From a bacterium BMS3Abin11 (GTDB lineage Bacteria > Pseudomonadota > Gammaproteobacteria > BMS3Bbin11), in assembly GCA_002897635.1 (NCBI GenBank), contig BDTD01000015.1:62001-126000 (forward strand): a stretch of 64,000 nucleotides of DNA, read 5' to 3'. Within the stretch, counting starts at the first letter, position 1. Every line of letters begins with the position of its first letter. Under the pieces are notes generated by a model, which was not told the DNA's origin, did not search any database, and worked only from the letters and a program-made list of their open reading frames with translations. The position numbers and the translations under genes are program-made. Positions 1-64,000 of this stretch are shown here, piece by piece.

Positions 1-220
1 ACAGTATCCTGAACAACCATGCATCGAGCATTTCTCGATCGCGCAAACTGGCAATATTTTGCAGCGCCTTGATCAATGCCTGCTGGGTCAGATCATCAGC
101 CAGATGGCTATCACGACACCAGGACCATGCGACACGATACAGGCGGTCTCTGCGGCGCTCCAGCTCATCATCAATTTCCTGTTGCTTTAATAATCTCTTT
201 ATCAATTTTATTTTTGCCAT
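1..220 (-). CDS. ECF-type RNA polymerase sigma factor, N-terminal part (runs off the window)
   Basis: The first 73 codons of a sigma-70 family protein are visible, starting at ATG 220 and leaving the window at base 1. After a basic N-terminus the reading frame gives RLYRVAWSWCRD, HLADDLTQQALIKAL and LDAWLFRI, which is the pattern of sigma region 2 (core binding and -10 recognition) in extracytoplasmic-function sigma factors. Region 4 would lie outside the window, so completeness and promoter specificity cannot be judged. It is divergent from the DsrE-like/porin pair, which makes that pair a natural candidate target, but this is inference only. Confidence 0.8.
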   Translation of the reverse strand, partial: MAKIKLIKRLLKQQEIDDELERRRDRLYRVAWSWCRDSHLADDLTQQALIKALQNIASLRDREMLDAWLFRIL

Positions 221-573
221 CGGGATCATCCCTTACACATAGCTGTTAGACGTTTACACATCAATTTCTATTCCATTTTCATCTAATTTGTACAAAAGTC
301 ATATTTTGTTGCAAATAAATGGAATAATTTCGCTTTTCCTTCGTCTATATATAGAAGCAACTAACGGGTAACACTAATCTTATTTTATTTAGTGCCTGTA
401 TGGCAACGGTGCAATATCACCGTACCTCCCGGCATTTTATAGAAATATCTGTTGCCTAAGTTGCATGCCTTGTGGCTGACTCGCTTCACCACAAAAAATA
501 AAATTAGATAATTTTACAACATTACCACGTATCAACTGTGTTTGAAGATACAAGGACCAAAAGAGGATACAAC
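221..573. other. AT-rich divergent intergenic region
   Basis: About 350 bp between the divergent sigma-factor and DsrE-like genes. It must contain both promoters, but I could not pick a convincing -35/-10 pair or a recognisable operator. The in-frame GTG at 538 is not taken as the start of the downstream gene, because the ATG at 574 has a Shine-Dalgarno-like AAGAGG just upstream and opens directly into a signal peptide. Confidence 0.5.
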
Positions 574-1032
574 ATGTATAAATCATTAGGTATAAGGGCA
601 TTGGTGATACTCGCTATATTGTCCTTTGGCCTGGCTTCGGTTGCACATGCTGCCGAGATCAAGACCGACAAGCCATTTGCTACAAAGAAAATCGTATTGC
701 AGATTTCTGACCCAAACCCATTCAAGCAAACACTGGTACTCAACGTCGCCCACAATCTTCTCAAGGCTTATGGCACTGAAAATATTGATATTGAAATTGT
801 TGCCTTTGGACCTGGTTTGCGTCTGCTATTTGCTGAAAATGGTAATAAGGGACGTATTGCCTCACTTTCCAGTGAAGGTGTCCGATTTGCTGCGTGTAAG
901 AATACAATCCGGGCCATGGGTAAAAAACTGGGTCATCCGCCAGCGATAAACCCCGTTGCAGTTAAGGTTAGTGCGGGTGTGAGTCGCATTATGGATCTGG
1001 TTGATAACGGTTACATACTGATAAAACCATAA
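574..1032 (+). CDS. Exported DsrE/DsrF-like family protein
   Basis: A 152-residue protein with a clear Sec signal peptide (MYKSLGIRALVILAILSFG, ending ...SVAHAAE) followed by a single DsrE-like alpha/beta domain. Visible features are KIVLQISDPNPFKQ, IEIVAFGPGLRLL and the segment VRFAACKNTI with one conserved cysteine, as in the DsrE/YchN family. Family members bind or relay sulfur or act in small homo-oligomers; the cytoplasmic DsrEFH complex is the best-known case, but this one is exported, so its role is not established. It lies 24 bp before the porin gene and is probably co-transcribed with it. The start is chosen at ATG 574 for its ribosome-binding site. Confidence 0.75.
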   Translation: MYKSLGIRALVILAILSFGLASVAHAAEIKTDKPFATKKIVLQISDPNPFKQTLVLNVAHNLLKAYGTENIDIEIVAFGPGLRLLFAENGNKGRIASLSSEGVRFAACKNTIRAMGKKLGHPPAINPVAVKVSAGVSRIMDLVDNGYILIKP

Positions 1033-1056
1033 AGCCTTCAAGGGAGAAACAAAAAA

Positions 1057-2397
1057 ATGAAATTACTTAAAAAAGCAATCATAACTGCTGCCCTTGCGGG
1101 TAGCATGCTGGCCATCAGCCAGGCGCAGGCGGCCAACTGGCTAATGCTACAGGGCACAGAAAAACCCGGACAGGCTGCACGTGCCAAGGTCTGGGGTTTC
1201 GTACAGGTCCAGTACCAGAATGATACTTCCGATGCCAATAAAGCCGGGGGTTATATCCCCCCCAAGCTGGTTCCCCCAAACCTGTCATCCCAGTCAGCGT
1301 TTAATGTTAACCGTGCCCGTATCGGCGCGCGTGGTACTGGCATGCCACTGGACAGCAATGTTAACTACTTCGTGCTGGTTGAATTTGGCAATAACGGTAT
1401 CACCGAACCAGGCGGGTCCTTCGCAAAGTTGACGGATGCTAGCATCACCCTTAATCACATCCCCGGTGCACGCATTCGTACTGGTCTGTTTAAATATCCG
1501 GGTGCCGAAGAAGGCCTGCAGGCAATTCACGTCTTTGACTGGGTGAACTTTACCGATGTATCTAACCAGATGTTGCTGGAACGCTTTCCGAATCAGTCAT
1601 ACACCCCAAATATTCCACCACAGCCTATTCCACCAAGAACAGACCTGCAGGGATTTGATGATGGTGTTGGTGCCTTTCGTGATGTCGGCATACAGGTCTT
1701 TGATTCCTTCATGGTTGGTGCAGGCAAAGACTGGGATCTGAGCTATGCATTGATGGTTGGTAATGGAAACGGCCTCAACTTCTCGGACAACAATAGCAAA
1801 AAAGATATCTATGCCTATTTTTCTGCAGAAAAAGTGTTTAAAGGCAAAGGCCCTTTCCGTGAAGGCATGAAGTTCCTCGGCTGGTCACAAACTGGCGTGC
1901 GTAGCTATGATGGCAATAACGACGGGGTTAGTGAGAACTATGATCGTGATCGCTGGGGTATTGGTTTTAAATTAAAGAAATCCAACTATCGTGTAACGAC
2001 TGAATACATGTCAGGTGATGGCATGATCATGGTCGGTGTCGCCAATCCAAGCTTTGGCATGGGTCCAGGTGCTGGCAAACCAGGTAAGCCAGGCAACGGC
2101 CTGCTCGGTGAAGCGGATGGCTGGTACCTGGAAGGTGGCTATCGCATTGGTAAGTCAAACTGGGAACTCGACCTACGATATGATACCTATGATCGACTCA
2201 AGGGTGACAAGTTTGAAGTTGAGTTTAAAACCTGGACTGTAGGCGCTCAGTATTTCTTCAACAAGAAGACACGCGTGACAGCTAACTATGCCTCTCGCAA
2301 CTATGAAGCCATCAACTTCCCATCTGGCAAAGGTCCTAATGCTCAGTTGGATGGTGTGAAAGGCCGTGCTTCAATACAGTTGACGCATATTTTCTAA
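1057..2397 (+). CDS. Outer-membrane porin (OprO/OprP-like beta barrel)
   Basis: A 446-residue protein with a signal peptide ending near SQAQA, followed by many alternating polar/hydrophobic strands (for example VWGFVQVQYQN, NVNRARIGARG, NYFVLVEFG, YRVTTEYMSGDG, WTVGAQYFF) and a terminal phenylalanine in QLTHIF, the outer-membrane assembly signature. The overall pattern resembles phosphate/pyrophosphate-selective porins. The substrate cannot be told from sequence. GGGAGA precedes the ATG at a good distance. The first gene of the pair encodes an exported DsrE-like protein, and a strong terminator follows. Confidence 0.8.
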   Translation: MKLLKKAIITAALAGSMLAISQAQAANWLMLQGTEKPGQAARAKVWGFVQVQYQNDTSDANKAGGYIPPKLVPPNLSSQSAFNVNRARIGARGTGMPLDSNVNYFVLVEFGNNGITEPGGSFAKLTDASITLNHIPGARIRTGLFKYPGAEEGLQAIHVFDWVNFTDVSNQMLLERFPNQSYTPNIPPQPIPPRTDLQGFDDGVGAFRDVGIQVFDSFMVGAGKDWDLSYALMVGNGNGLNFSDNNSKKDIYAYFSAEKVFKGKGPFREGMKFLGWSQTGVRSYDGNNDGVSENYDRDRWGIGFKLKKSNYRVTTEYMSGDGMIMVGVANPSFGMGPGAGKPGKPGNGLLGEADGWYLEGGYRIGKSNWELDLRYDTYDRLKGDKFEVEFKTWTVGAQYFFNKKTRVTANYASRNYEAINFPSGKGPNAQLDGVKGRASIQLTHIF

Positions 2398-2441
2398 ATT
2401 AGCGAAAATGTCATGATTTGATTATTCAAATCTGTCGCAAT

Positions 2442-2468
2442 AAAACCCGGCTTCTGGCCGGGTTTTTT
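2442..2468. terminator. Rho-independent terminator between convergent genes
   Basis: A GC-rich hairpin (arms AAACCCGGC and GCCGGGTTT, loop about 5 nt) followed by TTTTTTT on the + strand. It ends the porin transcript. The run of A on the other side means it can also serve the convergent TRAP-protein gene. Confidence 0.9.
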
Positions 2469-2477
2469 TATGTCGTA

Positions 2478-2500
2478 GTTTTACGTAAAACGTAAAACCA
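2478..2500. repeat. Short 7-bp repeat/palindrome
   Basis: Two adjacent ACGTAAA heptamers preceded by the reverse complement, forming GTTTTACGTAAAAC. The same heptamer theme (TTTACG) returns at 39116-39136. It belongs to a set of intergenic 7-bp repeats listed under findings. Confidence 0.55.
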
Positions 2501-2504
2501 TCTT

Positions 2505-3590
2505 TTATCCCTTACCCCGGGCCTCAAGATAAGCCTGCTCGGAAATCTTATGCCAACCGATGACTTTGTCGCGATAAGGTTTGAATGACTGGTATACCTT
2601 TGCTGAAAAAGGATCTCTGTCTGCCAGTTCTTCGACAACCTGATCAGACAATTTTTTTAATTCCGACAAAACATCATCCGGGAATTTTCTCAGATCTACC
2701 TTATGTTTATTGACCAGTGTCTGTAGTGCATCATTATTCCGTGTGGTGTACTCAGCCAGCATATCCTGGTTTGCCACACGACAGGCATTCATTACAATCA
2801 CCTGCAAGTCAGTTGGCAGGCTCTTCAATGCCTTTTTGTTGATGATGGCTTCAAGTGTAGTCCCCGGCTCATGCCAGCCAGGGTAGTAGTAATATTTTGC
2901 TGCCTTATAAAAACCGAAGGCCAGATCATTATATGGCCCGACCCATTCTGTTGCATCGATAGTGCCCGACTGCAAGGCTGTAAATAATTCACCGCCCGGC
3001 AGGTTCACTGGTGTTCCGCCGGCCCTCTTTAATACCTCCCCACCCAGCCCAGGGATGCGCATCTTGAGACCTTTTAAATCGCTAACGCTGTTTATTTCCT
3101 TATTGAACCAGCCACCCATCTGCACGCCGGTATTGCCTGTCGCAGCAGGGACCAGACCAAACTGATCATACAGTTCTGTCCACAACTCCATACCACCACC
3201 ATGATAAAGCCATCCATTCATTTCCTGTGCCGTCAAGCCAAAAGGAACGGCAGAAAAAAACTGTGTTGCCTCACTTTTTCCTTTCCAGTAATAGGCACCG
3301 CTATGGCCCATTTCCGCGGTACCATCATAAACTGCATCGAAGACTTCCAGTGCAGGCACCAGTTCCTTTGCGCCATAAACCTTGACCCTTAAGCGGCCAC
3401 CACTCATCTCACCAATTAATTTTGCCAGAAAATTGGCACCCGTTCCCAGTCCGGGAAAATTCTTGGGCCAGGATGTGACCATCTTCCACTGGATCGTTGA
3501 ACCCGCATGAACAGCTGGCGCGGCTAGTACTGTACTACCCAGTGCAGCACCAGCCATGCTGGATGTCTTTATAAAATCACGTCTTTTCAT
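2505..3590 (-). CDS. TRAP transporter solute-binding protein, DctP/TakP-like
   Basis: A 361-residue periplasmic binding protein. The N-terminus has a twin-arginine signal (RRDFIK at residues 3-8, then a hydrophobic stretch and APAVHA cleavage region). The mature part begins IQWKMVTSWPKNFPGLG and later has GLKMRIPGLGGEV and DATEWVGPYNDLAFG, features of the TakP/DctP branch that binds 2-oxo or other organic acids, usually through a conserved arginine (here in KMRIPG). No TRAP membrane subunits (DctQM) are next to it, so it is an orphan in this window. The ligand is not determinable. Confidence 0.85.
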   Translation of the reverse strand: MKRRDFIKTSSMAGAALGSTVLAAPAVHAGSTIQWKMVTSWPKNFPGLGTGANFLAKLIGEMSGGRLRVKVYGAKELVPALEVFDAVYDGTAEMGHSGAYYWKGKSEATQFFSAVPFGLTAQEMNGWLYHGGGMELWTELYDQFGLVPAATGNTGVQMGGWFNKEINSVSDLKGLKMRIPGLGGEVLKRAGGTPVNLPGGELFTALQSGTIDATEWVGPYNDLAFGFYKAAKYYYYPGWHEPGTTLEAIINKKALKSLPTDLQVIVMNACRVANQDMLAEYTTRNNDALQTLVNKHKVDLRKFPDDVLSELKKLSDQVVEELADRDPFSAKVYQSFKPYRDKVIGWHKISEQAYLEARGKG

Positions 3591-3605
3591 GTTTATTCTC
3601 TTATC

Positions 3606-4379
3606 TTATATCGGCTTAATGCAGATACCATTCTCTTCTTTTGCAGACTGTACAACAGCCGACTCAACTCTATCTAACAGGCTTTGCAGGTCTTCGCCGC
3701 GATGAAATTCTGTTATACCTATCCACACTGATACCTTGTCAGCTATGTCAGACATACCTTTTTCAATATTTTCTCGCAGTCTGTCAGCAACAACCTCAGC
3801 ACCATCTATATCGGATTCGGGTAGTAGTGCCATAAACACATTGTCTCTAAAACGCCCAATACGATCCGGCATTCTCAGGGATTCTGTCATTATACCTGCC
3901 GTGTTGATCATTAAATCCTCTGCATCCGATTCTTCCAGCCTGTCAATACCATCGATCTTAATCATACCGATGGAAAGCTTGCGTCCATAGCGATCTGCCA
4001 ATGCCATTAGTTCAAGTATGCTTATAGTGAGGCCACGTTCATTCGATGTTCGCGTAAGAGTGTCGACATTGGGCCATTGCCTGAGTTCATCTTCGTCTAT
4101 ATCGCCTTTAATATTTACAGGGTCAAGCTCATTCCCTACAGATTCCACAGCCACCTGGGATCCACTTTTTCGGCCAAAGAGAAAAAAGATACCTGCCGCA
4201 ACTATCAGTAATCGCAAAATACTTTGCACCAGGTCCTGTATATTGGTTTCCAGGCCCAACAGCAATGCATATAAATATACAACTAATTCTGCAACAGCTA
4301 CTATCAGCAATATCTTGATAATAAATGCGAGCAGACAAGTGCCATTTTTGTTCTTATTTCTGCAGATAAAATCATTCAT
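3606..4379 (-). CDS. Membrane protein with degenerate GGDEF domain
   Basis: A 257-residue protein with two N-terminal membrane helices (about residues 17-41 and 52-69) and a C-terminal region that follows the GGDEF fold order: VDTLTRTSNERGL at 105-117, IGMIKIDGIDRLEE, then GRFRDNVF at 175-182 where the active-site GGDEF loop should be. The catalytic signature is therefore absent, and the protein should not make cyclic di-GMP. It may be a receptor, scaffold or remnant. It lies between the TRAP protein gene and uvrD on the same strand, with 15 and 10 bp gaps. Confidence 0.65.
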   Translation of the reverse strand: MNDFICRNKNKNGTCLLAFIIKILLIVAVAELVVYLYALLLGLETNIQDLVQSILRLLIVAAGIFFLFGRKSGSQVAVESVGNELDPVNIKGDIDEDELRQWPNVDTLTRTSNERGLTISILELMALADRYGRKLSIGMIKIDGIDRLEESDAEDLMINTAGIMTESLRMPDRIGRFRDNVFMALLPESDIDGAEVVADRLRENIEKGMSDIADKVSVWIGITEFHRGEDLQSLLDRVESAVVQSAKEENGICIKPI

Positions 4380-4389
4380 TTTACTCTCC

Positions 4390-6558
4390 TCACAAACGAG
4401 TTAGCCGGGCAAAAGACAGAACCAGCCATTTCACCCCGGCTGACTCGAAATTTACCTGTGCGCGTGTATGCTCTCCCTTTCCTTCAATATTCACGATAAC
4501 CCCTTCACCGAACTTATCATGTCTTACTCTCGCACCCAGTGACAAGCCCGTATCAACCTGTGCCGATGTGTCGTTATTGTACACACCTGTACCCCGCCAT
4601 GGGGTTTGAAAACCTCCGTTTCGTGTTCTTATTTCCTCTGTTGCTTCGACCGGTATTTCTTTTAGAAAACGCGAAGGTGTGGTGTAATTCTCACGTCCGT
4701 ACAACCTACGCACTTCGGCGTAGCTAATATAAAGTTGTTTCATAGCACGCGTCATACCAACATAGCAAAGCCGGCGCTCTTCTTCCAGACGTGCGGGATC
4801 ATTTAGTGCATGCTGGGAAGGAAACAGACCTTCTTCCATGCCGGAAAGAAAAACCAGCGGAAACTCCAGTCCTTTTGCAGCATGTAGACTCATCAGCTGC
4901 ACACAATCCTCCCATGCCTCGGCCTGACCTTCTCCGGCTTCCAGTGCCGCATGCGCAAGGAAGGCTGATAGCGGATCCATTTCCACTTCTTCATCCTGGT
5001 AATAGTTTCTCGCAGCGGTCACCAGTTCTTTCAGGTTTTCAACACGAGTCTCGGCCTTTTCACCCTTCGCATTGCGGTGAAACTCAAGTAAACCTGACTG
5101 AGCCAGCACCTGTTCCACCTGTTCATACAACTCCAGATCCATCATCTGCCCCACGAGCGTATCAATCATATCAAGAAATACGCGCAAGGCATTGCTGGCA
5201 CGTGCAGTGAGTATATCCTCCTGTAGCAATGTTGTGGCAGCCTGCCACATCGTTATGCCGGATGTTCGGGCTTTTTGCCTGACAATATCCAGCGTGCGAT
5301 TACCGATACCCCGGGTCGGCACATTAACAATACGCTCAAAGGAGGTATCATCCTCGTGGTTAAGACAAAGACGTAAATAAGACAATGCATCCTTGATTTC
5401 CGCGCGCTCGAAAAAACGCAGACCACCGTAAACGCGATAGGGCATAGCGACATTGAACAGGGCCTCTTCAAAGCTGCGGCTCTGCGCGTTGGAGCGATAG
5501 AGGATGGCCACTTCGGAACGTGAATTTCCCTCATCAACCCATGCCCGTATTCTGTCGACCGTAAATCGTGCCTCATCGACTTCATTAAAGGCCGCATAAA
5601 GCTTGATCTTTTCACCCTCTTCACCCTCCGTCCACAGAGTCTTGCCCATGCGACCTTCATTGCGACTGATCACGGCATTGGCCGCATTCAGGATAGTCGA
5701 GGTCGAGCGATAATTCTGCTCGAGGCGCACCATTTCAGTTCCGCGAAAATCCTTTTCAAACTTCCGGATATTCTCAACCTGGGCGCCACGCCAGCTGTAG
5801 ATCGACTGGTCATCATCGCCAACCACCATAATATGTGACTGCGGCCCGACAAATTCTTTTAGCCAGCGATACTGAATACTATTGGTATCCTGGAACTCAT
5901 CCACCAGTACAGCACGAAAACGCTCCCGGTATTGAAGACGCAACACTTCATTGTTGTGCATCATCTCCCATGTGCGTAATAACAGTTCAGCAAAATCTAC
6001 CAGTCCCGAGCGCTGACAATACACTTCATATTCCCGATAGACTTTGACCCATTGCTGTTGCTGGGGATCCAGCCCGCTATGCACATCCCCGGCCCGCCGT
6101 CCTGCTTCCTTGTGATGATTAATGAAATGCTGCCCCTGTTTGGGCTGCCAGTAGGAATCATCCAGCTCCATGTTCGCGATGACACGCTTGACTACGCGCA
6201 GCTGATCGTCACTGTCAATGATTTGAAAATTTTGCGGCAGGCCGGCTTCCTGCCAGTGAGCACGAAGCATTCTGTGCGACAGACCATGGAAGGTACCCAT
6301 CCACATGCCGCCCACCGGAAAACCCAGCATCTGTTCGATACGGCCACGCATCTCGCTAGCGGCTTTGTTGGTAAAAGTAACAGCCAGTATTGATAGAGGA
6401 GAATAAGAATAGGCTTGCACCAGCCAGGCCACGCGGTGCGTCAGCACACGTGTTTTTCCGCTACCCGCGCCAGCGAGTACCAGCAATGGCCCTTCTTCTG
6501 CGGTAACGGCCTTGCGTTGCGGCTTATTCAGTCCATCGAGTAGGTGAGATACATCCAT
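4390..6558 (-). CDS. uvrD: DNA helicase II (UvrD/Rep family)
   Basis: A 722-residue superfamily 1A helicase, the usual UvrD length. It starts MDVSHLLDGLNKPQRKAV (Q motif), with Walker A AGAGSGKT at 29-36, DEFQDTN (motif II), GDDDQSIYSWRGA (motif III), VRLEQNYRS (motif IV), LMSLHAAKGLEF (motif V) and CYVGMTRA (motif VI). The C-terminus (KFGEGVIVNIEGKG...) is the Tudor-like tail typical of UvrD and PcrA, which contacts RNA polymerase. It unwinds DNA 3'-5' in nucleotide-excision and mismatch repair. Upstream at 6583-6604 is a half copy of a palindromic-element end. Confidence 0.95.
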   Translation of the reverse strand: MDVSHLLDGLNKPQRKAVTAEEGPLLVLAGAGSGKTRVLTHRVAWLVQAYSYSPLSILAVTFTNKAASEMRGRIEQMLGFPVGGMWMGTFHGLSHRMLRAHWQEAGLPQNFQIIDSDDQLRVVKRVIANMELDDSYWQPKQGQHFINHHKEAGRRAGDVHSGLDPQQQQWVKVYREYEVYCQRSGLVDFAELLLRTWEMMHNNEVLRLQYRERFRAVLVDEFQDTNSIQYRWLKEFVGPQSHIMVVGDDDQSIYSWRGAQVENIRKFEKDFRGTEMVRLEQNYRSTSTILNAANAVISRNEGRMGKTLWTEGEEGEKIKLYAAFNEVDEARFTVDRIRAWVDEGNSRSEVAILYRSNAQSRSFEEALFNVAMPYRVYGGLRFFERAEIKDALSYLRLCLNHEDDTSFERIVNVPTRGIGNRTLDIVRQKARTSGITMWQAATTLLQEDILTARASNALRVFLDMIDTLVGQMMDLELYEQVEQVLAQSGLLEFHRNAKGEKAETRVENLKELVTAARNYYQDEEVEMDPLSAFLAHAALEAGEGQAEAWEDCVQLMSLHAAKGLEFPLVFLSGMEEGLFPSQHALNDPARLEEERRLCYVGMTRAMKQLYISYAEVRRLYGRENYTTPSRFLKEIPVEATEEIRTRNGGFQTPWRGTGVYNNDTSAQVDTGLSLGARVRHDKFGEGVIVNIEGKGEHTRAQVNFESAGVKWLVLSFARLTRL

Positions 6559-6582
6559 CGAGCGTTATACTTATTGAAAAAT

Positions 6583-6604
6583 ATGAATTATTTGAGGTGC
6601 CCTA
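6583..6604. repeat. Solitary end of a palindromic element
   Basis: GAATTATTTGAGGTGCCCT here matches the ends of the small hairpin at 55486-55538 and the right end of the element at 6696-7018 (...AGAGGTGCCCT). No partner arm is seen nearby. Confidence 0.5.
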
Positions 6605-6695
6605 TAGCCGGGGAAGAACAGTTCTGTGGCTCTCGTTCCTAATATACTATATTAGCAAAGATTGTGTTCAAACACTGTTGATGTAATTTTATTTA

Positions 6696-7018
6696 AGGGC
6701 ATCTATATTAATTCTGGATAGATCAGATTGCATTCCAGATTGTTCATATCAAGGCAAGGATCGCACTTAATAGCTAGGGAACCTCTGATTAATTCTGGAC
6801 GAAGTAGATTGCGATCTAAAATATTCAGGTTTGAGGCGCAAATCACACGTAATAGCTAGCTATTGCGAAGGTTTGCAACGAAAAAACTGGATATTTTAGG
6901 CGTAAGATACGAGTTCATGAATTGATCAGAGTTCCCTAGCTATTGCGAAGATCCTTAACGCAGAGAGGGACGATCTGGGATGGAAGATGAATATTCATGG
7001 ATTAATAGAGGTGCCCTT
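6696..7018. mobile_element. About 161-bp palindromic element, interrupted by a second copy
   Basis: Terminal inverted repeat AGGGCATCTATATTAAT at the left and ATTAATAGAGGTGCCCT at the right. Removing the inner element and one TA leaves 161 bp, the same length as the other family members. Inner pairings include CCAGAT/ATCTGG and AGGATC/GATCCT around a central AATAGCTAGCTATT that is rebuilt when the insert is removed. No coding capacity. It probably moved using a transposase encoded elsewhere. Confidence 0.75.
6777..6936. mobile_element. 160-bp palindromic element inserted in the preceding one (TA duplicated)
   Basis: Ends GGGAACCTCTGATTAATTC and GAATTGATCAGAGTTCCC. TA at 6775-6776 and 6937-6938 is the target duplication: joining the flanks gives AATAGCTAGCTATT, the sequence present at the centre of the inner copy itself. 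Internally CTAAAATATTCAG pairs with CTGGATATTTTAG, and unpaired GAGGCG faces CAACGAA. It is non-coding and about 90 percent similar by eye to 16644-16803. Confidence 0.85.
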
Positions 7019-7042
7019 CAGACCTGTCTAATCCATACCAAC

Positions 7043-7915
7043 ATGAAACTATACAACCGCACACTCAGAACTACATGTCAGTTCCTGCTTATCCTTTATG
7101 CTATTGGCCCCGTCTTGCTGTTTGCTGAAGAAACTGACCCTCCATCAGCGAACTGGGCCTACTCATCAATCTTTGGTACTGGTTGGTACCAGATAGATAA
7201 CAACCGATCCGTATTCGCGCTGAATCTTCCTGTCCGGCAGACACTACGGAGCTCTTCCATCACTGAATCTGGGAAACGTGAAATTGGCTTCGAAATCGAT
7301 TATGCCCTGTCAGTGGGTTTATACAGCATTGACGACTTGCCGGGGCTCGTGAGCCCCGATAATTTTGGTGCCGTAATTTTCACTCCGGGTATAAAAATGG
7401 AAATCCCAATTACTCATAGATGGTATTTACGCCCTTTCCTGAACTTCGGCTGGGGGTCTGAACTGGGTTCCGGTGACTCGGCATGGATCTATTATGCCGG
7501 CCTCAAAAGCCGCTACACTTTTCCAGCTGATTCCGGAAACTGGGCATTAATTAACAGTATTTACTATGCGGGTTATACACCAGATGTTGGCCCATCAAAT
7601 GACCTGGCAGCGATACTTGCAGGGATTGAATATAAACAACAACTAAAAACAACCAGTAAAACAGGCGAGCCAATTGACCTTCATTGGAGTCTTGCTTATT
7701 CATATCTGGGCGACGAACTAGCTTTTGGACTTCCCGATGGTGACTTCGACTCAGTAGATGACCAGTTCGAAGCAGGACTTGCTTACAGTTACCGAAATCG
7801 CCCGATTAAGTTGTGGTTCATGAAATTTGACAGTGTCGGTCTCGGATACCGGTTTAATTCCAATGGGACATTTAAAGGTATAAGCCTGAACATGGGGTCG
7901 TGGTTTACACGATGA
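7043..7915 (+). CDS. Predicted outer-membrane beta-barrel protein, unknown function
   Basis: A 290-residue exported protein with an N-terminal signal sequence (CQFLLILYAIGPVLLF, then AEE). The rest alternates aromatic and polar residues in short strands (WYLRPFLNFGWG, AWIYYAGLKSRYTF, LHWSLAYSYLG, FEAGLAYSYRNRP, VGLGYRF), as in outer-membrane barrels. I do not recognise a named family. The start is placed at ATG 7043. The in-frame ATG at 6980 lies inside the palindromic element and would add 21 residues ahead of the signal peptide. No strong ribosome-binding site is visible. The element end lies 24 bp upstream, so its promoter region has been remodelled. Confidence 0.6.
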   Translation: MKLYNRTLRTTCQFLLILYAIGPVLLFAEETDPPSANWAYSSIFGTGWYQIDNNRSVFALNLPVRQTLRSSSITESGKREIGFEIDYALSVGLYSIDDLPGLVSPDNFGAVIFTPGIKMEIPITHRWYLRPFLNFGWGSELGSGDSAWIYYAGLKSRYTFPADSGNWALINSIYYAGYTPDVGPSNDLAAILAGIEYKQQLKTTSKTGEPIDLHWSLAYSYLGDELAFGLPDGDFDSVDDQFEAGLAYSYRNRPIKLWFMKFDSVGLGYRFNSNGTFKGISLNMGSWFTR

Positions 7916-8094
7916 CAAACTTATCAAAAGTTAAAAGGGAAAATCAGTTTCCCATCAGATACTGTTGCATACTGTAAGTAAGATAGCACATAGCTTAAAA
8001 CAAGACTTGTGTTTTGCTGCCAGGCCCGGCAGCGATGTAACATCTTATTAAACAGGGCTTCATACAAACTATTTATGGGCAACAATGATCGGAA

Positions 8095-8721
8095 ATGTAT
8101 TATTCAGAAAAATTTAATAGCATCACTCACCTCGTAGGTGCCGTACTGGCCATAATGGGCCTGGGTGCATTAATCACAGTCGCTGTTCAACAACAGAATA
8201 TCCTGCTTTTTATTGGTTTCCTTACTTTTGGCCTGACATTAGTCACGCTTTACAGCGTCTCTACTTTGTACCACAGCTTTAAAAACCCATTTGTAAAACG
8301 AATATTCCAACAACTCGATCATATCGCGATATACCTGCTAATCGCAGGCACGTATACACCATTCATGTTGGTTACACTGATTGACAGTGGTGGAATATGG
8401 ATTTTAGTTACCGTGTGGGGATTAGCCATCATTGGAATCGCGCTTGAACTAAGCTTTAAAAATCGCATTGAGATACTTCAAATGGTTATTTACCTGATCA
8501 TGGGCTGGCTGGTTGTCATTGATTTCGATGCATTAAAAGAGGCCTTGCCTAAAATGGGTATATATTTGTTATCGGTGGGCGGACTGGCCTATACGGTCGG
8601 CATTATTTTTTATATCTTAGATCACAAACAGTTGTTAAAACATTCTCATGGTATTTGGCATCTTTTTGTATTGGCAGGTTCCTTTTTTCAATTTTTGGCT
8701 ATCCTTATTTATGTAAGATAA
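8095..8721 (+). CDS. trhA: Hemolysin III / PAQR-family membrane protein (TrhA)
   Basis: A 208-residue integral membrane protein with about seven hydrophobic helices. Family marks are the opening EKFNSITHLVGAVLA, SVSTLYHSFKN, QQLDHIAIYLLIAGTYTPF and the C-terminal HGIWHLFVLAGSFFQF; the conserved histidines and aspartate correspond to the metal-binding site of the PAQR fold. In bacteria this family has been linked to membrane energetics and lipid homeostasis. Convergent with the glmU side. Confidence 0.85.
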   Translation: MYYSEKFNSITHLVGAVLAIMGLGALITVAVQQQNILLFIGFLTFGLTLVTLYSVSTLYHSFKNPFVKRIFQQLDHIAIYLLIAGTYTPFMLVTLIDSGGIWILVTVWGLAIIGIALELSFKNRIEILQMVIYLIMGWLVVIDFDALKEALPKMGIYLLSVGGLAYTVGIIFYILDHKQLLKHSHGIWHLFVLAGSFFQFLAILIYVR

Positions 8722-8734
8722 AAAGTTTACCTGT

Positions 8735-8902
8735 GAGTAGCAGGCCTTTTCAGTACTAAACCGCAACATCGATTAAGATTGCCAGGAAATGCAATCAGCG
8801 CCAGACCTGTGAGTCATAACCGTGGTATTCCAGTCGTTTCAGTCCTTCGAGCAGCGAGGTGATGACATCTGCATTAGAAACGCCTGCAGTAATTCCACAC
8901 AT
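8735..8902 (-). pseudogene. glmS: Decayed 5' end of glmS (glutamine-fructose-6-phosphate aminotransferase)
   Basis: Four bases after the glmU stop, ATG 8902 opens [31 protein letters not shown], the N-terminal nucleophile (Cys2) and glutaminase start of GlmS. The frame then reads QVWR and stops at 8797-8795. Skipping two bases restores [13 protein letters not shown], which is the expected continuation (GYDSAGLAVI... in intact enzymes), and similarity then fades. Only about 50 of some 610 codons remain. A glmU-glmS pair is a common operon, so this is a relic. The cell must carry a working glmS elsewhere, since the enzyme is needed for cell wall synthesis. Confidence 0.8.
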
Positions 8903-8906
8903 GATC

Positions 8907-10283
8907 TCAGTTCTTTTTCTGCGCATTTTTTTTTACCGGGCGTTGCCAGCCTTTTATTGTCTGCAATGGTGCGCGGCTAAGCGTAAGCTCATCATCAGGT
9001 GCATTTTTTGTAATGGTCGACCCTGCACCGATAGTCGCACCTTTTCCTACTTTAAGAGGGGCCACGAGCTGACTACCCGATCCGATAAAGGCCTTATCAC
9101 CAATGATTGTTTTATACTTATTAGCGCCATCATAATTACAGGTAATGACACCCGCCCCTATATTCACATCTGTGCCGATTTCTGTATCGCCGATATAGGA
9201 AAGGTGATTAACCTTGCTGCCTGAACCTACCTGACTTTTCTTAATTTCTACAAAATTGCCTATGTGTGCAAAAGAAGCAATCTCTGACTCCGGGCGGATA
9301 CGGGAATAAGGACCAACAATAGCGAGCTCACCTATTGATGAATCTTCCAGCACACAATTTGCTTTTATCTCAACATCGTCACCAATCACCATATTCTTTA
9401 ATAAGGTATTCGGGCCAATGCTCACACGATCACCCAGAGTGACATTACCTTCTATAACAACATTAATATCAACACAACAATCCTTACCATGAATCAGGCT
9501 GCCACGGACATCAAAGCGTGCAGGATCACTAATGGTTAATCCTTCCATGAGGTATTTGTCAGACTGTTTTTTCTGATAAATTCGTTCTATGACCGATAGA
9601 TTTTGTCGATCATTGATACCGAGTATTTCATCATTATCTACTGGCTGGCAGGTTTCAACTACTACGCCTTCCGCGATAGCCATTGCAAAAATATCTGTTA
9701 AATAGTATTCACCCTGTGCATTCTCACAGCCCAGTTTCGATACCCAGTATTTTATCTTTTTAGCCGGCCCAGAAAGTAAACCGGCATTTATTTCTGTGAT
9801 CTTTTTTTGCTCTTCGTTTGCATCCCTGTTTTCTATGATGGATTGGAAATTCTGATACTCATCTCTCTGAATGCGTCCATAGGTACCCCCTTCATTTAAA
9901 CATGCCGTCATCAAACCTACAGAATTTTCGCCACACACTTGCGTTAAAGTATTCAGTGATACTTTTGATATCAGAGGTACATCACCATATAAAATCAGTA
10001 CTGTTGAATCATCATTGACATGCTCCATTGCTATATTTACCGCATGCCCTGTACCTTTTTGTTCCGCTTGCAGAACCCAGTTCACATTTTCATTGTGAAT
10101 TTTTTCTCTGAGTAAATCTCCACCGAAACCATAAACAACATGCAGGCGATCTGCACCCAGTTCCTGGCAGGTATCAAGGACATGTTGCAACATAGGTTTA
10201 CCTGCAACTTCATGCAGAACTTTAGGTAGATCCGAGACCATGCGAGTGCCTTTACCGGCGGCAAGAATGATGACTTCGAGCAT
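8907..10283 (-). CDS. glmU: Bifunctional N-acetylglucosamine-1-phosphate uridyltransferase / glucosamine-1-phosphate acetyltransferase
   Basis: A 458-residue enzyme of normal length that makes UDP-GlcNAc for peptidoglycan and lipid A. The N-terminal pyrophosphorylase domain has LAAGKGTRM and [13 protein letters not shown] near residues 7-30 and the YGDVPLI segment. The C-terminal half is a left-handed beta helix of hexapeptide repeats, ending with [29 protein letters not shown] and the acetyl-CoA region [13 protein letters not shown]. It follows the ATP synthase operon and the SlyD-like gene on the same strand, the usual gammaproteobacterial order. The normal partner glmS is only a remnant here. 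Confidence 0.95.
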
Positions 10284-10349
10284 AAGGTTACTCTCTTTCT
10301 GAGGATCAGAATTAATCTATTATTACTATAACGTAAATTGGGGAAGGAT

Positions 10350-10412
10350 TCCTGATCCTGTGATCAGGTTGGTGCGGTTTGTTGTGCTGGCACGGCCGTG
10401 CGCCAGCACAAA
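10350..10412. repeat. Two intergenic hairpins between the SlyD-like gene and glmU
   Basis: CCTGATC/GATCAGG pairs over 10350-10367, and TTGTGCTGGC/GCCAGCACAA over about 10381-10412 with a GC-rich loop. The second lies just after the SlyD-like stop codon and could terminate or process transcripts, but it lacks a clear T run on the minus strand. Related GTGCTGGC-type ends occur in the long repeats at 44645 and 48613. Confidence 0.45.
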
Positions 10413-10414
10413 AA

Positions 10415-10906
10415 TTACTGAAACAACTGCATGGACGGATCCTGATCAGGAACCCCACGTCGCATCTCTTCATCATTAGCCTGACGAATAGAGACTACCG
10501 TAACAATAAAATTAACAGTCTGACCCGCCAGCGGATGATTACCGTCGGCAGTCAAAGTGCCATCTTCAATTTTTGTTACATAGAACAGGCGTGACTCACC
10601 TTTTTTACTCTCTGCTTCAATTTCAGCACCTATACGCCGGAACTCCTCAGGGACGTTAAAAAGGGCATCTGTAAAAACCAGGGAAGGATCGTGCTGGCCA
10701 AAGCTTTCATCGGGATTTAGGCTGATATTCACCTGATCACCTACACTTTTACCGGCCAGTGCCTGTTCGATCTTTGGAAACAGTTCCGCACCGGAACCGT
10801 GCAGGTAGCTGACAGGGATATCTCGGTGCTCAAACAGATTACCATTTTCATCTTTCAATGAATAATTGATAGCAACCACCATACCCTGGACAATCTTGTC
10901 TGTCAT
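10415..10906 (-). CDS. FKBP-type peptidyl-prolyl isomerase, SlyD-like
   Basis: A 163-residue cytoplasmic protein with an FKBP domain interrupted by an insert-in-flap segment (DESFGQHDPSLVFTDALFNV...), the SlyD layout. Family residues include GMVVAINYSLKDENG, SYLHGSGAELFPKIEQAL and NHPLAGQTVNF. It would catalyse proline isomerisation and chaperone folding. It lacks the histidine/cysteine-rich metal-binding tail of E. coli SlyD, so a nickel role is unlikely. It lies 30 bp behind atpC on the same strand. Confidence 0.85.
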   Translation of the reverse strand: MTDKIVQGMVVAINYSLKDENGNLFEHRDIPVSYLHGSGAELFPKIEQALAGKSVGDQVNISLNPDESFGQHDPSLVFTDALFNVPEEFRRIGAEIEAESKKGESRLFYVTKIEDGTLTADGNHPLAGQTVNFIVTVVSIRQANDEEMRRGVPDQDPSMQLFQ

Positions 10907-10936
10907 TTTCGATAAAATCTTATTGAATTCAGTGGC

Positions 10937-11359
10937 TTACTTTTTTTTTCGTAGCTTACGAATTATATTCAATTGCGCAACGGCTTCTGCCAGCTCGGCC
11001 TGTGCGTGGGCAAAGTCCATGTCTGCTTTCTGACCCTGCATTGCCTCTTCAGCCTGACGCTTGGCTTCCAAGGCAACAGACTCATCAAGGTCTTTGGCAC
11101 GTATTGCCGTATCACTGAGTACAGTAACAACATGTGGCTGTACTTCAAGAATACCGCCGGACACAAAGAAATGCTGCTCATTTTCGCCTTCGTGAGACCG
11201 AACAACCACCTCACCCAGCTTGATCTCGCCGATCAAGGGTGTATGGCGTGGGAAGATACCGACTTCGCCACTTTGCAACGGGACGAAGACCGCTTCCACT
11301 GTGCCGGAAAAGATTTCCTCTTCCGCGCTGACAATATTGAGATGCATAGTTATGGCCAT
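10937..11359 (-). CDS. atpC: ATP synthase F1 subunit epsilon
   Basis: A 140-residue subunit of the F1 rotor stalk. The N-terminal beta sandwich reads MHLNIVSAEEEIFSGTVEAV and GEVGIFPRHTPLIGEIKLG; the C-terminal helical hairpin ends QLNIIRKLRKKK. Epsilon couples rotation and inhibits ATP hydrolysis through its C-terminal helices. An internal ATG four codons downstream could also be the start. Last gene of the atp operon, 18 bp after atpD. Confidence 0.93.
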   Translation of the reverse strand: MAITMHLNIVSAEEEIFSGTVEAVFVPLQSGEVGIFPRHTPLIGEIKLGEVVVRSHEGENEQHFFVSGGILEVQPHVVTVLSDTAIRAKDLDESVALEAKRQAEEAMQGQKADMDFAHAQAELAEAVAQLNIIRKLRKKK

Positions 11360-11377
11360 AGCCTGATTCCTTGAAAC

Positions 11378-12754
<1,377 letters not shown>

Positions 12755-12844
12755 TTACCGGTTCCTCAGAATTAAACTGCTTACTAAAAAACTTCCTATA
12801 TACCAAACATCACGCTAACGCTCTAAACCACAGCAGTTTGTGAC

Positions 12845-13711
12845 CTATTCAAGTGCCGATGCACCACTGACTATTTCAGATAATTCCTGCGTAATCGCCG
12901 CCTGTCGTGCCTTGTTATACACAAGCTGCAGATCATCAATCATGTCGCTGGCGCTATCAGAGGCGGCTTTCATCGCCACCATACGCGCTGATTGTTCACT
13001 GGCAATGTTTTCCACCACACCCTGATAGACCTGGGTTTCAATAAAGCGGGTCATCAGGGCATCGAGCACTGGCTTGGCTTCGGGCTCATAGATATAGTCC
13101 CAATAGTGCTTATAGTCTTTTGACTCTTCTGCCTGCAAGGGCAACAACTGTGATACGGTCGGTGTTTGCGTCATGGTATTGACAAATTTGTTATACACCA
13201 GCATCACTCGATCAAGACTGCCATCACTGTAGGCATCCAGCATCACTTTGACTACACCGATCAACTGGCTGATCTGTGGCGCATCGCCCAGATGCGTAGC
13301 ACTGGAGACCATTTTGAAACCGAAACGCTTCATGAAACCCTGTGCCTTACTACCGATAGAGCAAAATTCAACCTCTACCCCTTTTTCATGCCATTGCTTC
13401 ATATCAGCAATAGCGGCTTTCAGCATATTTGTATTCAACCCACCACAAAGCCCGCGATCGGTAGATATAATGATATAACCAACACGCTTCACTTCATCGT
13501 GTTCTACCAGGAACGGATGACGGTATTCAGGATGGGCGCGCTCTAAATGACCTGCCACATCACGGATCTTTTCTGCATAAGGGCGCGCAGACATCATCCT
13601 GCTTTGTGCCATACGCATCTTACTGGCAGCAACCATCTGCATGGCACGGGTAATCTTCTGCGTGCTCTGCAGGCTCTTGATCTGGGTCTTGATTTGCTTG
13701 CCAACTGCCAT
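12845..13711 (-). CDS. atpG: ATP synthase F1 subunit gamma (rotor shaft)
   Basis: A 288-residue central-stalk subunit. The N-terminal coiled coil ([26 protein letters not shown]) and the C-terminal helix ([36 protein letters not shown]) form the shaft; the middle has [12 protein letters not shown]. Gamma transmits rotation from the c-ring to the catalytic sites. Standard length and order in the operon, 26 bp after atpA. Confidence 0.96.
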
Positions 13712-13737
13712 TGTTTTTACCTGTTTGCTTACCTGTT

Positions 13738-15279
13738 CTACCAGGTGTGATTGGCCTTGAAGTCATCCAGCGCAGCACGCAGGCGGCCTTCGATTTCGTC
13801 GTTGTAATCACCCGTCTCATTGATCGTTGACATAAGATCCGACTGACTGGCATTCATATAGGCATGCAGGGCATCTTCAAAATCACGTACTTTTGCCGGC
13901 TCAATATCGTCCAGATAGCCTTTGTCGGCCGCAAACAATGAGGACGCAAGATCGGCAACGGTCAACGGTGAATACTGTAGCTGTTTCATTAATTCAGTAA
14001 TACGCTGACCCAGTGCAATCTGATTTTGCGTGGCTTCATCAAGGTCTGAGGCAAACTGGGCAAATGCCGCCAGTTCACGGTACTGAGCCAGTGCAAGACG
14101 CACACCACCACCCAGTTTCTTAATAATGTTCTGCTGTGCGGCACCCCCTACACGGGATACTGACAGACCCGCATTAATAGCAGGACGTATGCCGGCATTG
14201 AACAGATCGGTCTCGAGGAATATCTGTCCATCGGTAATTGAAATAACGTTTGTTGGAACAAAGGCTGACACATCACCAGCCTGTGTTTCAATAATCGGTA
14301 GTGCGGTCAATGAACCAGTCTTGCCCTTTACCTTGCCACCAGTGATCTCTTCCACATAGTGGGCGCTTAGTCGGGCTGCTCTTTCCAGCAGACGTGAATG
14401 CAGATAGAAAACATCACCTGGATAGGCCTCTCGGCCCGGTGGACGGCGCAGCAGTAATGAAACCTGACGATAGGCCCATGCCTGTTTGGTCAGATCATCG
14501 TAAACGATCAGGGCGTCTTCACCCTTATCACGGAAATACTCGCCCATGGTACAACCGGCGTAAGGTGCAAGGTACTGCATGGCAGCTGATTCAGCGGCAC
14601 TCGCATTCACAACAATGGTGTGCTCCATGGCACCAAACTCTTCCAGTTTGCGCACCACCGTGGCTACAGAGGAGGCCTTCTGGCCAATAGCGACATAGAT
14701 ACAGGTTACACCGGTACCTTTCTGGTTAATAATGGTATCAATCGCGACAGCTGTTTTACCGGTTTGCCGGTCACCAATAATCAGCTCTCGTTGGCCGCGT
14801 CCAATTGGCACCATTGAGTCAATGGATTTGAGTCCAGTCTGCACTGGCTGACTAACAGATTGACGAGAAATAACACCCGGCGCGACCTTTTCCAGCGGCT
14901 CAAATTCTTCAGTCTTGATCTCGCCCTTGCCATCTATCGGGTTACCCAGGGTATCGACCACACGACCAATCAGTGATTCTCCGACAGGAACTTCAAGAAT
15001 ACGGCCAGTACATTTTACACTGTCACCTTCTTTAAGATGCTCATAGGCACCCATGATCACAGTACCGACAGAATCCCTTTCCAGGTTCATCGCCAGGCCG
15101 TAGACATCACCTGGAAATTCCAGCATCTCGCCTAGCATTGCATCACTCAGTCCGTGTACCCTGACAATACCATCTGTAACACTGACGATAGTTCCTTCGG
15201 TACGCGCCTCAACTTTAGTATTAAAATTTTCCAGTCTCTTCTTGATCAGCCCTGAGATTTCTGATGGATTAAGCTGCAT
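13738..15279 (-). CDS. atpA: ATP synthase F1 subunit alpha
   Basis: A 513-residue non-catalytic nucleotide-binding subunit. It opens [19 protein letters not shown], with Walker A GDRQTGKT near residue 170, the [16 protein letters not shown] block and the [20 protein letters not shown] segment. The VSRVGGAAQ signature supplies the arginine finger that completes the beta active site. Length and motifs are as in other proteobacteria. Confidence 0.97.
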
Positions 15280-15292
15280 GATGCCTTTCCTG

Positions 15293-15826
15293 CTAATGTG
15301 TTAGGTATGAAGTGAGATCTTTCAAACTACCCGCGACTGAGCCATCAATGACCGTGTCACCGGCGCGAATAATCACACCACCAATAATGGATGGATCTAC
15401 AGATGCCTTGATATTGACATCGCGATCAAGTTCTTTTTTCAGCATTTTTGACAGTTTGCTGATCTGTGCCTCGTCCAGAGCAAATGCAGACACCACGCTG
15501 GCATCTATCGTACCTTCAGCGCTGGCCCGCAGTTCATTAAAAAGGGCCGAAATTTCCGGCAGCAACAGCAACCTGCCGTTTTCGCGCAGTATGCTGATCA
15601 GTGCCTGCTCCTGGTCGTTGATATCTTCCAGTAGCGAAACCAGTAATGCATCGATCTGTTCACCTGTCATGCTCGGATCGCCGAGTGCAAATGTCAGATT
15701 TTTATCGGCTACCGCTATCGCATAATATGCCAGCATATCGCCCCAGCGCTGTAGCGATGAAGCCTCGCTGGCCAGCCGAAACACTGCCACGGCGTAGGGT
15801 CTTGCTAAGGTAGTGCGTTCTGCCAC
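15293..15826 (-). CDS. atpH: ATP synthase F1 subunit delta
   Basis: A 177-residue peripheral-stalk subunit that joins F1 to the b-dimer. It begins (V/M)[15 protein letters not shown] and ends [21 protein letters not shown], the conserved C-terminal signature. The start is set at GTG 15826, which has GAAGGAG six bases upstream. A longer reading from 15916 would run through the atpF stop and add 30 residues with no family similarity. Confidence 0.93.
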
Positions 15827-15866
15827 TAGTGCTCCTTCAACCTGATAATGACGGGTTGAAGGAACA

Positions 15867-16337
15867 CTAGAGCTGGCGAACCAGGTCGTCGAGGATCTCG
15901 GCATGCGCCTTCTCATCGACTTCTCTTTTCAGGATTGTGCTGGCACCTTCTACTGCCAGCCTGGCAACAGAGGCACGCAGTTCTTCGCGCGCACGATTTG
16001 ATTCCTGCTCAATCTCGGCCTGAGCACTGGCCAGTATCCTTGCCCGCTCTTCATTGGCCTCAATCTTCGCTTCATCAACAATACCACCTGCACGCTTGTT
16101 TGCCTGCGCAAGCAGTACTGAAGCCTGATCTTTAGCTTCCTTTATCTTTGCAGTCGCATTCTTTTGTGCCAGTTCCAGATCACCTTCGGCACGTGAAGCC
16201 GCTGCCAGTCCGTCTGCGATATTTTTCTGCCGTTCACGCAAGGCACCGACAACAGGCAACCAGATGTATTTCTGGCAGAAGATAACGAACAACGCAAAGG
16301 CAATAGCCTGCCCAAGTAATGTCGCATTAATATTCAC
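15867..16337 (-). CDS. atpF: ATP synthase Fo subunit b
   Basis: A 156-residue stator subunit: one N-terminal membrane helix ([20 protein letters not shown]) and a long charged, heptad-rich helix (residues about 35-150) that forms the dimeric peripheral stalk. The length matches the E. coli protein. Between atpE and atpH, in the expected order. Confidence 0.95.
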
Positions 16338-16378
16338 GACAACACCTCCAGGTTTCCGGGTTTAATGCCAGGCACTGC

Positions 16379-16803
<425 letters not shown>

Positions 16804-16819
16804 TAGGTTGTAGTACTAA

Positions 16820-17668
<849 letters not shown>

Positions 17669-17707
17669 TTAAATAATAATTATGAACAAACCTGATAAAA
17701 AACCAGT

Positions 17708-18079
17708 TCATATTTTATTCAGTACACCTGCAATCAGTGCGGGCGATATCTGTATCCACAAATACACAGCAAACAGTGCCGCCGCATTCAATGGTTTCAA
17801 TAAAACCACAGCCAGTAAAAACAGGGCTACAGTCAAAAATAATTTACCTATTACACCCCGGTATGCTACTGCGGCGAGGTGATCTACCTGCCAGCTACCT
17901 TTATTACTAAAAAGCCTTAGCGCGAAAAAGGCATTAGCAATCACTGAAATCATGCCACCGGAGAGTGCTGAATACGCTGTTACCAGGCCAAAAACAGGTA
18001 ACAAAACAACAGATGTAGTCAATGCCAGAGACACCTGCCAGCCAATAATGTTGAATGGTCTTTGATTGATAGTGTTCAT
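17708..18079 (-). CDS. atpI: ATP synthase subunit I (assembly-associated membrane protein)
   Basis: A 123-residue protein with four predicted membrane helices (VSLALTTSVVLLPVFGLVTA, the ISVIANAFFALRLF region, LFLTVALFLLAVVLL and LFAVYLWIQISPALIAGV). It is the first gene of the operon, the usual place for AtpI, which helps assemble the c-ring or handle magnesium. Sequence conservation in this family is low, so the call rests on position, size and topology. Confidence 0.8.
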   Translation of the reverse strand: MNTINQRPFNIIGWQVSLALTTSVVLLPVFGLVTAYSALSGGMISVIANAFFALRLFSNKGSWQVDHLAAVAYRGVIGKLFLTVALFLLAVVLLKPLNAAALFAVYLWIQISPALIAGVLNKI

Positions 18080-18154
18080 CTAACAAATCCCGATCAACCC
18101 AGTAGCAGTTCAGCTTTACACGCTATCAAAAATAGCTCTTACCGAGAGGCGCGT

Positions 18155-18183
18155 AGTATAGTGATAAGCCCCTTTTGGGTCAA
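18155..18183 (-). promoter_or_regulatory. Sigma-70 promoter of the atp operon
   Basis: On the minus strand TTGACC (18183-18178), a 17-bp spacer and TATACT (18160-18155), about 75 bp ahead of the atpI start. Both hexamers are close to consensus at the ideal spacing, in the only gap between parB and the atp genes. Confidence 0.8.
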
Positions 18184-18244
18184 CATCAGATTGCTAAATA
18201 TGCTGCCTGACATAACACCAAATCAACAGTTATCCAGTACCGCG

Positions 18245-19105
18245 TCAATGTATCTTCTCAAGAATTCCCTGCAGCACATCATTGCCATGAAAATCGATGA
18301 TCAACTTGCCTTTGCCCCGGCTGCCAAGCTTGATTTCCACATGCGTCCCCAGTTTTTCAGACAAAGATTCCTCCAGATGCCTGACATCCGGGTCTTTTAC
18401 TTTTGCTTTGCCAGCAAGGCTGTTGCGATCTTCCTGCAGCCTGCGAACCAATTGCTCGGCCTGTCGAACACTCATACCGCTTTTAACAATCTGCTGGGCA
18501 GCTTTGTACTGCAGGCCCTCCTCAAGAGAAAGCAGGGCGCGGGCATGTCCCATATCCAGCTGCCCCTGTTCCAGTAGAGTGCTTACATCAGATTGTAGAG
18601 AAAGCAGACGCAACAGGTTGCTCACTGCAACACGGGAACGGCTGACACTGTCCGCTACCTGCTGATGAGTCATGGTGAATTCCTCTATCAGGCGTTGCAT
18701 CCCTCTGGCCTCTTCAATAGGATTCAGGTCTTCGCGCTGTAAGTTCTCGATCAGGCCGATAACCATAGCGTCTTCATCAGACAGCTCACGCACCACGACA
18801 GGCACGCGACCAAGACCGGCCTGCTGTGCAGCCCGCCAGCGACGCTCGCCGGCGATAATTTCATAATCACCGGAGGCCAGTTTGCGTGCGACTATAGGTT
18901 GCAACACACCCTGCCTGGCAATCGAGTTAGCAAGTTCATCCAGCGCATCCTGATCCATCTGCCGGCGTTGCTGAAATTGGCCCCGCTGCAGAAATTCTAC
19001 CGGTAGCTGCTGCAATTTGTCAGGTGAAATATCGTCCACTGAAGCACCACTATCACCTAGCAGGGCATCAAGGCCACGACCTAATCTACTTTTTTTTGTA
19101 TTCAT
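18245..19105 (-). CDS. parB: Chromosome-partitioning protein ParB
   Basis: A 286-residue ParB/Spo0J protein. N-terminal RLGRGLDALLGD, then the CTP-binding/ParB box (GVLQPIVARKL, EIIAGERRWRAAQQAGL), a helix-turn-helix region (MTHQQVADSVSRSRVAVSNLLRLL) and a C-terminal dimerisation domain. It clamps on parS sites near the origin and recruits ParA. I did not find a parS-like 16-mer in the window by eye. It overlaps the parA stop by one base (TAATG). Confidence 0.95.
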   Translation of the reverse strand: MNTKKSRLGRGLDALLGDSGASVDDISPDKLQQLPVEFLQRGQFQQRRQMDQDALDELANSIARQGVLQPIVARKLASGDYEIIAGERRWRAAQQAGLGRVPVVVRELSDEDAMVIGLIENLQREDLNPIEEARGMQRLIEEFTMTHQQVADSVSRSRVAVSNLLRLLSLQSDVSTLLEQGQLDMGHARALLSLEEGLQYKAAQQIVKSGMSVRQAEQLVRRLQEDRNSLAGKAKVKDPDVRHLEESLSEKLGTHVEIKLGSRGKGKLIIDFHGNDVLQGILEKIH

Positions 19106-19869
19106 TAATTTGACTCTCTTCCCATAACCTCACCCGCCAGTGCCAGGTATGCCCTCGCACCTTTGGATCGTTTATCATATTCAAGCACAGGCTTGCCATA
19201 ACTCGGCGCTTCTGCCAGACGGATATTGCGTGGAATAATTGTGTGGTAAACCTTGTCGCCAAAATGTCGTTCCAGTTGTGACGACACCTCTCTCGATAAC
19301 GAATTTCGGCTGTCAAACATAGTCCGCAACAAGCCTTCTATATTCAGGTCGGGGTTAAAAGCGGCCCTTATTTTGCGCACTGTATTCACCAGCTCAGTCA
19401 GCCCTTCCAGTGCAAAATATTCACATTGCATTGGGATAACAACGGCATCCGATGCCACCAGAGCATTTACTGTCAGCAAGTCTAACGAAGGTGGACAGTC
19501 TATCAGTATGAAATCATATTCCTCGCGTATGGTTTGCAAGGCTACTCGCAGTCGGAATTCTCTATGCGCCTCATCCACCAGCTCAATTAATGCGCCTGAA
19601 AGTTCACGATTGGATGCAAGCACATCATAAGATACATTTGTAGCTACGATGGCTTCCTGTATTGGGACAGCGTGCATTAATACTTCATACGCGGTTGCAT
19701 TCTGACCATCCCGGTCAACGCCGCTGCCAACAGTGGCGTTACCCTGCGGGTCGATATCTACCAGCAGTATCTTTTGCTTCATGCGCGAAAGTGATGCCGC
19801 CATATTGATCGCAGTTGTGGTTTTCCCTACGCCACCTTTCTGATTTGTTATAGATAAGACTTTAGCCAT
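19105..19869 (-). CDS. parA: Chromosome-partitioning ATPase ParA (Soj)
   Basis: A 254-residue deviant Walker ATPase: KGGVGKTT at 11-18, VDIDPQGNATVGSG, and DCPPSLDLLTVNAL. It opens MAKVLSITNQ, so the start is put at ATG 19869; upstream in-frame codons overlap rsmG and lack family similarity. ParA forms a nucleoid-bound gradient that moves ParB-origin complexes. Co-transcribed with rsmG (1-base gap) and parB. Confidence 0.95.
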   Translation of the reverse strand: MAKVLSITNQKGGVGKTTTAINMAASLSRMKQKILLVDIDPQGNATVGSGVDRDGQNATAYEVLMHAVPIQEAIVATNVSYDVLASNRELSGALIELVDEAHREFRLRVALQTIREEYDFILIDCPPSLDLLTVNALVASDAVVIPMQCEYFALEGLTELVNTVRKIRAAFNPDLNIEGLLRTMFDSRNSLSREVSSQLERHFGDKVYHTIIPRNIRLAEAPSYGKPVLEYDKRSKGARAYLALAGEVMGRESN

Positions 19870-19870
19870 T

Positions 19871-20512
19871 TCATTTATGTGTTTTTTTACAGATAACCAG
19901 GTGCCGCTGCTCTGGCAGACCCGGTACATTCAATTTGATTACACCTTCAACCCTGAAACCCGCCACCATTTCTACCGGCTCTTCGCCTGGCCATTGTCCT
20001 TTCATGGCAAGCAGTTGCCCACCGTCGGCAATTAAATGCCCCGAGCAGGCAATAAAAGACGATAAACTGCTAAATGCGCGGCTAAGCAGACTATCAAATT
20101 TTTCATGCGGATGATATTTCTCCGCACGCTGTTGCACTATGCTTACATTATGCAGTTTTAATTGTGCCTGCACCTGTCGCAGAAAGCGACAACGTTTGGC
20201 ATTGCTGTCCAGTAATGTCACCTTTATATCCGGACACGCAAGGGCAACAGGAATCCCCGGCAGTCCTGCACCACTGCCGATATCGATAATTTTCCTGCCA
20301 TGCAGGTAGGGCACAATAGACAAACTGTCCAGCAGGTGTCGTGTTACGAAATCTGTATCACTCTTTACCGTAGTCAGGTTATAGACCCGGTTCCAGCGCT
20401 TCAGTAGTGAAAGATAGCCCAGTATCTGGCTCCTGCCCTGATCATCAACTTCAAGCCCGATGCCATCAACGCCTTCCGCCAGCATAGTCTTCAAGTCTTC
20501 TGCTTTTCCCAT
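19871..20512 (-). CDS. rsmG: 16S rRNA (guanine-527 N7)-methyltransferase
   Basis: A 213-residue AdoMet-dependent methyltransferase. The NLT segment (WNRVYNLTTVKS), HLLDSLSIVPYL, the glycine-rich binding loop IIDIGSGAGLPGIPVAL and SRAFSSLSSFI are RsmG (GidB) marks. It modifies G527 of 16S rRNA; loss gives low-level streptomycin resistance in other bacteria. Its start overlaps the mnmG stop by one base. Confidence 0.94.
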   Translation of the reverse strand: MGKAEDLKTMLAEGVDGIGLEVDDQGRSQILGYLSLLKRWNRVYNLTTVKSDTDFVTRHLLDSLSIVPYLHGRKIIDIGSGAGLPGIPVALACPDIKVTLLDSNAKRCRFLRQVQAQLKLHNVSIVQQRAEKYHPHEKFDSLLSRAFSSLSSFIACSGHLIADGGQLLAMKGQWPGEEPVEMVAGFRVEGVIKLNVPGLPEQRHLVICKKTHK

Positions 20513-22386
20513 CAGGCTGATTTAGATTTCATATGTACCAGTAATAAAGAAATGGCTGCCGGTGTAATGCCGGATATACGCGATGCCTGGCCGAGTGTGG
20601 ACGGTTTATGCTCATTCAGCTTCAAGCTTACCTCTGTCGACAGGCCATGTACTTTGCTGTATTCGATGCCTGCCGGCAGGCGCATTTCTTCATGCTGCCT
20701 GTGCTTCTCAACTTCTGCCTGCTGGCGTGAGATATACCCGGCATACCTGGCCTGAACCTCCACCTGAGCGCTAACAGCATCATCATCAACAGGCTCACCC
20801 GCGCCGGGCAGCTTCATCAGGCGGCGATAATCTATTTCCGGTCGTTTGAGCAGATCCAGCAGATTCACTTCGTGGGCTATAGCCTGTCCTAATATCGCTT
20901 CGATAACGCCTGGCTCGATGTCTTCTGGTCTGAGCCAGATTGCTGCCAGGCGGGCCTGCTCAGCGATGACAGCCTGCCGTTTCTCGCTGAATTTGTGCCA
21001 ACGATGATCATCCACCAGCCCTAGCTCACGGCCTTTTTCTGTCAGCCGCAAATCCGCATTGTCCTCGCGTAACAACAATCGATACTCGGCACGGGAAGTG
21101 AACATACGATAAGGTTCGCTGGTACCACGGGTCACAAGGTCATCAACCATCACTCCGATATAGGCTTCATCACGAGCCGGATACCAGGGTTCCTCATTAC
21201 GCATACTGCGCACAGCATTTATACCCGCCAGCAGGCCCTGCGCCGCCGCCTCTTCATAGCCCGTGGTGCCGTTAATCTGTCCTGCAAAGAACAGGCCGGC
21301 TATATATTTTGTTTCCAGCCAGGGATAAAGATCTCGCGGATCCAGATAGTCGTATTCGATGGCATACCCAGGACGCGTAATAAATGCCTGCTCAAAGCCT
21401 TTGATTGAGCGCACCAGCGCCAACTGTATATCAAACGGCAGACTGGTCGAAATGCCATTTGGGTAAACTTCATTCAGCTCCAGACCTTCCGGCTCGACAA
21501 AAATTTGATGGCTGTCACGTTCAGCAAACCGTACCACCTTGTCTTCGATAGAGGGACAATAACGTGGCCCTACACCTGAAATCTCACCACTGTACAGAGG
21601 CGATCGATGCAAGCCCTCACGGATCAGCGCATGTGTTTGCGTATTGGTGTAAGTGATATGGCAGGGAACCTGCGCAGGGTGCAGACCTCGATTGCCGATG
21701 TAGGAGAAGACCGGCACAGGATCATCACCCGGTTGCTCCTGCATGACAGAAAAGTCGATGCTTGAACGGTCTATGCGCGGCGGGGTCCCCGTTTTTAAAC
21801 GACCGATACGGAAAGGTAAGTCACGCAGGCGTTTCGCCAGCGCATTCGACGGTGTGTCACCGGCACGACCTCCTGCCTGACTGGTTTGTCCAATATGCAT
21901 CACGCCGCCAAGAAAGGTGCCACTGGTTACCACTACACTGGGCGCACGAAACACCAGCCCCATATGCGTCACCACACCCGCCACCCTTTCCTGATCAATG
22001 ATCAGATCAGTAACCTCCTGCTGAAAAACCGACAGACCAGGCTGCGATTCAACCATTTGCCGGATTGCAGCTTTGTACAGTATCCGGTCAGCCTGCGCCC
22101 GGGTGGCCCGAACAGCGGGCCCCTTACGGGAATTAAGTATTCTAAACTGGATACCTGATAGATCAGCAGCGTGAGCCATAGCACCACCCAATGCATCGAT
22201 TTCCTTAACCAGATGGCCCTTACCGATGCCACCTATTGCCGGGTTACAGGACATCTGGCCGATGGTTTCTATGTTATGCGTCAGCAGCAACACCCGCGCA
22301 CCCATGCGTGCAGACGCAAGGGCAGCCTCAGTACCGGCATGACCGGCACCGATGACGATGACATCAAAGGATTCTGGGTATTGCAT
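20512..22386 (-). CDS. mnmG: tRNA uridine-5-carboxymethylaminomethyl modification enzyme MnmG (GidA)
   Basis: A 624-residue flavoprotein that, with MnmE, modifies the wobble uridine of certain tRNAs. The FAD loop [14 protein letters not shown] is near residue 11; other family blocks are [43 protein letters not shown] and the C-terminal GISRQ/PGAGEPV-type helical region. Full length. First of the mnmG-rsmG-parA-parB group. Confidence 0.96.
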
Positions 22387-22400
22387 AATTGGCGATTTTC

Positions 22401-22430
22401 AAAAAAAGAGCCGGTAATTATACACCCGGC
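22401..22430 (-). terminator. Rho-independent terminator after the FHA gene
   Basis: On the minus strand GCCGG, an 11-nt loop and CCGGC are followed by TCTTTTTTT. It separates the FHA/phosphatase/kinase group from mnmG; the mnmG promoter must lie close by in the same 80 bp gap. Confidence 0.75.
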
Positions 22431-22466
22431 CATATAATTTCTGATAACCAGCCTACAACGGGAGAA

Positions 22467-23171
22467 TCAGAGCACGAATTCGATTTCCACACCCACAAGA
22501 CTAATCACATCACCATTCGCCAATGGCGTAGACTGTGATTTTAGTTCCTTGCCATTTACGGCAGGGGCTTTTCCGCTGCCGCTGGCGCCAGAAATAAAGG
22601 ATATAAAATAGCCTTTCTTGCGGCGTGATACGACAACTACCTGTACGCCGGGGCGGCCAAGCGTCACCATTGAACGATTAACCTTAACTTCTTTACCTGC
22701 CGCCGGCCCTGAGCGCACCTTCAGCAAAGCTATCCGGCTCTCTGGCTCAGGTTCTATGGCCTTAACCGCAGCGGTATCCTCGGCATCCTGCATTGCCTTT
22801 ACCTGGGATTCTGATGCGACGTTACGCGCAATCTCCCCGGGTTTAAGTATCATTGTTTTCTCAAAATCTTCTTCATCTACCCCAGGACCGGTATGATCAA
22901 CATGGTATATCAACTTACTATTGCCGAGTTTTATTTCATCGCCTTCCTGTAATACAGTTTTTTCAGTACGGTTGCCATTAATAAATGTACCATTGGTATC
23001 ACTAAGATTCTCAAGAAAAGAATCATCAAGGATGCTGATGATAAGTATGTGTCTCCCACTGACTGCCGGATCCGCTAGCACGATATCTACACCAGGCCGC
23101 CTGCCGATTACCATCCGGCTCTGGTTTAATTTAAATTCTTTGCCTTCACTTTCCAGACGTAATATACCCAT
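22467..23171 (-). CDS. FHA-domain protein (two FHA domains)
   Basis: A 234-residue soluble protein. The first forkhead-associated domain (about residues 18-95) is complete: VIGRRPGVDIVLADPAVSGRH and LSDTNGTFINGN hold the phosphothreonine-binding Arg, Ser and Asn. The second (about 150-232, VTLGRPGVQVVVV, then AVNGKEL) keeps the fold but lacks the SxxH motif. It probably docks to a protein phosphorylated by the kinase encoded upstream. A 96 bp gap separates it from the phosphatase gene. Confidence 0.85.
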   Translation of the reverse strand: MGILRLESEGKEFKLNQSRMVIGRRPGVDIVLADPAVSGRHILIISILDDSFLENLSDTNGTFINGNRTEKTVLQEGDEIKLGNSKLIYHVDHTGPGVDEEDFEKTMILKPGEIARNVASESQVKAMQDAEDTAAVKAIEPEPESRIALLKVRSGPAAGKEVKVNRSMVTLGRPGVQVVVVSRRKKGYFISFISGASGSGKAPAVNGKELKSQSTPLANGDVISLVGVEIEFVL

Positions 23172-23267
23172 TTCTTTTTCCTGCTCTAGCTTCGATTCGG
23201 ATCATGCTTTGAACATGATCATTACTTAAGATACCCCGGCAAATCCACCTGTTCAGGACCCGCACTA

Positions 23268-24080
23268 TCAACCCGTAAATAACTTATTCAGACGTTTCGC
23301 CCATGACTTTTCCCGAGTCTGGCTGTCATCCACTCTTACCATTATTACGGTTACATTATCCTTGCCACCGTTCGACAATGCCTTGTTGACCAGTTCACCG
23401 GTACCATATTCCAGATCAGTCGATGAGCGGCGAATGATATTAGCAATCTCCATATCATCCACCATATCTGTCAATCCATCCGAACAAAGTAAATAGATGT
23501 CGCCCGGGCGTGCATCGTAATCATAAAGATCTACATCTACCGTCGGATCTATCCCCAGGGCACGAGTAACGATATTCCTCTGTTCTGATGCCTTGGCCTC
23601 CTCCTGCGTATAAAAACCATGATCGACCAATTCTTGAACCACCGTATGATCGGTAGTTAACAATTCAAGGCGATAGTCACGGTAGCGATAAATCCGTGAG
23701 TCACCGATATGTGCAATACTCACTTTGCCGTCATGAAACCATGCGGCGGAGACTGTCGTCCCCATACCCCTGCAATCATGGTCATCATGCGCTGAGTCAT
23801 AAACCTGTTGATTTGCATGGTGCAGTGCCCTGTACAGGATAGCAGACTCCTCGTGTGGCATACCATCCAGCTCAATCTTTTCTTCGCTACCCTTAATCTG
23901 TATAACAGAATGCACCAGTGATGTAATGGCAATCGCGCTGGCCACTTCACCGGCCTTATACCCACCCATACCGTCAGCGAGTACAGCCAAACCTATTTCG
24001 GCATCAAAACCGAAATTGTCCTCGTTATGTTCACGCACACAGCCGGTATCTGATTTTGCTTCAATAACAAGTTTTGTCAT
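23268..24080 (-). CDS. PP2C-family serine/threonine protein phosphatase
   Basis: A 270-residue metal-dependent phosphatase of the Stp1/PrpC type. All motifs are visible: SDTGCVREHNEDNFG, LADGMGGYKAGEVAS (metal-binding DG), GMGTTVSAA, IAHIGDSRIYRYR, LCSDGLTDMVDD and NGGKDNVTVIMV. It would reverse phosphorylation by the adjacent kinase. Its ATG overlaps the kinase stop (TAATG), so the two are translationally coupled. Confidence 0.93.
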   Translation of the reverse strand: MTKLVIEAKSDTGCVREHNEDNFGFDAEIGLAVLADGMGGYKAGEVASAIAITSLVHSVIQIKGSEEKIELDGMPHEESAILYRALHHANQQVYDSAHDDHDCRGMGTTVSAAWFHDGKVSIAHIGDSRIYRYRDYRLELLTTDHTVVQELVDHGFYTQEEAKASEQRNIVTRALGIDPTVDVDLYDYDARPGDIYLLCSDGLTDMVDDMEIANIIRRSSTDLEYGTGELVNKALSNGGKDNVTVIMVRVDDSQTREKSWAKRLNKLFTG

Positions 24081-26542
24081 TATTTTTTGCCTACCATCTT
24101 TTTCGCACATGCCAACAGGTCCCGTGCCAATTTCTTACCATCCTGGTATCGGTCATCGGCCTCCTTCTGTAACAACTTGTCCAGAATCTCCCTGATGCAA
24201 TCTCCATTCTCCTTCAAGTCCGGGCGCAGAGCAAAAAGATCAGGTGGTGGTTCATTTGTAATCTTGTACATCAGTTGGGTCAGGGAATCGGCCTTATAAG
24301 GCAGACGCCCAGTCAGGAGCTGGAACATCAACACCCCAAGAGAATACAAATCAGTTCTTCCATCCAGCTTTTTACCACGCAGCTGTTCCGGTGACATTGA
24401 AGAGGGTGTACCGAGTACCATGCCTGTTTTCGTCCGTCGTGAATCAGTCAGTCGAGCAATACCGAAATCCGTTATTTTCAATTGCCCAGTGCTAGGATCA
24501 TACATGACATTCGCCGCCTTGATGTCGCGGTGAACGATGTCCTTGCTGTGAGCATAAAACAGCGCACCAGCAAGCTTCATTCCTATTTTAACCACGGTTA
24601 ATGGTGGCAGCAATGTACCCTTCTTGGTGTAGACGCGCAAATCACTGCCGGTAAGAAACTCCATAGCGATATAAGCCAGCTCATTATGCTCACCGGCATC
24701 ATAGATAGTAACAATGTGTGGATGATGCAGACGTCCAGCTGCCTCTGCTTCATGAAAGAATCGGCCCAGTACATTTTCCTGCTCATCTTCATCAAATTCA
24801 CGTTTTAGATTTAATGTTTTTATCGCTACTGTACGATTTATTTTTGGATCAGTACCCTGATAAACCATACCCATAGCACCCTTGCCTATCTCCTGTTGCA
24901 CCAGGTAACGACCCAGTACTTTCTGGTCGTCACAATCTGATTCATTTTCCTCAGTGGGGTTCAGGGATGTGATGGCGGTACTGACTGCAGGGCTGATTTT
25001 GCTCTCGTCAATCATCACTGTATCTTCCATCATGCGCGCTTTTTCCAGTTTGCCCTGCAAATCCTTGAAATGCGGATTAAAGCTATCCATATACTGATAT
25101 ACTGCAACGGCACGATCAAAACGACCGCTGGCCTCAAAGTCCTGTGCCAGATAAAATAGCATCACCATAATTGAGTTATCCAGCGGGCATTTGCGAAAAC
25201 TTTCAAAGGCTGCATCCAGTTCACCACGCTTTTGCGATGCCAGACCAACACGCCGATGCACTTCGCCTGACACGGCTGTTGGCTTTCCTGCCTGCTTGTG
25301 GACGCCACCCATTAGCCAGGTCACAAGAAAACCTGAAAGCAGTAATAAGACGGGTGGATACATGTTCAGCCAGATGGATACATCCAGTAAAAACAGGGCT
25401 TCAATTCCAAGCAATATCAAAACCACCACAGTTGTCACAATGACTCTGGCCTTCATATCCTGGCCGGGTAGCCATAGAAGTAAAATTGTGACAAGAATAA
25501 GTAAAACTGCTGAGACTATACTGGCCCAGGCAGGTGATGAAATGATTTTATTGTCTAGCATGCTGGCCAATGTCTCTGCTACCACCATTACGGCAGGTAC
25601 GGAAATATCCGCTGGTGTACTCACCGCCTGCGCCAGACCACGCGCCGTCACACCCAGTAAAATTATCTTCCCGCTTAGTCTATCAATCGAAATAGCTTCG
25701 TGTAGGACATCATGGTACGAAACCACCTCAACCGCATGCCTGTTATTTGCATTAGACGGGTAAAAATAAGGCCAAACCTGAAGTAGTTGATCCGTCATAA
25801 GAGTGCTACCAGCAATACTTAACTTTTTTTCTTTCGTAAACGTGACATCCGAAAGTCTCATGTTGTTGACCCGCAGGTATAACTGCATAGCAAGAGTAGG
25901 TATTAACAAACCATTTGCTTCTGTAAATAAAGGTACACTGCGAATTTTTTTAGAAATATCGCTTTCGACAAAGATACTGGTATAGCTTGCAGCAGGGCCG
26001 CTCGCGATTTCGGGTAATGGATAGGCCGGCCTGGCTGAGTGTAATTCTAAAGATTGCTCATTGGGTAAACTATTCTGCAGAAAATAGCCGGGTAGTGCAG
26101 TTTGTATCTTGTCGTCTTCTGATGTACTCACAAAAGGGATACCCGCTGTAACAATTCCCTGTTTTCGAATCTCTCTTACCCTATCTGCCAACTGCCGACC
26201 AGAAACCGGTGGAGCTACCAGGGTATTATTGCTGCCAGTAGTGGCCATGTTCAGCGAAGGCAACCCAACGTAAGCTACCAGCTCCACGCCAGCAGAAATA
26301 AGATTTTCCAGCAGCCGGATATGCGTCTCATATGGGACAGGATAGCGGCCAATTTTATCCAGCGAGTACTCGTCAATCGCAACCACCAGCACATTTGAAG
26401 CAGGTGGTTGTCCCAGCATGCGGATATTGTCATATAATGAGTACCCGGCATCATCAAGCAAACCAAACCTGCCCGCTAACAGAATTAGCACCAGCATCAC
26501 CAGGGTTACAAAACCGTTACGTGAAAATATCAACGACATCAT
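24080..26542 (-). CDS. CHASE2-domain membrane serine/threonine protein kinase
   Basis: About 820 residues. An N-terminal membrane helix is followed by an extracytoplasmic CHASE2 sensor (about 30-330; YDNIRMLGQPPASNVLVVAI DE-type start), three clustered membrane helices (about 340-420), a linker with helical repeats, and a C-terminal Hanks-type kinase domain (about 547-815). Kinase marks: IGKGAMGMVYQG, VAIKTLNL, HRDIKAANVMYD, DFGIARL and GTPSSMSPEQL. The start is uncertain: GTG 26554 is only two bases from AGGAGG, so ATG 26542 is preferred. The order kinase-phosphatase-FHA forms a signalling module. Confidence 0.9.
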   Translation of the reverse strand: MMSLIFSRNGFVTLVMLVLILLAGRFGLLDDAGYSLYDNIRMLGQPPASNVLVVAIDEYSLDKIGRYPVPYETHIRLLENLISAGVELVAYVGLPSLNMATTGSNNTLVAPPVSGRQLADRVREIRKQGIVTAGIPFVSTSEDDKIQTALPGYFLQNSLPNEQSLELHSARPAYPLPEIASGPAASYTSIFVESDISKKIRSVPLFTEANGLLIPTLAMQLYLRVNNMRLSDVTFTKEKKLSIAGSTLMTDQLLQVWPYFYPSNANNRHAVEVVSYHDVLHEAISIDRLSGKIILLGVTARGLAQAVSTPADISVPAVMVVAETLASMLDNKIISSPAWASIVSAVLLILVTILLLWLPGQDMKARVIVTTVVVLILLGIEALFLLDVSIWLNMYPPVLLLLSGFLVTWLMGGVHKQAGKPTAVSGEVHRRVGLASQKRGELDAAFESFRKCPLDNSIMVMLFYLAQDFEASGRFDRAVAVYQYMDSFNPHFKDLQGKLEKARMMEDTVMIDESKISPAVSTAITSLNPTEENESDCDDQKVLGRYLVQQEIGKGAMGMVYQGTDPKINRTVAIKTLNLKREFDEDEQENVLGRFFHEAEAAGRLHHPHIVTIYDAGEHNELAYIAMEFLTGSDLRVYTKKGTLLPPLTVVKIGMKLAGALFYAHSKDIVHRDIKAANVMYDPSTGQLKITDFGIARLTDSRRTKTGMVLGTPSSMSPEQLRGKKLDGRTDLYSLGVLMFQLLTGRLPYKADSLTQLMYKITNEPPPDLFALRPDLKENGDCIREILDKLLQKEADDRYQDGKKLARDLLACAKKMVGKK

Positions 26543-26901
26543 GGCCGTTGCCACTCCTCCTTTTATAGAACAAGCCTGATTCAGGCCAGTCCTGTTTCTG
26601 TTTTATTCCCGTACTACGAATTTAATATCAATTTATAGAATACACAGGAATGAACGACTGCCATTGAAAATGGCTAATGACTCTCACTGACACACAGCTG
26701 TCCATCTTCGCATGACCGGAAATATCCATCAAGATACCGATACCAGTAATTAACAACATACAATTGATTCATGGCATCAGCAGACAGAATGGCAACTATC
26801 CCTGACAAATGGTTATTATTTTTTATTTCGGCACAAATTAATAGAGACGCTAATAAGTCTCTGTTATGATTATATATTCATAACGTGCCGACCTGACGCC
26901 T
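26543..26901. other. Divergent intergenic region, nothing recognised
   Basis: About 360 bp between the kinase gene and a small exported-protein gene. It holds the kinase ribosome-binding site (AGGAGG), a small hairpin AGAGAC/GTCTCT at about 26842-26862, and presumably two promoters. A minus-strand open frame (MNQLYVVNYWYRYLDGYF...) of 32 codons from ATG has no support as a gene. Confidence 0.4.
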
Positions 26902-27363
26902 ATGTCATACTTGTCCCTGTCGCCAAAAATACTCTCTTCTCTGCTGGCATTTCTAATTTTTTCACTATTTTCCTGCTCTACATTTGCTGAAATCTATCTC
27001 AGCACCGAGCTGAAAAAAGGTCTTCCTGTGCCACAGAAAACAAATGAATTCAGCTGTACAGACAAAATTTATGGCGTTGTTGTTGATCAATGGCCCGCTG
27101 GCAGCAACCACCTGATGGAGGCTTACTGGACTGACCCTCAGGGAAAACAACGCGAGCACACACGATATAATTTTACTGCACGCAAGGGCAAAACGCACAC
27201 CTGGGCATGGCTACTTTTACATCGTGCAGAAACCGACATACTTGACCGTTTGCTGATGCAGGAAAATGATAGCCTGCGAGAATTCAACGGCCAATGGCAA
27301 GTTGATTTTTATATCGATGGGAAATCCATAGGCAAATTGACCTTTCAGTTAATCTGTGGATAA
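26902..27363 (+). CDS. Small exported protein, unknown function
   Basis: A 153-residue protein with a signal peptide (ILSSLLAFLIFSLFSCSTFA, then EIYLS). The mature part is about 120 residues with FSCTDKIYGVVVDQWPAGSN, a central YNFTARKGKTHTWAWLLLHRA and a C-terminal WQVDFYIDGKSIGKLTFQLIC. The pattern suggests a small beta sandwich with a possible disulfide between the two cysteines. I do not recognise the family. It precedes another exported protein gene by 71 bp. Confidence 0.6.
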   Translation: MSYLSLSPKILSSLLAFLIFSLFSCSTFAEIYLSTELKKGLPVPQKTNEFSCTDKIYGVVVDQWPAGSNHLMEAYWTDPQGKQREHTRYNFTARKGKTHTWAWLLLHRAETDILDRLLMQENDSLREFNGQWQVDFYIDGKSIGKLTFQLICG

Positions 27364-27434
27364 ATCACACACTTAGAACTCCCCTAATATATAACGCTAC
27401 ATTCTTATTACTCACTGGGAAATCGTATTTAAAT

Positions 27435-27962
27435 ATGAAAATTTTTACCCTGCGAAACACTGGCATCGCCATCTTGCTTACCCTGTTATTGGTATTTTCC
27501 GGCTGCAGTAGCAGTACAAACGAGACATCTACTGGAGGTGGTGCTTCCAGTCCTGGGGCAGGCTCAGGATCTCCCAGCAATGGTGTACAACCTTCTTCAC
27601 TGGCAGGCACATATACTGGCACAGCTACCGCCACCGCATCAGCACTTGGCCTGTCGGAATCTGAAACAGTTCCGGTAACTATTGTTATTGACCAAAACGG
27701 TAGAGTTACCATACAAAGCGGCTCAGAAATATTCACCGGTGTCATCACAATGAATGGAAACTCATTCAGCCAGAGTCAGACATTTAATAATGAAGATTTC
27801 GGTTCTGTGAAATGCAGCGGAACACTCACTCTGCAGGGTTCAATCGACAACAATGATAAAATTACTGCCACCCTCAGTTCACAATCAGTAATCTGTAACG
27901 TCAATGGCGTTAATATACCCGGGACTGTAACTGGCACTCTGACTGCTGCAAAACAAGGATAG
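27435..27962 (+). CDS. Predicted lipoprotein, unknown function
   Basis: A 175-residue protein with a lipoprotein signal: hydrophobic ILLTLLLVFSGC gives a lipobox with cysteine near residue 25, followed by a serine/glycine-rich linker (about 26-53) and a small domain with repeated short strands (YTGTATATASALG, VPVTIVIDQNGRVTIQSG, CSGTLTLQGSID, GTVTGTLTAAKQG). The composition is typical of surface lipoproteins. No named family is recognised. Confidence 0.6.
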   Translation: MKIFTLRNTGIAILLTLLLVFSGCSSSTNETSTGGGASSPGAGSGSPSNGVQPSSLAGTYTGTATATASALGLSESETVPVTIVIDQNGRVTIQSGSEIFTGVITMNGNSFSQSQTFNNEDFGSVKCSGTLTLQGSIDNNDKITATLSSQSVICNVNGVNIPGTVTGTLTAAKQG

Positions 27963-27965
27963 CGA

Positions 27966-28045
27966 TTAGGGACTAAGGACTAAGGATAAAAGAAAAGTCT
28001 AAATCGCAATAGTCTTTAGTCCTTCGTCTTTCATCTTTCGTCTTG
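27966..28045. repeat. 7-bp tandem repeat forming a hairpin
   Basis: AGGGACT AAGGACT AAGGATA in series, then the complementary TCTTTAGTCCTT and a second run CTTTCGTCTTTCATCTTTCG. It lies between convergent genes and could fold in both transcripts. Same period as repeats at 33008, 33938 and 39116. Confidence 0.6.
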
Positions 28046-28055
28046 AAACTACGAA

Positions 28056-28967
28056 TCAATACAAACTTCCTTCACCTTCCGGCCTTGATTTAAACCGCCG
28101 GTGCACCCAGAAATACTGTTCTGGCATTTCACGAATACCCTGCTCGATAGTCTCATTCATACGTCGTGCATCTTGCACAGGATCTTTTGTGGGAAAATCT
28201 TTAAGTGGTGGTAGAAATATCACTTCGTAACCCCCACCACGCGGTAACATTTTTGTGAAGCACGGGATAACAACCGCCTTGCTTATACGGGCAAAACGAG
28301 AAAAACCCGGGGTTACCGCTGTCTGAATACCAAAAAAGGGGGCGAATACTTTATCACTGGAGCCAGGATCCTGGTCCGGTAAATAGTAGAATGGGCTGCC
28401 CGTGCGCATCATCTTTACCACCTTGCGCATATCTGCCTTTCTTTCAACCATTATGCCGCCAAAACGACTTCGCCCTCTTCGCACCAGAAAGTCGATCAGC
28501 GGGTTCCTGATCGTTTGATACATGCTGAACATTGACCTTTCGTGCGAAAGCACTAATCCCGCAATCTCCATTGTGACGAAATGTGGTACCAGTAATATGA
28601 CGGGTCTACCGCCAGCAATTGCACGATCAAAGTAATGACGATCACGCATGGTCACCAGTCTCTGCAATCTGCGCAGAGAGGCAAACATGTTGATGCCTAT
28701 GGTCAATACTGCCTGGCCCAGGACCTTGAAATGCGCCTTTATTAACGCATCAATTTGATCGTTATCAAGTTCAGGAAAACACAACTCAAGGTTGGTTCTG
28801 GCGATATGCAGCCGCCTCCCTGCGACTCGATACAGAATAACACCCAGACCTCTACCCAGGTATGCAGTGACAGGCATAGGCAGTAAACTGATCAGCCAAA
28901 GCAGCAGAATACCAAACCAGGCCAGCCAGTACCGCGGGTGTGTAAATTGAAGGGCGCCCTTAACCAT
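28056..28967 (-). CDS. Lipid A biosynthesis lauroyl/myristoyl-type acyltransferase (LpxL/LpxM family)
   Basis: A 303-residue inner-membrane protein with an N-terminal membrane anchor (YWLAWFGILLLWLISLLPM) and the catalytic HX4E motif in VPHFVTMEIAG. Other family blocks are MYQTIRNPLIDFLVRRGR and YYLPDQDPGSSDKVFAPFFG. It adds a secondary acyl chain to Kdo2-lipid IVA. The gene overlaps the next one upstream by one base. Which chain it adds cannot be decided. Confidence 0.88.
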   Translation of the reverse strand: MVKGALQFTHPRYWLAWFGILLLWLISLLPMPVTAYLGRGLGVILYRVAGRRLHIARTNLELCFPELDNDQIDALIKAHFKVLGQAVLTIGINMFASLRRLQRLVTMRDRHYFDRAIAGGRPVILLVPHFVTMEIAGLVLSHERSMFSMYQTIRNPLIDFLVRRGRSRFGGIMVERKADMRKVVKMMRTGSPFYYLPDQDPGSSDKVFAPFFGIQTAVTPGFSRFARISKAVVIPCFTKMLPRGGGYEVIFLPPLKDFPTKDPVQDARRMNETIEQGIREMPEQYFWVHRRFKSRPEGEGSLY

Positions 28968-29920
28968 CAGTAAGGTGCTTCTTCGCCTGCTGGGCGCGTT
29001 TTAAATAATTTGAAAGTCCAGGAATACATTTCCGGCATTCGTCTGATACCTGCTTCCAGTGCCTGGTTCATGTTTGTCGCATCGACCAGATCATCGCCCG
29101 ACGGGAAATTTTCCAGTATCTGGCCAAAATACAACTCGTAACCCTTACCACCCGGCAAACTGTTCATGAAAACGGGCATAACCACTGCATTTCCTAAACG
29201 CGCGAGTGCCGACAGGCTTGTCACGGTCCAGCTCTGTACGCCGAAGAAAGGAGCAAACACGGAAGCAGGGGAGCCGAAATCTTCATCCGGCATAAAATAA
29301 CCAGTATACCCCTTACGTATATAGCGGATCAGCGGCCTTAGTCCCTGATCACGATTTATTACCTGATTACCATTGCGGGAGCGACTACGAAACAATAAAT
29401 AGTTAAGCACCGGATTAGCTAATGGCTTCATCATCGTTACACCTGCCCTGTAGCGTGAGAAATACTGGCCACACAAATCGACTGTCAGCATATGTCCAGT
29501 TAACAACACGACATTTTGCCCCTGATCAATGAGCTTCTGAAAATTCTCAAAACCATGCACTGTAGTAAGCCTTTCCAGCCGCCTTGAAGAGGCCCACCAG
29601 TAGATGGCCAGATCAAATATGCTTGCGCCATAGGCTTCAAAATGTCGCAATACCAACTGATCTTTTTCTTCACCTGAAAGTTCTGGGAAGCAGAGATCAA
29701 TATTGATCTGCGCAATACGCCTGCGTTTCTCATTTCTGCGATAGAATTGACGCCCCAAAACACGGCCAATGCTGTGTTGCACAGGCAGAGGCAACATCAC
29801 CAATAACCTTAGCAGGGCAAAAATCAGCCACAGGGGCCAGTATCTGGGGTGTAGAAACGCCCATTCAAAGTGACCTTGCCGAGCAGCCCTTCCTGTTGAT
29901 TTTTCTTTATTTTGAGACAT
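28967..29920 (-). CDS. Second lipid A secondary acyltransferase (LpxL/LpxM family)
   Basis: A 317-residue paralogue of the downstream gene: WLIFALLRLLVMLPLPVQHS anchor, HX4D in TGHMLTVDLCG, and YFMPDEDFGSPASVFAPFFG. The two genes are tandem, so the pair probably adds both secondary chains to lipid A. The start is placed at ATG 29920 (MSQNKEKS). A GTG 48 bases upstream is possible but gives an unlikely hydrophilic leader. Confidence 0.87.
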   Translation of the reverse strand: MSQNKEKSTGRAARQGHFEWAFLHPRYWPLWLIFALLRLLVMLPLPVQHSIGRVLGRQFYRRNEKRRRIAQINIDLCFPELSGEEKDQLVLRHFEAYGASIFDLAIYWWASSRRLERLTTVHGFENFQKLIDQGQNVVLLTGHMLTVDLCGQYFSRYRAGVTMMKPLANPVLNYLLFRSRSRNGNQVINRDQGLRPLIRYIRKGYTGYFMPDEDFGSPASVFAPFFGVQSWTVTSLSALARLGNAVVMPVFMNSLPGGKGYELYFGQILENFPSGDDLVDATNMNQALEAGIRRMPEMYSWTFKLFKTRPAGEEAPY

Positions 29921-29991
29921 ACCGTCCGTGCTGCTGCAATTGATCGAATGATAGGGATGACGACTCACAGTTTATCAGGCATTATTATGCC

Positions 29992-30576
29992 ATGGATAAC
30001 AAGGATGCCCTGATACGTTTTTACCGCCTGCTGCGTCAGCATGGACTGAATGACTCACACAGCGGTAATATTTCATATCTACATGAGAGTGATTTTTTTA
30101 TCACTGCCACCGGATCCTGTGCCGATCTTGCCGAAGCAAAAGATATTATCCATTGCACCATGGATGACACACCGGTTCCCGAGGCCTCACTGGACCAACA
30201 TGCTCATCGCGCTATCTACCGCCATAACCCGGAAGCGCGCGCTGTCATACACAGCCATAATCCCTATACCGTTGCATTAACACTTAACGGTGAAGACTTC
30301 ATACCTGTTGACCTTGAAGGTCAGTACTATTTTCCACGTGTGCCGGTTATCTCAATTAGCTTCAAGACCTATTTCGAACACTCGCCCATACTGATCGCCA
30401 CGGCATTGGCTGAGTATCCCGTAGTCGTCGTCCGTGGACATGGTGTTTATGCGCAGGGTGAGTCGCTCGAACTGGCATACAAATGGGTCAGCTCACTCGA
30501 GCAATCAGCCAAAACTGCCTTCCTGGCACGGCAGGCAGGGACCTTCAGCGATGACAACGAACTGACACTGGAATAG
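29992..30576 (+). CDS. Class II aldolase/adducin-family protein
   Basis: A 194-residue protein of the FucA/AraD fold. It shows HSGNISY, TATGSCADL, the metal ligands HSHNP and the later GHGVYAQG. Members are zinc-dependent sugar-phosphate aldolases, epimerases or dehydratases; the acid/base residue and substrate cannot be assigned here. It is divergent from the acyltransferase genes and followed by a 266-bp palindromic element. Confidence 0.8.
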   Translation: MDNKDALIRFYRLLRQHGLNDSHSGNISYLHESDFFITATGSCADLAEAKDIIHCTMDDTPVPEASLDQHAHRAIYRHNPEARAVIHSHNPYTVALTLNGEDFIPVDLEGQYYFPRVPVISISFKTYFEHSPILIATALAEYPVVVVRGHGVYAQGESLELAYKWVSSLEQSAKTAFLARQAGTFSDDNELTLE

Positions 30577-30612
30577 GCCATCGAGGCAACTGTGGACAAG
30601 GATATGCCACCC

Positions 30613-30878
30613 AGTGTAGTGCTTCATATTATTTGACGATTAAGCGTGACGAGAAGCCGTTAGCTGCAAGGCAGCTTTCGCAGCAAATGGTTGTTCCCTT
30701 TGCAAGGAAGCTAACGCCGCAGATGACAGCTTCTCGCCGCGCCCGAAGGGAGGCCCACAAATGGCTCAATACAGCGTTGCAGTTCTTGCCAGGGGATTAA
30801 ACCATTGCCTGCTAACTGCGTCTTGTCTTGAACCATTTGTGGGCCTCTTAATCGTCAAATAATATGAAACACTACACT
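30613..30878. mobile_element. 266-bp double-hairpin element with 32-bp terminal inverted repeat
   Basis: Outer arms 30613-30644 and 30847-30878 match over 32 bases with one mismatch. Inside are hairpin 1 (GAGAAGCCGTTA 30651-30662 with TGACAGCTTCTC 30724-30735) and hairpin 2 (GAGGCCCACAAATGG 30750-30764 with CCATTTGTGGGCCTC 30833-30847). A further inner pair is GCAGTT/AACTGC. The right arm contains the recG start codon. It is non-coding and shares its unpaired segments with 44874-45137. Confidence 0.85.
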
Positions 30879-32957
30879 AGCTTTGATGACACGTCTGTCA
30901 CCGTATTAAAGGGGGTTGCTTCTCGCGTTGCTGAGCGTCTACAGCGTCTGGGCATAGAAACCATTCAGGATTTACTGTTCCATCTGCCAGCACGCTATGA
31001 AGATCGTACTCGGCTTCGTCCCCTTGGCAGCCTGCGGGCCGGTAATGAAGCTATGGTACAGGGTACAATTGAATTAACTGAGGTTCGCTTTGGCCGTCGC
31101 CGCATGCTACTGAGCCGAATATCCGATGCCACAGGTTTTCTCACTTTACGCTTTTTTCACTTCTCCGCCGCCCAGCAAAAGAGCCTGGCAAAAGGTTCTA
31201 TCGTTCGCTGCTATGGTGAGCTTAGACGCAGTGGAAATGACATAGAGATGGTACACCCTGAATACCGGATCATTGACCCGGAGGCAGCTCAGACCATCGA
31301 ACAAACCCTGACCCCGGTGTACCCGACGACTGAGGGCGTGCACCAGCTGTCATTGCGCCGCTTTACCGAACAGGCCATCTGCCTGCTGGCTCAACACCCG
31401 GAGAGACTGCCAGAACTGCTGGACTCGCCACTTTGTAAAAAGATGAACCTGCCGTTACTGGCTGATTCCCTGCAATATATTCACCGCCCGCCAAAAAAGG
31501 CCAACACCTACCAACTGCAGCAGGGCATACACCCCATGCAGAGACGCCTCGCGCTGGAGGAGCTGCTTTCGCATCATTTATCGATAAGGCAATTACGCAG
31601 CCGCGTAAAGGACAGTCACTCACTGCAGATAAAAGAAGCAAAAAAACTGACTGCAGATTTCATCAATGACCTGCCTTTCCCCTTAACCGGTGCCCAGCAA
31701 CGTGTCATCAATGAAATATATAGCGACCTTGGCCAGAAAACAGCCATGCAGCGCCTGCTACAGGGAGATGTCGGTTCCGGCAAGACAATCATCGCTGCAC
31801 TGGCGGCACTGGCCGCCATGCGTGGAGGCTACCAGGTTGCGCTGATGGCGCCTACTGAATTACTGGCTGAACAGCATCTGCAAACCCTGTCTCAATGGTT
31901 AAATCCCTTAGGTATAAACATCTCTCTGCTGACGGGCAAACTACCGACGGGTGAAAAACGACGCATCCTTGCCGCCATGGAAACAGGGGATTGCGACCTG
32001 GTCATCGGCACCCACGCTCTTTTCCAGGATGACTGCTCTTTTGCCCGCCTGGGGCTGATTATTGTTGATGAGCAACATCGCTTTGGTGTTCATCAGCGGC
32101 TTGCCCTACGCGAAAAAGGCCGGCATGGGAAATACGTCCCACACCAGTTAATTATGACCGCAACACCGATACCCCGCACTCTGGCCATGACCGCCTATGC
32201 CGATCTTGAAACCTCAGTCATCGATGAACTCCCACCCGGTCGACAGCCGGTAGAAACAGCGGTCATGCCGGATACTAAACGTGCTGAAATCATCAACGGC
32301 GTACAAAATGCCTGCAAGCAAGGGCGACAGGTATACTGGGTCTGCACACTAATCGAAGAATCGGAGGCGCTGCAGTGCCAGGCAGCAGAAGTCACCGCAG
32401 AATTATTATCAGAAACGCTGGATGAGCTGCGTATCAGCCTGATACACGGCAGAATGAAACCAGCAGAGAAAGAATCGGTAATGGAGGATTTCCGTAGCGG
32501 AAAAACAGATATCCTGGTTGCCACAACCGTCATCGAGGTAGGTGTAGATGTCCCTAATGCCAGCCTGATGATCATCGAAAATGCCGAGCGGCTGGGTCTG
32601 GCACAATTGCATCAGCTGCGCGGCAGAGTAGGGCGCGGCAGTACAGCAAGCGCCTGTGTACTGATGTATCAGGGCAAGTTATCCGCCAACGGCCGCGCAC
32701 GTCTGGCTGCTATGCGAGAGACCTCCGACGGCTTTGAGATCGCGCGCATCGATCTTGAACTGCGTGGCCCAGGCGAATTACTCGGTACCCGCCAGACCGG
32801 CCTGTTGCAATTACGCATCGCCGATCTGTCCCGTGACAGCGACCTGCTGGAGCAGGTACCGGCACTCGCTACTGAAATAGAAAAACTGGCTCCGGAGCGG
32901 GTACCGCAGTTGATTCGCCGCTGGGCGGGGGATGTTATGGGGTATGGAGAGGTTTGA
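30864..32957 (+). CDS. recG: ATP-dependent DNA helicase RecG
   Basis: A 697-residue enzyme that reverses stalled replication forks and branch-migrates Holliday junctions. An N-terminal wedge domain (about 1-250, QDLLFHLPARYEDRT) is followed by helicase motifs GDVGSGKT, DEQHRFGVHQR (DEQH box), TATPIPRTLAMT and QLRGRVGRG, then the TRG motif region near LLGTRQTGLLQLRI. The only plausible start, ATG 30864, lies in the right arm of the preceding element, so the first five codons (MKHYT) are element sequence. No Shine-Dalgarno sequence is visible. Confidence 0.95.
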   Translation: MKHYTSFDDTSVTVLKGVASRVAERLQRLGIETIQDLLFHLPARYEDRTRLRPLGSLRAGNEAMVQGTIELTEVRFGRRRMLLSRISDATGFLTLRFFHFSAAQQKSLAKGSIVRCYGELRRSGNDIEMVHPEYRIIDPEAAQTIEQTLTPVYPTTEGVHQLSLRRFTEQAICLLAQHPERLPELLDSPLCKKMNLPLLADSLQYIHRPPKKANTYQLQQGIHPMQRRLALEELLSHHLSIRQLRSRVKDSHSLQIKEAKKLTADFINDLPFPLTGAQQRVINEIYSDLGQKTAMQRLLQGDVGSGKTIIAALAALAAMRGGYQVALMAPTELLAEQHLQTLSQWLNPLGINISLLTGKLPTGEKRRILAAMETGDCDLVIGTHALFQDDCSFARLGLIIVDEQHRFGVHQRLALREKGRHGKYVPHQLIMTATPIPRTLAMTAYADLETSVIDELPPGRQPVETAVMPDTKRAEIINGVQNACKQGRQVYWVCTLIEESEALQCQAAEVTAELLSETLDELRISLIHGRMKPAEKESVMEDFRSGKTDILVATTVIEVGVDVPNASLMIIENAERLGLAQLHQLRGRVGRGSTASACVLMYQGKLSANGRARLAAMRETSDGFEIARIDLELRGPGELLGTRQTGLLQLRIADLSRDSDLLEQVPALATEIEKLAPERVPQLIRRWAGDVMGYGEV

Positions 32958-33007
32958 TTAGATCGGTTTTCTGTGTTCGGTGTTAAGTAAAATCAACACC
33001 CGAAACC

Positions 33008-33042
33008 GAACACTGAACACTGAACGCTGAACGCTGAACACT
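33008..33042. repeat. Five tandem 7-bp repeats (GAACRCT)
   Basis: GAACACT, GAACACT, GAACGCT, GAACGCT, GAACACT in series. Upstream TGTGTTCGGTGTT (about 32972-32984) is complementary, so the region can fold. It fills the recG-ubiA gap. Confidence 0.85.
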
Positions 33043-33063
33043 TATAAATTATATAATCCCCCT

Positions 33064-33927
33064 ATGCCCGATTTCCAGAACAAACTCAAACAATATCTAT
33101 TGCTAATGCGCGCCGACCGCCCCATTGGCAGTTTTCTGCTGCTGTGGCCGACGTTGTGGGCATTATGGCTGGCAGGGAACGGGCAACCCCAGGCATCGAT
33201 AGTGCTGATATTTATTGCCGGTGTTTTTGTAATGCGCTCTGCTGGTTGTGTAATCAATGATTATGCCGACCGGCATATCGACCCAGAGGTTGCACGAACC
33301 TGTAGTCGCCCCATCGCTGCGGGACTGGTTCAACCACGTGAAGCATTAATGCTATTCGCCGTATTGTGCGGGATAGCACTGTTGCTGGTTCTGCAGCTCA
33401 ATATATTGACTATAAAGCTCTCTGTGGTTGCTGTCATTCTGGCTGCCAGCTACCCCTTCGTGAAACGTTTTACCAATCTACCGCAGGTCTATCTCGGCAT
33501 CACCTTTGGCTGGAGCATTCCGATGGCATTTGCTGCACAAAATGGCCAACTACCCGCTACAGTCTGGCTGTTGTTTCTGGCAAACATCTGCTGGACAGTT
33601 GCTTATGACACTATATATGCAATGGTCGACCGTGATGATGATGTAAAAATCGGGGTCAAGTCTACAGCGATTCTGTTCGGTGAAAATGACCGATTTATAA
33701 TTGGTTTGCTGCAGCTGATAACACTGGCACTGCTTATCTGGGTAGGCCAAATATTCGAACGCGGCAGTTTTTATTATGCCGGTTTGTTGATGGCATCTTT
33801 CTTCTTTCTCTACCAACAATGGCTAATTACTGAACGCGACCCAACGCGCTGCCTGCAGGCCTTCCTAAACAACAGCTGGTTTGGGGCTGTAGTCTTTGTG
33901 GGACTTGTCCTGGATTATTTGCCTTAG
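33064..33927 (+). CDS. ubiA: 4-hydroxybenzoate octaprenyltransferase
   Basis: A 287-residue membrane prenyltransferase of ubiquinone synthesis. The two aspartate-rich magnesium/diphosphate motifs are present: NDYADRHIDPEVART and YDTIYAMVDRDDDVKIG, with about eight hydrophobic helices. The start MPDFQNKLKQY fits the family. It attaches the polyprenyl tail to 4-hydroxybenzoate, implying ubiquinone-based respiration. Confidence 0.94.
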   Translation: MPDFQNKLKQYLLLMRADRPIGSFLLLWPTLWALWLAGNGQPQASIVLIFIAGVFVMRSAGCVINDYADRHIDPEVARTCSRPIAAGLVQPREALMLFAVLCGIALLLVLQLNILTIKLSVVAVILAASYPFVKRFTNLPQVYLGITFGWSIPMAFAAQNGQLPATVWLLFLANICWTVAYDTIYAMVDRDDDVKIGVKSTAILFGENDRFIIGLLQLITLALLIWVGQIFERGSFYYAGLLMASFFFLYQQWLITERDPTRCLQAFLNNSWFGAVVFVGLVLDYLP

Positions 33928-33937
33928 TTTATTGGTC

Positions 33938-33984
33938 GCATGTCTTAGGTCTTATGTCCTATGTCAAAATCATGATGACCTACG
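33938..33984. repeat. Four degenerate 7-bp repeats and complementary arm
   Basis: GCATGTC, TTAGGTC, TTATGTC, CTATGTC over 33938-33965, followed by GATGACCTACGACCTA, which pairs with the repeats. It lies just after ubiA. Confidence 0.65.
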
Positions 33985-34073
33985 ACCTACTATTTTTTAC
34001 ATTCCTCAAAGAGTGCTTTACTATCCAGCAACACACAGATTATCAAATGTGGAAGAAAGGAGGCTGGAGTCGC

Positions 34074-34700
34074 ATGAATACCGTACTGGTTGTCAACGCC
34101 AAGGGTGGTTGTGGTAAAACAACACTGTCGACTAATCTGGCAAGTTATTTTGCCACAAATGAATTGAAGACTGTGCTGGTGGACTTCGATCCGCAGCAAT
34201 CTTCCATGGAATGGCTAAAGGAAAGAAACCCGGATCACTATTATGAAATCGAGGGCATCTCACCTTTTGAACATCGCCTTCGTTTTGCGTCCGATGTTGA
34301 TCGGGTCGTGCTTGATGCACCGGCGCGTATTGTGGGCAAACAGCTGACCGATCTGGTGCGGCGTTCAGATATCATCCTGGTACCTGTATTGCCCTCCCCG
34401 ATAGACATGCGTGCCGCCGCACATTTCATCGATGATCTATTAATGACCGGCCATATCGAGGAAAAAAAGATTGCTGTCGTGGCCAACCGGGTACGTGAAA
34501 ATACTATTATATATCAGCAACTTAATAAGTTTCTCAAGCACCTGAAAATTCCCTTCCTGGCCAGCATCCGCGACAGTCAAAACTATATTCATGCAGCAGA
34601 GAAAGGCCTGGGAATCTTTGACATGCCCTGGTATCAGGTGTCTCATGATATTGAACAATGGAAACCACTGATCCGCTGGATTAACCGCAATCTAGACTAA
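34074..34700 (+). CDS. Orphan ParA-family ATPase
   Basis: A 208-residue deviant Walker ATPase: KGGCGKTT at 10-17, VDFDPQQSSMEWL, and VVLDAPARIVGKQL. It is shorter than chromosomal ParA and has no ParB partner beside it. Small ATPases of this type position varied cargos such as chemoreceptors, carboxysomes or pili; the cargo is not evident. The start ATG 34074 has GGAG five bases upstream and AGGAGG slightly farther. Distinct from the parA at 19.1 kb. Confidence 0.8.
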   Translation: MNTVLVVNAKGGCGKTTLSTNLASYFATNELKTVLVDFDPQQSSMEWLKERNPDHYYEIEGISPFEHRLRFASDVDRVVLDAPARIVGKQLTDLVRRSDIILVPVLPSPIDMRAAAHFIDDLLMTGHIEEKKIAVVANRVRENTIIYQQLNKFLKHLKIPFLASIRDSQNYIHAAEKGLGIFDMPWYQVSHDIEQWKPLIRWINRNLD

Positions 34701-34723
34701 AGAAAAATGGGGTCGCAAATAAA

Positions 34724-34757
34724 GGGGTCGGAGTCGAGCATGCTCGACTCCGACCCC
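34724..34757. repeat. Perfect 34-bp palindrome between convergent genes
   Basis: GGGGTCGGAGTCGAGCA followed exactly by its reverse complement, with further TGGGGTCG and CGACCCCAT pieces on both sides (34708-34780). The GGGGTCxGAGTCG theme resembles REP sequences tied to RAYT transposases, but no RAYT gene is in the window. It may act as a terminator for both the ParA-like gene and aroE, although T runs are short. Confidence 0.7.
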
Positions 34758-34785
34758 ATTATTCTGACTTCGACCCCATTACTCC

Positions 34786-35604
34786 CTACCGCAACTGCTG
34801 AATGACCGCTGCTGTCTGTGGACGCACACCATGCCAGATCTGAAACGATTCTGCAGCCTGCTCCACCAGCATTCCTATACCATCGCTACAATTCGCCGCT
34901 CCATTTTCATCCGCCCAAACAAGAAAGGCGGTGGGTTCGCTACCATACATCATGTCATAAGCTAGTGCGTCCTCAGCAAAAATACTGGCGGGCAGATCAG
35001 GAACTTCACCCTGCAGGCTGGCTGCTGTGCCGTTGATGACTATATCGTATGAAGCTGACCCTATCTCATCCAGACCACTGGCAGTGCAAGGCCCGATCCC
35101 TGAAAATACAGCTGCTAGCTCATGTGCCTTTGCAACCGTACGATTCGCAATATGCACAATCGCAGGCTCCGCTTTCAGCAGAGAGCCCAGCACGCCCCTA
35201 ACCGCACCGCCAGCACCAATCACCAACACACTTGCCTCTTTCACTGACTTACCCATATTGACCGCGATATCCTGAATCATCCCTGGGCCATCCGTATTTT
35301 CGCCATAAATTTTGCCGCTATCGAGAAACTTAAGCGTATTGACAGCGCCGGCAAGCTCCGCCCGGGCTGATCGCCGGTCAGCCAGCTGCCATGCTTCCAT
35401 CTTGAACGGCACAGTAATATTCAGCCCCTTGCCACCGATAGCCCTGAATTGCCTGACAGCTGATTCAAACCTTCCTTCATCAACATGGATGGCCCGGTAT
35501 TCCAATGTAATTCCACACTGTTTTGCAAACAAACTGTGTATAAGGGGCGATTTGCTATGATTAATCGGGTTGCCCATAACGGCATATTTTGGTGTCTCTG
35601 ACAT
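34786..35604 (-). CDS. aroE: Shikimate dehydrogenase
   Basis: A 272-residue NADPH-dependent enzyme of aromatic amino acid synthesis. The substrate pocket motifs NPINHSKSPLIH and NITVPFKMEAW carry the catalytic lysine; ENTDGPGM and the nucleotide loop VIGAGGAVRGVL follow, then the anion-binding NRT (ANRTVAKA). Length and order are standard. It reduces 3-dehydroshikimate to shikimate, one step before the shikimate kinase gene at 39.2 kb. Confidence 0.95.
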   Translation of the reverse strand: MSETPKYAVMGNPINHSKSPLIHSLFAKQCGITLEYRAIHVDEGRFESAVRQFRAIGGKGLNITVPFKMEAWQLADRRSARAELAGAVNTLKFLDSGKIYGENTDGPGMIQDIAVNMGKSVKEASVLVIGAGGAVRGVLGSLLKAEPAIVHIANRTVAKAHELAAVFSGIGPCTASGLDEIGSASYDIVINGTAASLQGEVPDLPASIFAEDALAYDMMYGSEPTAFLVWADENGAANCSDGIGMLVEQAAESFQIWHGVRPQTAAVIQQLR

Positions 35605-35649
35605 GGTGTTTCCTGATAAGTAGCTAATTGATAGCTAGCCAAAAGATAT

Positions 35650-35736
35650 TTTGAACTGCAAAGACGCAAAGACGCAAGAAATTATTTTACGAAAAACTCT
35701 AGCATTTCCTGGCGACTTTGCGTCTTTGTGGTTCAA
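35650..35736. repeat. Inverted 8-bp repeat hairpin (GCAAAGAC)
   Basis: TTGAACTGCAAAGACGCAAAG at about 35650 pairs with CTTTGCGTCTTTGTGGTTCAA at about 35716, two mismatches, about 45 nt loop. GCAAAGAC is repeated in tandem in the left arm. Confidence 0.65.
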
Positions 35737-35746
35737 TATTAGGTTG

Positions 35747-35802
35747 TAGGTGCGAATTCATTCGCACTGATCTTGTCCGAATGAATTCGGACCTACAGAA
35801 GA
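35747..35802. repeat. REP-like double palindrome
   Basis: Left arm TGTAGGTGCGAATTCATTCG and right arm CGAATGAATTCGGACCTACA. The arms pair with each other, and each is itself a palindrome (GTGCGAATTCATTCGCAC; GTCCGAATGAATTCGGAC). A degenerate copy is at 45252-45304, and a half copy is at 48289-48317. Confidence 0.75.
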
Positions 35803-35846
35803 ATCTAATTCATCACTGTGTGCAGCTCTTGTTTTGTCCTTTCATC

Positions 35847-36638
35847 TTACCGCAACCTGTCCAGACGTAGCCTTTCCCTGTCATCAAACAACCTGCGGCA
35901 ACCGATGACTATTGCGGTAATAGTCCCCAACCCCGTTCCTGCAGCGATCAGGAACATGATCAGTATCTGGTATTTCACGGCTTCAACGGGTGGTGTTCCA
36001 GACAGTATCTGGCCAGTCATCATGCCCGGCAGGCTGACAAGCCCTGCTACTGACATGGCATTGATAATTGGAATCATACCAACACGAATGCTGTCACGCC
36101 GTATCCCTGAAATGGCACTGCCCCAGGTCTCGCCTAATGCCAGTCTTCCATCAATAATTATGCGTTTCTCCCAGACACTGCGGGTCAGGTTATCCAGCCC
36201 CAGTGTAATCCCGTTCAGGGTATTTCCCAGCAACATGCCTAGTAGCGGTATCGAGTACTGCGGTAAATACCAGGGATCAGGCTGAACTATGACCATCAGT
36301 GCCAACAGGGTAACACTGAATGCTGAGACAAACATTGAGGAGGTGCCCAACAAAAACCCCCAGCTGCCGATGAACTGTCTTTTCTGGCGCACCATCACTT
36401 CACGCCCGGCTGCCAGCAACATGACGATGGACATCAGCGTTATCCAGTACAGATCACTGGCTGCAAAGACTATTTTCAACACCAGGCCCAGCAACAGCAG
36501 CTGTACCACAGTTCTGAGGCCCGCGATCAGCAGTGCCTGTGTATTCCCAAGCCGCATGCGCCACTGCAACAGCGCAACTAGCAAAACCAGCGAGGCGGCT
36601 ATCGCCAGATCGAAAGCCGACAGGCTGATGAGGCTCAT
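35847..36638 (-). CDS. fetB: ABC transporter permease, FetB/YbbM (UPF0014) family
   Basis: A 263-residue membrane protein with about seven hydrophobic segments. Family marks are QWRMRLGNTQALLIAGLRT, VQLLLLGLVLKIVF, PLLGMLLGNTLNGITLG and SLPGMMTGQILSGTPP. In E. coli the FetAB pair protects against oxidative stress and is proposed to export iron. The start ATG 36638 overlaps the ATPase stop (ATGA), giving translational coupling. Confidence 0.85.
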   Translation of the reverse strand: MSLISLSAFDLAIAASLVLLVALLQWRMRLGNTQALLIAGLRTVVQLLLLGLVLKIVFAASDLYWITLMSIVMLLAAGREVMVRQKRQFIGSWGFLLGTSSMFVSAFSVTLLALMVIVQPDPWYLPQYSIPLLGMLLGNTLNGITLGLDNLTRSVWEKRIIIDGRLALGETWGSAISGIRRDSIRVGMIPIINAMSVAGLVSLPGMMTGQILSGTPPVEAVKYQILIMFLIAAGTGLGTITAIVIGCRRLFDDRERLRLDRLR

Positions 36639-37258
36639 CGCACCTGCTCCCTGATGCTTCCATCGGACTGTATATTTATAATACACCGGGTCAGCCGGTT
36701 GAGCTGTCCCGGATCATGGCTTACCCAGAAAACGGGCGCATTCCTCTGTTTCATATAGTCAGACACCAACTGTTCTACATTAAGAGTATGTGATTCATCC
36801 AGCGCTGCCGTCGGTTCATCCAGCAATAAAGCCTCTGGTTCACGACTGAGACTGCGCACTAGAGCCAGACGTTGCTTTTCACCGCTGGAGATCCGGGTAA
36901 TTTTCCAGCTCAGAACATCAGCTTCAAAGCCAAGTTTTTGCAGACTGGCAATATCCGTTTGCAGAAAATGCTCGCCAACGGTTTCGAACCACCAGCCACT
37001 CTCGGCCGGCAGGTAAGCGACCTTTTTACGCCATTCATGTCCAGCCATTGATGTTCGAGAGCAATCAGCCAGTGAAACTTCACCCATAGATGGATCAAGA
37101 TCGGCGATAGCACGCAGCAGCAGCGACTTACCCGAGCCGGATGGCCCATTCAAACCCGTTATTTCCGCTCCGTGCAGGCATAGATTCAGCGCAGCCAGGC
37201 GCTGCACAACCAGGCCCGGCACTCGGGATCGTAAATTAGAAATGACCAGATCAGCCAT
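36635..37258 (-). CDS. fetA: ABC transporter ATP-binding protein, FetA/YbbL-like
   Basis: A 207-residue ATPase: Walker A GPSGSGKS, signature ISSGEKQRLAL, Walker B EALLLDEPTAALD and the switch histidine in WVSHDP. The short length and pairing with a UPF0014 permease support the FetA call. An upstream GTG at 37276 is an alternative start; ATG 37258 fits the family better (MADLVISNL). Confidence 0.85.
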   Translation of the reverse strand: MADLVISNLRSRVPGLVVQRLAALNLCLHGAEITGLNGPSGSGKSLLLRAIADLDPSMGEVSLADCSRTSMAGHEWRKKVAYLPAESGWWFETVGEHFLQTDIASLQKLGFEADVLSWKITRISSGEKQRLALVRSLSREPEALLLDEPTAALDESHTLNVEQLVSDYMKQRNAPVFWVSHDPGQLNRLTRCIINIQSDGSIREQVR

Positions 37259-37338
37259 ATGTAATACCTGACTCACTAATGTAAGTGTAGAATCAGGGCA
37301 TTATATATCCAGTCGATTAAAAACTCTTTTTCAAAAAA

Positions 37339-38328
37339 ATGATAAGTAAATACTTACCCACAATTATTCTTACGGCCGGTGAACCGGCCGGGATTGGCCC
37401 TGACCTGGCTATCATGGCCAGCCAGATGGATCTCGCCTGCCGGCTGGCCGTTTGTGCTGACCCTGATCTGCTTGCCGACAGGGCAGATAAACTTAGTATT
37501 AAGCTGTCTATCCAGGACTGGAAAAAGCAGCCACACAAACAAAACCGGCTTGCTGTAATTCCAGTGAAACTGAACCATGCCACCGAAGTTGGTACACTCA
37601 ATCCGGACAATGCAGACTATGTTCTACAAACTTTGCGACTGGCGGGGAATGCATGCCTGCGGAGTGAATTTGATGCACTGGTCACCGGCCCGGTACAGAA
37701 AAGTGTCATCAATGATGCCGGTTTTACCTTTACCGGCCATACCGAATTTCTCGCTGAGCTATCTAAAACCCCCAGGGTCGTCATGATGCTCGCGACGAAC
37801 ACACTGCGTGTTGCACTGGCGACAACACACCTTCCATTACGTGATGTCAGCACACAAATCACTCATCAACTGCTGACCGAAGTGATAGAGATCCTGCATC
37901 ATGACCTACATTCAAAATTTGGCCTGCAACAACCCCGTATTATTGTCTGTGGCCTGAACCCCCACGCCGGAGAAGGTGGCCATCTTGGGACAGAAGAAAT
38001 TGAGATCATTGAACCAGCACTTTCTGCATTGCGTGAAAAAGGGCTGCATCTCATCGGCCCTTTGCCTGCTGATACGGCCTTTGTTCCGAGAGAACTCGAT
38101 CATGCTGATGCGGTGCTCGCCATGTACCATGATCAGGGATTGCCGGTACTCAAACATTCCGGCTTTGGCAATTCGGTAAATATCACCCTTGGCCTGCCTT
38201 TTATCCGCACCTCCGTTGACCATGGCACAGCATTATCCCTGGCCGGTACCGGCAACATCGATACCGGCAGCCTGCAACACGCACTGGCCATGGCCATTTC
38301 TATGGCTCATACGCAGCAGGGAGGGTAA
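37339..38328 (+). CDS. pdxA: 4-hydroxythreonine-4-phosphate dehydrogenase
   Basis: A 329-residue enzyme of the DXP-dependent vitamin B6 pathway. It shows [25 protein letters not shown], the metal ligand [26 protein letters not shown] and [12 protein letters not shown]. It oxidises and decarboxylates 4-phosphohydroxy-threonine. It lies directly ahead of rsmA, the common pdxA-rsmA arrangement. Confidence 0.95.
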
Positions 38329-38329
38329 T

Positions 38330-39103
38330 ATCAAACACGTTGCCCGCAAACGCTTTGGTCAGAATTTTCTGCATGATCAGCATGTAATCAATCGAATCCT
38401 CACTAATTTTCGTCCACAAAAGGGAGAATGTATCGTTGAAATAGGCCCCGGTCTCGGCGCTCTCACCTGGCCATTGCTGGAGCAAATTGATGAGCTGCAT
38501 GCAATAGAACTGGACCGCGACCTCGTCACACGCTTCAAGAATGATCCCCGTGCATCGGGCCGATTGCACCTTCATCAGGCCGATGCCCTGGGCTTTGATT
38601 TTTCCAGCCTGCTTGACAGCGCACACAAGCTCCGCATCATCGGCAATCTACCCTACAACATCTCCACCCCCCTGCTATTTCATATGCTTACTTACGCCCC
38701 TGTCATACAGGACATGGTATTCATGCTGCAAAAAGAAGTGGTGCAACGCATAACGGCCGGTCCGGGAGGGAAAAACTATGGCCGCCTGTCGGTCATGCTA
38801 CAGGCGCAGTGTGTGATAGAAAAAGTCCTCGACGTCAGCCCCGGCGCATTTAATCCCCCACCAAAAGTTGATTCCGCCGTTGTCCATCTTACCCCCCATA
38901 CAGAACCAGTGGTGGATATCCCGAACCCGGATAATTTTGCCCTGCTGGTCAAGGCCTCATTCACCCAGCGCCGCAAAACACTGCGCAATAATCTCAAGGG
39001 GATACTGACCGAGAAAGAGATAAAAGAAACAGGGGTGGATCCGTCTGTTCGGGCTGAGACCCTTTCTTTAGAAAATTTTGCAACACTAACAAAGAAGATG
39101 TAA
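38330..39103 (+). CDS. rsmA: 16S rRNA (A1518/A1519) dimethyltransferase RsmA, apparent AUC start
   Basis: About 257 residues. RsmA marks: ARKRFGQNFLHDQ, VEIGPGLGALT (AdoMet loop), NLPYNISTPLLFHML (catalytic NLPY) and FTQRRKTLRNNL. No ATG, GTG or TTG occurs in frame between an ATG at 38189, deep inside pdxA, and the conserved ARKRFGQNFL. The likely start is ATC 38330, one base after the pdxA stop and about five bases after AGGGAGGG. A start at 38189 would add 47 residues of out-of-frame pdxA. It methylates two adenines near the 3' end of 16S rRNA. Confidence 0.88.
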   Translation: MKHVARKRFGQNFLHDQHVINRILTNFRPQKGECIVEIGPGLGALTWPLLEQIDELHAIELDRDLVTRFKNDPRASGRLHLHQADALGFDFSSLLDSAHKLRIIGNLPYNISTPLLFHMLTYAPVIQDMVFMLQKEVVQRITAGPGGKNYGRLSVMLQAQCVIEKVLDVSPGAFNPPPKVDSAVVHLTPHTEPVVDIPNPDNFALLVKASFTQRRKTLRNNLKGILTEKEIKETGVDPSVRAETLSLENFATLTKKM

Positions 39104-39115
39104 TAGGAAAGATTG

Positions 39116-39175
39116 GTTTACGTTTTACGATTTACGACTCTGGTTTTACATAAACCGTAACACGTAAACCATAAC
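39116..39175. repeat. 7-bp repeats (TTTACG) forming a hairpin
   Basis: GTTTACG, TTTTACG, ATTTACG at 39116-39136, followed by CGTAACACGTAAACC, which pairs with GGTTTACG. It lies between convergent rsmA and the shikimate kinase gene. Same unit as at 2478-2500. Confidence 0.65.
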
Positions 39176-39183
39176 ACGCTCTT

Positions 39184-39684
39184 TTAAGCCCTGGCGATAA
39201 CAGCCATTATCCCCTCCGCAACAAGCTCAGCTGTCATGTCCGCCGCTACTGTTATTTCTGCATATTTCTCATATAACTCCGTTCGTTCGACATACAAATC
39301 ATACAGGCTCTGCCAGGGCTTTTTTACCAGACCACGGGTATCGAGGTTTTTAATGCGGTCTTCAATAACCTTGTAAGGCACAGACAGGTAGATTATTTTT
39401 GACAGACTGGATAAATGCTGCATGGCTGTGGTGGAATATACTGTACTACCTCCAGTTGCGATTACCGCTTTATCTGCTGCTATTGAGAGTACGGCCTGTT
39501 CCTCAAACCGGCACAGCTGCATATAGCCATCTTCATTGACAATATCTTGCAGCGTTCGTTGCTGCTGTTGGCAAATGAGCTTATCTGTATCAATAAACTC
39601 AAACTGCAGATGCTTTGCAAGCAGATGCCCAACGGTACTTTTACCGGCACCTGGCATACCAATAAGCGTAATATTTTCTAGCAT
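39184..39684 (-). CDS. aroK: Shikimate kinase
   Basis: A 166-residue P-loop kinase that phosphorylates shikimate at O3. Walker A GMPGAGKST lies at 9-17; FIDTDKLI and CRFEEQAV bind shikimate, ATGGSTV is the second substrate loop, and NLDTRGLVKKP is the mobile lid. It is not beside aroB, the more usual partner. AroK versus AroL naming is not decided by sequence alone. Confidence 0.88.
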   Translation of the reverse strand: MLENITLIGMPGAGKSTVGHLLAKHLQFEFIDTDKLICQQQQRTLQDIVNEDGYMQLCRFEEQAVLSIAADKAVIATGGSTVYSTTAMQHLSSLSKIIYLSVPYKVIEDRIKNLDTRGLVKKPWQSLYDLYVERTELYEKYAEITVAADMTAELVAEGIMAVIARA

Positions 39685-39714
39685 AGGAAATTAACAACAG
39701 GTGTTATGCTGGCT

Positions 39715-39876
39715 AGGAGCCTGTCCGAGAATAGGAGCCGTAGCGAGGGGAAGCTGGTTTGAGGCATATTTTTTCATTATTTGAGGCGAATATAGGTATA
39801 TTCAACGAAAATAATGGGGAAATCTGACCAAATCCAGTTTTTCCGCAGTAGGTTCTCTATTCTCGGACAGGCTCCT
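39715..39876. mobile_element. 162-bp palindromic element with a different end sequence
   Basis: A 20-bp perfect terminal inverted repeat, AGGAGCCTGTCCGAGAATAG (39715-39734) and its complement (39857-39876). The core reads CATTATTTGAGGCGAATATA, then TATATTCAACGAAAATAATG: paired arms around unpaired GAGGC and CAACGA, the same unpaired pieces as in the AGGAACC copies. It lies between the shikimate kinase gene and plsC and is non-coding. Confidence 0.85.
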
Positions 39877-39891
39877 GATGCAGGTAATCGA

Positions 39892-40638
39892 TCAAGTATA
39901 GCCAAAATTTTCTTTCATGGTCTTTTGTATCCAGCTTTCCACTTTCTCATTCAGTTCACGTGCTTTTAGGCCTTTTGATTCGATCAACGGTCCAATAATC
40001 ACCTTGATATGCCCGGGATACTTACGGAAACTCTCTTTAGGCCAAAATTCTCCCGCATTGAGGGCCACAGGAATAACCGGTGTTCCAGTTTTTACAGCCA
40101 GCAGACTACCTCCCGGTTCAAATTTTGCCTGTTCACCCGGCGGCACGCGCGTACCTTCCGGAAAAATAACCATAGTGCGCCCCTGCTTGAGCAATGCACC
40201 GCCTTTTGTGACCAGCTGATTCAATGCTGCTCGGGGTGTCCCGCGATCTATGCTGACCGAGTTCGTCAAGTACAAACCCCAGCCAAAAACAGGAATCGTG
40301 AATAAATCACTATTAAATACCCAGGCCGGCTGTCTGAACAAAAAATTTGTAGCAATAGTCTCCCATGTGGACTGGTGTTTGGGTAATGCAATATATGGGC
40401 ACGACGGCAGGTTCTCCCTGCCTACTACTTCGTAAGTCAGGCCACAGCATACTTTAAGTAACCACATTTGTAATAACGCCCAGTATCGAATCAGTACTGA
40501 ACGATATTTATAATCAAACGGTGAAATGGCTACCAGGATTAGAACTATGATGATAAGGCTGGGCACCATAAACAGGTAATAGAGGGATGACCGAATCCAT
40601 GGTAACAGGCCATCACGATTTATGCTTTCCTCATACAT
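39892..40638 (-). CDS. plsC: 1-acyl-sn-glycerol-3-phosphate acyltransferase
   Basis: A 248-residue membrane acyltransferase making phosphatidic acid. An N-terminal membrane helix (YLFMVPSLIIIVLILVAI) precedes the catalytic motif in PKHQSTWETI, where the usual HX4D is HX4E as in many betaproteobacterial and gammaproteobacterial homologues, and FPEGTRVPPG binds phosphate. Three bases separate its ATG from the gmhB stop. The sequence just upstream (CTAGGGAACCTCTGA) matches the end of the AGGAACC elements. Confidence 0.9.
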   Translation of the reverse strand: MYEESINRDGLLPWIRSSLYYLFMVPSLIIIVLILVAISPFDYKYRSVLIRYWALLQMWLLKVCCGLTYEVVGRENLPSCPYIALPKHQSTWETIATNFLFRQPAWVFNSDLFTIPVFGWGLYLTNSVSIDRGTPRAALNQLVTKGGALLKQGRTMVIFPEGTRVPPGEQAKFEPGGSLLAVKTGTPVIPVALNAGEFWPKESFRKYPGHIKVIIGPLIESKGLKARELNEKVESWIQKTMKENFGYT

Positions 40639-40641
40639 AAT

Positions 40642-41235
40642 TCAGAGGTTCCCTAGTCTCTCACGGATTGTTTCATCCAGTTCGCCAGCCAGCAAGACAT
40701 CGGTAAAGGATGCAAGATCCTTGAAAACTATCACATCATCAGGTGAAAGCGGGCTATCTTTCCTTTTTAGCGTCTTTAGTGTCTGCCTACCCTTCCCTGT
40801 TTTAACCAGCACGGGCAGGGCGCCAACATCCTGTGCTGCCTGCAAATCACGCATGGAGTCTCCTACCGCTGGCACACCGCTCATTTCTATCTTCAGCCTG
40901 GCGGCGATATCATGAAACATTCCCGTTGCCGGCTTGCGGCAAATACAATTGTCATCAGGGCCATGCGGACAAAAGAAGACTGCCTCAATCAGGCCACCTT
41001 TATCTCTGGTCTCATCCAGCATGTGCCGATTAATTTCATTCAGCGTTGCAATGCTAAACAGACCCCGCGCAACGCCTGACTGGTTGGTTATCACCACTAC
41101 GCGATAACCATGACGGTGCAGCAGGGCTATCGCCTCCAGTGAACCCGGGATTGGCCGCCATTCATCCACGGATTTGATGAAATCACAGGAATCCTGGTTT
41201 ATGACGCCGTCTCGATCGAGAAGAATAGTTTTCAT
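40642..41235 (-). CDS. gmhB: D-glycero-beta-D-manno-heptose-1,7-bisphosphate 7-phosphatase
   Basis: A 197-residue HAD phosphatase of ADP-heptose synthesis for the LPS core. The nucleophile motif LLDRDGVINQDS lies near residue 5; TNQSGVARGLF follows, and the zinc site is CPHGPDDNCICRKPATGM. The final codons (LGNL stop) and the following bases coincide with an element-end sequence. Confidence 0.92.
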   Translation of the reverse strand: MKTILLDRDGVINQDSCDFIKSVDEWRPIPGSLEAIALLHRHGYRVVVITNQSGVARGLFSIATLNEINRHMLDETRDKGGLIEAVFFCPHGPDDNCICRKPATGMFHDIAARLKIEMSGVPAVGDSMRDLQAAQDVGALPVLVKTGKGRQTLKTLKRKDSPLSPDDVIVFKDLASFTDVLLAGELDETIRERLGNL

Positions 41236-41244
41236 CAGGGTACC

Positions 41245-41595
41245 CTATTCCTTGCCACAAAATTCAGATACCCGTATGCGGCCATCTATCATCTTCGCTT
41301 CACGCTTCATTAGCCTGTCCATTTTTTTCCAGAAGGCCTCGAGCAGATCAAAATCGCCAGCAATTGCCGTACCCATAACAAGAATCAACAGATCCGCCGT
41401 CTCCTCAGCCATTTCCTCCAACCCCTTGCCCTTGGTCACACAGGAAGACATTTCACCCAGCTCTTCGGCCATCAGTGCGATACGGTAAACCATATCTTCA
41501 CCACCGGTGCCGCTGAAATCGTGCTTGTCATGAAAGGACTGCACCATTGCCAGCATTGCAGCATATGAATCTCGCGATGTCGTCTCTTCAGGCAC
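41245..41595 (-). CDS. MazG-like nucleotide pyrophosphohydrolase domain protein
   Basis: A 116-residue all-alpha protein. The segment LMAEELGEMSSCVTKGKGLEEMAEETADLLILV gives the ExxE...ExxD metal-binding arrangement of the MazG/dUTPase superfamily. It could hydrolyse non-canonical nucleotides; the substrate is unknown. Between gmhB and glyS on the same strand with short gaps (9 and 12 bp). Confidence 0.75.
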   Translation of the reverse strand: MPEETTSRDSYAAMLAMVQSFHDKHDFSGTGGEDMVYRIALMAEELGEMSSCVTKGKGLEEMAEETADLLILVMGTAIAGDFDLLEAFWKKMDRLMKREAKMIDGRIRVSEFCGKE

Positions 41596-41607
41596 TATTT
41601 TGCTCCT

Positions 41608-43692
41608 TTATTGTAGTTGCGACAGGTCAGCGGTGCGCAGAAACATCTCACCCAGACGATCCAGCAGAGCCAGGCGATTGTTACGCAAAGCCTGATCTTC
41701 ATCCATAACCATGACTTCATCAAAGAAGCAATCGACAGCCGTCCGCAACGATGCCAGGCTCGACAGTGCAGTAGTGTAGTCGCCCTTATCAAACATCACA
41801 TCTACCTCGGAAGACAGATTTATCATTTGGTCATACAGGGCGCGTTCTGCCTTTTCTTTTAATAAAGCCGGATCAATAACAGTCGCGTCTTCCCTGTCGG
41901 CCCTGCGCAGGATATTCTGAATTCGCTTATTTGCCGCTGCCAGCGCAGGGGCAGCCTCCAGCCTGGCAAAGGCATCCACTGCGAGCAAACGATCATTGAA
42001 GTCTGTCGGCCGTGTTGGACGGCGATGCTTGACGCTACTTATTTGCCGCTTGCTGTAGCCCTTGTCTACATAGTAGGCCTGTAGTCGATCCAGCATAAAA
42101 GAGAAAATTAGCTCAACGACTTCATCCGATTTTTCATCGTCGATGCCGTAGCCCGCAACAGCCAGCACCAGTAACTGGCGAAGATCAATATCGAGTTTCA
42201 ATTCGATCATTATTCTCAATACACCGAGTGCCGCACGTCTTAATGCGAAGGGGTCCTTGTCACCGGTAGGGATCTCGCCAATACTAAAGATACCACACAG
42301 GGTGTCCAGCTTGTCAGCAATGGACAACGCCTGGCCGGTCGCTGTGGCAGGCAATGAATCACCGGCAAAGCGCGGCAGATACTGTTGTTCTAAAGCTTCA
42401 GCAATCTCATTTTCTTCACCCTGCTCTAAGGCATAATAACGCCCCATCACCCCCTGTAGATCAGGAAACTCGGCCACCATGCCAGTCAGTAGATCAGCCT
42501 TGGCCAGCAGCGCAGCACGCTCTGCTTTTTCAGTGTCCGCACCCAGCAGTCCTGCAATCTGTCCGGCCAGTGCCTGTATCCGTATTGTACGGTCATAGAC
42601 ACTGCCCAGTTTATTATGAAAAACTACTGTCTTCAGGCGTTCAAGCTGTGAATCCAGTGTTTGTTTTCGATCGGTATCCCAGAAAAAGCGGGCATCTGAA
42701 AAACGCGCATTGAGTACACTTTCGTTACCCTCAACCACACTTTCCGGACGTATGCTTTCAATATTTGAAACAAAGATGAACAGGGGCATTATCCTACCCC
42801 TGTCATCGACGACCGGAAAATACTTCTGATGATCCTGCATAGCGCTGATCAGTGCCTCCTGTGGCACCTGCAGATAGGCCTCGTCAAAACTGCCAATCAT
42901 GGCATTCGGCCATTCCACCAGTGCAGTGACCTCGTCCAGCAGACCAGAGCCAATGAGCGCCTGGCCACCACGCTCAGATGCGAGCCTGCTCACCTGCTCG
43001 ACAATTACCTGCTGACGCAGTTTGAAATCTGCCATCACATGGCCACTCGCCTGTAGTGTTTCTTCATAGTCAGACGCGAAATAGAGTGACAACATGCCCG
43101 GACAATGAAAGCGGTGACCGCCTGTCTCGCGACCGGAATCAACAGTCAATAATGTGGTTTCGATAACATTGCTGCCATGCAACATTACCAGCCAGTGTAC
43201 TGGGCGAACAAACTCGGCCTCCGTATCGCCCCAGCGCATGCGTTTGGGAATGGGTAATTTATGTAAAGCCGCATCGACTATACCCGGGATCAACTCACTG
43301 GCAGGCAAGCCAGCCTGCTGGGTGCGAAACACCAGCCATTCGCCTTTTTCTGTCTGCAACCGCTCAAGCTCAGAAACTTCCACCTTGCACGAGCGTGCAA
43401 AGCCGGATGCCGCAGGTGTTGGATTGCCCTCAGCGTCGAAAGCGACACCGACGGCAGGACCACGACGTTCAACATTACTGTCTGCCTGCTTTAAAGCGAC
43501 ATCTTCGATGAGTACTGCCAGACGCCTGGGACTGGCAAACAATTGATGTGCTACGCCTTTCGAAACCAGACCCGCATCCAGCAAACCCTGGGCTATGTGC
43601 TGAGCAAAGGCCTTGCTCAGGCGCCGCAGCGATTTGGGTGGCAACTCCTCCGTACCAATTTCAATAAGCAATGGCTGCGAATGTTCGCTCAT
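41608..43692 (-). CDS. glyS: Glycyl-tRNA synthetase beta subunit
   Basis: A 694-residue subunit of the alpha2beta2 bacterial enzyme. It begins with [15 protein letters not shown], and includes [25 protein letters not shown] and DDPFALRR-type ([15 protein letters not shown]) signatures, ending in an anticodon-binding-like helical domain with [18 protein letters not shown]. It overlaps glyQ by four bases. Confidence 0.96.
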
Positions 43693-44573
43693 GTTGTCTG
43701 CCCGCCATTCTTGCTGCGAGGAAACCCCAGTTTATCGCGGCTGTCATAATACGCCTGTGCGACGGCACGTGAAAGATCACGGATACGACCAATAAAACGT
43801 GCTCGCTCAGTGACGCTGATGGCCTTGCGGGCATCCAGCAGATTAAAAGTATGCGATGCCTTTAAGACGTAATCATAGGCTGGCAGGGGCAGCTGAACAT
43901 CCAGTAGCTGCTGGCTCTGACGCTCAAAATCATCGAAGTGCCGGAACAGCATACTGGTATCGGCATATTCGAAGTTGAATGCAGAAAATTCCACTTCGTT
44001 TTCGTGGTAGATATCACCATAAGTCACATCATCCGTCCACACCAGGTCAAACACATTATTAACCCCCTGCAGATACATGGCGATGCGCTCCAGGCCATAG
44101 GTAATCTCACCGGTGACCGGCCGGCAATCCAGGCCACCGACCTGCTGGAAATAAGTAAATTGTGTCACTTCCATGCCGTTCAGCCAAACCTCCCAACCCA
44201 GCCCCCAGGCACCCAGCGTCGGCGACTCCCAGTTATCTTCTACAAAACGAATATCATGTTCCAGTGGATCAATACCCAGTTGCTTCAGCGACTCCAGATA
44301 GAGGTCCTGAATATCAATAGGGGAAGGCTTTATCACCACCTGAAACTGGTAGTAATGTTGCAGGCGATTCGGATTTTTTCCATAACGGCCATCTGTCGGT
44401 CGCCGCGAAGGCTGAACATAAGCCGCACGCATAGGCTCCGGCCCGATAGCATGCAGGAAAGTCGCCGGATGAAAAGTACCGGCACCCATCTCCATATCAT
44501 AGGGTTGCATGAGGGCGCAGCCCTGGTCAGACCAGTACTGCTGTAATGTTATGATTAGCTGCTGAAAAGTCAC
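43689..44573 (-). CDS. glyQ: Glycyl-tRNA synthetase alpha subunit
   Basis: A 294-residue catalytic subunit of the class II synthetase. Family marks: [20 protein letters not shown], the [20 protein letters not shown] block, [20 protein letters not shown] and [20 protein letters not shown]. The start is GTG 44573. It charges tRNA-Gly together with GlyS. Confidence 0.96.
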
Positions 44574-44605
44574 ATTTTCGTTATATTGGAATCATAAAGT
44601 TTTTG

Positions 44606-44614
44606 ATTATATCA
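44606..44614 (-). promoter_or_regulatory. Extended -10 promoter candidate for glyQS
   Basis: On the minus strand TGATATAAT fits the extended -10 form TGnTATAAT, about 33 bp ahead of the glyQ start. No good -35 is seen. Confidence 0.5.
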
Positions 44615-44642
44615 GTGTATGGGGGGTGGGTGGAGTAGGGTG

Positions 44643-45304
44643 GTTTTTTATTGTTGTGCTGGCACACGGCTTTGTCCCTGGCTGGATGAGTGCTTTTTTT
44701 CTTTTGCTTGTATTGATCCGTGTTTTTCGCCCTTTATGGGCGAGTTACTTTTACTTTGCTTGCTCAAAGAAAAGTAACCAAAAGAAAGAGCACCCGCATG
44801 CTTGCCCATAATAAAAACCATTATGGGTTCCCTGCGATGCTCGGATGAGCTGGCGGGGTGTGAACTCGGGCATGTGTGGTGTAACGACTTATCTGTACAT
44901 ATCAGCGTGGTGAGTAGCCATTAGCTGCAAGACACGTTTCGCCGGGAATGGCATGCCCTTTTCAAGAGACGTAACGCCGCAGATGATGGCTACTCACCGC
45001 GTCCGAAGGGAGACCCACAAATGACCCAATCCTGCGTTACAGCCCTTGTTAAGGGAACAACCATTAACTGCGGGCTGTGCCTTGTCTTGAATCATTTGTG
45101 GGTCTCTGATGTGCACAGATAAGTCGTTACACCACACTACCTCAGACAGGCACACCCCGAAACCCCAGCTCATCCTGTGCTTCTCGGCAAGCCTGAACGG
45201 GATTTTTAAGATCAACACCGAACATCAAAAGCAAAACCAATGGCAATCCTGTAGGTGCGAATTCATTCGCACAGGTTTTGTCCGAAAAAATTTTAACCTA
45301 CATG
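44643..45304. repeat. Long repeat, left copy of an inverted pair (interrupted by an element)
   Basis: About 390 bp of sequence that returns in opposite orientation at 48283-48613: GTGCTGGC start, GTTTTTCGCCCTTTATGGGC, CCCGCATGCTTGCCC, GGGTTCCCTGCGATGCTC, then CACACCCCGAAA, CCAGCTCATCC, AGCCTGAACGGGATTTT and a REP-like TGTAGGT end. The left copy is split by the 264-bp element at 44874-45137; the right copy preserves the uninterrupted site. Short open frames here (...RVFRPLWASYFYF...) are not taken as genes. Confidence 0.75.
44874..45137. mobile_element. 264-bp double-hairpin element with 23-bp terminal inverted repeat
   Basis: Outer arms 44874-44896 and 45115-45137 pair perfectly. Hairpin 1: GGTGAGTAGCCATTA (44909-44923) with TGATGGCTACTCACC (44984-44998). 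Hairpin 2: GAGACCCACAAATGA (45010-45024) with TCATTTGTGGGTCTC (45092-45106). Compared with 30613-30878 the hairpin 2 arms differ at two base pairs, and both changes are compensated. Inner pair ACAGCCC/GGGCTGT. Non-coding. Confidence 0.87.
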
Positions 45305-45405
45305 CAAAAAGCAAGGCCTAACACGCGAGGTTTTTATAATTAGCTACTTTCCGCGCTATTGGCAAATTGAATCAAATCAAAAAACATCAATCTAGAAGGG
45401 TCACG

Positions 45406-45500
45406 AAGGGGTCAAACCTATTTGACTATGTATAAAGCCTTAATTCCTACAATTGCAGCCTGATCGATTAATATTGAAGCCTTAATAAGTAGTAGAAAAA
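45406..45500. repeat. Direct repeat, left copy, flanking the PEP-CTERM gene
   Basis: AAGGGGTCAAACCTATTTGAC, then TATAAAGCCTTAATT, a middle part with ATTGCAGCCTGATCG and GAAGCCTTAATAAGTAGT. Nearly the same about 94 bases occur at 47029-47122 in the same orientation. GTCAAA/TTTGAC forms a small hairpin in each copy. Confidence 0.85.
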
Positions 45501-45753
45501 CACGCCCCCTTATCTTATCTGGTCCGACCCCAGGAACCCTTCACATATCTTAAGATGCAGCACCTGCCCGCTGAGTGTGAAACCTGAGTATATAAACAGT
45601 TTCATGAATCCGTGCTGGCTGGTTTTTCCCGTACTTGACCCCATCTTTCCGAAGCCCGAGAGTGTCAGGATTTTTTACACTTTCATCTTTCAATGCCGTG
45701 TTCTTTCCTGTCTTTCGGCATAATGCCTTGAATTTGTTTTGGTTATTATCTGT

Positions 45754-45768
45754 TGGCACGCAATATGC
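45754..45768 (+). promoter_or_regulatory. Sigma-54 (-24/-12) promoter candidate for the PEP-CTERM gene
   Basis: TGGCACGCAATATGC: GG and GC are separated by exactly ten bases, and only the -12 element differs from TTGC by one base. It lies about 165 bp before the PEP-CTERM gene start. PEP-CTERM genes in other species are often under sigma-54 with the PrsK/PrsR pair, which agrees. Confidence 0.65.
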
Positions 45769-45933
45769 TTTACTGAGTTGTAGTTGTGAATGAGTGAATA
45801 AGAGGCTGAATGAAACACGCATGTAAAGCACCTGTAGTCGTTTCGCCGCACTACATGCGGGGGTATTCAGTGTGCAGTGTGCATTACACAGTCTCTGGAA
45901 TATCGTTTGTTTTGAAATATGGGGAGAAAATCA

Positions 45934-47013
45934 ATGTTCAACACAATTGAAAAACTTATGGTTGTTTTTATTGCAGCCTCCTGGCTTGCTTTGACCTCTT
46001 TACCCGCTTTTGCCGTGCCGATTGCGGTTTTCCAAAATGGCGGGGACCGGCTTGATGCCACGCAAAATACTGATGGTGGCTGGGGCTGGCCGTTGACTGG
46101 GACGAGTGCTAAAAACACCATTGCGCCGATCGCCATGGGGTTGTCCCAGGCTTACCGAAAAACCGGCTCGGCCAGCCAATTGACGGCCCTGCAAAGTGCC
46201 GGGGTGTTCTTTCTCAGTAAAGCGGGAAAATATTCGACGGCCGATGGTTATATCGCTGCTGAGCTTGATGCGGTTATTGGTGGTACCACGTATGCCGATC
46301 ACATCAAGAGCAACTATTACGACAAACTGGCTAACCATACCTACAGCCTCGATGGTGGATCGACCTTTCTGAACACGGCAGAAGAAATTCAGCGGGTGAT
46401 CGATGGCCGGGCCAGTAGCGGCAGGGGGAACCTGGCTGCCTGGGATATCGGCATGGGGCTGGTTAGTGCAGTCGCCCTCGGACTCAATACCAGCGATTGG
46501 GTCAGCGGGACGCAAGCCACCATCAATGCCTTGACGGGCACAGAATATTACGATGTCATAGGCTTGGCCGGTGCGGTATATGGCCTGGCTTCGGCCGGCG
46601 CCGATTTCGATCCCACCACTGGTGAACACGCAGCGGCCGGCAGTCTGGCCGACCTGGCAGGGATTCTGGCCTCCTATCAAATGGTTACTGGCGGTTTTAC
46701 CTGGCATAAGAATTATATGATTCCAGCCAATAATGATGAAACCATCCAGGAAACCGCCTACGCCATTCTGGCGCTGAACGAATTCGACGCCAACCTATAT
46801 TCCAGTGAAATTAGAGATGCTGGGGCTTGGCTGATCAGCACCCAACTCTCCACTGGCGGCTGGAAAAATTGGGCCGGAGGCATGGAGAACAATGAAGTCA
46901 CCGGTGAGGCACTGTGGGCGCTCAGCAGTGTGCCTGAACCGTCGAGCTTCGCACTGTTGCTCCTTGGGCTGGCCGGTCTCGGTGGCGCGCGCCTCCGCCG
47001 CATACGCAGCTGA
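45934..47013 (+). CDS. PEP-CTERM exosortase-substrate protein with terpenoid-cyclase-like repeats
   Basis: A 359-residue exported protein. A signal peptide (LMVVFIAASWLALTSLPAFA) leads to a body with QNTDGGWGWPL, MVTGGFTWHKNY and LSTGGWKNWAGG, spaced like the QW repeats of alpha/alpha-toroid proteins (squalene cyclase/prenyltransferase fold), probably non-enzymatic. The C-terminus has the sorting signal VPEPSSFALLLLGLAGLG followed by RLRRIRS. Such proteins are cut by exosortase and belong to exopolysaccharide/biofilm systems; no exosortase gene is in the window. GGGGAG precedes ATG 45934; an ATG at 45919 would overlap that site. Confidence 0.88.
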   Translation: MFNTIEKLMVVFIAASWLALTSLPAFAVPIAVFQNGGDRLDATQNTDGGWGWPLTGTSAKNTIAPIAMGLSQAYRKTGSASQLTALQSAGVFFLSKAGKYSTADGYIAAELDAVIGGTTYADHIKSNYYDKLANHTYSLDGGSTFLNTAEEIQRVIDGRASSGRGNLAAWDIGMGLVSAVALGLNTSDWVSGTQATINALTGTEYYDVIGLAGAVYGLASAGADFDPTTGEHAAAGSLADLAGILASYQMVTGGFTWHKNYMIPANNDETIQETAYAILALNEFDANLYSSEIRDAGAWLISTQLSTGGWKNWAGGMENNEVTGEALWALSSVPEPSSFALLLLGLAGLGGARLRRIRS

Positions 47014-47028
47014 CCAGTTTTCAAACTG

Positions 47029-47122
47029 AAGGAGTCAAACCTATTTGACTATGTATAAAGCCTTAATTACTTGAATTGCAGCCTGGTCGATTAATATTGG
47101 AGCCTTAATAAGTAGTGGAGAA
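47029..47122. repeat. Direct repeat, right copy, flanking the PEP-CTERM gene
   Basis: About 94 bp, roughly 90 percent identical by eye to 45406-45500 and in the same orientation, starting 15 bp after the PEP-CTERM stop codon. The two copies bracket promoter and gene as one unit. Confidence 0.85.
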
Positions 47123-47124
47123 AA

Positions 47125-47170
47125 CCCCACCCAGGCCCTGTTCTACGACAGAGCTTGGGGCGTGTTTTTC
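47125..47170 (+). terminator. Likely Rho-independent terminator of the PEP-CTERM gene
   Basis: CCCAGGCCCTGT, a short loop, ACAGAGCTTGGG and then GTGTTTTT. The stem is imperfect but GC-rich and is followed by a T run. Confidence 0.55.
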
Positions 47171-47256
47171 AACTACTTATTACTCTTTACATTGTAAAAA
47201 AGACACGACCCCTTATCGTTGCGGCCACTGGAGTGCATTATGCTGCAACCTTCTTC

Positions 47257-47525
47257 TTACTAAGCCGAACCACGATTAGGCAACACTCAGCTTCTCTGTG
47301 CCTTGTTCACGGCAAGGCATCGGAACGCCACTGTAGCCATTCTACAGTAAGTTTCGATAACGAAGTCCGTGAAAAGGCACAGAGAAGCCCATAGGGAGTA
47401 TCCAAAATGATCCAGCTCTGCGTTACGACTCTTGATAAGGGAACAACCATTCTCTGCGAGCCGTGCCTTAATCTGAATCATTTTGGGTCCTCTGAGTGTC
47501 GCCTAATCGTGGTTCGGCTTAGTAA
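47257..47525. mobile_element. 269-bp double-hairpin element with about 34-bp terminal inverted repeat
   Basis: Outer arms from 47257 (TTACTAAGCCGAACCACG) and up to 47525 pair over about 34 bases with one mismatch. Hairpin 1: GCTTCTCTGTGCCTT (47290-47304) with AAGGCACAGAGAAGC (47374-47388), perfect. Hairpin 2: CCAAAATGAT (47402-47411) with ATCATTTTGG (47477-47486). Unpaired TCTGCGTTAC and AAGGGAACAACCATT match the element at 44874. The right arm encodes the last codons of the HTH gene. Confidence 0.87.
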
Positions 47526-47976
47526 CTACCAGGTCAACATCACAATTGAGGACGTGAAGAAGAGCAACCAACTGGCTCATGGACTTACGTGTATTCGCAG
47601 GATCCAGAAGGCGATATAATTGAGGGACAGATGTCCTCAGTCGTTTAGCTATCTGACGCATACTCAGTCCACTACCTTCAATACCATCTTGAGCTTCCAA
47701 TGTAAGTTTGTAAATAAGGAGTTCAGCGAGATACTTCGGATCCTCGTTGTACTCCAGGATCTGCTCAATGTGGATTGAACCTTCTTCTCCTGATTCCAGA
47801 ACATAGGTAAAGGCCTCATTTCCTAGCTCTTTGTCTACAAATGCTTCCCCAATCCGATCATCGGAACATGGGCGTGGATCGGCTTCTCCGTAGGGAAATA
47901 CATAAGTAGCCCCAGAACGGGTTATCACCGTAAATTCATTTCGCCTGTTATTTGATGTAACGCTGCGTATCTTCAT
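47503..47976 (-). CDS. HTH-domain protein with DUF2442-like N-terminus, probable antitoxin/regulator
   Basis: A 157-residue protein. The N-terminal 80 residues (MKIRSVTSNNRRNEF, TYVFPYGEADPRP) resemble the small beta domain of DUF2442-type partners of DUF4160. The C-terminal part has a helix-turn-helix: GLSMRQIAKRLRTSVPQLYRLLDP, then MSQLVALLHVLNCDVDLVV. It overlaps the DUF4160 gene by four bases. The last codons (VTKPNHD, stop) lie in the arm of the neighbouring element, so the original end may have been replaced. Function as antitoxin is inferred. Confidence 0.65.
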   Translation of the reverse strand: MKIRSVTSNNRRNEFTVITRSGATYVFPYGEADPRPCSDDRIGEAFVDKELGNEAFTYVLESGEEGSIHIEQILEYNEDPKYLAELLIYKLTLEAQDGIEGSGLSMRQIAKRLRTSVPQLYRLLDPANTRKSMSQLVALLHVLNCDVDLVVTKPNHD

Positions 47977-48167
47977 AACACACCTTCACTATCTAGTTTT
48001 TCGATAAGTTGAATCAACCTTCGACTGGCCTTTCCCTCCATGGGCTGCCAGTTTTCGAGATCCCACTTAACTACCAGTCTCGATTTTTGGTAGATGTGGA
48101 CATGTCGGGGAGAATGGTCTCCTGTCCATGTCAAAAATATGTAGTTCCCTCTACGTATCTTACCCAT
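47973..48167 (-). CDS. DUF4160-family small protein, possible toxin
   Basis: A 64-residue protein with the DUF4160 pattern GDHSPRHVHIYQ, a beta strand LVVKWDLENW and EGKASRRLIQLIEKL. DUF4160 genes are commonly paired with DUF2442 or HTH genes and are suspected toxin-antitoxin parts; activity is unproven. ATG 48167 is chosen; GTG 48173 would lie at the edge of the operator-like palindrome. Confidence 0.65.
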   Translation of the reverse strand: MGKIRRGNYIFLTWTGDHSPRHVHIYQKSRLVVKWDLENWQPMEGKASRRLIQLIEKLDSEGVL

Positions 48168-48173
48168 ACGCAC

Positions 48174-48195
48174 ATGTTACCACACATGGTAACAT
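48174..48195. promoter_or_regulatory. Operator-like palindrome ahead of the DUF4160/HTH pair
   Basis: ATGTTACCA, a CACA spacer and TGGTAACAT: perfect 9-bp arms ending 6 bp before the DUF4160 start codon. Its position and symmetry fit autorepression by the downstream HTH protein. Confidence 0.65.
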
Positions 48196-48282
48196 TTGCA
48201 AGCCAATAGGGGGCAGGTAATGTATTATCATATCTAACAATCTTCGAGTGATAAACCTACACCACTACCATTGGCCCCATTC

Positions 48283-48613
48283 CAACAAACCATGTCCGAA
48301 TGAATTCGGACCTACAATGTGCTTTTGATTTTGCAGTTGATGTTGACCTTAAAATCCCGTTCAGGCTTGCTGAGAAGCGGAGGATGAGCTGGAAATTTCG
48401 GGGTGTGTTGTTTGAGCGGTAGCGAGTTTCACATCCCGCCGGATCAATTGAGCATCGCAGGGAACCCGAAGGGCAAGCATGCGGGTGGCTTTCTTTTGGT
48501 ACCTTTTCTTTGGCCATCAAAGAAAAGATACTCGCCCATAAAGGGCGAAAAACACGTCTTAATTCAAGAAAATAAATAAGAAGGAAACCCCAGCCGTGCG
48601 CCAGCACAAAAAA
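48283..48613. repeat. Long repeat, right copy of the inverted pair (uninterrupted)
   Basis: Reverse-oriented counterpart of 44643-45304, read from the REP-like end (GTCCGAATGAATTCGGAC at 48294) to GTGCTGGC at 48606-48599. It lacks the inserted 264-bp element. With the left copy it brackets about 3 kb that contains the PEP-CTERM and DUF4160/HTH genes. Confidence 0.75.
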
Positions 48614-48621
48614 CCCTAACG

Positions 48622-49362
48622 CTACTCCGACATGCGCCGATAAACCGACTCGGCCCGCGCCGCAAAAGCAGGCGTATACCGCCCGGGATTATTTATCGTA
48701 GGTGACGGCAAACTGGCCGCAAGTTCCGCCGCCTGCCTTCTATTGATCCTCCACACAGGGCGACCCCAGTAATAATAAGAAGCCGCCTGCACACCAAATA
48801 TCCCTGGCCCGAACTGGGCAATATTCAGATACAGTTCGAGTATTCTGTCTTTGGAAAGTCGCCTCTCCATCTGCCAGGTCAATATAAGCTCATGCCATTT
48901 ACGCAGTAAGTTACGTTCATTACTGAGGAAAAGATTTTTTACCGTTTGCTGGGAGATAGTGCTGGCGCCATATTTCACCTTCATGTGACTGAGGTTATAG
49001 TCCCAGGCATTCCTGATGGCTTTATAGTCGATACCATCATGTTGATAAAATCGTCCATCTTCTGCAATGATGACTGCCTTGCGCAGAATATAGGGGATAT
49101 TATTCAACTCGACAGGGTTCCAGCGTACTTCGGGCAGTCGTGAATCAATGTTGGCTCGTTGCCGGTACTGGCGAATCAGGCTGGATTCCGGCACGGTTCC
49201 CTTTGCCAGTTTATCCCAATCCGGCCAGATGCCTGATAGCCAGTAAATATCTGCCAGCACAAGGCCGACAGAAAAAACGGTCAGCCATTTCAGTGATCGG
49301 ACTAGCCATTTTCTTCTATTGCTGATTGCGGGCAATGATGAACGTTTGCGTTTTTTTGCCAT
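48622..49362 (-). CDS. mtgA: Monofunctional peptidoglycan glycosyltransferase
   Basis: A 246-residue GT51 enzyme with one N-terminal membrane anchor ([18 protein letters not shown]). Catalytic motifs: [17 protein letters not shown] (Glu nucleophile activator), [17 protein letters not shown] and [19 protein letters not shown]. It polymerises glycan strands from lipid II without cross-linking. Confidence 0.94.
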
Positions 49363-49386
49363 ACGTTATACCCGTATCATCAGAAA

Positions 49387-50970
49387 TCAGTGCCGGAAAT
49401 GCCTCATACCAGTGAATACCATAGCGATACCGTGTTCATCTGCCGCTGCAATCACTTCATCATCACGGATAGAGCCCCCCGGCTGTATGACAGCGGTCAC
49501 ACCCACTTCTGCCGCTGCATCAAGGCCGTCTCTGAACGGGAAGAAGGCATCGGACGCGAGCACCGAACCTTTTACATCAAGACCGGCATCGGCTGCCTTG
49601 ATGGCTGCAATACGTGCGCTGTAGATACGAGACATCTGTCCTGCACCAACACCAATTGTCATGTGATCCCGCCCATAAACGATGGCATTGGATTTCACAT
49701 ACTTGGCGACTTTCCAGGTAAACAGCAAATCTTCTATCTCACGATCATCGGGTTTACGCTGGGTCACAATCTTCAGATCCTTCGCAGCTATCATACCGAG
49801 GTCACGATCCTGCACCAGCAGGCCGCCGTTGACACGCTTGAAGTCCAGTCCTGCTATCGGGTGATCCGACCACTGACCACAGGCAAGCACACGCACATTT
49901 TTCTTCGCCGATAGAACTTCCTGTGCCTCTTCATCAATCTCGGGAGCAATTATGACCTCAACAAACTGGCGATCAATAATGGCCTTCGCTGTGTGTGCAT
50001 CCAGTGCCCGATTGAATGCGATGATGCCGCCAAAAGCCGATGTGGGATCCGTGCTGTAGGCATGGTCATAGGCCGCGATGATACTATCAGCTTCTGCGAC
50101 ACCGCAGGGGTTTGCATGCTTAACGATGACACATGCAGGGCCATTATTGAATGACTTGACGCACTCCAGTGCAGCATCGGTATCTGCCATATTATTGTAG
50201 GAAAGTTGTTTGCCCTGGTACTGTTTTGAGCTTGCGACACTGGCCTCAGAATAGCCCTGCTCGACATAAAAAGCCGCGCGCTGATGTGGATTCTCACCAT
50301 AACGCATTTCCTGCACCTTCATAACTTGAATGCTGTAGGTGCGAGGAAACTGTTCTTTTTCACCGTCTGCAGGAAGACAGCCAAAGTAGTTGGCAATGGC
50401 GCCGTCATAACGTGCGGTATGCTCGAAGGTTTTGATTGCCAGATCGTATCGTGTGGCTTCAGACACACCGCCCTCATTGCTGGCAATTTCATCAAGTATA
50501 CGCTGATAATCTGCGCTGTCTGACAGTACCGTGACCGCTTTATAATTCTTGGATGCCGCGCGCAACATGGCCGGGCCACCGATATCTATATTTTCAATGG
50601 CTGTTTCAAGATCAGTATCAGGGTCGGCAACTGTCTTTTCGAATGGATAAAGATTGACCACCAGTAATTCGATAGCCTGTATGCCGTGTTCCTGCATGAC
50701 AGCCTCATCAATACCGCGACGTCCCAACAGGCCGCCGTGTATCTTCGGGTGCAAGGTTTTTACACGCCCGTCCATCATTTCGGGAAAGCCGGTATAAGAC
50801 GATACTTCAATAACATCTATGCCATTCTCCATTAACAGACTGGCTGTACCGCCAGTTGAAAGAATCTCCACGCCCTGCGCAGCAAGCGTACTGGCTAATT
50901 CAACTATGCCTGATTTATCTGAAACGCTGATCAGTGCGCGTTTAATTACAATTCGGTTTTCCTCAGACAT
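49387..50970 (-). CDS. purH: Bifunctional AICAR formyltransferase / IMP cyclohydrolase
   Basis: A 527-residue enzyme catalysing the last two purine synthesis steps. The N-terminal cyclohydrolase domain has [24 protein letters not shown] and [20 protein letters not shown]. The transformylase part has [24 protein letters not shown], and [12 protein letters not shown] near the end. Preceded by fis and dusB on the same strand. Confidence 0.96.
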
Positions 50971-51044
50971 GGCGTAATCCTGTTAAATAAAATAGTTGGT
51001 TTATTATTGTGTAATAGTTAGTGATAACTCGGGCTGGCGTGTTT

Positions 51045-51287
51045 CTAATTCAGACCGTGATCACGCAGTTTCTTACGCAGGGTATTTCGATTGATCCCCA
51101 GCATCTGTGCAGCCCGGCACTGATTATTCTCAGCACATCGCATAATAATTTCCAGCAGGGGTTTTTCAACCTGCGAAATCACCATATCATAAAGGTCAGC
51201 AGGGGACTCGCCATTAAGATCTTTCAGATACAGTTTAAGTGAATTTCTTACACAGATTGCCAGAGGGCGATTTTTTTTCTTACTCAT
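51045..51287 (-). CDS. fis: DNA-binding protein Fis
   Basis: An 80-residue nucleoid protein, slightly shorter than E. coli Fis. The N-terminal half forms the dimer core (LYLKDLNGESPADLYDMVIS), and the C-terminal HTH is NQCRAAQMLGINRNTLRKKL. Start overlaps the dusB stop by four bases; dusB-fis is the classical pair. It bends DNA and activates rRNA and other growth genes. Confidence 0.95.
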   Translation of the reverse strand: MSKKKNRPLAICVRNSLKLYLKDLNGESPADLYDMVISQVEKPLLEIIMRCAENNQCRAAQMLGINRNTLRKKLRDHGLN

Positions 51288-52267
51288 GCCACTGCATCTC
51301 GCAGGTCGGCAGTTGTTAAAAATAACTCTACCTTTGCCAGTTGCTCAGCTGACGATTCCAGCTGCATGATTTCTCTTCTGAATTCATTACTGCAGAAAAA
51401 ACCTTTGCTGTACCAGGCAATATGCTTACGTGCAATGCGTACACCGGCATGTTCACCATAAAAATCATAAAGTTCCTGCAGGTGCGTCAGCAGCACTTCC
51501 CTCACCTCTGAAATAGCAGGTGGTGAAAGCTGCCTGCCAGTTTGAAGATAATGATTTATCTGGCTAAATATCCAGGGGTTGCCCCGTGCAGGGCGGCCGA
51601 TCATCAAGCCATCAGCACCGGTAAATGCCAACACTTCTGCTGCTTTTTCCGGGCTGCTAATATCACCATTTGCGATGACAGGAATATTTACCTGCTGTTT
51701 AACCAGGCGAATTGTTTCATATTCTGCTTCACCACGAAAAGCACATTTCCGTGTGCGTCCATGGACTGCCAGTGACTGCACACCGGACAGTTCTGCAATC
51801 TCAGCAATACGGCAGGCATTCCTGCTGTCGGGATCCGTACCGGTGCGTATTTTCAGAGTCACAGGCACTTCAACACTATTCACCACTTTATCAAGTATCC
51901 GTGACACAAGATCTTCATTGGCAAGCAAAGCGGAACCTGCCTGTTTATTACAAACCTTCTTCGCCGGACAGCCCATATTGATATCGATAATATCTGCACC
52001 GGATCGAACATTTTCCTGCGCGGCTAGTGCCAGTATGTCAGGGTCAGCACCTGCAATCTGCACCACCACCGGACCTGGCTCACCCTCATGATTGATACGT
52101 TGACGGGTTTTTTTATTTTCCCACACAAGGGCATTGGCGTTGATCATTTCAGATACAGCCATGCCTGCGCCCAATGAGCGGCAAAGTTTGCGAAATGGTC
52201 GATCAGAAATTCCTGCCATCGGGGCAAGAACAAGCTGATTCGGCAATATATGCGGGCCGATCTGCAT
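51284..52267 (-). CDS. dusB: tRNA-dihydrouridine synthase B
   Basis: A 327-residue FMN enzyme that reduces uridine to dihydrouridine in tRNA. APMAGISDRPFRKLC, the active-site cysteine in NMGCPAKKVCNKQAGSALL, VTLKIRTGTD, VHGRTRKCAF and MIGRPARGNPWIF are family marks. Upstream of fis, as in most gammaproteobacteria. Confidence 0.95.
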   Translation of the reverse strand: MQIGPHILPNQLVLAPMAGISDRPFRKLCRSLGAGMAVSEMINANALVWENKKTRQRINHEGEPGPVVVQIAGADPDILALAAQENVRSGADIIDINMGCPAKKVCNKQAGSALLANEDLVSRILDKVVNSVEVPVTLKIRTGTDPDSRNACRIAEIAELSGVQSLAVHGRTRKCAFRGEAEYETIRLVKQQVNIPVIANGDISSPEKAAEVLAFTGADGLMIGRPARGNPWIFSQINHYLQTGRQLSPPAISEVREVLLTHLQELYDFYGEHAGVRIARKHIAWYSKGFFCSNEFRREIMQLESSAEQLAKVELFLTTADLRDAVA

Positions 52268-52403
52268 GTTATAGCTGTATGTGGTATCCGCCGCCCTGAT
52301 GTCTATGCAATTAGTGGCAAGGGATAGTTGTAAATTCGATCTCTAGAGGAGATAGATAATACCCTTATACGTGCTATCTGTAAAAGAGCATTAGGAACCT
52401 GCT

Positions 52404-54557
52404 TTATTTCGATCTCTCCAGCCAGTTTTGACTGACGGGTCGCAACTCAAAACCGTCCACCCTTATCGAAGGTGTACGGAAACGTATATTTATATCTACT
52501 GCTTCATTGGGCATCATCACAGTAGACTTCTCTTTTGCCAGATACTGGTCCCGCGTAACGACGCGGCGGCTAATCATATTTCCCGCTCGATCAGTCAGGG
52601 TCAGTTCCAGTGCTGGAAAAGGTTGTGACCTGATAGCACGGTTGACCAGAATACTGGACACCTTGAAGCCCCCATCACGTCCGGCCAGCGGTGTTAACCT
52701 GCTTGATAGCTGGTCAATTTCACCGATATTCTGGATTTCGGGGACTGTACAGCCCGCCACCCTGCAGCCGGCCTCCAGTAAAGGCTTTAGCGGTGTAATA
52801 TGCACCAGCTTATCCATATAAAAATACCCGACCTGACCTAGCAGAATAATAAACAGTACACTGATAGTTGCTAGAAGTGAGTATTTACCTACCCATACTG
52901 GTAACTCAGATTTATTCCTGCCTTGATTCAGATTTTGGATAAGCTGCGTTTGATCATCAGCTATTGCCGGCTCCCTCCATGTCTTACTCTGCCCCAGACC
53001 CAGTGGTATCAGGTTTTTTATGAATCCAACAACGGGCTTAGTCCTGTCTTTTCTTCGGCTTTCAGCAGCCAACTGATCACTGTCGTCTTCCTCGTCAGAA
53101 GAAAATATGGCCTCAGTCAGATCATTATCGGAGCTTGGAAAAATTTCCTCTGCATCTCCATTAGTGTCCTCTTCTTCGTCTGCGACCTCTGCTGCCGATA
53201 AAGCAGACTCAATTTGCTCCTTGCTGATATTTGCCTCTTCCAGCATGGCGTTTATTTCCATGGTGTCTTCGTAATTCAGTGCAGACAGCTCACCTGGCTC
53301 GGGAAAGTCCTCAAGGCCATGAAATAACCCATCCTGCTCTTCTGTTTTCAGCGAAATCGGAACATATGCCTCATCGATCTCCTCCTCTTCCGATGTAATA
53401 AAGACTGATTCGTCATGATCATCAACCGCGTTATCCGGGGAAAAGGCAACATCGGCTGTTTTCGGTAATGATTCGATAGAAAAAAACTCATCTGCATCTG
53501 CTGCCTCGCCAGCAACCGAAAAGGTATCATCAGTGACATAGCTTTTTTTACTCACTTCTTCAAGCGCTTCAGGGCTAGTTTCCTCCTCGTTGCTTTCGAG
53601 TGAAGGCATGCCCTCACTATTGTCTGTCTCCGTAGAACAGGCAGCCAACCATGAATTTTCCTCACCCTGCAGTAAAACTTCATCCTCCGCTGGTGCATCA
53701 TCCGACAAGCTGTCATCGACCAGCTCATCTTCCTTTGTTGCCCTCAACAGCAGATCACTGTCAACAGGCACTTCCACAACAGGGCTATTTGCAGGCAGTG
53801 TAGCTATCGATGGCTCAACAATAACCGGTGTATCAACTTTTGCTTCGTCATCAGATTCGCCAGCTTCTGTTGTACCTTCATCACCAGCTGTTGTCGGTAG
53901 GTCAACCTCACCATCGTTTTCAAATTTGGTTTCGCCACCTGGCCACATGCTTTCTGCACTTAAAGAACCCGGGTCAACCTCATCATCAAACTCTGATTCC
54001 GGTACTGGGTCATCCTGATCAAGTGCAGAAATATCGCTGGCAAATGAAGTTGTTTGCAGGATGGTTAGATCCTCTATCTGAACGACTCCGCTACCTGCCG
54101 CTTCAACGGCATCTACCTCATTACCCTCGTCATTCGCATCAAAATATAACAGGCTCTCCTGCTCTTTATTTTTTTCCTGCGCTGATGATGGAGAGTGAAA
54201 ATCATCTACCTCGGGCTCAGGAAAAGGCTCCAGGTCAGCTACAGAATCTTCCTGATGCACTGGCGATTCTGGCTCTTCTCTATCGCCTCCTACAGGCTGT
54301 GATTCGGTAACAGCTGCAGTATCTGCAACGTTGTCCATAATGCTGAATGTAAATTCTGAACCCCGGCTGTCTGATAACCCTTTTGTACTGGTACTGGCAG
54401 GATCTTCGATAAAATCGTTGCGCGGGTCGTCAGTAAGATTCCAGCTTGAGTTGAAAACTGAATAGCAGTTACCGCAGCGTACCAGACCCTCGTGAGCTTT
54501 GATGTCCTTGTTAGACACCATGAATACTGACTGACATTTCGGGCACTGTGTAAACAT
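52404..54557 (-). CDS. Zinc-ribbon/DUF3426 membrane protein with very long acidic linker
   Basis: A 717-residue protein. An MJ0042-type zinc ribbon lies at the start (CPKC at 5-8, CGNC at 28-31). From about 45 to 530 the sequence is strongly acidic and low in complexity, rich in Glu, Asp and Ser. Then come a membrane helix (ATISVLFIILLGQVGYFYM, about 560-585) and a DUF3426 beta domain (HITPLKPLLEAGCRVAGCTV to the end). DUF3426 proteins normally sit beside prmA, as here, but are usually much shorter. Function unknown. Confidence 0.8.
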   Translation of the reverse strand: MFTQCPKCQSVFMVSNKDIKAHEGLVRCGNCYSVFNSSWNLTDDPRNDFIEDPASTSTKGLSDSRGSEFTFSIMDNVADTAAVTESQPVGGDREEPESPVHQEDSVADLEPFPEPEVDDFHSPSSAQEKNKEQESLLYFDANDEGNEVDAVEAAGSGVVQIEDLTILQTTSFASDISALDQDDPVPESEFDDEVDPGSLSAESMWPGGETKFENDGEVDLPTTAGDEGTTEAGESDDEAKVDTPVIVEPSIATLPANSPVVEVPVDSDLLLRATKEDELVDDSLSDDAPAEDEVLLQGEENSWLAACSTETDNSEGMPSLESNEEETSPEALEEVSKKSYVTDDTFSVAGEAADADEFFSIESLPKTADVAFSPDNAVDDHDESVFITSEEEEIDEAYVPISLKTEEQDGLFHGLEDFPEPGELSALNYEDTMEINAMLEEANISKEQIESALSAAEVADEEEDTNGDAEEIFPSSDNDLTEAIFSSDEEDDSDQLAAESRRKDRTKPVVGFIKNLIPLGLGQSKTWREPAIADDQTQLIQNLNQGRNKSELPVWVGKYSLLATISVLFIILLGQVGYFYMDKLVHITPLKPLLEAGCRVAGCTVPEIQNIGEIDQLSSRLTPLAGRDGGFKVSSILVNRAIRSQPFPALELTLTDRAGNMISRRVVTRDQYLAKEKSTVMMPNEAVDINIRFRTPSIRVDGFELRPVSQNWLERSK

Positions 54558-54577
54558 TATTGCATTGTACCTGTTAA

Positions 54578-55483
54578 TCAGAGGCTTCTTAAGTTTCCGG
54601 ATGAAGATTTTTCTTTTACCGTCACCATCAGCCAGTCGCCATCTTTTCCCACCTGCAGGATATTGCCCGGCTCAAATGCGTCAACTATCAACGTTTCCTG
54701 TGTGCGCAGTATACCTGAAAGTACCAGCACTCCCTGCTGCGCCCGCATTTCCAGCAAATGAGACTTTAAATCAATTAATGTACCCGCGAGTATATTGGCA
54801 AAAACAATATCACCTCTGCTGTTTTCAGGCAGCTGCTCCGACAAAAAAAGTTGCAGTTTTTCACTTACTTCATTGATCTCTGCATTGCTACTGCTCGCCT
54901 TCAGGGCCTGAGGGTCGATATCTACCCCTAGTGCACTTGCAGCGCCCAGCTTGAGTGCGGTGATTGCCAGTATGCCTGACCCACATCCAAAATCGATTAT
55001 CTTTTTCCCAATAAGCTGCTGTTTCGTCAACCACTGCATACACAAGCGCGTAGTTTCATGGCTGCCGCTGCCGAACGCCATCCCGGGATCAAGCATAACA
55101 TTTGTTGCATCAGGATCTGGAACATCACACCAGGTTGGGCATATCCACAGATCACGTCCGTAGTGCATTGGCTGGAAACGGTCCATCCAGCACCGCTCCC
55201 AGTCCTGGTCAGGCAGGCTCGCTACTCGATAGTCCGGTAGATTCTTAGGCGCAAAGGTACCAGTGAGCTCTGCTATTACCGTATCCAGACCCCGCTCTGC
55301 ATTAAACAGGCCTGTTGCCAGGCTATTGTCCCAGACCGGTGATTCGCCATCCAGCAAGTCAAATAATGGATGCTCGCCGGCATCTTCGATAGTGACAGCC
55401 TGGGCACCTGCAAGCTCAAGTCGCTCGGTGACGAAATTCAGTTGATCTTTTTTTACAGCAAACGAAATTTTCAGCCAGGACAT
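54578..55483 (-). CDS. prmA: Ribosomal protein L11 methyltransferase
   Basis: A 301-residue AdoMet enzyme that trimethylates L11. N-terminal substrate domain MSWLKISFAVKK, DQDWERCWMDRFQPM, then LDPGMAFGSGSHETTRLC, the AdoMet loop IDFGCGSGILAITALKLGA and FANILAGTLIDL. Start ATG 55483 fits the family; the ribosome-binding GAGG lies in the arm of the hairpin between accC and prmA. Confidence 0.95.
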   Translation of the reverse strand: MSWLKISFAVKKDQLNFVTERLELAGAQAVTIEDAGEHPLFDLLDGESPVWDNSLATGLFNAERGLDTVIAELTGTFAPKNLPDYRVASLPDQDWERCWMDRFQPMHYGRDLWICPTWCDVPDPDATNVMLDPGMAFGSGSHETTRLCMQWLTKQQLIGKKIIDFGCGSGILAITALKLGAASALGVDIDPQALKASSSNAEINEVSEKLQLFLSEQLPENSRGDIVFANILAGTLIDLKSHLLEMRAQQGVLVLSGILRTQETLIVDAFEPGNILQVGKDGDWLMVTVKEKSSSGNLRSL

Positions 55484-55485
55484 GA

Positions 55486-55538
55486 AGGGCACCTCGAATA
55501 ATTCATGAATATACATCCAAAACTATTTGGGGTGCCCT
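55486..55538. repeat. 53-bp hairpin filling the accC-prmA gap
   Basis: Arms AGGGCACCTCGAATA (55486-55500) and TATTTGGGGTGCCCT (55524-55538) pair with one mismatch. The ends match those of the palindromic element at 6696-7018. It occupies the whole gap apart from two bases and carries the prmA Shine-Dalgarno sequence. Confidence 0.75.
55492..55495 (-). promoter_or_regulatory. prmA ribosome-binding site inside a hairpin arm
   Basis: GAGG on the minus strand, eight bases before the prmA ATG. It is part of the palindrome arm, so the folded hairpin would hide it. Confidence 0.65.
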
Positions 55539-56885
55539 CTACGCCGTATTGGTAATATTTTTCTCAAGGTAGTGGATATCAAACTTGGCACTTTTGAAGC
55601 CATAATCCGAGACGATACGACGGTGCAAAGGAATATTGGTTTTTATGCCATCGATAATGACCTCGCTCAAGGCACTGGACATTCTCGCCAGCGCCTCTTC
55701 CCGGTCTGCTCCATGGGCGATAAGCTTACCAATCATGGAGTCATAATATGTGGGAACAAAATAATTGTTGTATACATGTGAATCAACTCGTATACCCGGC
55801 CCACCGGGCGCGTGAAACTGAGTGATTCTTCCCGGTGAGGGCATGAATGTCTCAGGATCTTCTGCATTGAGGCGGCACTCTATCGCATGCCCCCTTATCT
55901 CGATATCGTCCTGTGTAAAGGGTAGTGGGTCACCTGCTGCTATCAGTATCTGTGCCTTGACGATATCTATCCCCGTAATCATTTCTGTTACCGGATGTTC
56001 GACCTGGATACGCGTATTCATTTCTATGAAAAAGAATTCTCCCTTCTCGTAGAGAAATTCAAAAGTACCTGCACCGCGATAACCAATCTGGCGACATGCT
56101 TCGGCACAACGCTCACCAATAGTATTACGTTGCTCTTCTGTAATACCTGGCGCAGGCGCTTCCTCTACCACCTTCTGGTGCCGACGCTGCATAGAGCAAT
56201 CACGTTCACCAAGATGTACTGCATTGCCATGTTTATCAGACAATACCTGGAATTCAACGTGACGCGGGTGCTCCAGGTATTTTTCCATATAGACGTCAGG
56301 ATTATTGAAGGTGGCACCAGCCTCTGTGCGCGTCAGCACAATGGCGTTCAACAAAGCAGACTCGCTATGCACTACACGCATACCACGCCCACCACCACCG
56401 CCCGAAGCCTTGATGATTATGGGATAGCCAATTTTAGATGCAATAGCGAGGTTGGTCTCATCATCAGTACCCAGCACGCCATCTGAACCCGGGACACAGG
56501 GGACGTTTGCGTTATGCATAGACTGAATAGCTGAAACCTTGTCGCCCATAGTGCGTATATTCGCAGCTGTGGGGCCGATGAAGATAAAACCACAGGCCTC
56601 CACAAGCTCCGCAAAATCCGCATTTTCTGATAAAAATCCGTAGCCCGGGTGTATCGCATCGGCATCCGTGACCTCTGCCGCACTCAAAATAGCGGGGATA
56701 TGCAGGTAACTTTGGCTGGCTTGTGCAGGCCCAATACAGACAGATTCATCTGCAAGCTTGACATACAGGGCATCCCGGTCAGCCTCCGAATAAACGGCTA
56801 CATTCTGGATACCCATCTCACGGCAGGCTCGCTGGATACGCAGGGCAATTTCCCCACGGTTGGCAATGACAATTTTGTTTATCAT
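55539..56885 (-). CDS. accC: Acetyl-CoA carboxylase, biotin carboxylase subunit
   Basis: A 448-residue ATP-grasp enzyme. [14 protein letters not shown] at the start, [15 protein letters not shown], the glycine-rich ATP lid [33 protein letters not shown] and [16 protein letters not shown] are standard. It carboxylates biotin on AccB to start fatty acid synthesis. The ATG is directly abutted by the 265-bp element in the accB-accC gap. Confidence 0.97.
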
Positions 56886-57150
56886 ATGGAACCCCTGATC
56901 AATAATGCCATGCCTCTGCGAGACCTGAAGCGTGCAGATACAAAGCGTGCTTCGGAGCGAATGGCCGGGTCCTTTGCAAGAAGTGCAATGCCGTAGATGT
57001 GCGCTTCAGGCCTCGCCCTACGGGGCATGCAGGCTGATTTACACTCTGCGTTGTCACATTTCACCAGGCCCAGGCATGCCTTCAAAGTTCCGCCTTGATT
57101 ATGAATCAGCCTGTATGCCAGAGATATGGCATTATTGATCAGGGGTTCCA
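56886..57150. mobile_element. 265-bp double-hairpin element with 26-bp perfect terminal inverted repeat
   Basis: Arms 56886-56911 and 57125-57150 are exact complements (outer end ATGGAACCCCTGATCAATAA). Hairpin 1: CCTGAAGCG (56924-56932) with CGCTTCAGG (57002-57010). Hairpin 2: CAGGCTGATT (57030-57039) with AATCAGCCTG (57104-57113). Unpaired CTCTGCGTTG is shared with the other three copies. It takes up the whole accB-accC gap except four bases, and no coding sequence is interrupted. Confidence 0.9.
56892..56896 (-). promoter_or_regulatory. accC ribosome-binding site inside an element arm
   Basis: AGGGG on the minus strand, six bases before the accC ATG, within the terminal inverted repeat of the 265-bp element (GATCAGGGGTTCCAT). 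Confidence 0.7.
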
Positions 57151-57154
57151 TTCT

Positions 57155-57604
57155 TTAATTGATAATGAAAAGTGTTTCACCAAACTCTGTAGGGTCACCG
57201 GGTTCTTTAAGTATCGCGACGATTGTCCCGGCTTTGTCCGACTCAATTTCATTGAAGATTTTCATCGCTTCAATGATGCACAGGGTATCGCCAACCTTTA
57301 CCTTGCTACCTATCTCAACAAAATTTTTCGACTCGGGAGATGGCGCAGCATAGAAGGAACCTACCATAGGTGAGGTAACAGCATGGCCCTCAGGAAGACC
57401 TGCCATGTCATCAACCACATCCGCTGTAGCCACTGCTGAAACTGGTGCTGCAACGGGTTCGATTGCAGGTGCCACCGGTGCCGTTTCAACGACTGTTGAA
57501 CTTCTACTGATACGGATGGCATCATCACCTTCCTTGATTTCAATCTCGGCAAGCCCTGAGTTTTCAAGCAACTCAATCAGTTTTTTTATTTTACGAATAT
57601 CCAT
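57155..57604 (-). CDS. accB: Acetyl-CoA carboxylase biotin carboxyl carrier protein
   Basis: A 149-residue protein: N-terminal [18 protein letters not shown], a Pro/Ala-rich linker (about 38-62) and a biotinyl domain with [11 protein letters not shown], where Lys115 takes biotin. Start ATG 57604 matches the family; longer readings run into the 161-bp element upstream. Followed by accC across a 265-bp element. Confidence 0.96.
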
Positions 57605-57608
57605 TTTA

Positions 57609-57769
57609 AGGAACCTCTGACTTATTCTGGACGAAGTAGATTGCGATATAAAATATTCAGATTTAAGGCGCAAGCCGCATGGAATAGCTGGCTATTGCGA
57701 AGGTTTGGAACGAAGAAGCTGGACATTTTAGGCGTAAGATATGAGTTCATGAATAGATCAGAGGCTCCT
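57609..57769. mobile_element. 161-bp palindromic element between aroQ and accB
   Basis: Ends AGGAACCTCTGACTTATTC and GAATAGATCAGAGGCTCCT with TA on both sides (57607-57608, 57770-57771). Interior as in 6777-6936 with scattered changes, for example central AATAGCTGGCTATT. The aroQ stop codon is formed at its right junction, and the accB ribosome-binding site lies in its left arm. Confidence 0.88.
57614..57618 (-). promoter_or_regulatory. accB ribosome-binding site inside an element arm
   Basis: AGAGG on the minus strand, nine bases before the accB ATG, within the element end TCAGAGGTTCCT. No other Shine-Dalgarno candidate is present. Confidence 0.65.
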
Positions 57770-58212
57770 TAACCTTTGGATGTCAGAGTTATATCGATTG
57801 CAGCGCGCAAGGCCAGGGTGTATCCAGCCGGACCCAGCCCGGAGATCACGCCCTTCGCCAGATCCGACAACAGGGATTTTTGGCGAAAGGGTTCACGCGC
57901 ATGCACATTGGAAAGATGAATTTCAATAAAGGGAACGGCAACTGCTGCCAGTGCATCACGTATCGCAACGCTGGTATGGGTGAATGCTGCTGGATTAATA
58001 ATAATAAAATCACACTCGACCGCATGTTGAATCCTGTCAACCAGCTCATGTTCGGCATTGCTTTGCATAAACTCCAGTTCAACACCATTTTTATCGGCAA
58101 GCATCTGACAATCAGAATTAATACTGGCCAGTGTCGCCGAACCATAATGCTCAGGCTCACGTTCTCCCAGCATATTCAGGTTTGGTCCATGTAATATAAG
58201 TATTTTAGTCAT
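57769..58212 (-). CDS. aroQ: 3-dehydroquinate dehydratase, type II
   Basis: A 147-residue dodecameric-type enzyme. [21 protein letters not shown] carries the flexible loop with catalytic Arg and Tyr; [16 protein letters not shown] and [14 protein letters not shown] follow. Start ATG 58212 is the family start; the TTG upstream adds an unsupported leader. It catalyses a shikimate-pathway step, like aroE and the shikimate kinase gene in this window. Confidence 0.95.
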
Positions 58213-58339
58213 CGTGCAGGAGTGTTTCAGACCAATAACAGGGTGTATTCCCAATATGTTGCCTAATCACCGGGAAATTGTCCAGTTAGATGTAAAATTA
58301 ATGGAGTTAGGGTGATTTTAACAGCAAAGTTGCGACCGA

Positions 58340-58550
58340 TTACAGATGATTTTCTATCATTTTTTCCAGTTCCTGGCGACTGAATTCACCTGATTTTAAG
58401 TAAATGGCGTTGCCATTTCAGCCAAACAATACACTGTAGGGCAGGGCGCCGAGACGGTTACCCAGGGACGTCATCAAAGACCTTGTTATATAGAAAGATG
58501 CCGCAATACCTGCCAGTAATGCCAGTCCGGCAAACAGCCAATTATTGTAG
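58340..58550 (-). pseudogene. Decayed TlpA-like thiol:disulfide oxidoreductase
   Basis: Directly behind dsbD, the minus strand reads NNWLFAGLALLAGIAASFYI (a membrane anchor), then at once LGNRLGALPYSVLFG, an in-frame TGA, and NGNAIYLKSGEFSRQELEKM...HL with a final stop. The second part is the C-terminal end of a TlpA/ResA-type thioredoxin fold (cis-proline LPYSV). The central part with the CxxC active site is missing, no start codon is present, and the TGA interrupts the rest. An intact tlpA is common at this place in related gene orders. Confidence 0.75.
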
Positions 58551-60917
58551 TCACTTTACGCTAGCTGCTTTTGTGGCTTTTTTAATAGTTTCCGTGAACT
58601 CAACCCCATTCTGATAGCCAATAACACGCAGGCTTTGTATTTCCTGTCCATCCAGTCCGAAGAATAACAAAGCGGGTGGGCCAAACAGATTGAATTTCTT
58701 TAATACCGCCTTGTCTGCCTCATCATTTGCTGTCAGATCAAGCCGCAAGAGGCTATATCCCGAAAGCGCATTGATGACTGTAGGTGATTTGAATGTGGTG
58801 TTTTCCATGCGCACGCATTCCACACACCACTCTGCAAAGAAATCAACAAAGACCGGCTTGCCTTCGTTCACCGCCCTGCTAACCGCTGCTTCAAGAGCCG
58901 GCAGGCCCTTGACATCTTCAAACTTCAATCCTACCCCTGAGTCTGCATCACCACTCGGCGTACTGACATACTGATTAGTACCAGAAATTTTTTCCAGCGG
59001 ATTAAAGATATCTGCAGCACCAGTTAACGAACCGATAAATAGTGCGAACCCATAGAGCATAAGGATGATGCCTGTTCCTTTCCAGAATTTTTGCCAGCCG
59101 GAGGCAGTATCAGACAAAGAATCAAAGGCACGCATGTAGATCGCTGAAACTATTAATAGTGCAGCCCACAATGCCATGGTGACAGCGACCGGCAGTATGC
59201 GTTCAAGCAGCCATATTGCGACCCCCAGCATCAGCACACCAAACACGGCCTTCACGGCATTCATCCAGGTGCCGGCCTTCGGCAGCAAGCTGCCTGCGGA
59301 TGCGCCGATTAATAATAGCGGCACACCCATACCCAACGACATCACAAATAGTGCAACACCTCCCAGCACAAAGTCTCCACTCTGACCTATATACAGCAAT
59401 GCGCCGGAGAGAGGGGCTGCCACACAGGGGCCGATGATCAACGCCGATAGCGCACCCATGACGAAGACACCGCTATAGGCTCCACCGGGTATCTTACTGG
59501 ATTTTTCAGTCAGTTTAGTCTGTAGCCCAGCAGGCAATTGAATATCATAAAAACCGAACATGGAAAATGACAGCAATACAAATACCAGTGCTGAGGCGGC
59601 GAGTACCCAGGTATTCTGGAACGCCGACGACAATAACTCCCCGGTCAGCCCCGCAAGCATCCCGGCAAACGTGTACATGATAGTCATACCAAGAACATAT
59701 GCCACCGAAAGCATGAAGGCCTTTTTGCGTGTGATGCCCGCGCCCTGGCCAACAATGATCCCGGACAGAATAGGGATCATGGGAAACACACAGGGCGTCA
59801 TTGATAACGCAAGACCAAACAAAAAGAAGGCAATGATCGTGGAGATGATACTGCCACCGGCCAATATTGCCATCACGCTTTGTTCATCTGACACTTCTGG
59901 CATCGAGTCCATACGAGGTATGTCAGACATACTTCTGGATAAATTAGTTTTTTCTGGCGCTGAGGCCACCGGTATAACAGAGCGCTCTGTATCGCTAATG
60001 CCATCACCCAGGCTTACATCAACCGTTTTAGTTATCGGTGGATAGCAAATACCTTTATCCGCACAACCCTGATATTTGGCGATCAGCTTAAATTTTCCAT
60101 CAGTGCTTTTTCCTGACAGAGTTAGATCAATAGTAAAGTTATAATGATAAACCTCTGTACGACCAACAAACTCATCTTCTTTGATATCACCAGCAGGCAA
60201 TTGATAGGGTTGTATATTGATCCCAGGGGTGGCGCTTTTGAAGACAAACTTATCCCTGTAAAGATAGTAATTTTCAGCAATAAGCAGTGATACAAATACT
60301 TTATTCGCGGCAGTAGAAATGACACTAAGCTGGAATGCCTCATCCGGCGGTAAATACTCATTTTCTCCAGCACTTTGCTCGAGTAACGACGCCAGTCCGG
60401 ACCGTGTAGCAGGAGTTGATAAAGGTTTTTTAACGGGTAGAGAAACAGGGGGCAGGGCGCTTGTTGCGGGCAATGCGGGCAAAGTAATTTTTAGTTCTTT
60501 GCTTATGGGAGGATAACAAACGCCTAATGGATCATTACAGCCCTGGTACACCACCTTAAGGGCAACACTTTCTGTACTTTGATCACTGCGAATAACCGGC
60601 AATTCAATAGCGACGGACTTTTTGTATATTTCCACATCGCCAAAAAACTCATCCTGTTTAAGGATGGCAGCAGGCATCAAAGGCTTATCGAGGCGGTTGG
60701 AAGAATCTTTTAACTCAAATGAGAATTTATTCTGATAAAGGTAATAACCCGGAGCAATCTTCCAGTTTAGTGTAATCTTATCGGCACTTACGATCGGCTC
60801 ATCAAGCACAAAGGCCTTGTCCGGCTCGAGTAAATCATCCTGTGACCACGCCTGAACACTCGTCAGCACCATCAATACAGCCAGTAGCGTACGAGTTATA
60901 AAAATAGCTCTCTTCAT
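58551..60917 (-). CDS. dsbD: Thiol:disulfide interchange protein DsbD with duplicated N-terminal domain
   Basis: A 788-residue membrane protein that passes electrons from cytoplasmic thioredoxin to the periplasm. After a signal peptide there are two tandem DsbD-alpha domains, each ending in a CxxxxxCYPP-type motif (GCNDPLGVCYPPI and GCADKGICYPPI), instead of the usual one. Then come eight membrane helices with the redox cysteines in SMTPCVFPMIP and IIGPCVAAPLSG, and a C-terminal thioredoxin domain with FFAEWCVECVRM. Five bases behind cutA. Confidence 0.94.
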   Translation of the reverse strand: MKRAIFITRTLLAVLMVLTSVQAWSQDDLLEPDKAFVLDEPIVSADKITLNWKIAPGYYLYQNKFSFELKDSSNRLDKPLMPAAILKQDEFFGDVEIYKKSVAIELPVIRSDQSTESVALKVVYQGCNDPLGVCYPPISKELKITLPALPATSALPPVSLPVKKPLSTPATRSGLASLLEQSAGENEYLPPDEAFQLSVISTAANKVFVSLLIAENYYLYRDKFVFKSATPGINIQPYQLPAGDIKEDEFVGRTEVYHYNFTIDLTLSGKSTDGKFKLIAKYQGCADKGICYPPITKTVDVSLGDGISDTERSVIPVASAPEKTNLSRSMSDIPRMDSMPEVSDEQSVMAILAGGSIISTIIAFFLFGLALSMTPCVFPMIPILSGIIVGQGAGITRKKAFMLSVAYVLGMTIMYTFAGMLAGLTGELLSSAFQNTWVLAASALVFVLLSFSMFGFYDIQLPAGLQTKLTEKSSKIPGGAYSGVFVMGALSALIIGPCVAAPLSGALLYIGQSGDFVLGGVALFVMSLGMGVPLLLIGASAGSLLPKAGTWMNAVKAVFGVLMLGVAIWLLERILPVAVTMALWAALLIVSAIYMRAFDSLSDTASGWQKFWKGTGIILMLYGFALFIGSLTGAADIFNPLEKISGTNQYVSTPSGDADSGVGLKFEDVKGLPALEAAVSRAVNEGKPVFVDFFAEWCVECVRMENTTFKSPTVINALSGYSLLRLDLTANDEADKAVLKKFNLFGPPALLFFGLDGQEIQSLRVIGYQNGVEFTETIKKATKAASVK

Positions 60918-60922
60918 TTATG

Positions 60923-61276
60923 TCACTCTGATTTGTTTTTGTCTGGATGAAGAACCCAGTTCAGATAATCTGATAACCCACCAGAAACTGAGACAGTGAT
61001 GATCTCTGGAAGTTCGTATGGATGCATATCCAGGATACTTTCCTCTAATGCACGGTAGTTGTCAGACGAACATTTTATCAGCATCAATGATTCATTGTCC
61101 TGCTGCACTTTACCCTGCCAGCGATAGAAGGATTTTACCCGAGGGATTATATTTATGCAGACAGCCAGTTTTGACTCAAGCAAAGAGCTAGCTATGCCTT
61201 CTGATTGATCCATAGGACAAGTCACCAGTACCAGCAAAACCCCTTCTTCCACTAGTTGGTCAGTATTATTGGACAT
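60923..61276 (-). CDS. cutA: Divalent-cation tolerance protein CutA
   Basis: A 117-residue trimeric protein: LVTCPMDQSEGIASSLLESKLAVCINIIP, SFYRWQGKVQQDNE and HPYELPEIITV are family marks. CutA is linked to copper tolerance, but its biochemical role is not settled. Upstream of dsbD in the same operon, as in many gammaproteobacteria. Confidence 0.94.
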   Translation of the reverse strand: MSNNTDQLVEEGVLLVLVTCPMDQSEGIASSLLESKLAVCINIIPRVKSFYRWQGKVQQDNESLMLIKCSSDNYRALEESILDMHPYELPEIITVSVSGGLSDYLNWVLHPDKNKSE

Positions 61277-61380
61277 TTCGTAACCTTTTGATCATATCTA
61301 CACAACCCTTAACTTATTTATTATTGAGAACTGATAGGCTATTCTTGTCCGGCAACCAACCCAACGCAAGCCCTTTAAAT

Positions 61381-62166
61381 ATGTCTGAATTTGTCACACC
61401 AGTCATTTTGCCTGGCGAAAAAGAAATCCGCTTAATCCAACCAGATGGTGAAAATATTCGAGGTTATTTTTACGATACCGGTAATGGCCCGGTAGGCATC
61501 TATCTGCATGGCTTCCGCTCCCATTGCAATGGAGAAAAAGCGCTGCAGTTTGCTCAACACGCCATTTCCATGGACCGCTCATGGCTGCGTTTTGATTTAC
61601 GTGGACACGGCAGATCAGATGGTGACCTGAAAGATCAGATAATCTCATCCGGGGTTTCTGACCTGTTGCGAGTAATTGACTGGGTAATTGACCGGCCACT
61701 GATTTTGCATGGCTCAAGCATGGGTGGCTGGATCAGCCTGCTGGCTACCATGCGTCGCAAACCACGTATTTCAGGCATGATGCTGATCGCTCCTGCCTTC
61801 AATTTTGTGCAACACAGCCTGTCTACACTGCCCGTTCAGATACTACAGCAATGGAAAGCTGAAACCTACATGAGCTTCCCTGATGCCTATGGCGGGGAAC
61901 CCTACACACTGAGGTATGACATCATGCAGGACGCAGAACAATATGATGTGATGAATACAGATATATCCATTGATATACCTCTACATATTGTACACGGTGA
62001 GAATGACCCCATAATACCTATTACGTACACAGATAAATTCATCCGTCACGCACATTTACCAGGACTCATATTCGAAAGGATACCGAAGGGGGACCATCGC
62101 CTGACTGATCACATCCCACTAATAATTAGCCATATCGACTGTATATGGCAGGAGATTTACAAATGA
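61381..62166 (+). CDS. Alpha/beta hydrolase
   Basis: A 261-residue hydrolase. The nucleophile elbow is HGSSMGGW, the oxyanion region IYLHGFRSH, the acid VHGENDPIIP and the catalytic histidine KGDHRL. It also shows DLRGHGRSDG. Resembles small serine esterases/peptidases of the YfhR/BAAT type; the substrate is unknown. The start is set at ATG 61381; an earlier ATG at 61288 adds 31 residues overlapping the cutA promoter region. Overlaps fxsA by four bases (ATGA). Confidence 0.82.
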   Translation: MSEFVTPVILPGEKEIRLIQPDGENIRGYFYDTGNGPVGIYLHGFRSHCNGEKALQFAQHAISMDRSWLRFDLRGHGRSDGDLKDQIISSGVSDLLRVIDWVIDRPLILHGSSMGGWISLLATMRRKPRISGMMLIAPAFNFVQHSLSTLPVQILQQWKAETYMSFPDAYGGEPYTLRYDIMQDAEQYDVMNTDISIDIPLHIVHGENDPIIPITYTDKFIRHAHLPGLIFERIPKGDHRLTDHIPLIISHIDCIWQEIYK

Positions 62167-62612
62167 GAGGCCTCCCGCTGGGACTTTTACTGTTCATCCT
62201 TGCACCCATTGCTGAAATCTGGCTAATGATTGATATTGGCTCTGTTATCGGCGCCGGCTGGACCGTGCTGGCAATAATTGCCACCGCTATCATTGGTGGC
62301 ACGCTGGTTCGCTATCAGGGTATCGGTATCTACGCCCGTATGAATCAATCAGTCTCCCGGGGAGAATTGCCCGCCATGGAAATGGTAGAAGGCCTGGCCC
62401 TGTTTATCAGCGGCATACTGCTGCTGACCCCGGGCTTCATAACCGATACCATGGGTTTCCTGATACTCATCCCGCCCCTGCGCCGCTGGTTTGCACTCAA
62501 CATGCTGAAACGCTTCTTCATTATCCCGAATGCAGAAAATCCAACCTCTGGCGACGATCTGAGTGCTGGCCCAAAAACGATTGAAGGCGAATTCCGGCGA
62601 ATTGACAAGTAA
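62163..62612 (+). CDS. fxsA: FxsA family membrane protein
   Basis: A 149-residue protein with three hydrophobic segments: LPLGLLLFILAPIAEIWLM, WTVLAIIATAIIGGTLVRYQG and ALFISGILLLTPGFITDTMG. In E. coli FxsA overproduction suppresses phage T7 exclusion by the F plasmid; its normal role is unclear. It commonly precedes groESL, as here. Confidence 0.9.
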   Translation: MRGLPLGLLLFILAPIAEIWLMIDIGSVIGAGWTVLAIIATAIIGGTLVRYQGIGIYARMNQSVSRGELPAMEMVEGLALFISGILLLTPGFITDTMGFLILIPPLRRWFALNMLKRFFIIPNAENPTSGDDLSAGPKTIEGEFRRIDK

Positions 62613-62640
62613 ATCAAAATCTTTTGATTTTCAGCAACCC

Positions 62641-62668
62641 CTTGAAATTTTCCCTGTCACCCTTATTT
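62641..62668 (+). promoter_or_regulatory. Sigma-32 heat-shock promoter candidate of groESL
   Basis: CTTGAA, 13 bp, then CCCTTATTT, close to the sigma-32 consensus (CTTGAAA, 11-15 bp, CCCCATnT). About 110 bp ahead of groES. Confidence 0.5.
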
Positions 62669-62678
62669 GTCTAGCAGC

Positions 62679-62706
62679 TTGACATACTTCGGTTCATGCT
62701 TATCAT
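62679..62706 (+). promoter_or_regulatory. Sigma-70 promoter of groESL
   Basis: TTGACA, a 16-bp spacer and TATCAT. The -10 touches the CIRCE operator, so HrcA binding would block transcription start. Confidence 0.75.
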
Positions 62707-62732
62707 TAGCACTCAACACTGTAGAGTGCTAA
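62706..62732. promoter_or_regulatory. CIRCE operator (HrcA binding site)
   Basis: TTAGCACTC, nine bases, GAGTGCTAA: an exact match to the CIRCE consensus. It represses groESL through HrcA at normal temperature. Confidence 0.96.
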
Positions 62733-62779
62733 TTTCGCACCGAAGTCTATAATCAATTAATTATTGGAGATTTAAAACA

Positions 62780-63067
62780 ATGAGTATTCGACCCCTTCAT
62801 GACCGTGTAGTCGTACGTCGACTGGACGAGGAACGTACCACAGCCGGTGGTATCGTCATCCCTGATTCCGCCACCGAAAAACCAATGGAAGGTGAAGTCA
62901 TCTCTGTTGGTAATGGCAAAATCAGTGAGAACGGCGATGTCCGCCCACTTGATGTTAAGCCTGGCGACAAGGTGTTGTTCGGAAAGTATTCCGGCACCGA
63001 AGTCAAGATCGATGGCGAGGAACTTCTCGTTATGCGTGAAGACGACATCATGGCAGTCGTTGAATAA
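62780..63067 (+). CDS. groES: Co-chaperonin GroES
   Basis: A 95-residue lid of the chaperonin. [13 protein letters not shown], the mobile loop ([19 protein letters not shown]), and [22 protein letters not shown] are standard. Followed by groEL after 39 bp with a GAGGAC ribosome-binding region. Controlled by CIRCE and probably heat-shock sigma factor. Confidence 0.97.
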
Positions 63068-63079
63068 ACGATTATTTAA

Positions 63080-64000
<921 letters not shown>

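Follow-up and report, generated by a model that had tools for sequence, protein, structure and literature searches.

A MITE nested at the central CTAG of a related IS5-type MITE in a cold-seep gammaproteobacterium

How does one palindromic element come to lie at the centre of another? The question is raised by a 323-bp arrangement in the 2.67-Mb genome of a cold-seep gammaproteobacterium (38 contigs, 99.9% complete), of which a 64,000-nucleotide stretch, hereafter the window, was analysed. Direct reading of the window bears out the original prediction that a palindromic element, here called I (158 bp), interrupts a second one, O, at its exact centre; O spans 6697-7016, from GGGCATCTATATTAATTC to GATTAATAGAGGTGCCC (Table 1). 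The nest is confirmed to be real rather than a product of chance, because I has further copies in the window and in the genome and the halves of O match elements elsewhere in the genome. The insert had been described as 160 bp plus one TA, and the predicted restoration of O with the centre AATAGCTAGCTATT, as it stands in intact copies, holds, but the insert is better described as an element of 158 bp and a duplicated CTAG of 4 bp, 162 bp being removed in total. One G is missing from the right terminal repeat of the inner copy, and an eroded target duplication, TTAA/TTCA, surrounds the outer one. O lies in the spacer that separates two genes, one for a uvrD/rep-like helicase (4390-6558, minus strand) and the other of outer-membrane type. 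The longest open reading frame of the latter begins within O (6980), and comparison with the orthologue in L080 places the real start near 7044.

Table 1. Parts of the nest and un-nested copies of family I in the window
Feature	Position	Strand	Remarks
O MITE, left half, GGGCATC...AATAGCTAG	6697..6777	+	Terminal repeat GGGCATCTATATTAATTC; ends in first CTAG copy
Target-site duplication CTAG, left copy	6774..6777	.	Direct reading
Inner MITE, family I, 158 bp, GGAACC...AGTTCC	6778..6935	+	Terminal repeats GGAACCTCTGATTAATTC / GAATTGATCAGAGTTCC
Intact centre of inner element, AATAGCTAGCTATT	6851..6864	.	Core common to O and relatives
Target-site duplication CTAG, right copy	6936..6939	.	Direct reading
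O MITE, right half, up to GTGCCC	6940..7016	+	Terminal repeat ATTAATAGAGGTGCCC
Family I copy, un-nested	16644..16802	+	Repeat comparison in window
Family I copy, un-nested, target duplication TTAA	57610..57768	+	Repeat comparison in window

The target-site duplications reveal which kind of transposition is involved. Perfect 4-bp duplications flank 23 of the 38 parsed copies of I (TTAA in nine, CTAA in six, CTAG in five, TTAG in two and CTGG in one), and all but one of them (22/23) fit YTAR, the published target motif of IS5 (PMC10359306). CTAG is additionally the target at both nests of this genome, at the one in the window once the base missing from the right repeat is taken into account. An assignment of I to the TA-inserting (IS630/Tc1-type) MITEs was rejected, since the outer two bases of the duplication also match in those 23 of 38 copies. 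Of the proposed transposition at TA, transposition itself is thus upheld by the duplicated target, the terminal repeats on either side, an additional independent nest and the empty sister loci, and the target has to be corrected to a 4-bp YTAR, as for IS5. A third family of about 262 bp (L272-L291) likewise ends in GGAACCTCTGAT, and its duplications are mostly YTAR. For O, 4-bp duplications were recovered at 37 copies and are perfect at 16, where only the six TTAA fit YTAR and the others read TATA, ATAT, TAAA, TTTA or TGAA; the YTAR duplication of an IS5-group MITE is hence found in I and not in O. Since its duplications are of this looser A/T type, O is probably from another IS5-family branch within that superfamily.

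The terminal repeats of both families match those of autonomous IS5-family elements. With an IS5-family transposase as the query, an autonomous element of about 1.17 kb (L111/L305) was identified in the sister genome G005; it has the ends GGAACCTCTGATTAATTC and ATGATCAGAGATTCC and a 324-aa transposase (NF033581 IS5 family, 355 bits; PF01609), and the left terminal repeat of I equals the left end of L111 in 18 of 18 bp. Repeats of this type are carried by autonomous IS5-family elements in four relatives, namely G005 together with G016, G033 (CTAA/CTAA) and G029, all with GGAA(A/C)CTCTGA ends and YTAR flanks; a degenerate element of the type is present in G003. The L111-type transposase shares 62% identity with IS5-family transposases annotated on enterobacterial plasmids. 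In the source genome, a 38-contig draft, no intact transposase matching the repeats of I was found; it may have been lost from this genome or may be hidden at contig ends. The sole IS5-family element found there, L089, is 1254 bp long with GGGCACCTCTATTTAGT ends, the duplication ATAA and a transposase assigned to NF033581 (IS5, 242 bits). Its terminal repeat GGGCACCTCTATT is common with O over 13 bp, a weaker match than that of I to its partner; L089 is the likely relative of O's mobiliser. A truncated IS1182-type protein accounts for the weak IS5-like match at C1:568-882, which was discarded as a partner.

I and O are both high-copy MITEs of the same genome, each with at least about 38 copies that hold no transposase gene (158-159 bp long in the case of I); these counts are lower bounds, as each search scored 40 candidates out of about 120. 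Three copies of I lie in the window, with 88-100% identity. Among the matches listed, the inner copy reaches 99% identity with its nearest relatives, and the halves of O match contiguous 162-bp elements elsewhere in the genome at 94% at most, which agrees with the outer copy having come first and the inner one later. At the orthologous locus, G006, G001 and G002 have a short spacer with neither I nor O, and G003 has a different sequence in the spacer, likewise with neither; both insertions are therefore lineage-specific and the 323-bp unit is not ancestral. The predicted order, O older and I younger, is supported by these empty loci, by the target duplication and by a second, independent nest.

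This second nest (G000:C15:30592-30866) is 38 kb away and has I at the same central CTAG of O, with a perfect CTAG/CTAG duplication and intact repeats. Its inner part is 98% identical to that in the window, but the O halves of the two nests are only 82% identical, which makes it an independent event. The search for further nested copies also yielded two in G060, a Guaymas Basin MAG, both with an I-type element in an I-type element at the same central position and with the target TTAG; one of them reaches a contig end and is cut there. Another candidate, L014 (G000:C22:86170), resembles a third nest of the source genome in its right flank; since on the left it is flanked by the end of an open reading frame and its duplication is imperfect, it was not counted as one.

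We are highly confident that I and O are two related non-autonomous IS5-family MITEs and that I entered the central CTAG of O by IS5-type transposition. In the sequence of events that we propose, O landed first, in the spacer between the helicase and outer-membrane-type genes; at a later time, an IS5-type transposase, presumably the IS5 relative seen in the sister genomes and presumably acting in trans on the GGAACCTCTGAT terminal repeats, moved I into the central CTAG of O, where a 4-bp staggered cut led to duplication of the CTAG. The centre of O was hit because IS5-type transposases use YTAR and the elements carry CTAG as the 4-nt loop on their axis. Three points weigh against this account: no intact transposase for the repeats of I was found in the source genome, the duplication around the outer copy is eroded, and inner and outer elements have one common orientation in all four nests.

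One may argue that no transposition is needed if the 323-bp arrangement is a single ancestral composite element, all the more as another nest of like architecture exists. This reading is already contradicted and can be set aside almost entirely: simple copies of I and of O are plentiful, the outer parts of the two nests have diverged far more than the inner ones, the sister genomes contain no exact copy of the I/O junction, and the ancestral unit that would have overturned the original prediction is not seen in the sister genomes. Again with no transposition, I and O might have become nested when they recombined or underwent gene conversion at their common core. This reading gains something from the shared orientation of inner and outer elements in all four nests (chance, 1/8) and from the occurrence of chimeric copies, but it is very unlikely, as a complete inner element that retains its terminal repeats and is flanked by a clean duplication of CTAG, which is perfect in the second nest, is the signature of transposition. 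The chimeric copy L094 (G000:C33:111398-111558) joins the left half of family I to the right half of family O, and suggests that recombination through the common core did occur there.

A different argument concerns the choice of site. The transposase might recognise the tip of a hairpin or cruciform itself, making palindromic centres hot spots beyond their CTAG, as the original prediction had suggested for the tip of the outer hairpin. The exactly central position in all four nests (two in the source genome, two in G060) speaks for this, but the G060 nests were located by a centre-only pattern, and in the consensus fold the 4-nt loop coincides exactly with CTAG or CTGG. Moreover, the 33 reconstructed non-nested targets of the I terminal-repeat class, which include one locus counted twice, have no palindromic context, with 2.45 of 10 complementary positions against 2.55 of 10 at background YTAR sites (p=0.83), nor was extra folding detected at these sites in comparison with GC-matched ones (p=0.13). 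Few alternatives to the centre are available within the elements, O having five YTAR sites of which one is the CTAG. The window contains fewer CTAGs than expected (45 against 85, eight of the 45 being intergenic and outside the nest), so that a sizeable part of the intergenic CTAGs lies at element centres: with CTAG at the centre of an estimated 50 or so elements, such centres make up about 13% of them when extrapolated to the genome. Six CTAG insertions would then give 0.8 nests, an expectation based on the CTAG density of one window and a simple ORF caller, and the two observed fit it (P=0.18). Tip recognition is thus improbable, if somewhat less so than recombination, and the preference for hairpin tips is not borne out; sequence specificity suffices for central insertion, and structure-specific targeting is not needed.

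The nest also leads to a wider set of hairpin elements. At least 120 stretches, distributed over about 29 genomes of Gammaproteobacteria, contain a core of 20 bases, AATAGCTRGCTATTGCGAAG; tubeworm endosymbionts, Thiotrichales and cold-seep MAGs are among its carriers. The conservation of this 20-mer follows from its use as the query; CAAGGCG and ATCGCACG, which adjoin it, are also conserved. Sixty full elements can be aligned over about 160 bp (alignment A1), and 41 of the 58 consensus pairs show two-sided compensatory changes. On the strand defined by the core, 66 of 67 elements have more G.T than A.C pairs (498 against 212, in self-alignments that score both alike), and the bias is weaker when counted by pair position (28 against 15, p=0.07). 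To judge from these pairing patterns, there are hints of selection on an RNA strand, within the limits set by shared ancestry. It is conceivable, though we consider it doubtful, that a single large family of hairpins of about 160 bp, found across diverse marine and vent Gammaproteobacteria, includes I and O as branches, and that selection on a transcribed, strand-defined RNA hairpin keeps its arms complementary while its core stays conserved; if so, they would be more than passive IS5 passengers. An Rfam search of the locus and a plasmid comparison of the element gave no match, and the literature searched held nothing related to the terminal-repeat or core strings. The family appears to be undescribed in the open-access papers searched.

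Several features of individual copies were observed along the way. Long variants of I (L030, L093, L095) and of O (L106, L107) contain the same block of about 50 bp, GGCCGCTCAATGACATCCTGTCATCGCGGCACTTGTACATCCATGTACTTC, in the same place beside the core, which suggests either a longer common ancestor or exchange between the families. Copies of O between co-directional genes (L031-L058) are mostly antisense (14 against 2, p=0.004) and often lie no more than 30 bp past a stop codon. Several copies of I (L002, L004, L024 and L026 among them) appear to lie exactly on the stop codon of a gene, where the duplication keeps the codon; YTAR contains TAA or TAG in either direction. In addition, other repeat families are present in the window at 30667-30796 and 44696-48579, including diverged repeats of about 100 bp, and GAATTC-containing TGTAGGTGCGAATTCATTCGCAC palindromes lie near 35745, 45250 and 48264.

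In summary, the nest is an IS5-type MITE within an IS5-type MITE, real, well dated and mechanistically ordinary. It provides a clean relative date for two waves of IS5-type MITEs in an uncultured lineage, and it illustrates how a MITE whose centre holds the target site of its own transposase comes to receive insertions of its relatives. With its partner insertion sequences and strong covariation between arms, the wider family offers a system in which to study why the palindromic form of bacterial MITEs is maintained. Among known systems, the IS5 family and MITEs derived from it are closest to I, with a terminal repeat common to autonomous IS5-family elements and a 4-bp YTAR duplication; however, the IS5-family partners encode a DDE_Tnp_1/DUF772 transposase, whereas I and O hold none, almost the whole 160 bp of I and O is an imperfect palindrome, and their conserved core is not at the ends of the partner insertion sequences. 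Correia elements, ERIC and RUP are likewise palindromic, intergenic, high-copy elements of 100-200 bp with TA-containing targets (general knowledge and PMC10969869), but the terminal repeats and core of I and O are different, their duplications are of 4 bp and not TA, and they have no Rfam match. In Coxiella, IS1111 is inserted in the palindrome of QMITE2 (PMC5896051), so that a mobile element again sits at a palindrome inside a MITE. There, the inserted element is an insertion sequence of another family with specificity for palindromes (PMC5896051); here, in contrast, a MITE has entered a related MITE through a 4-bp target.
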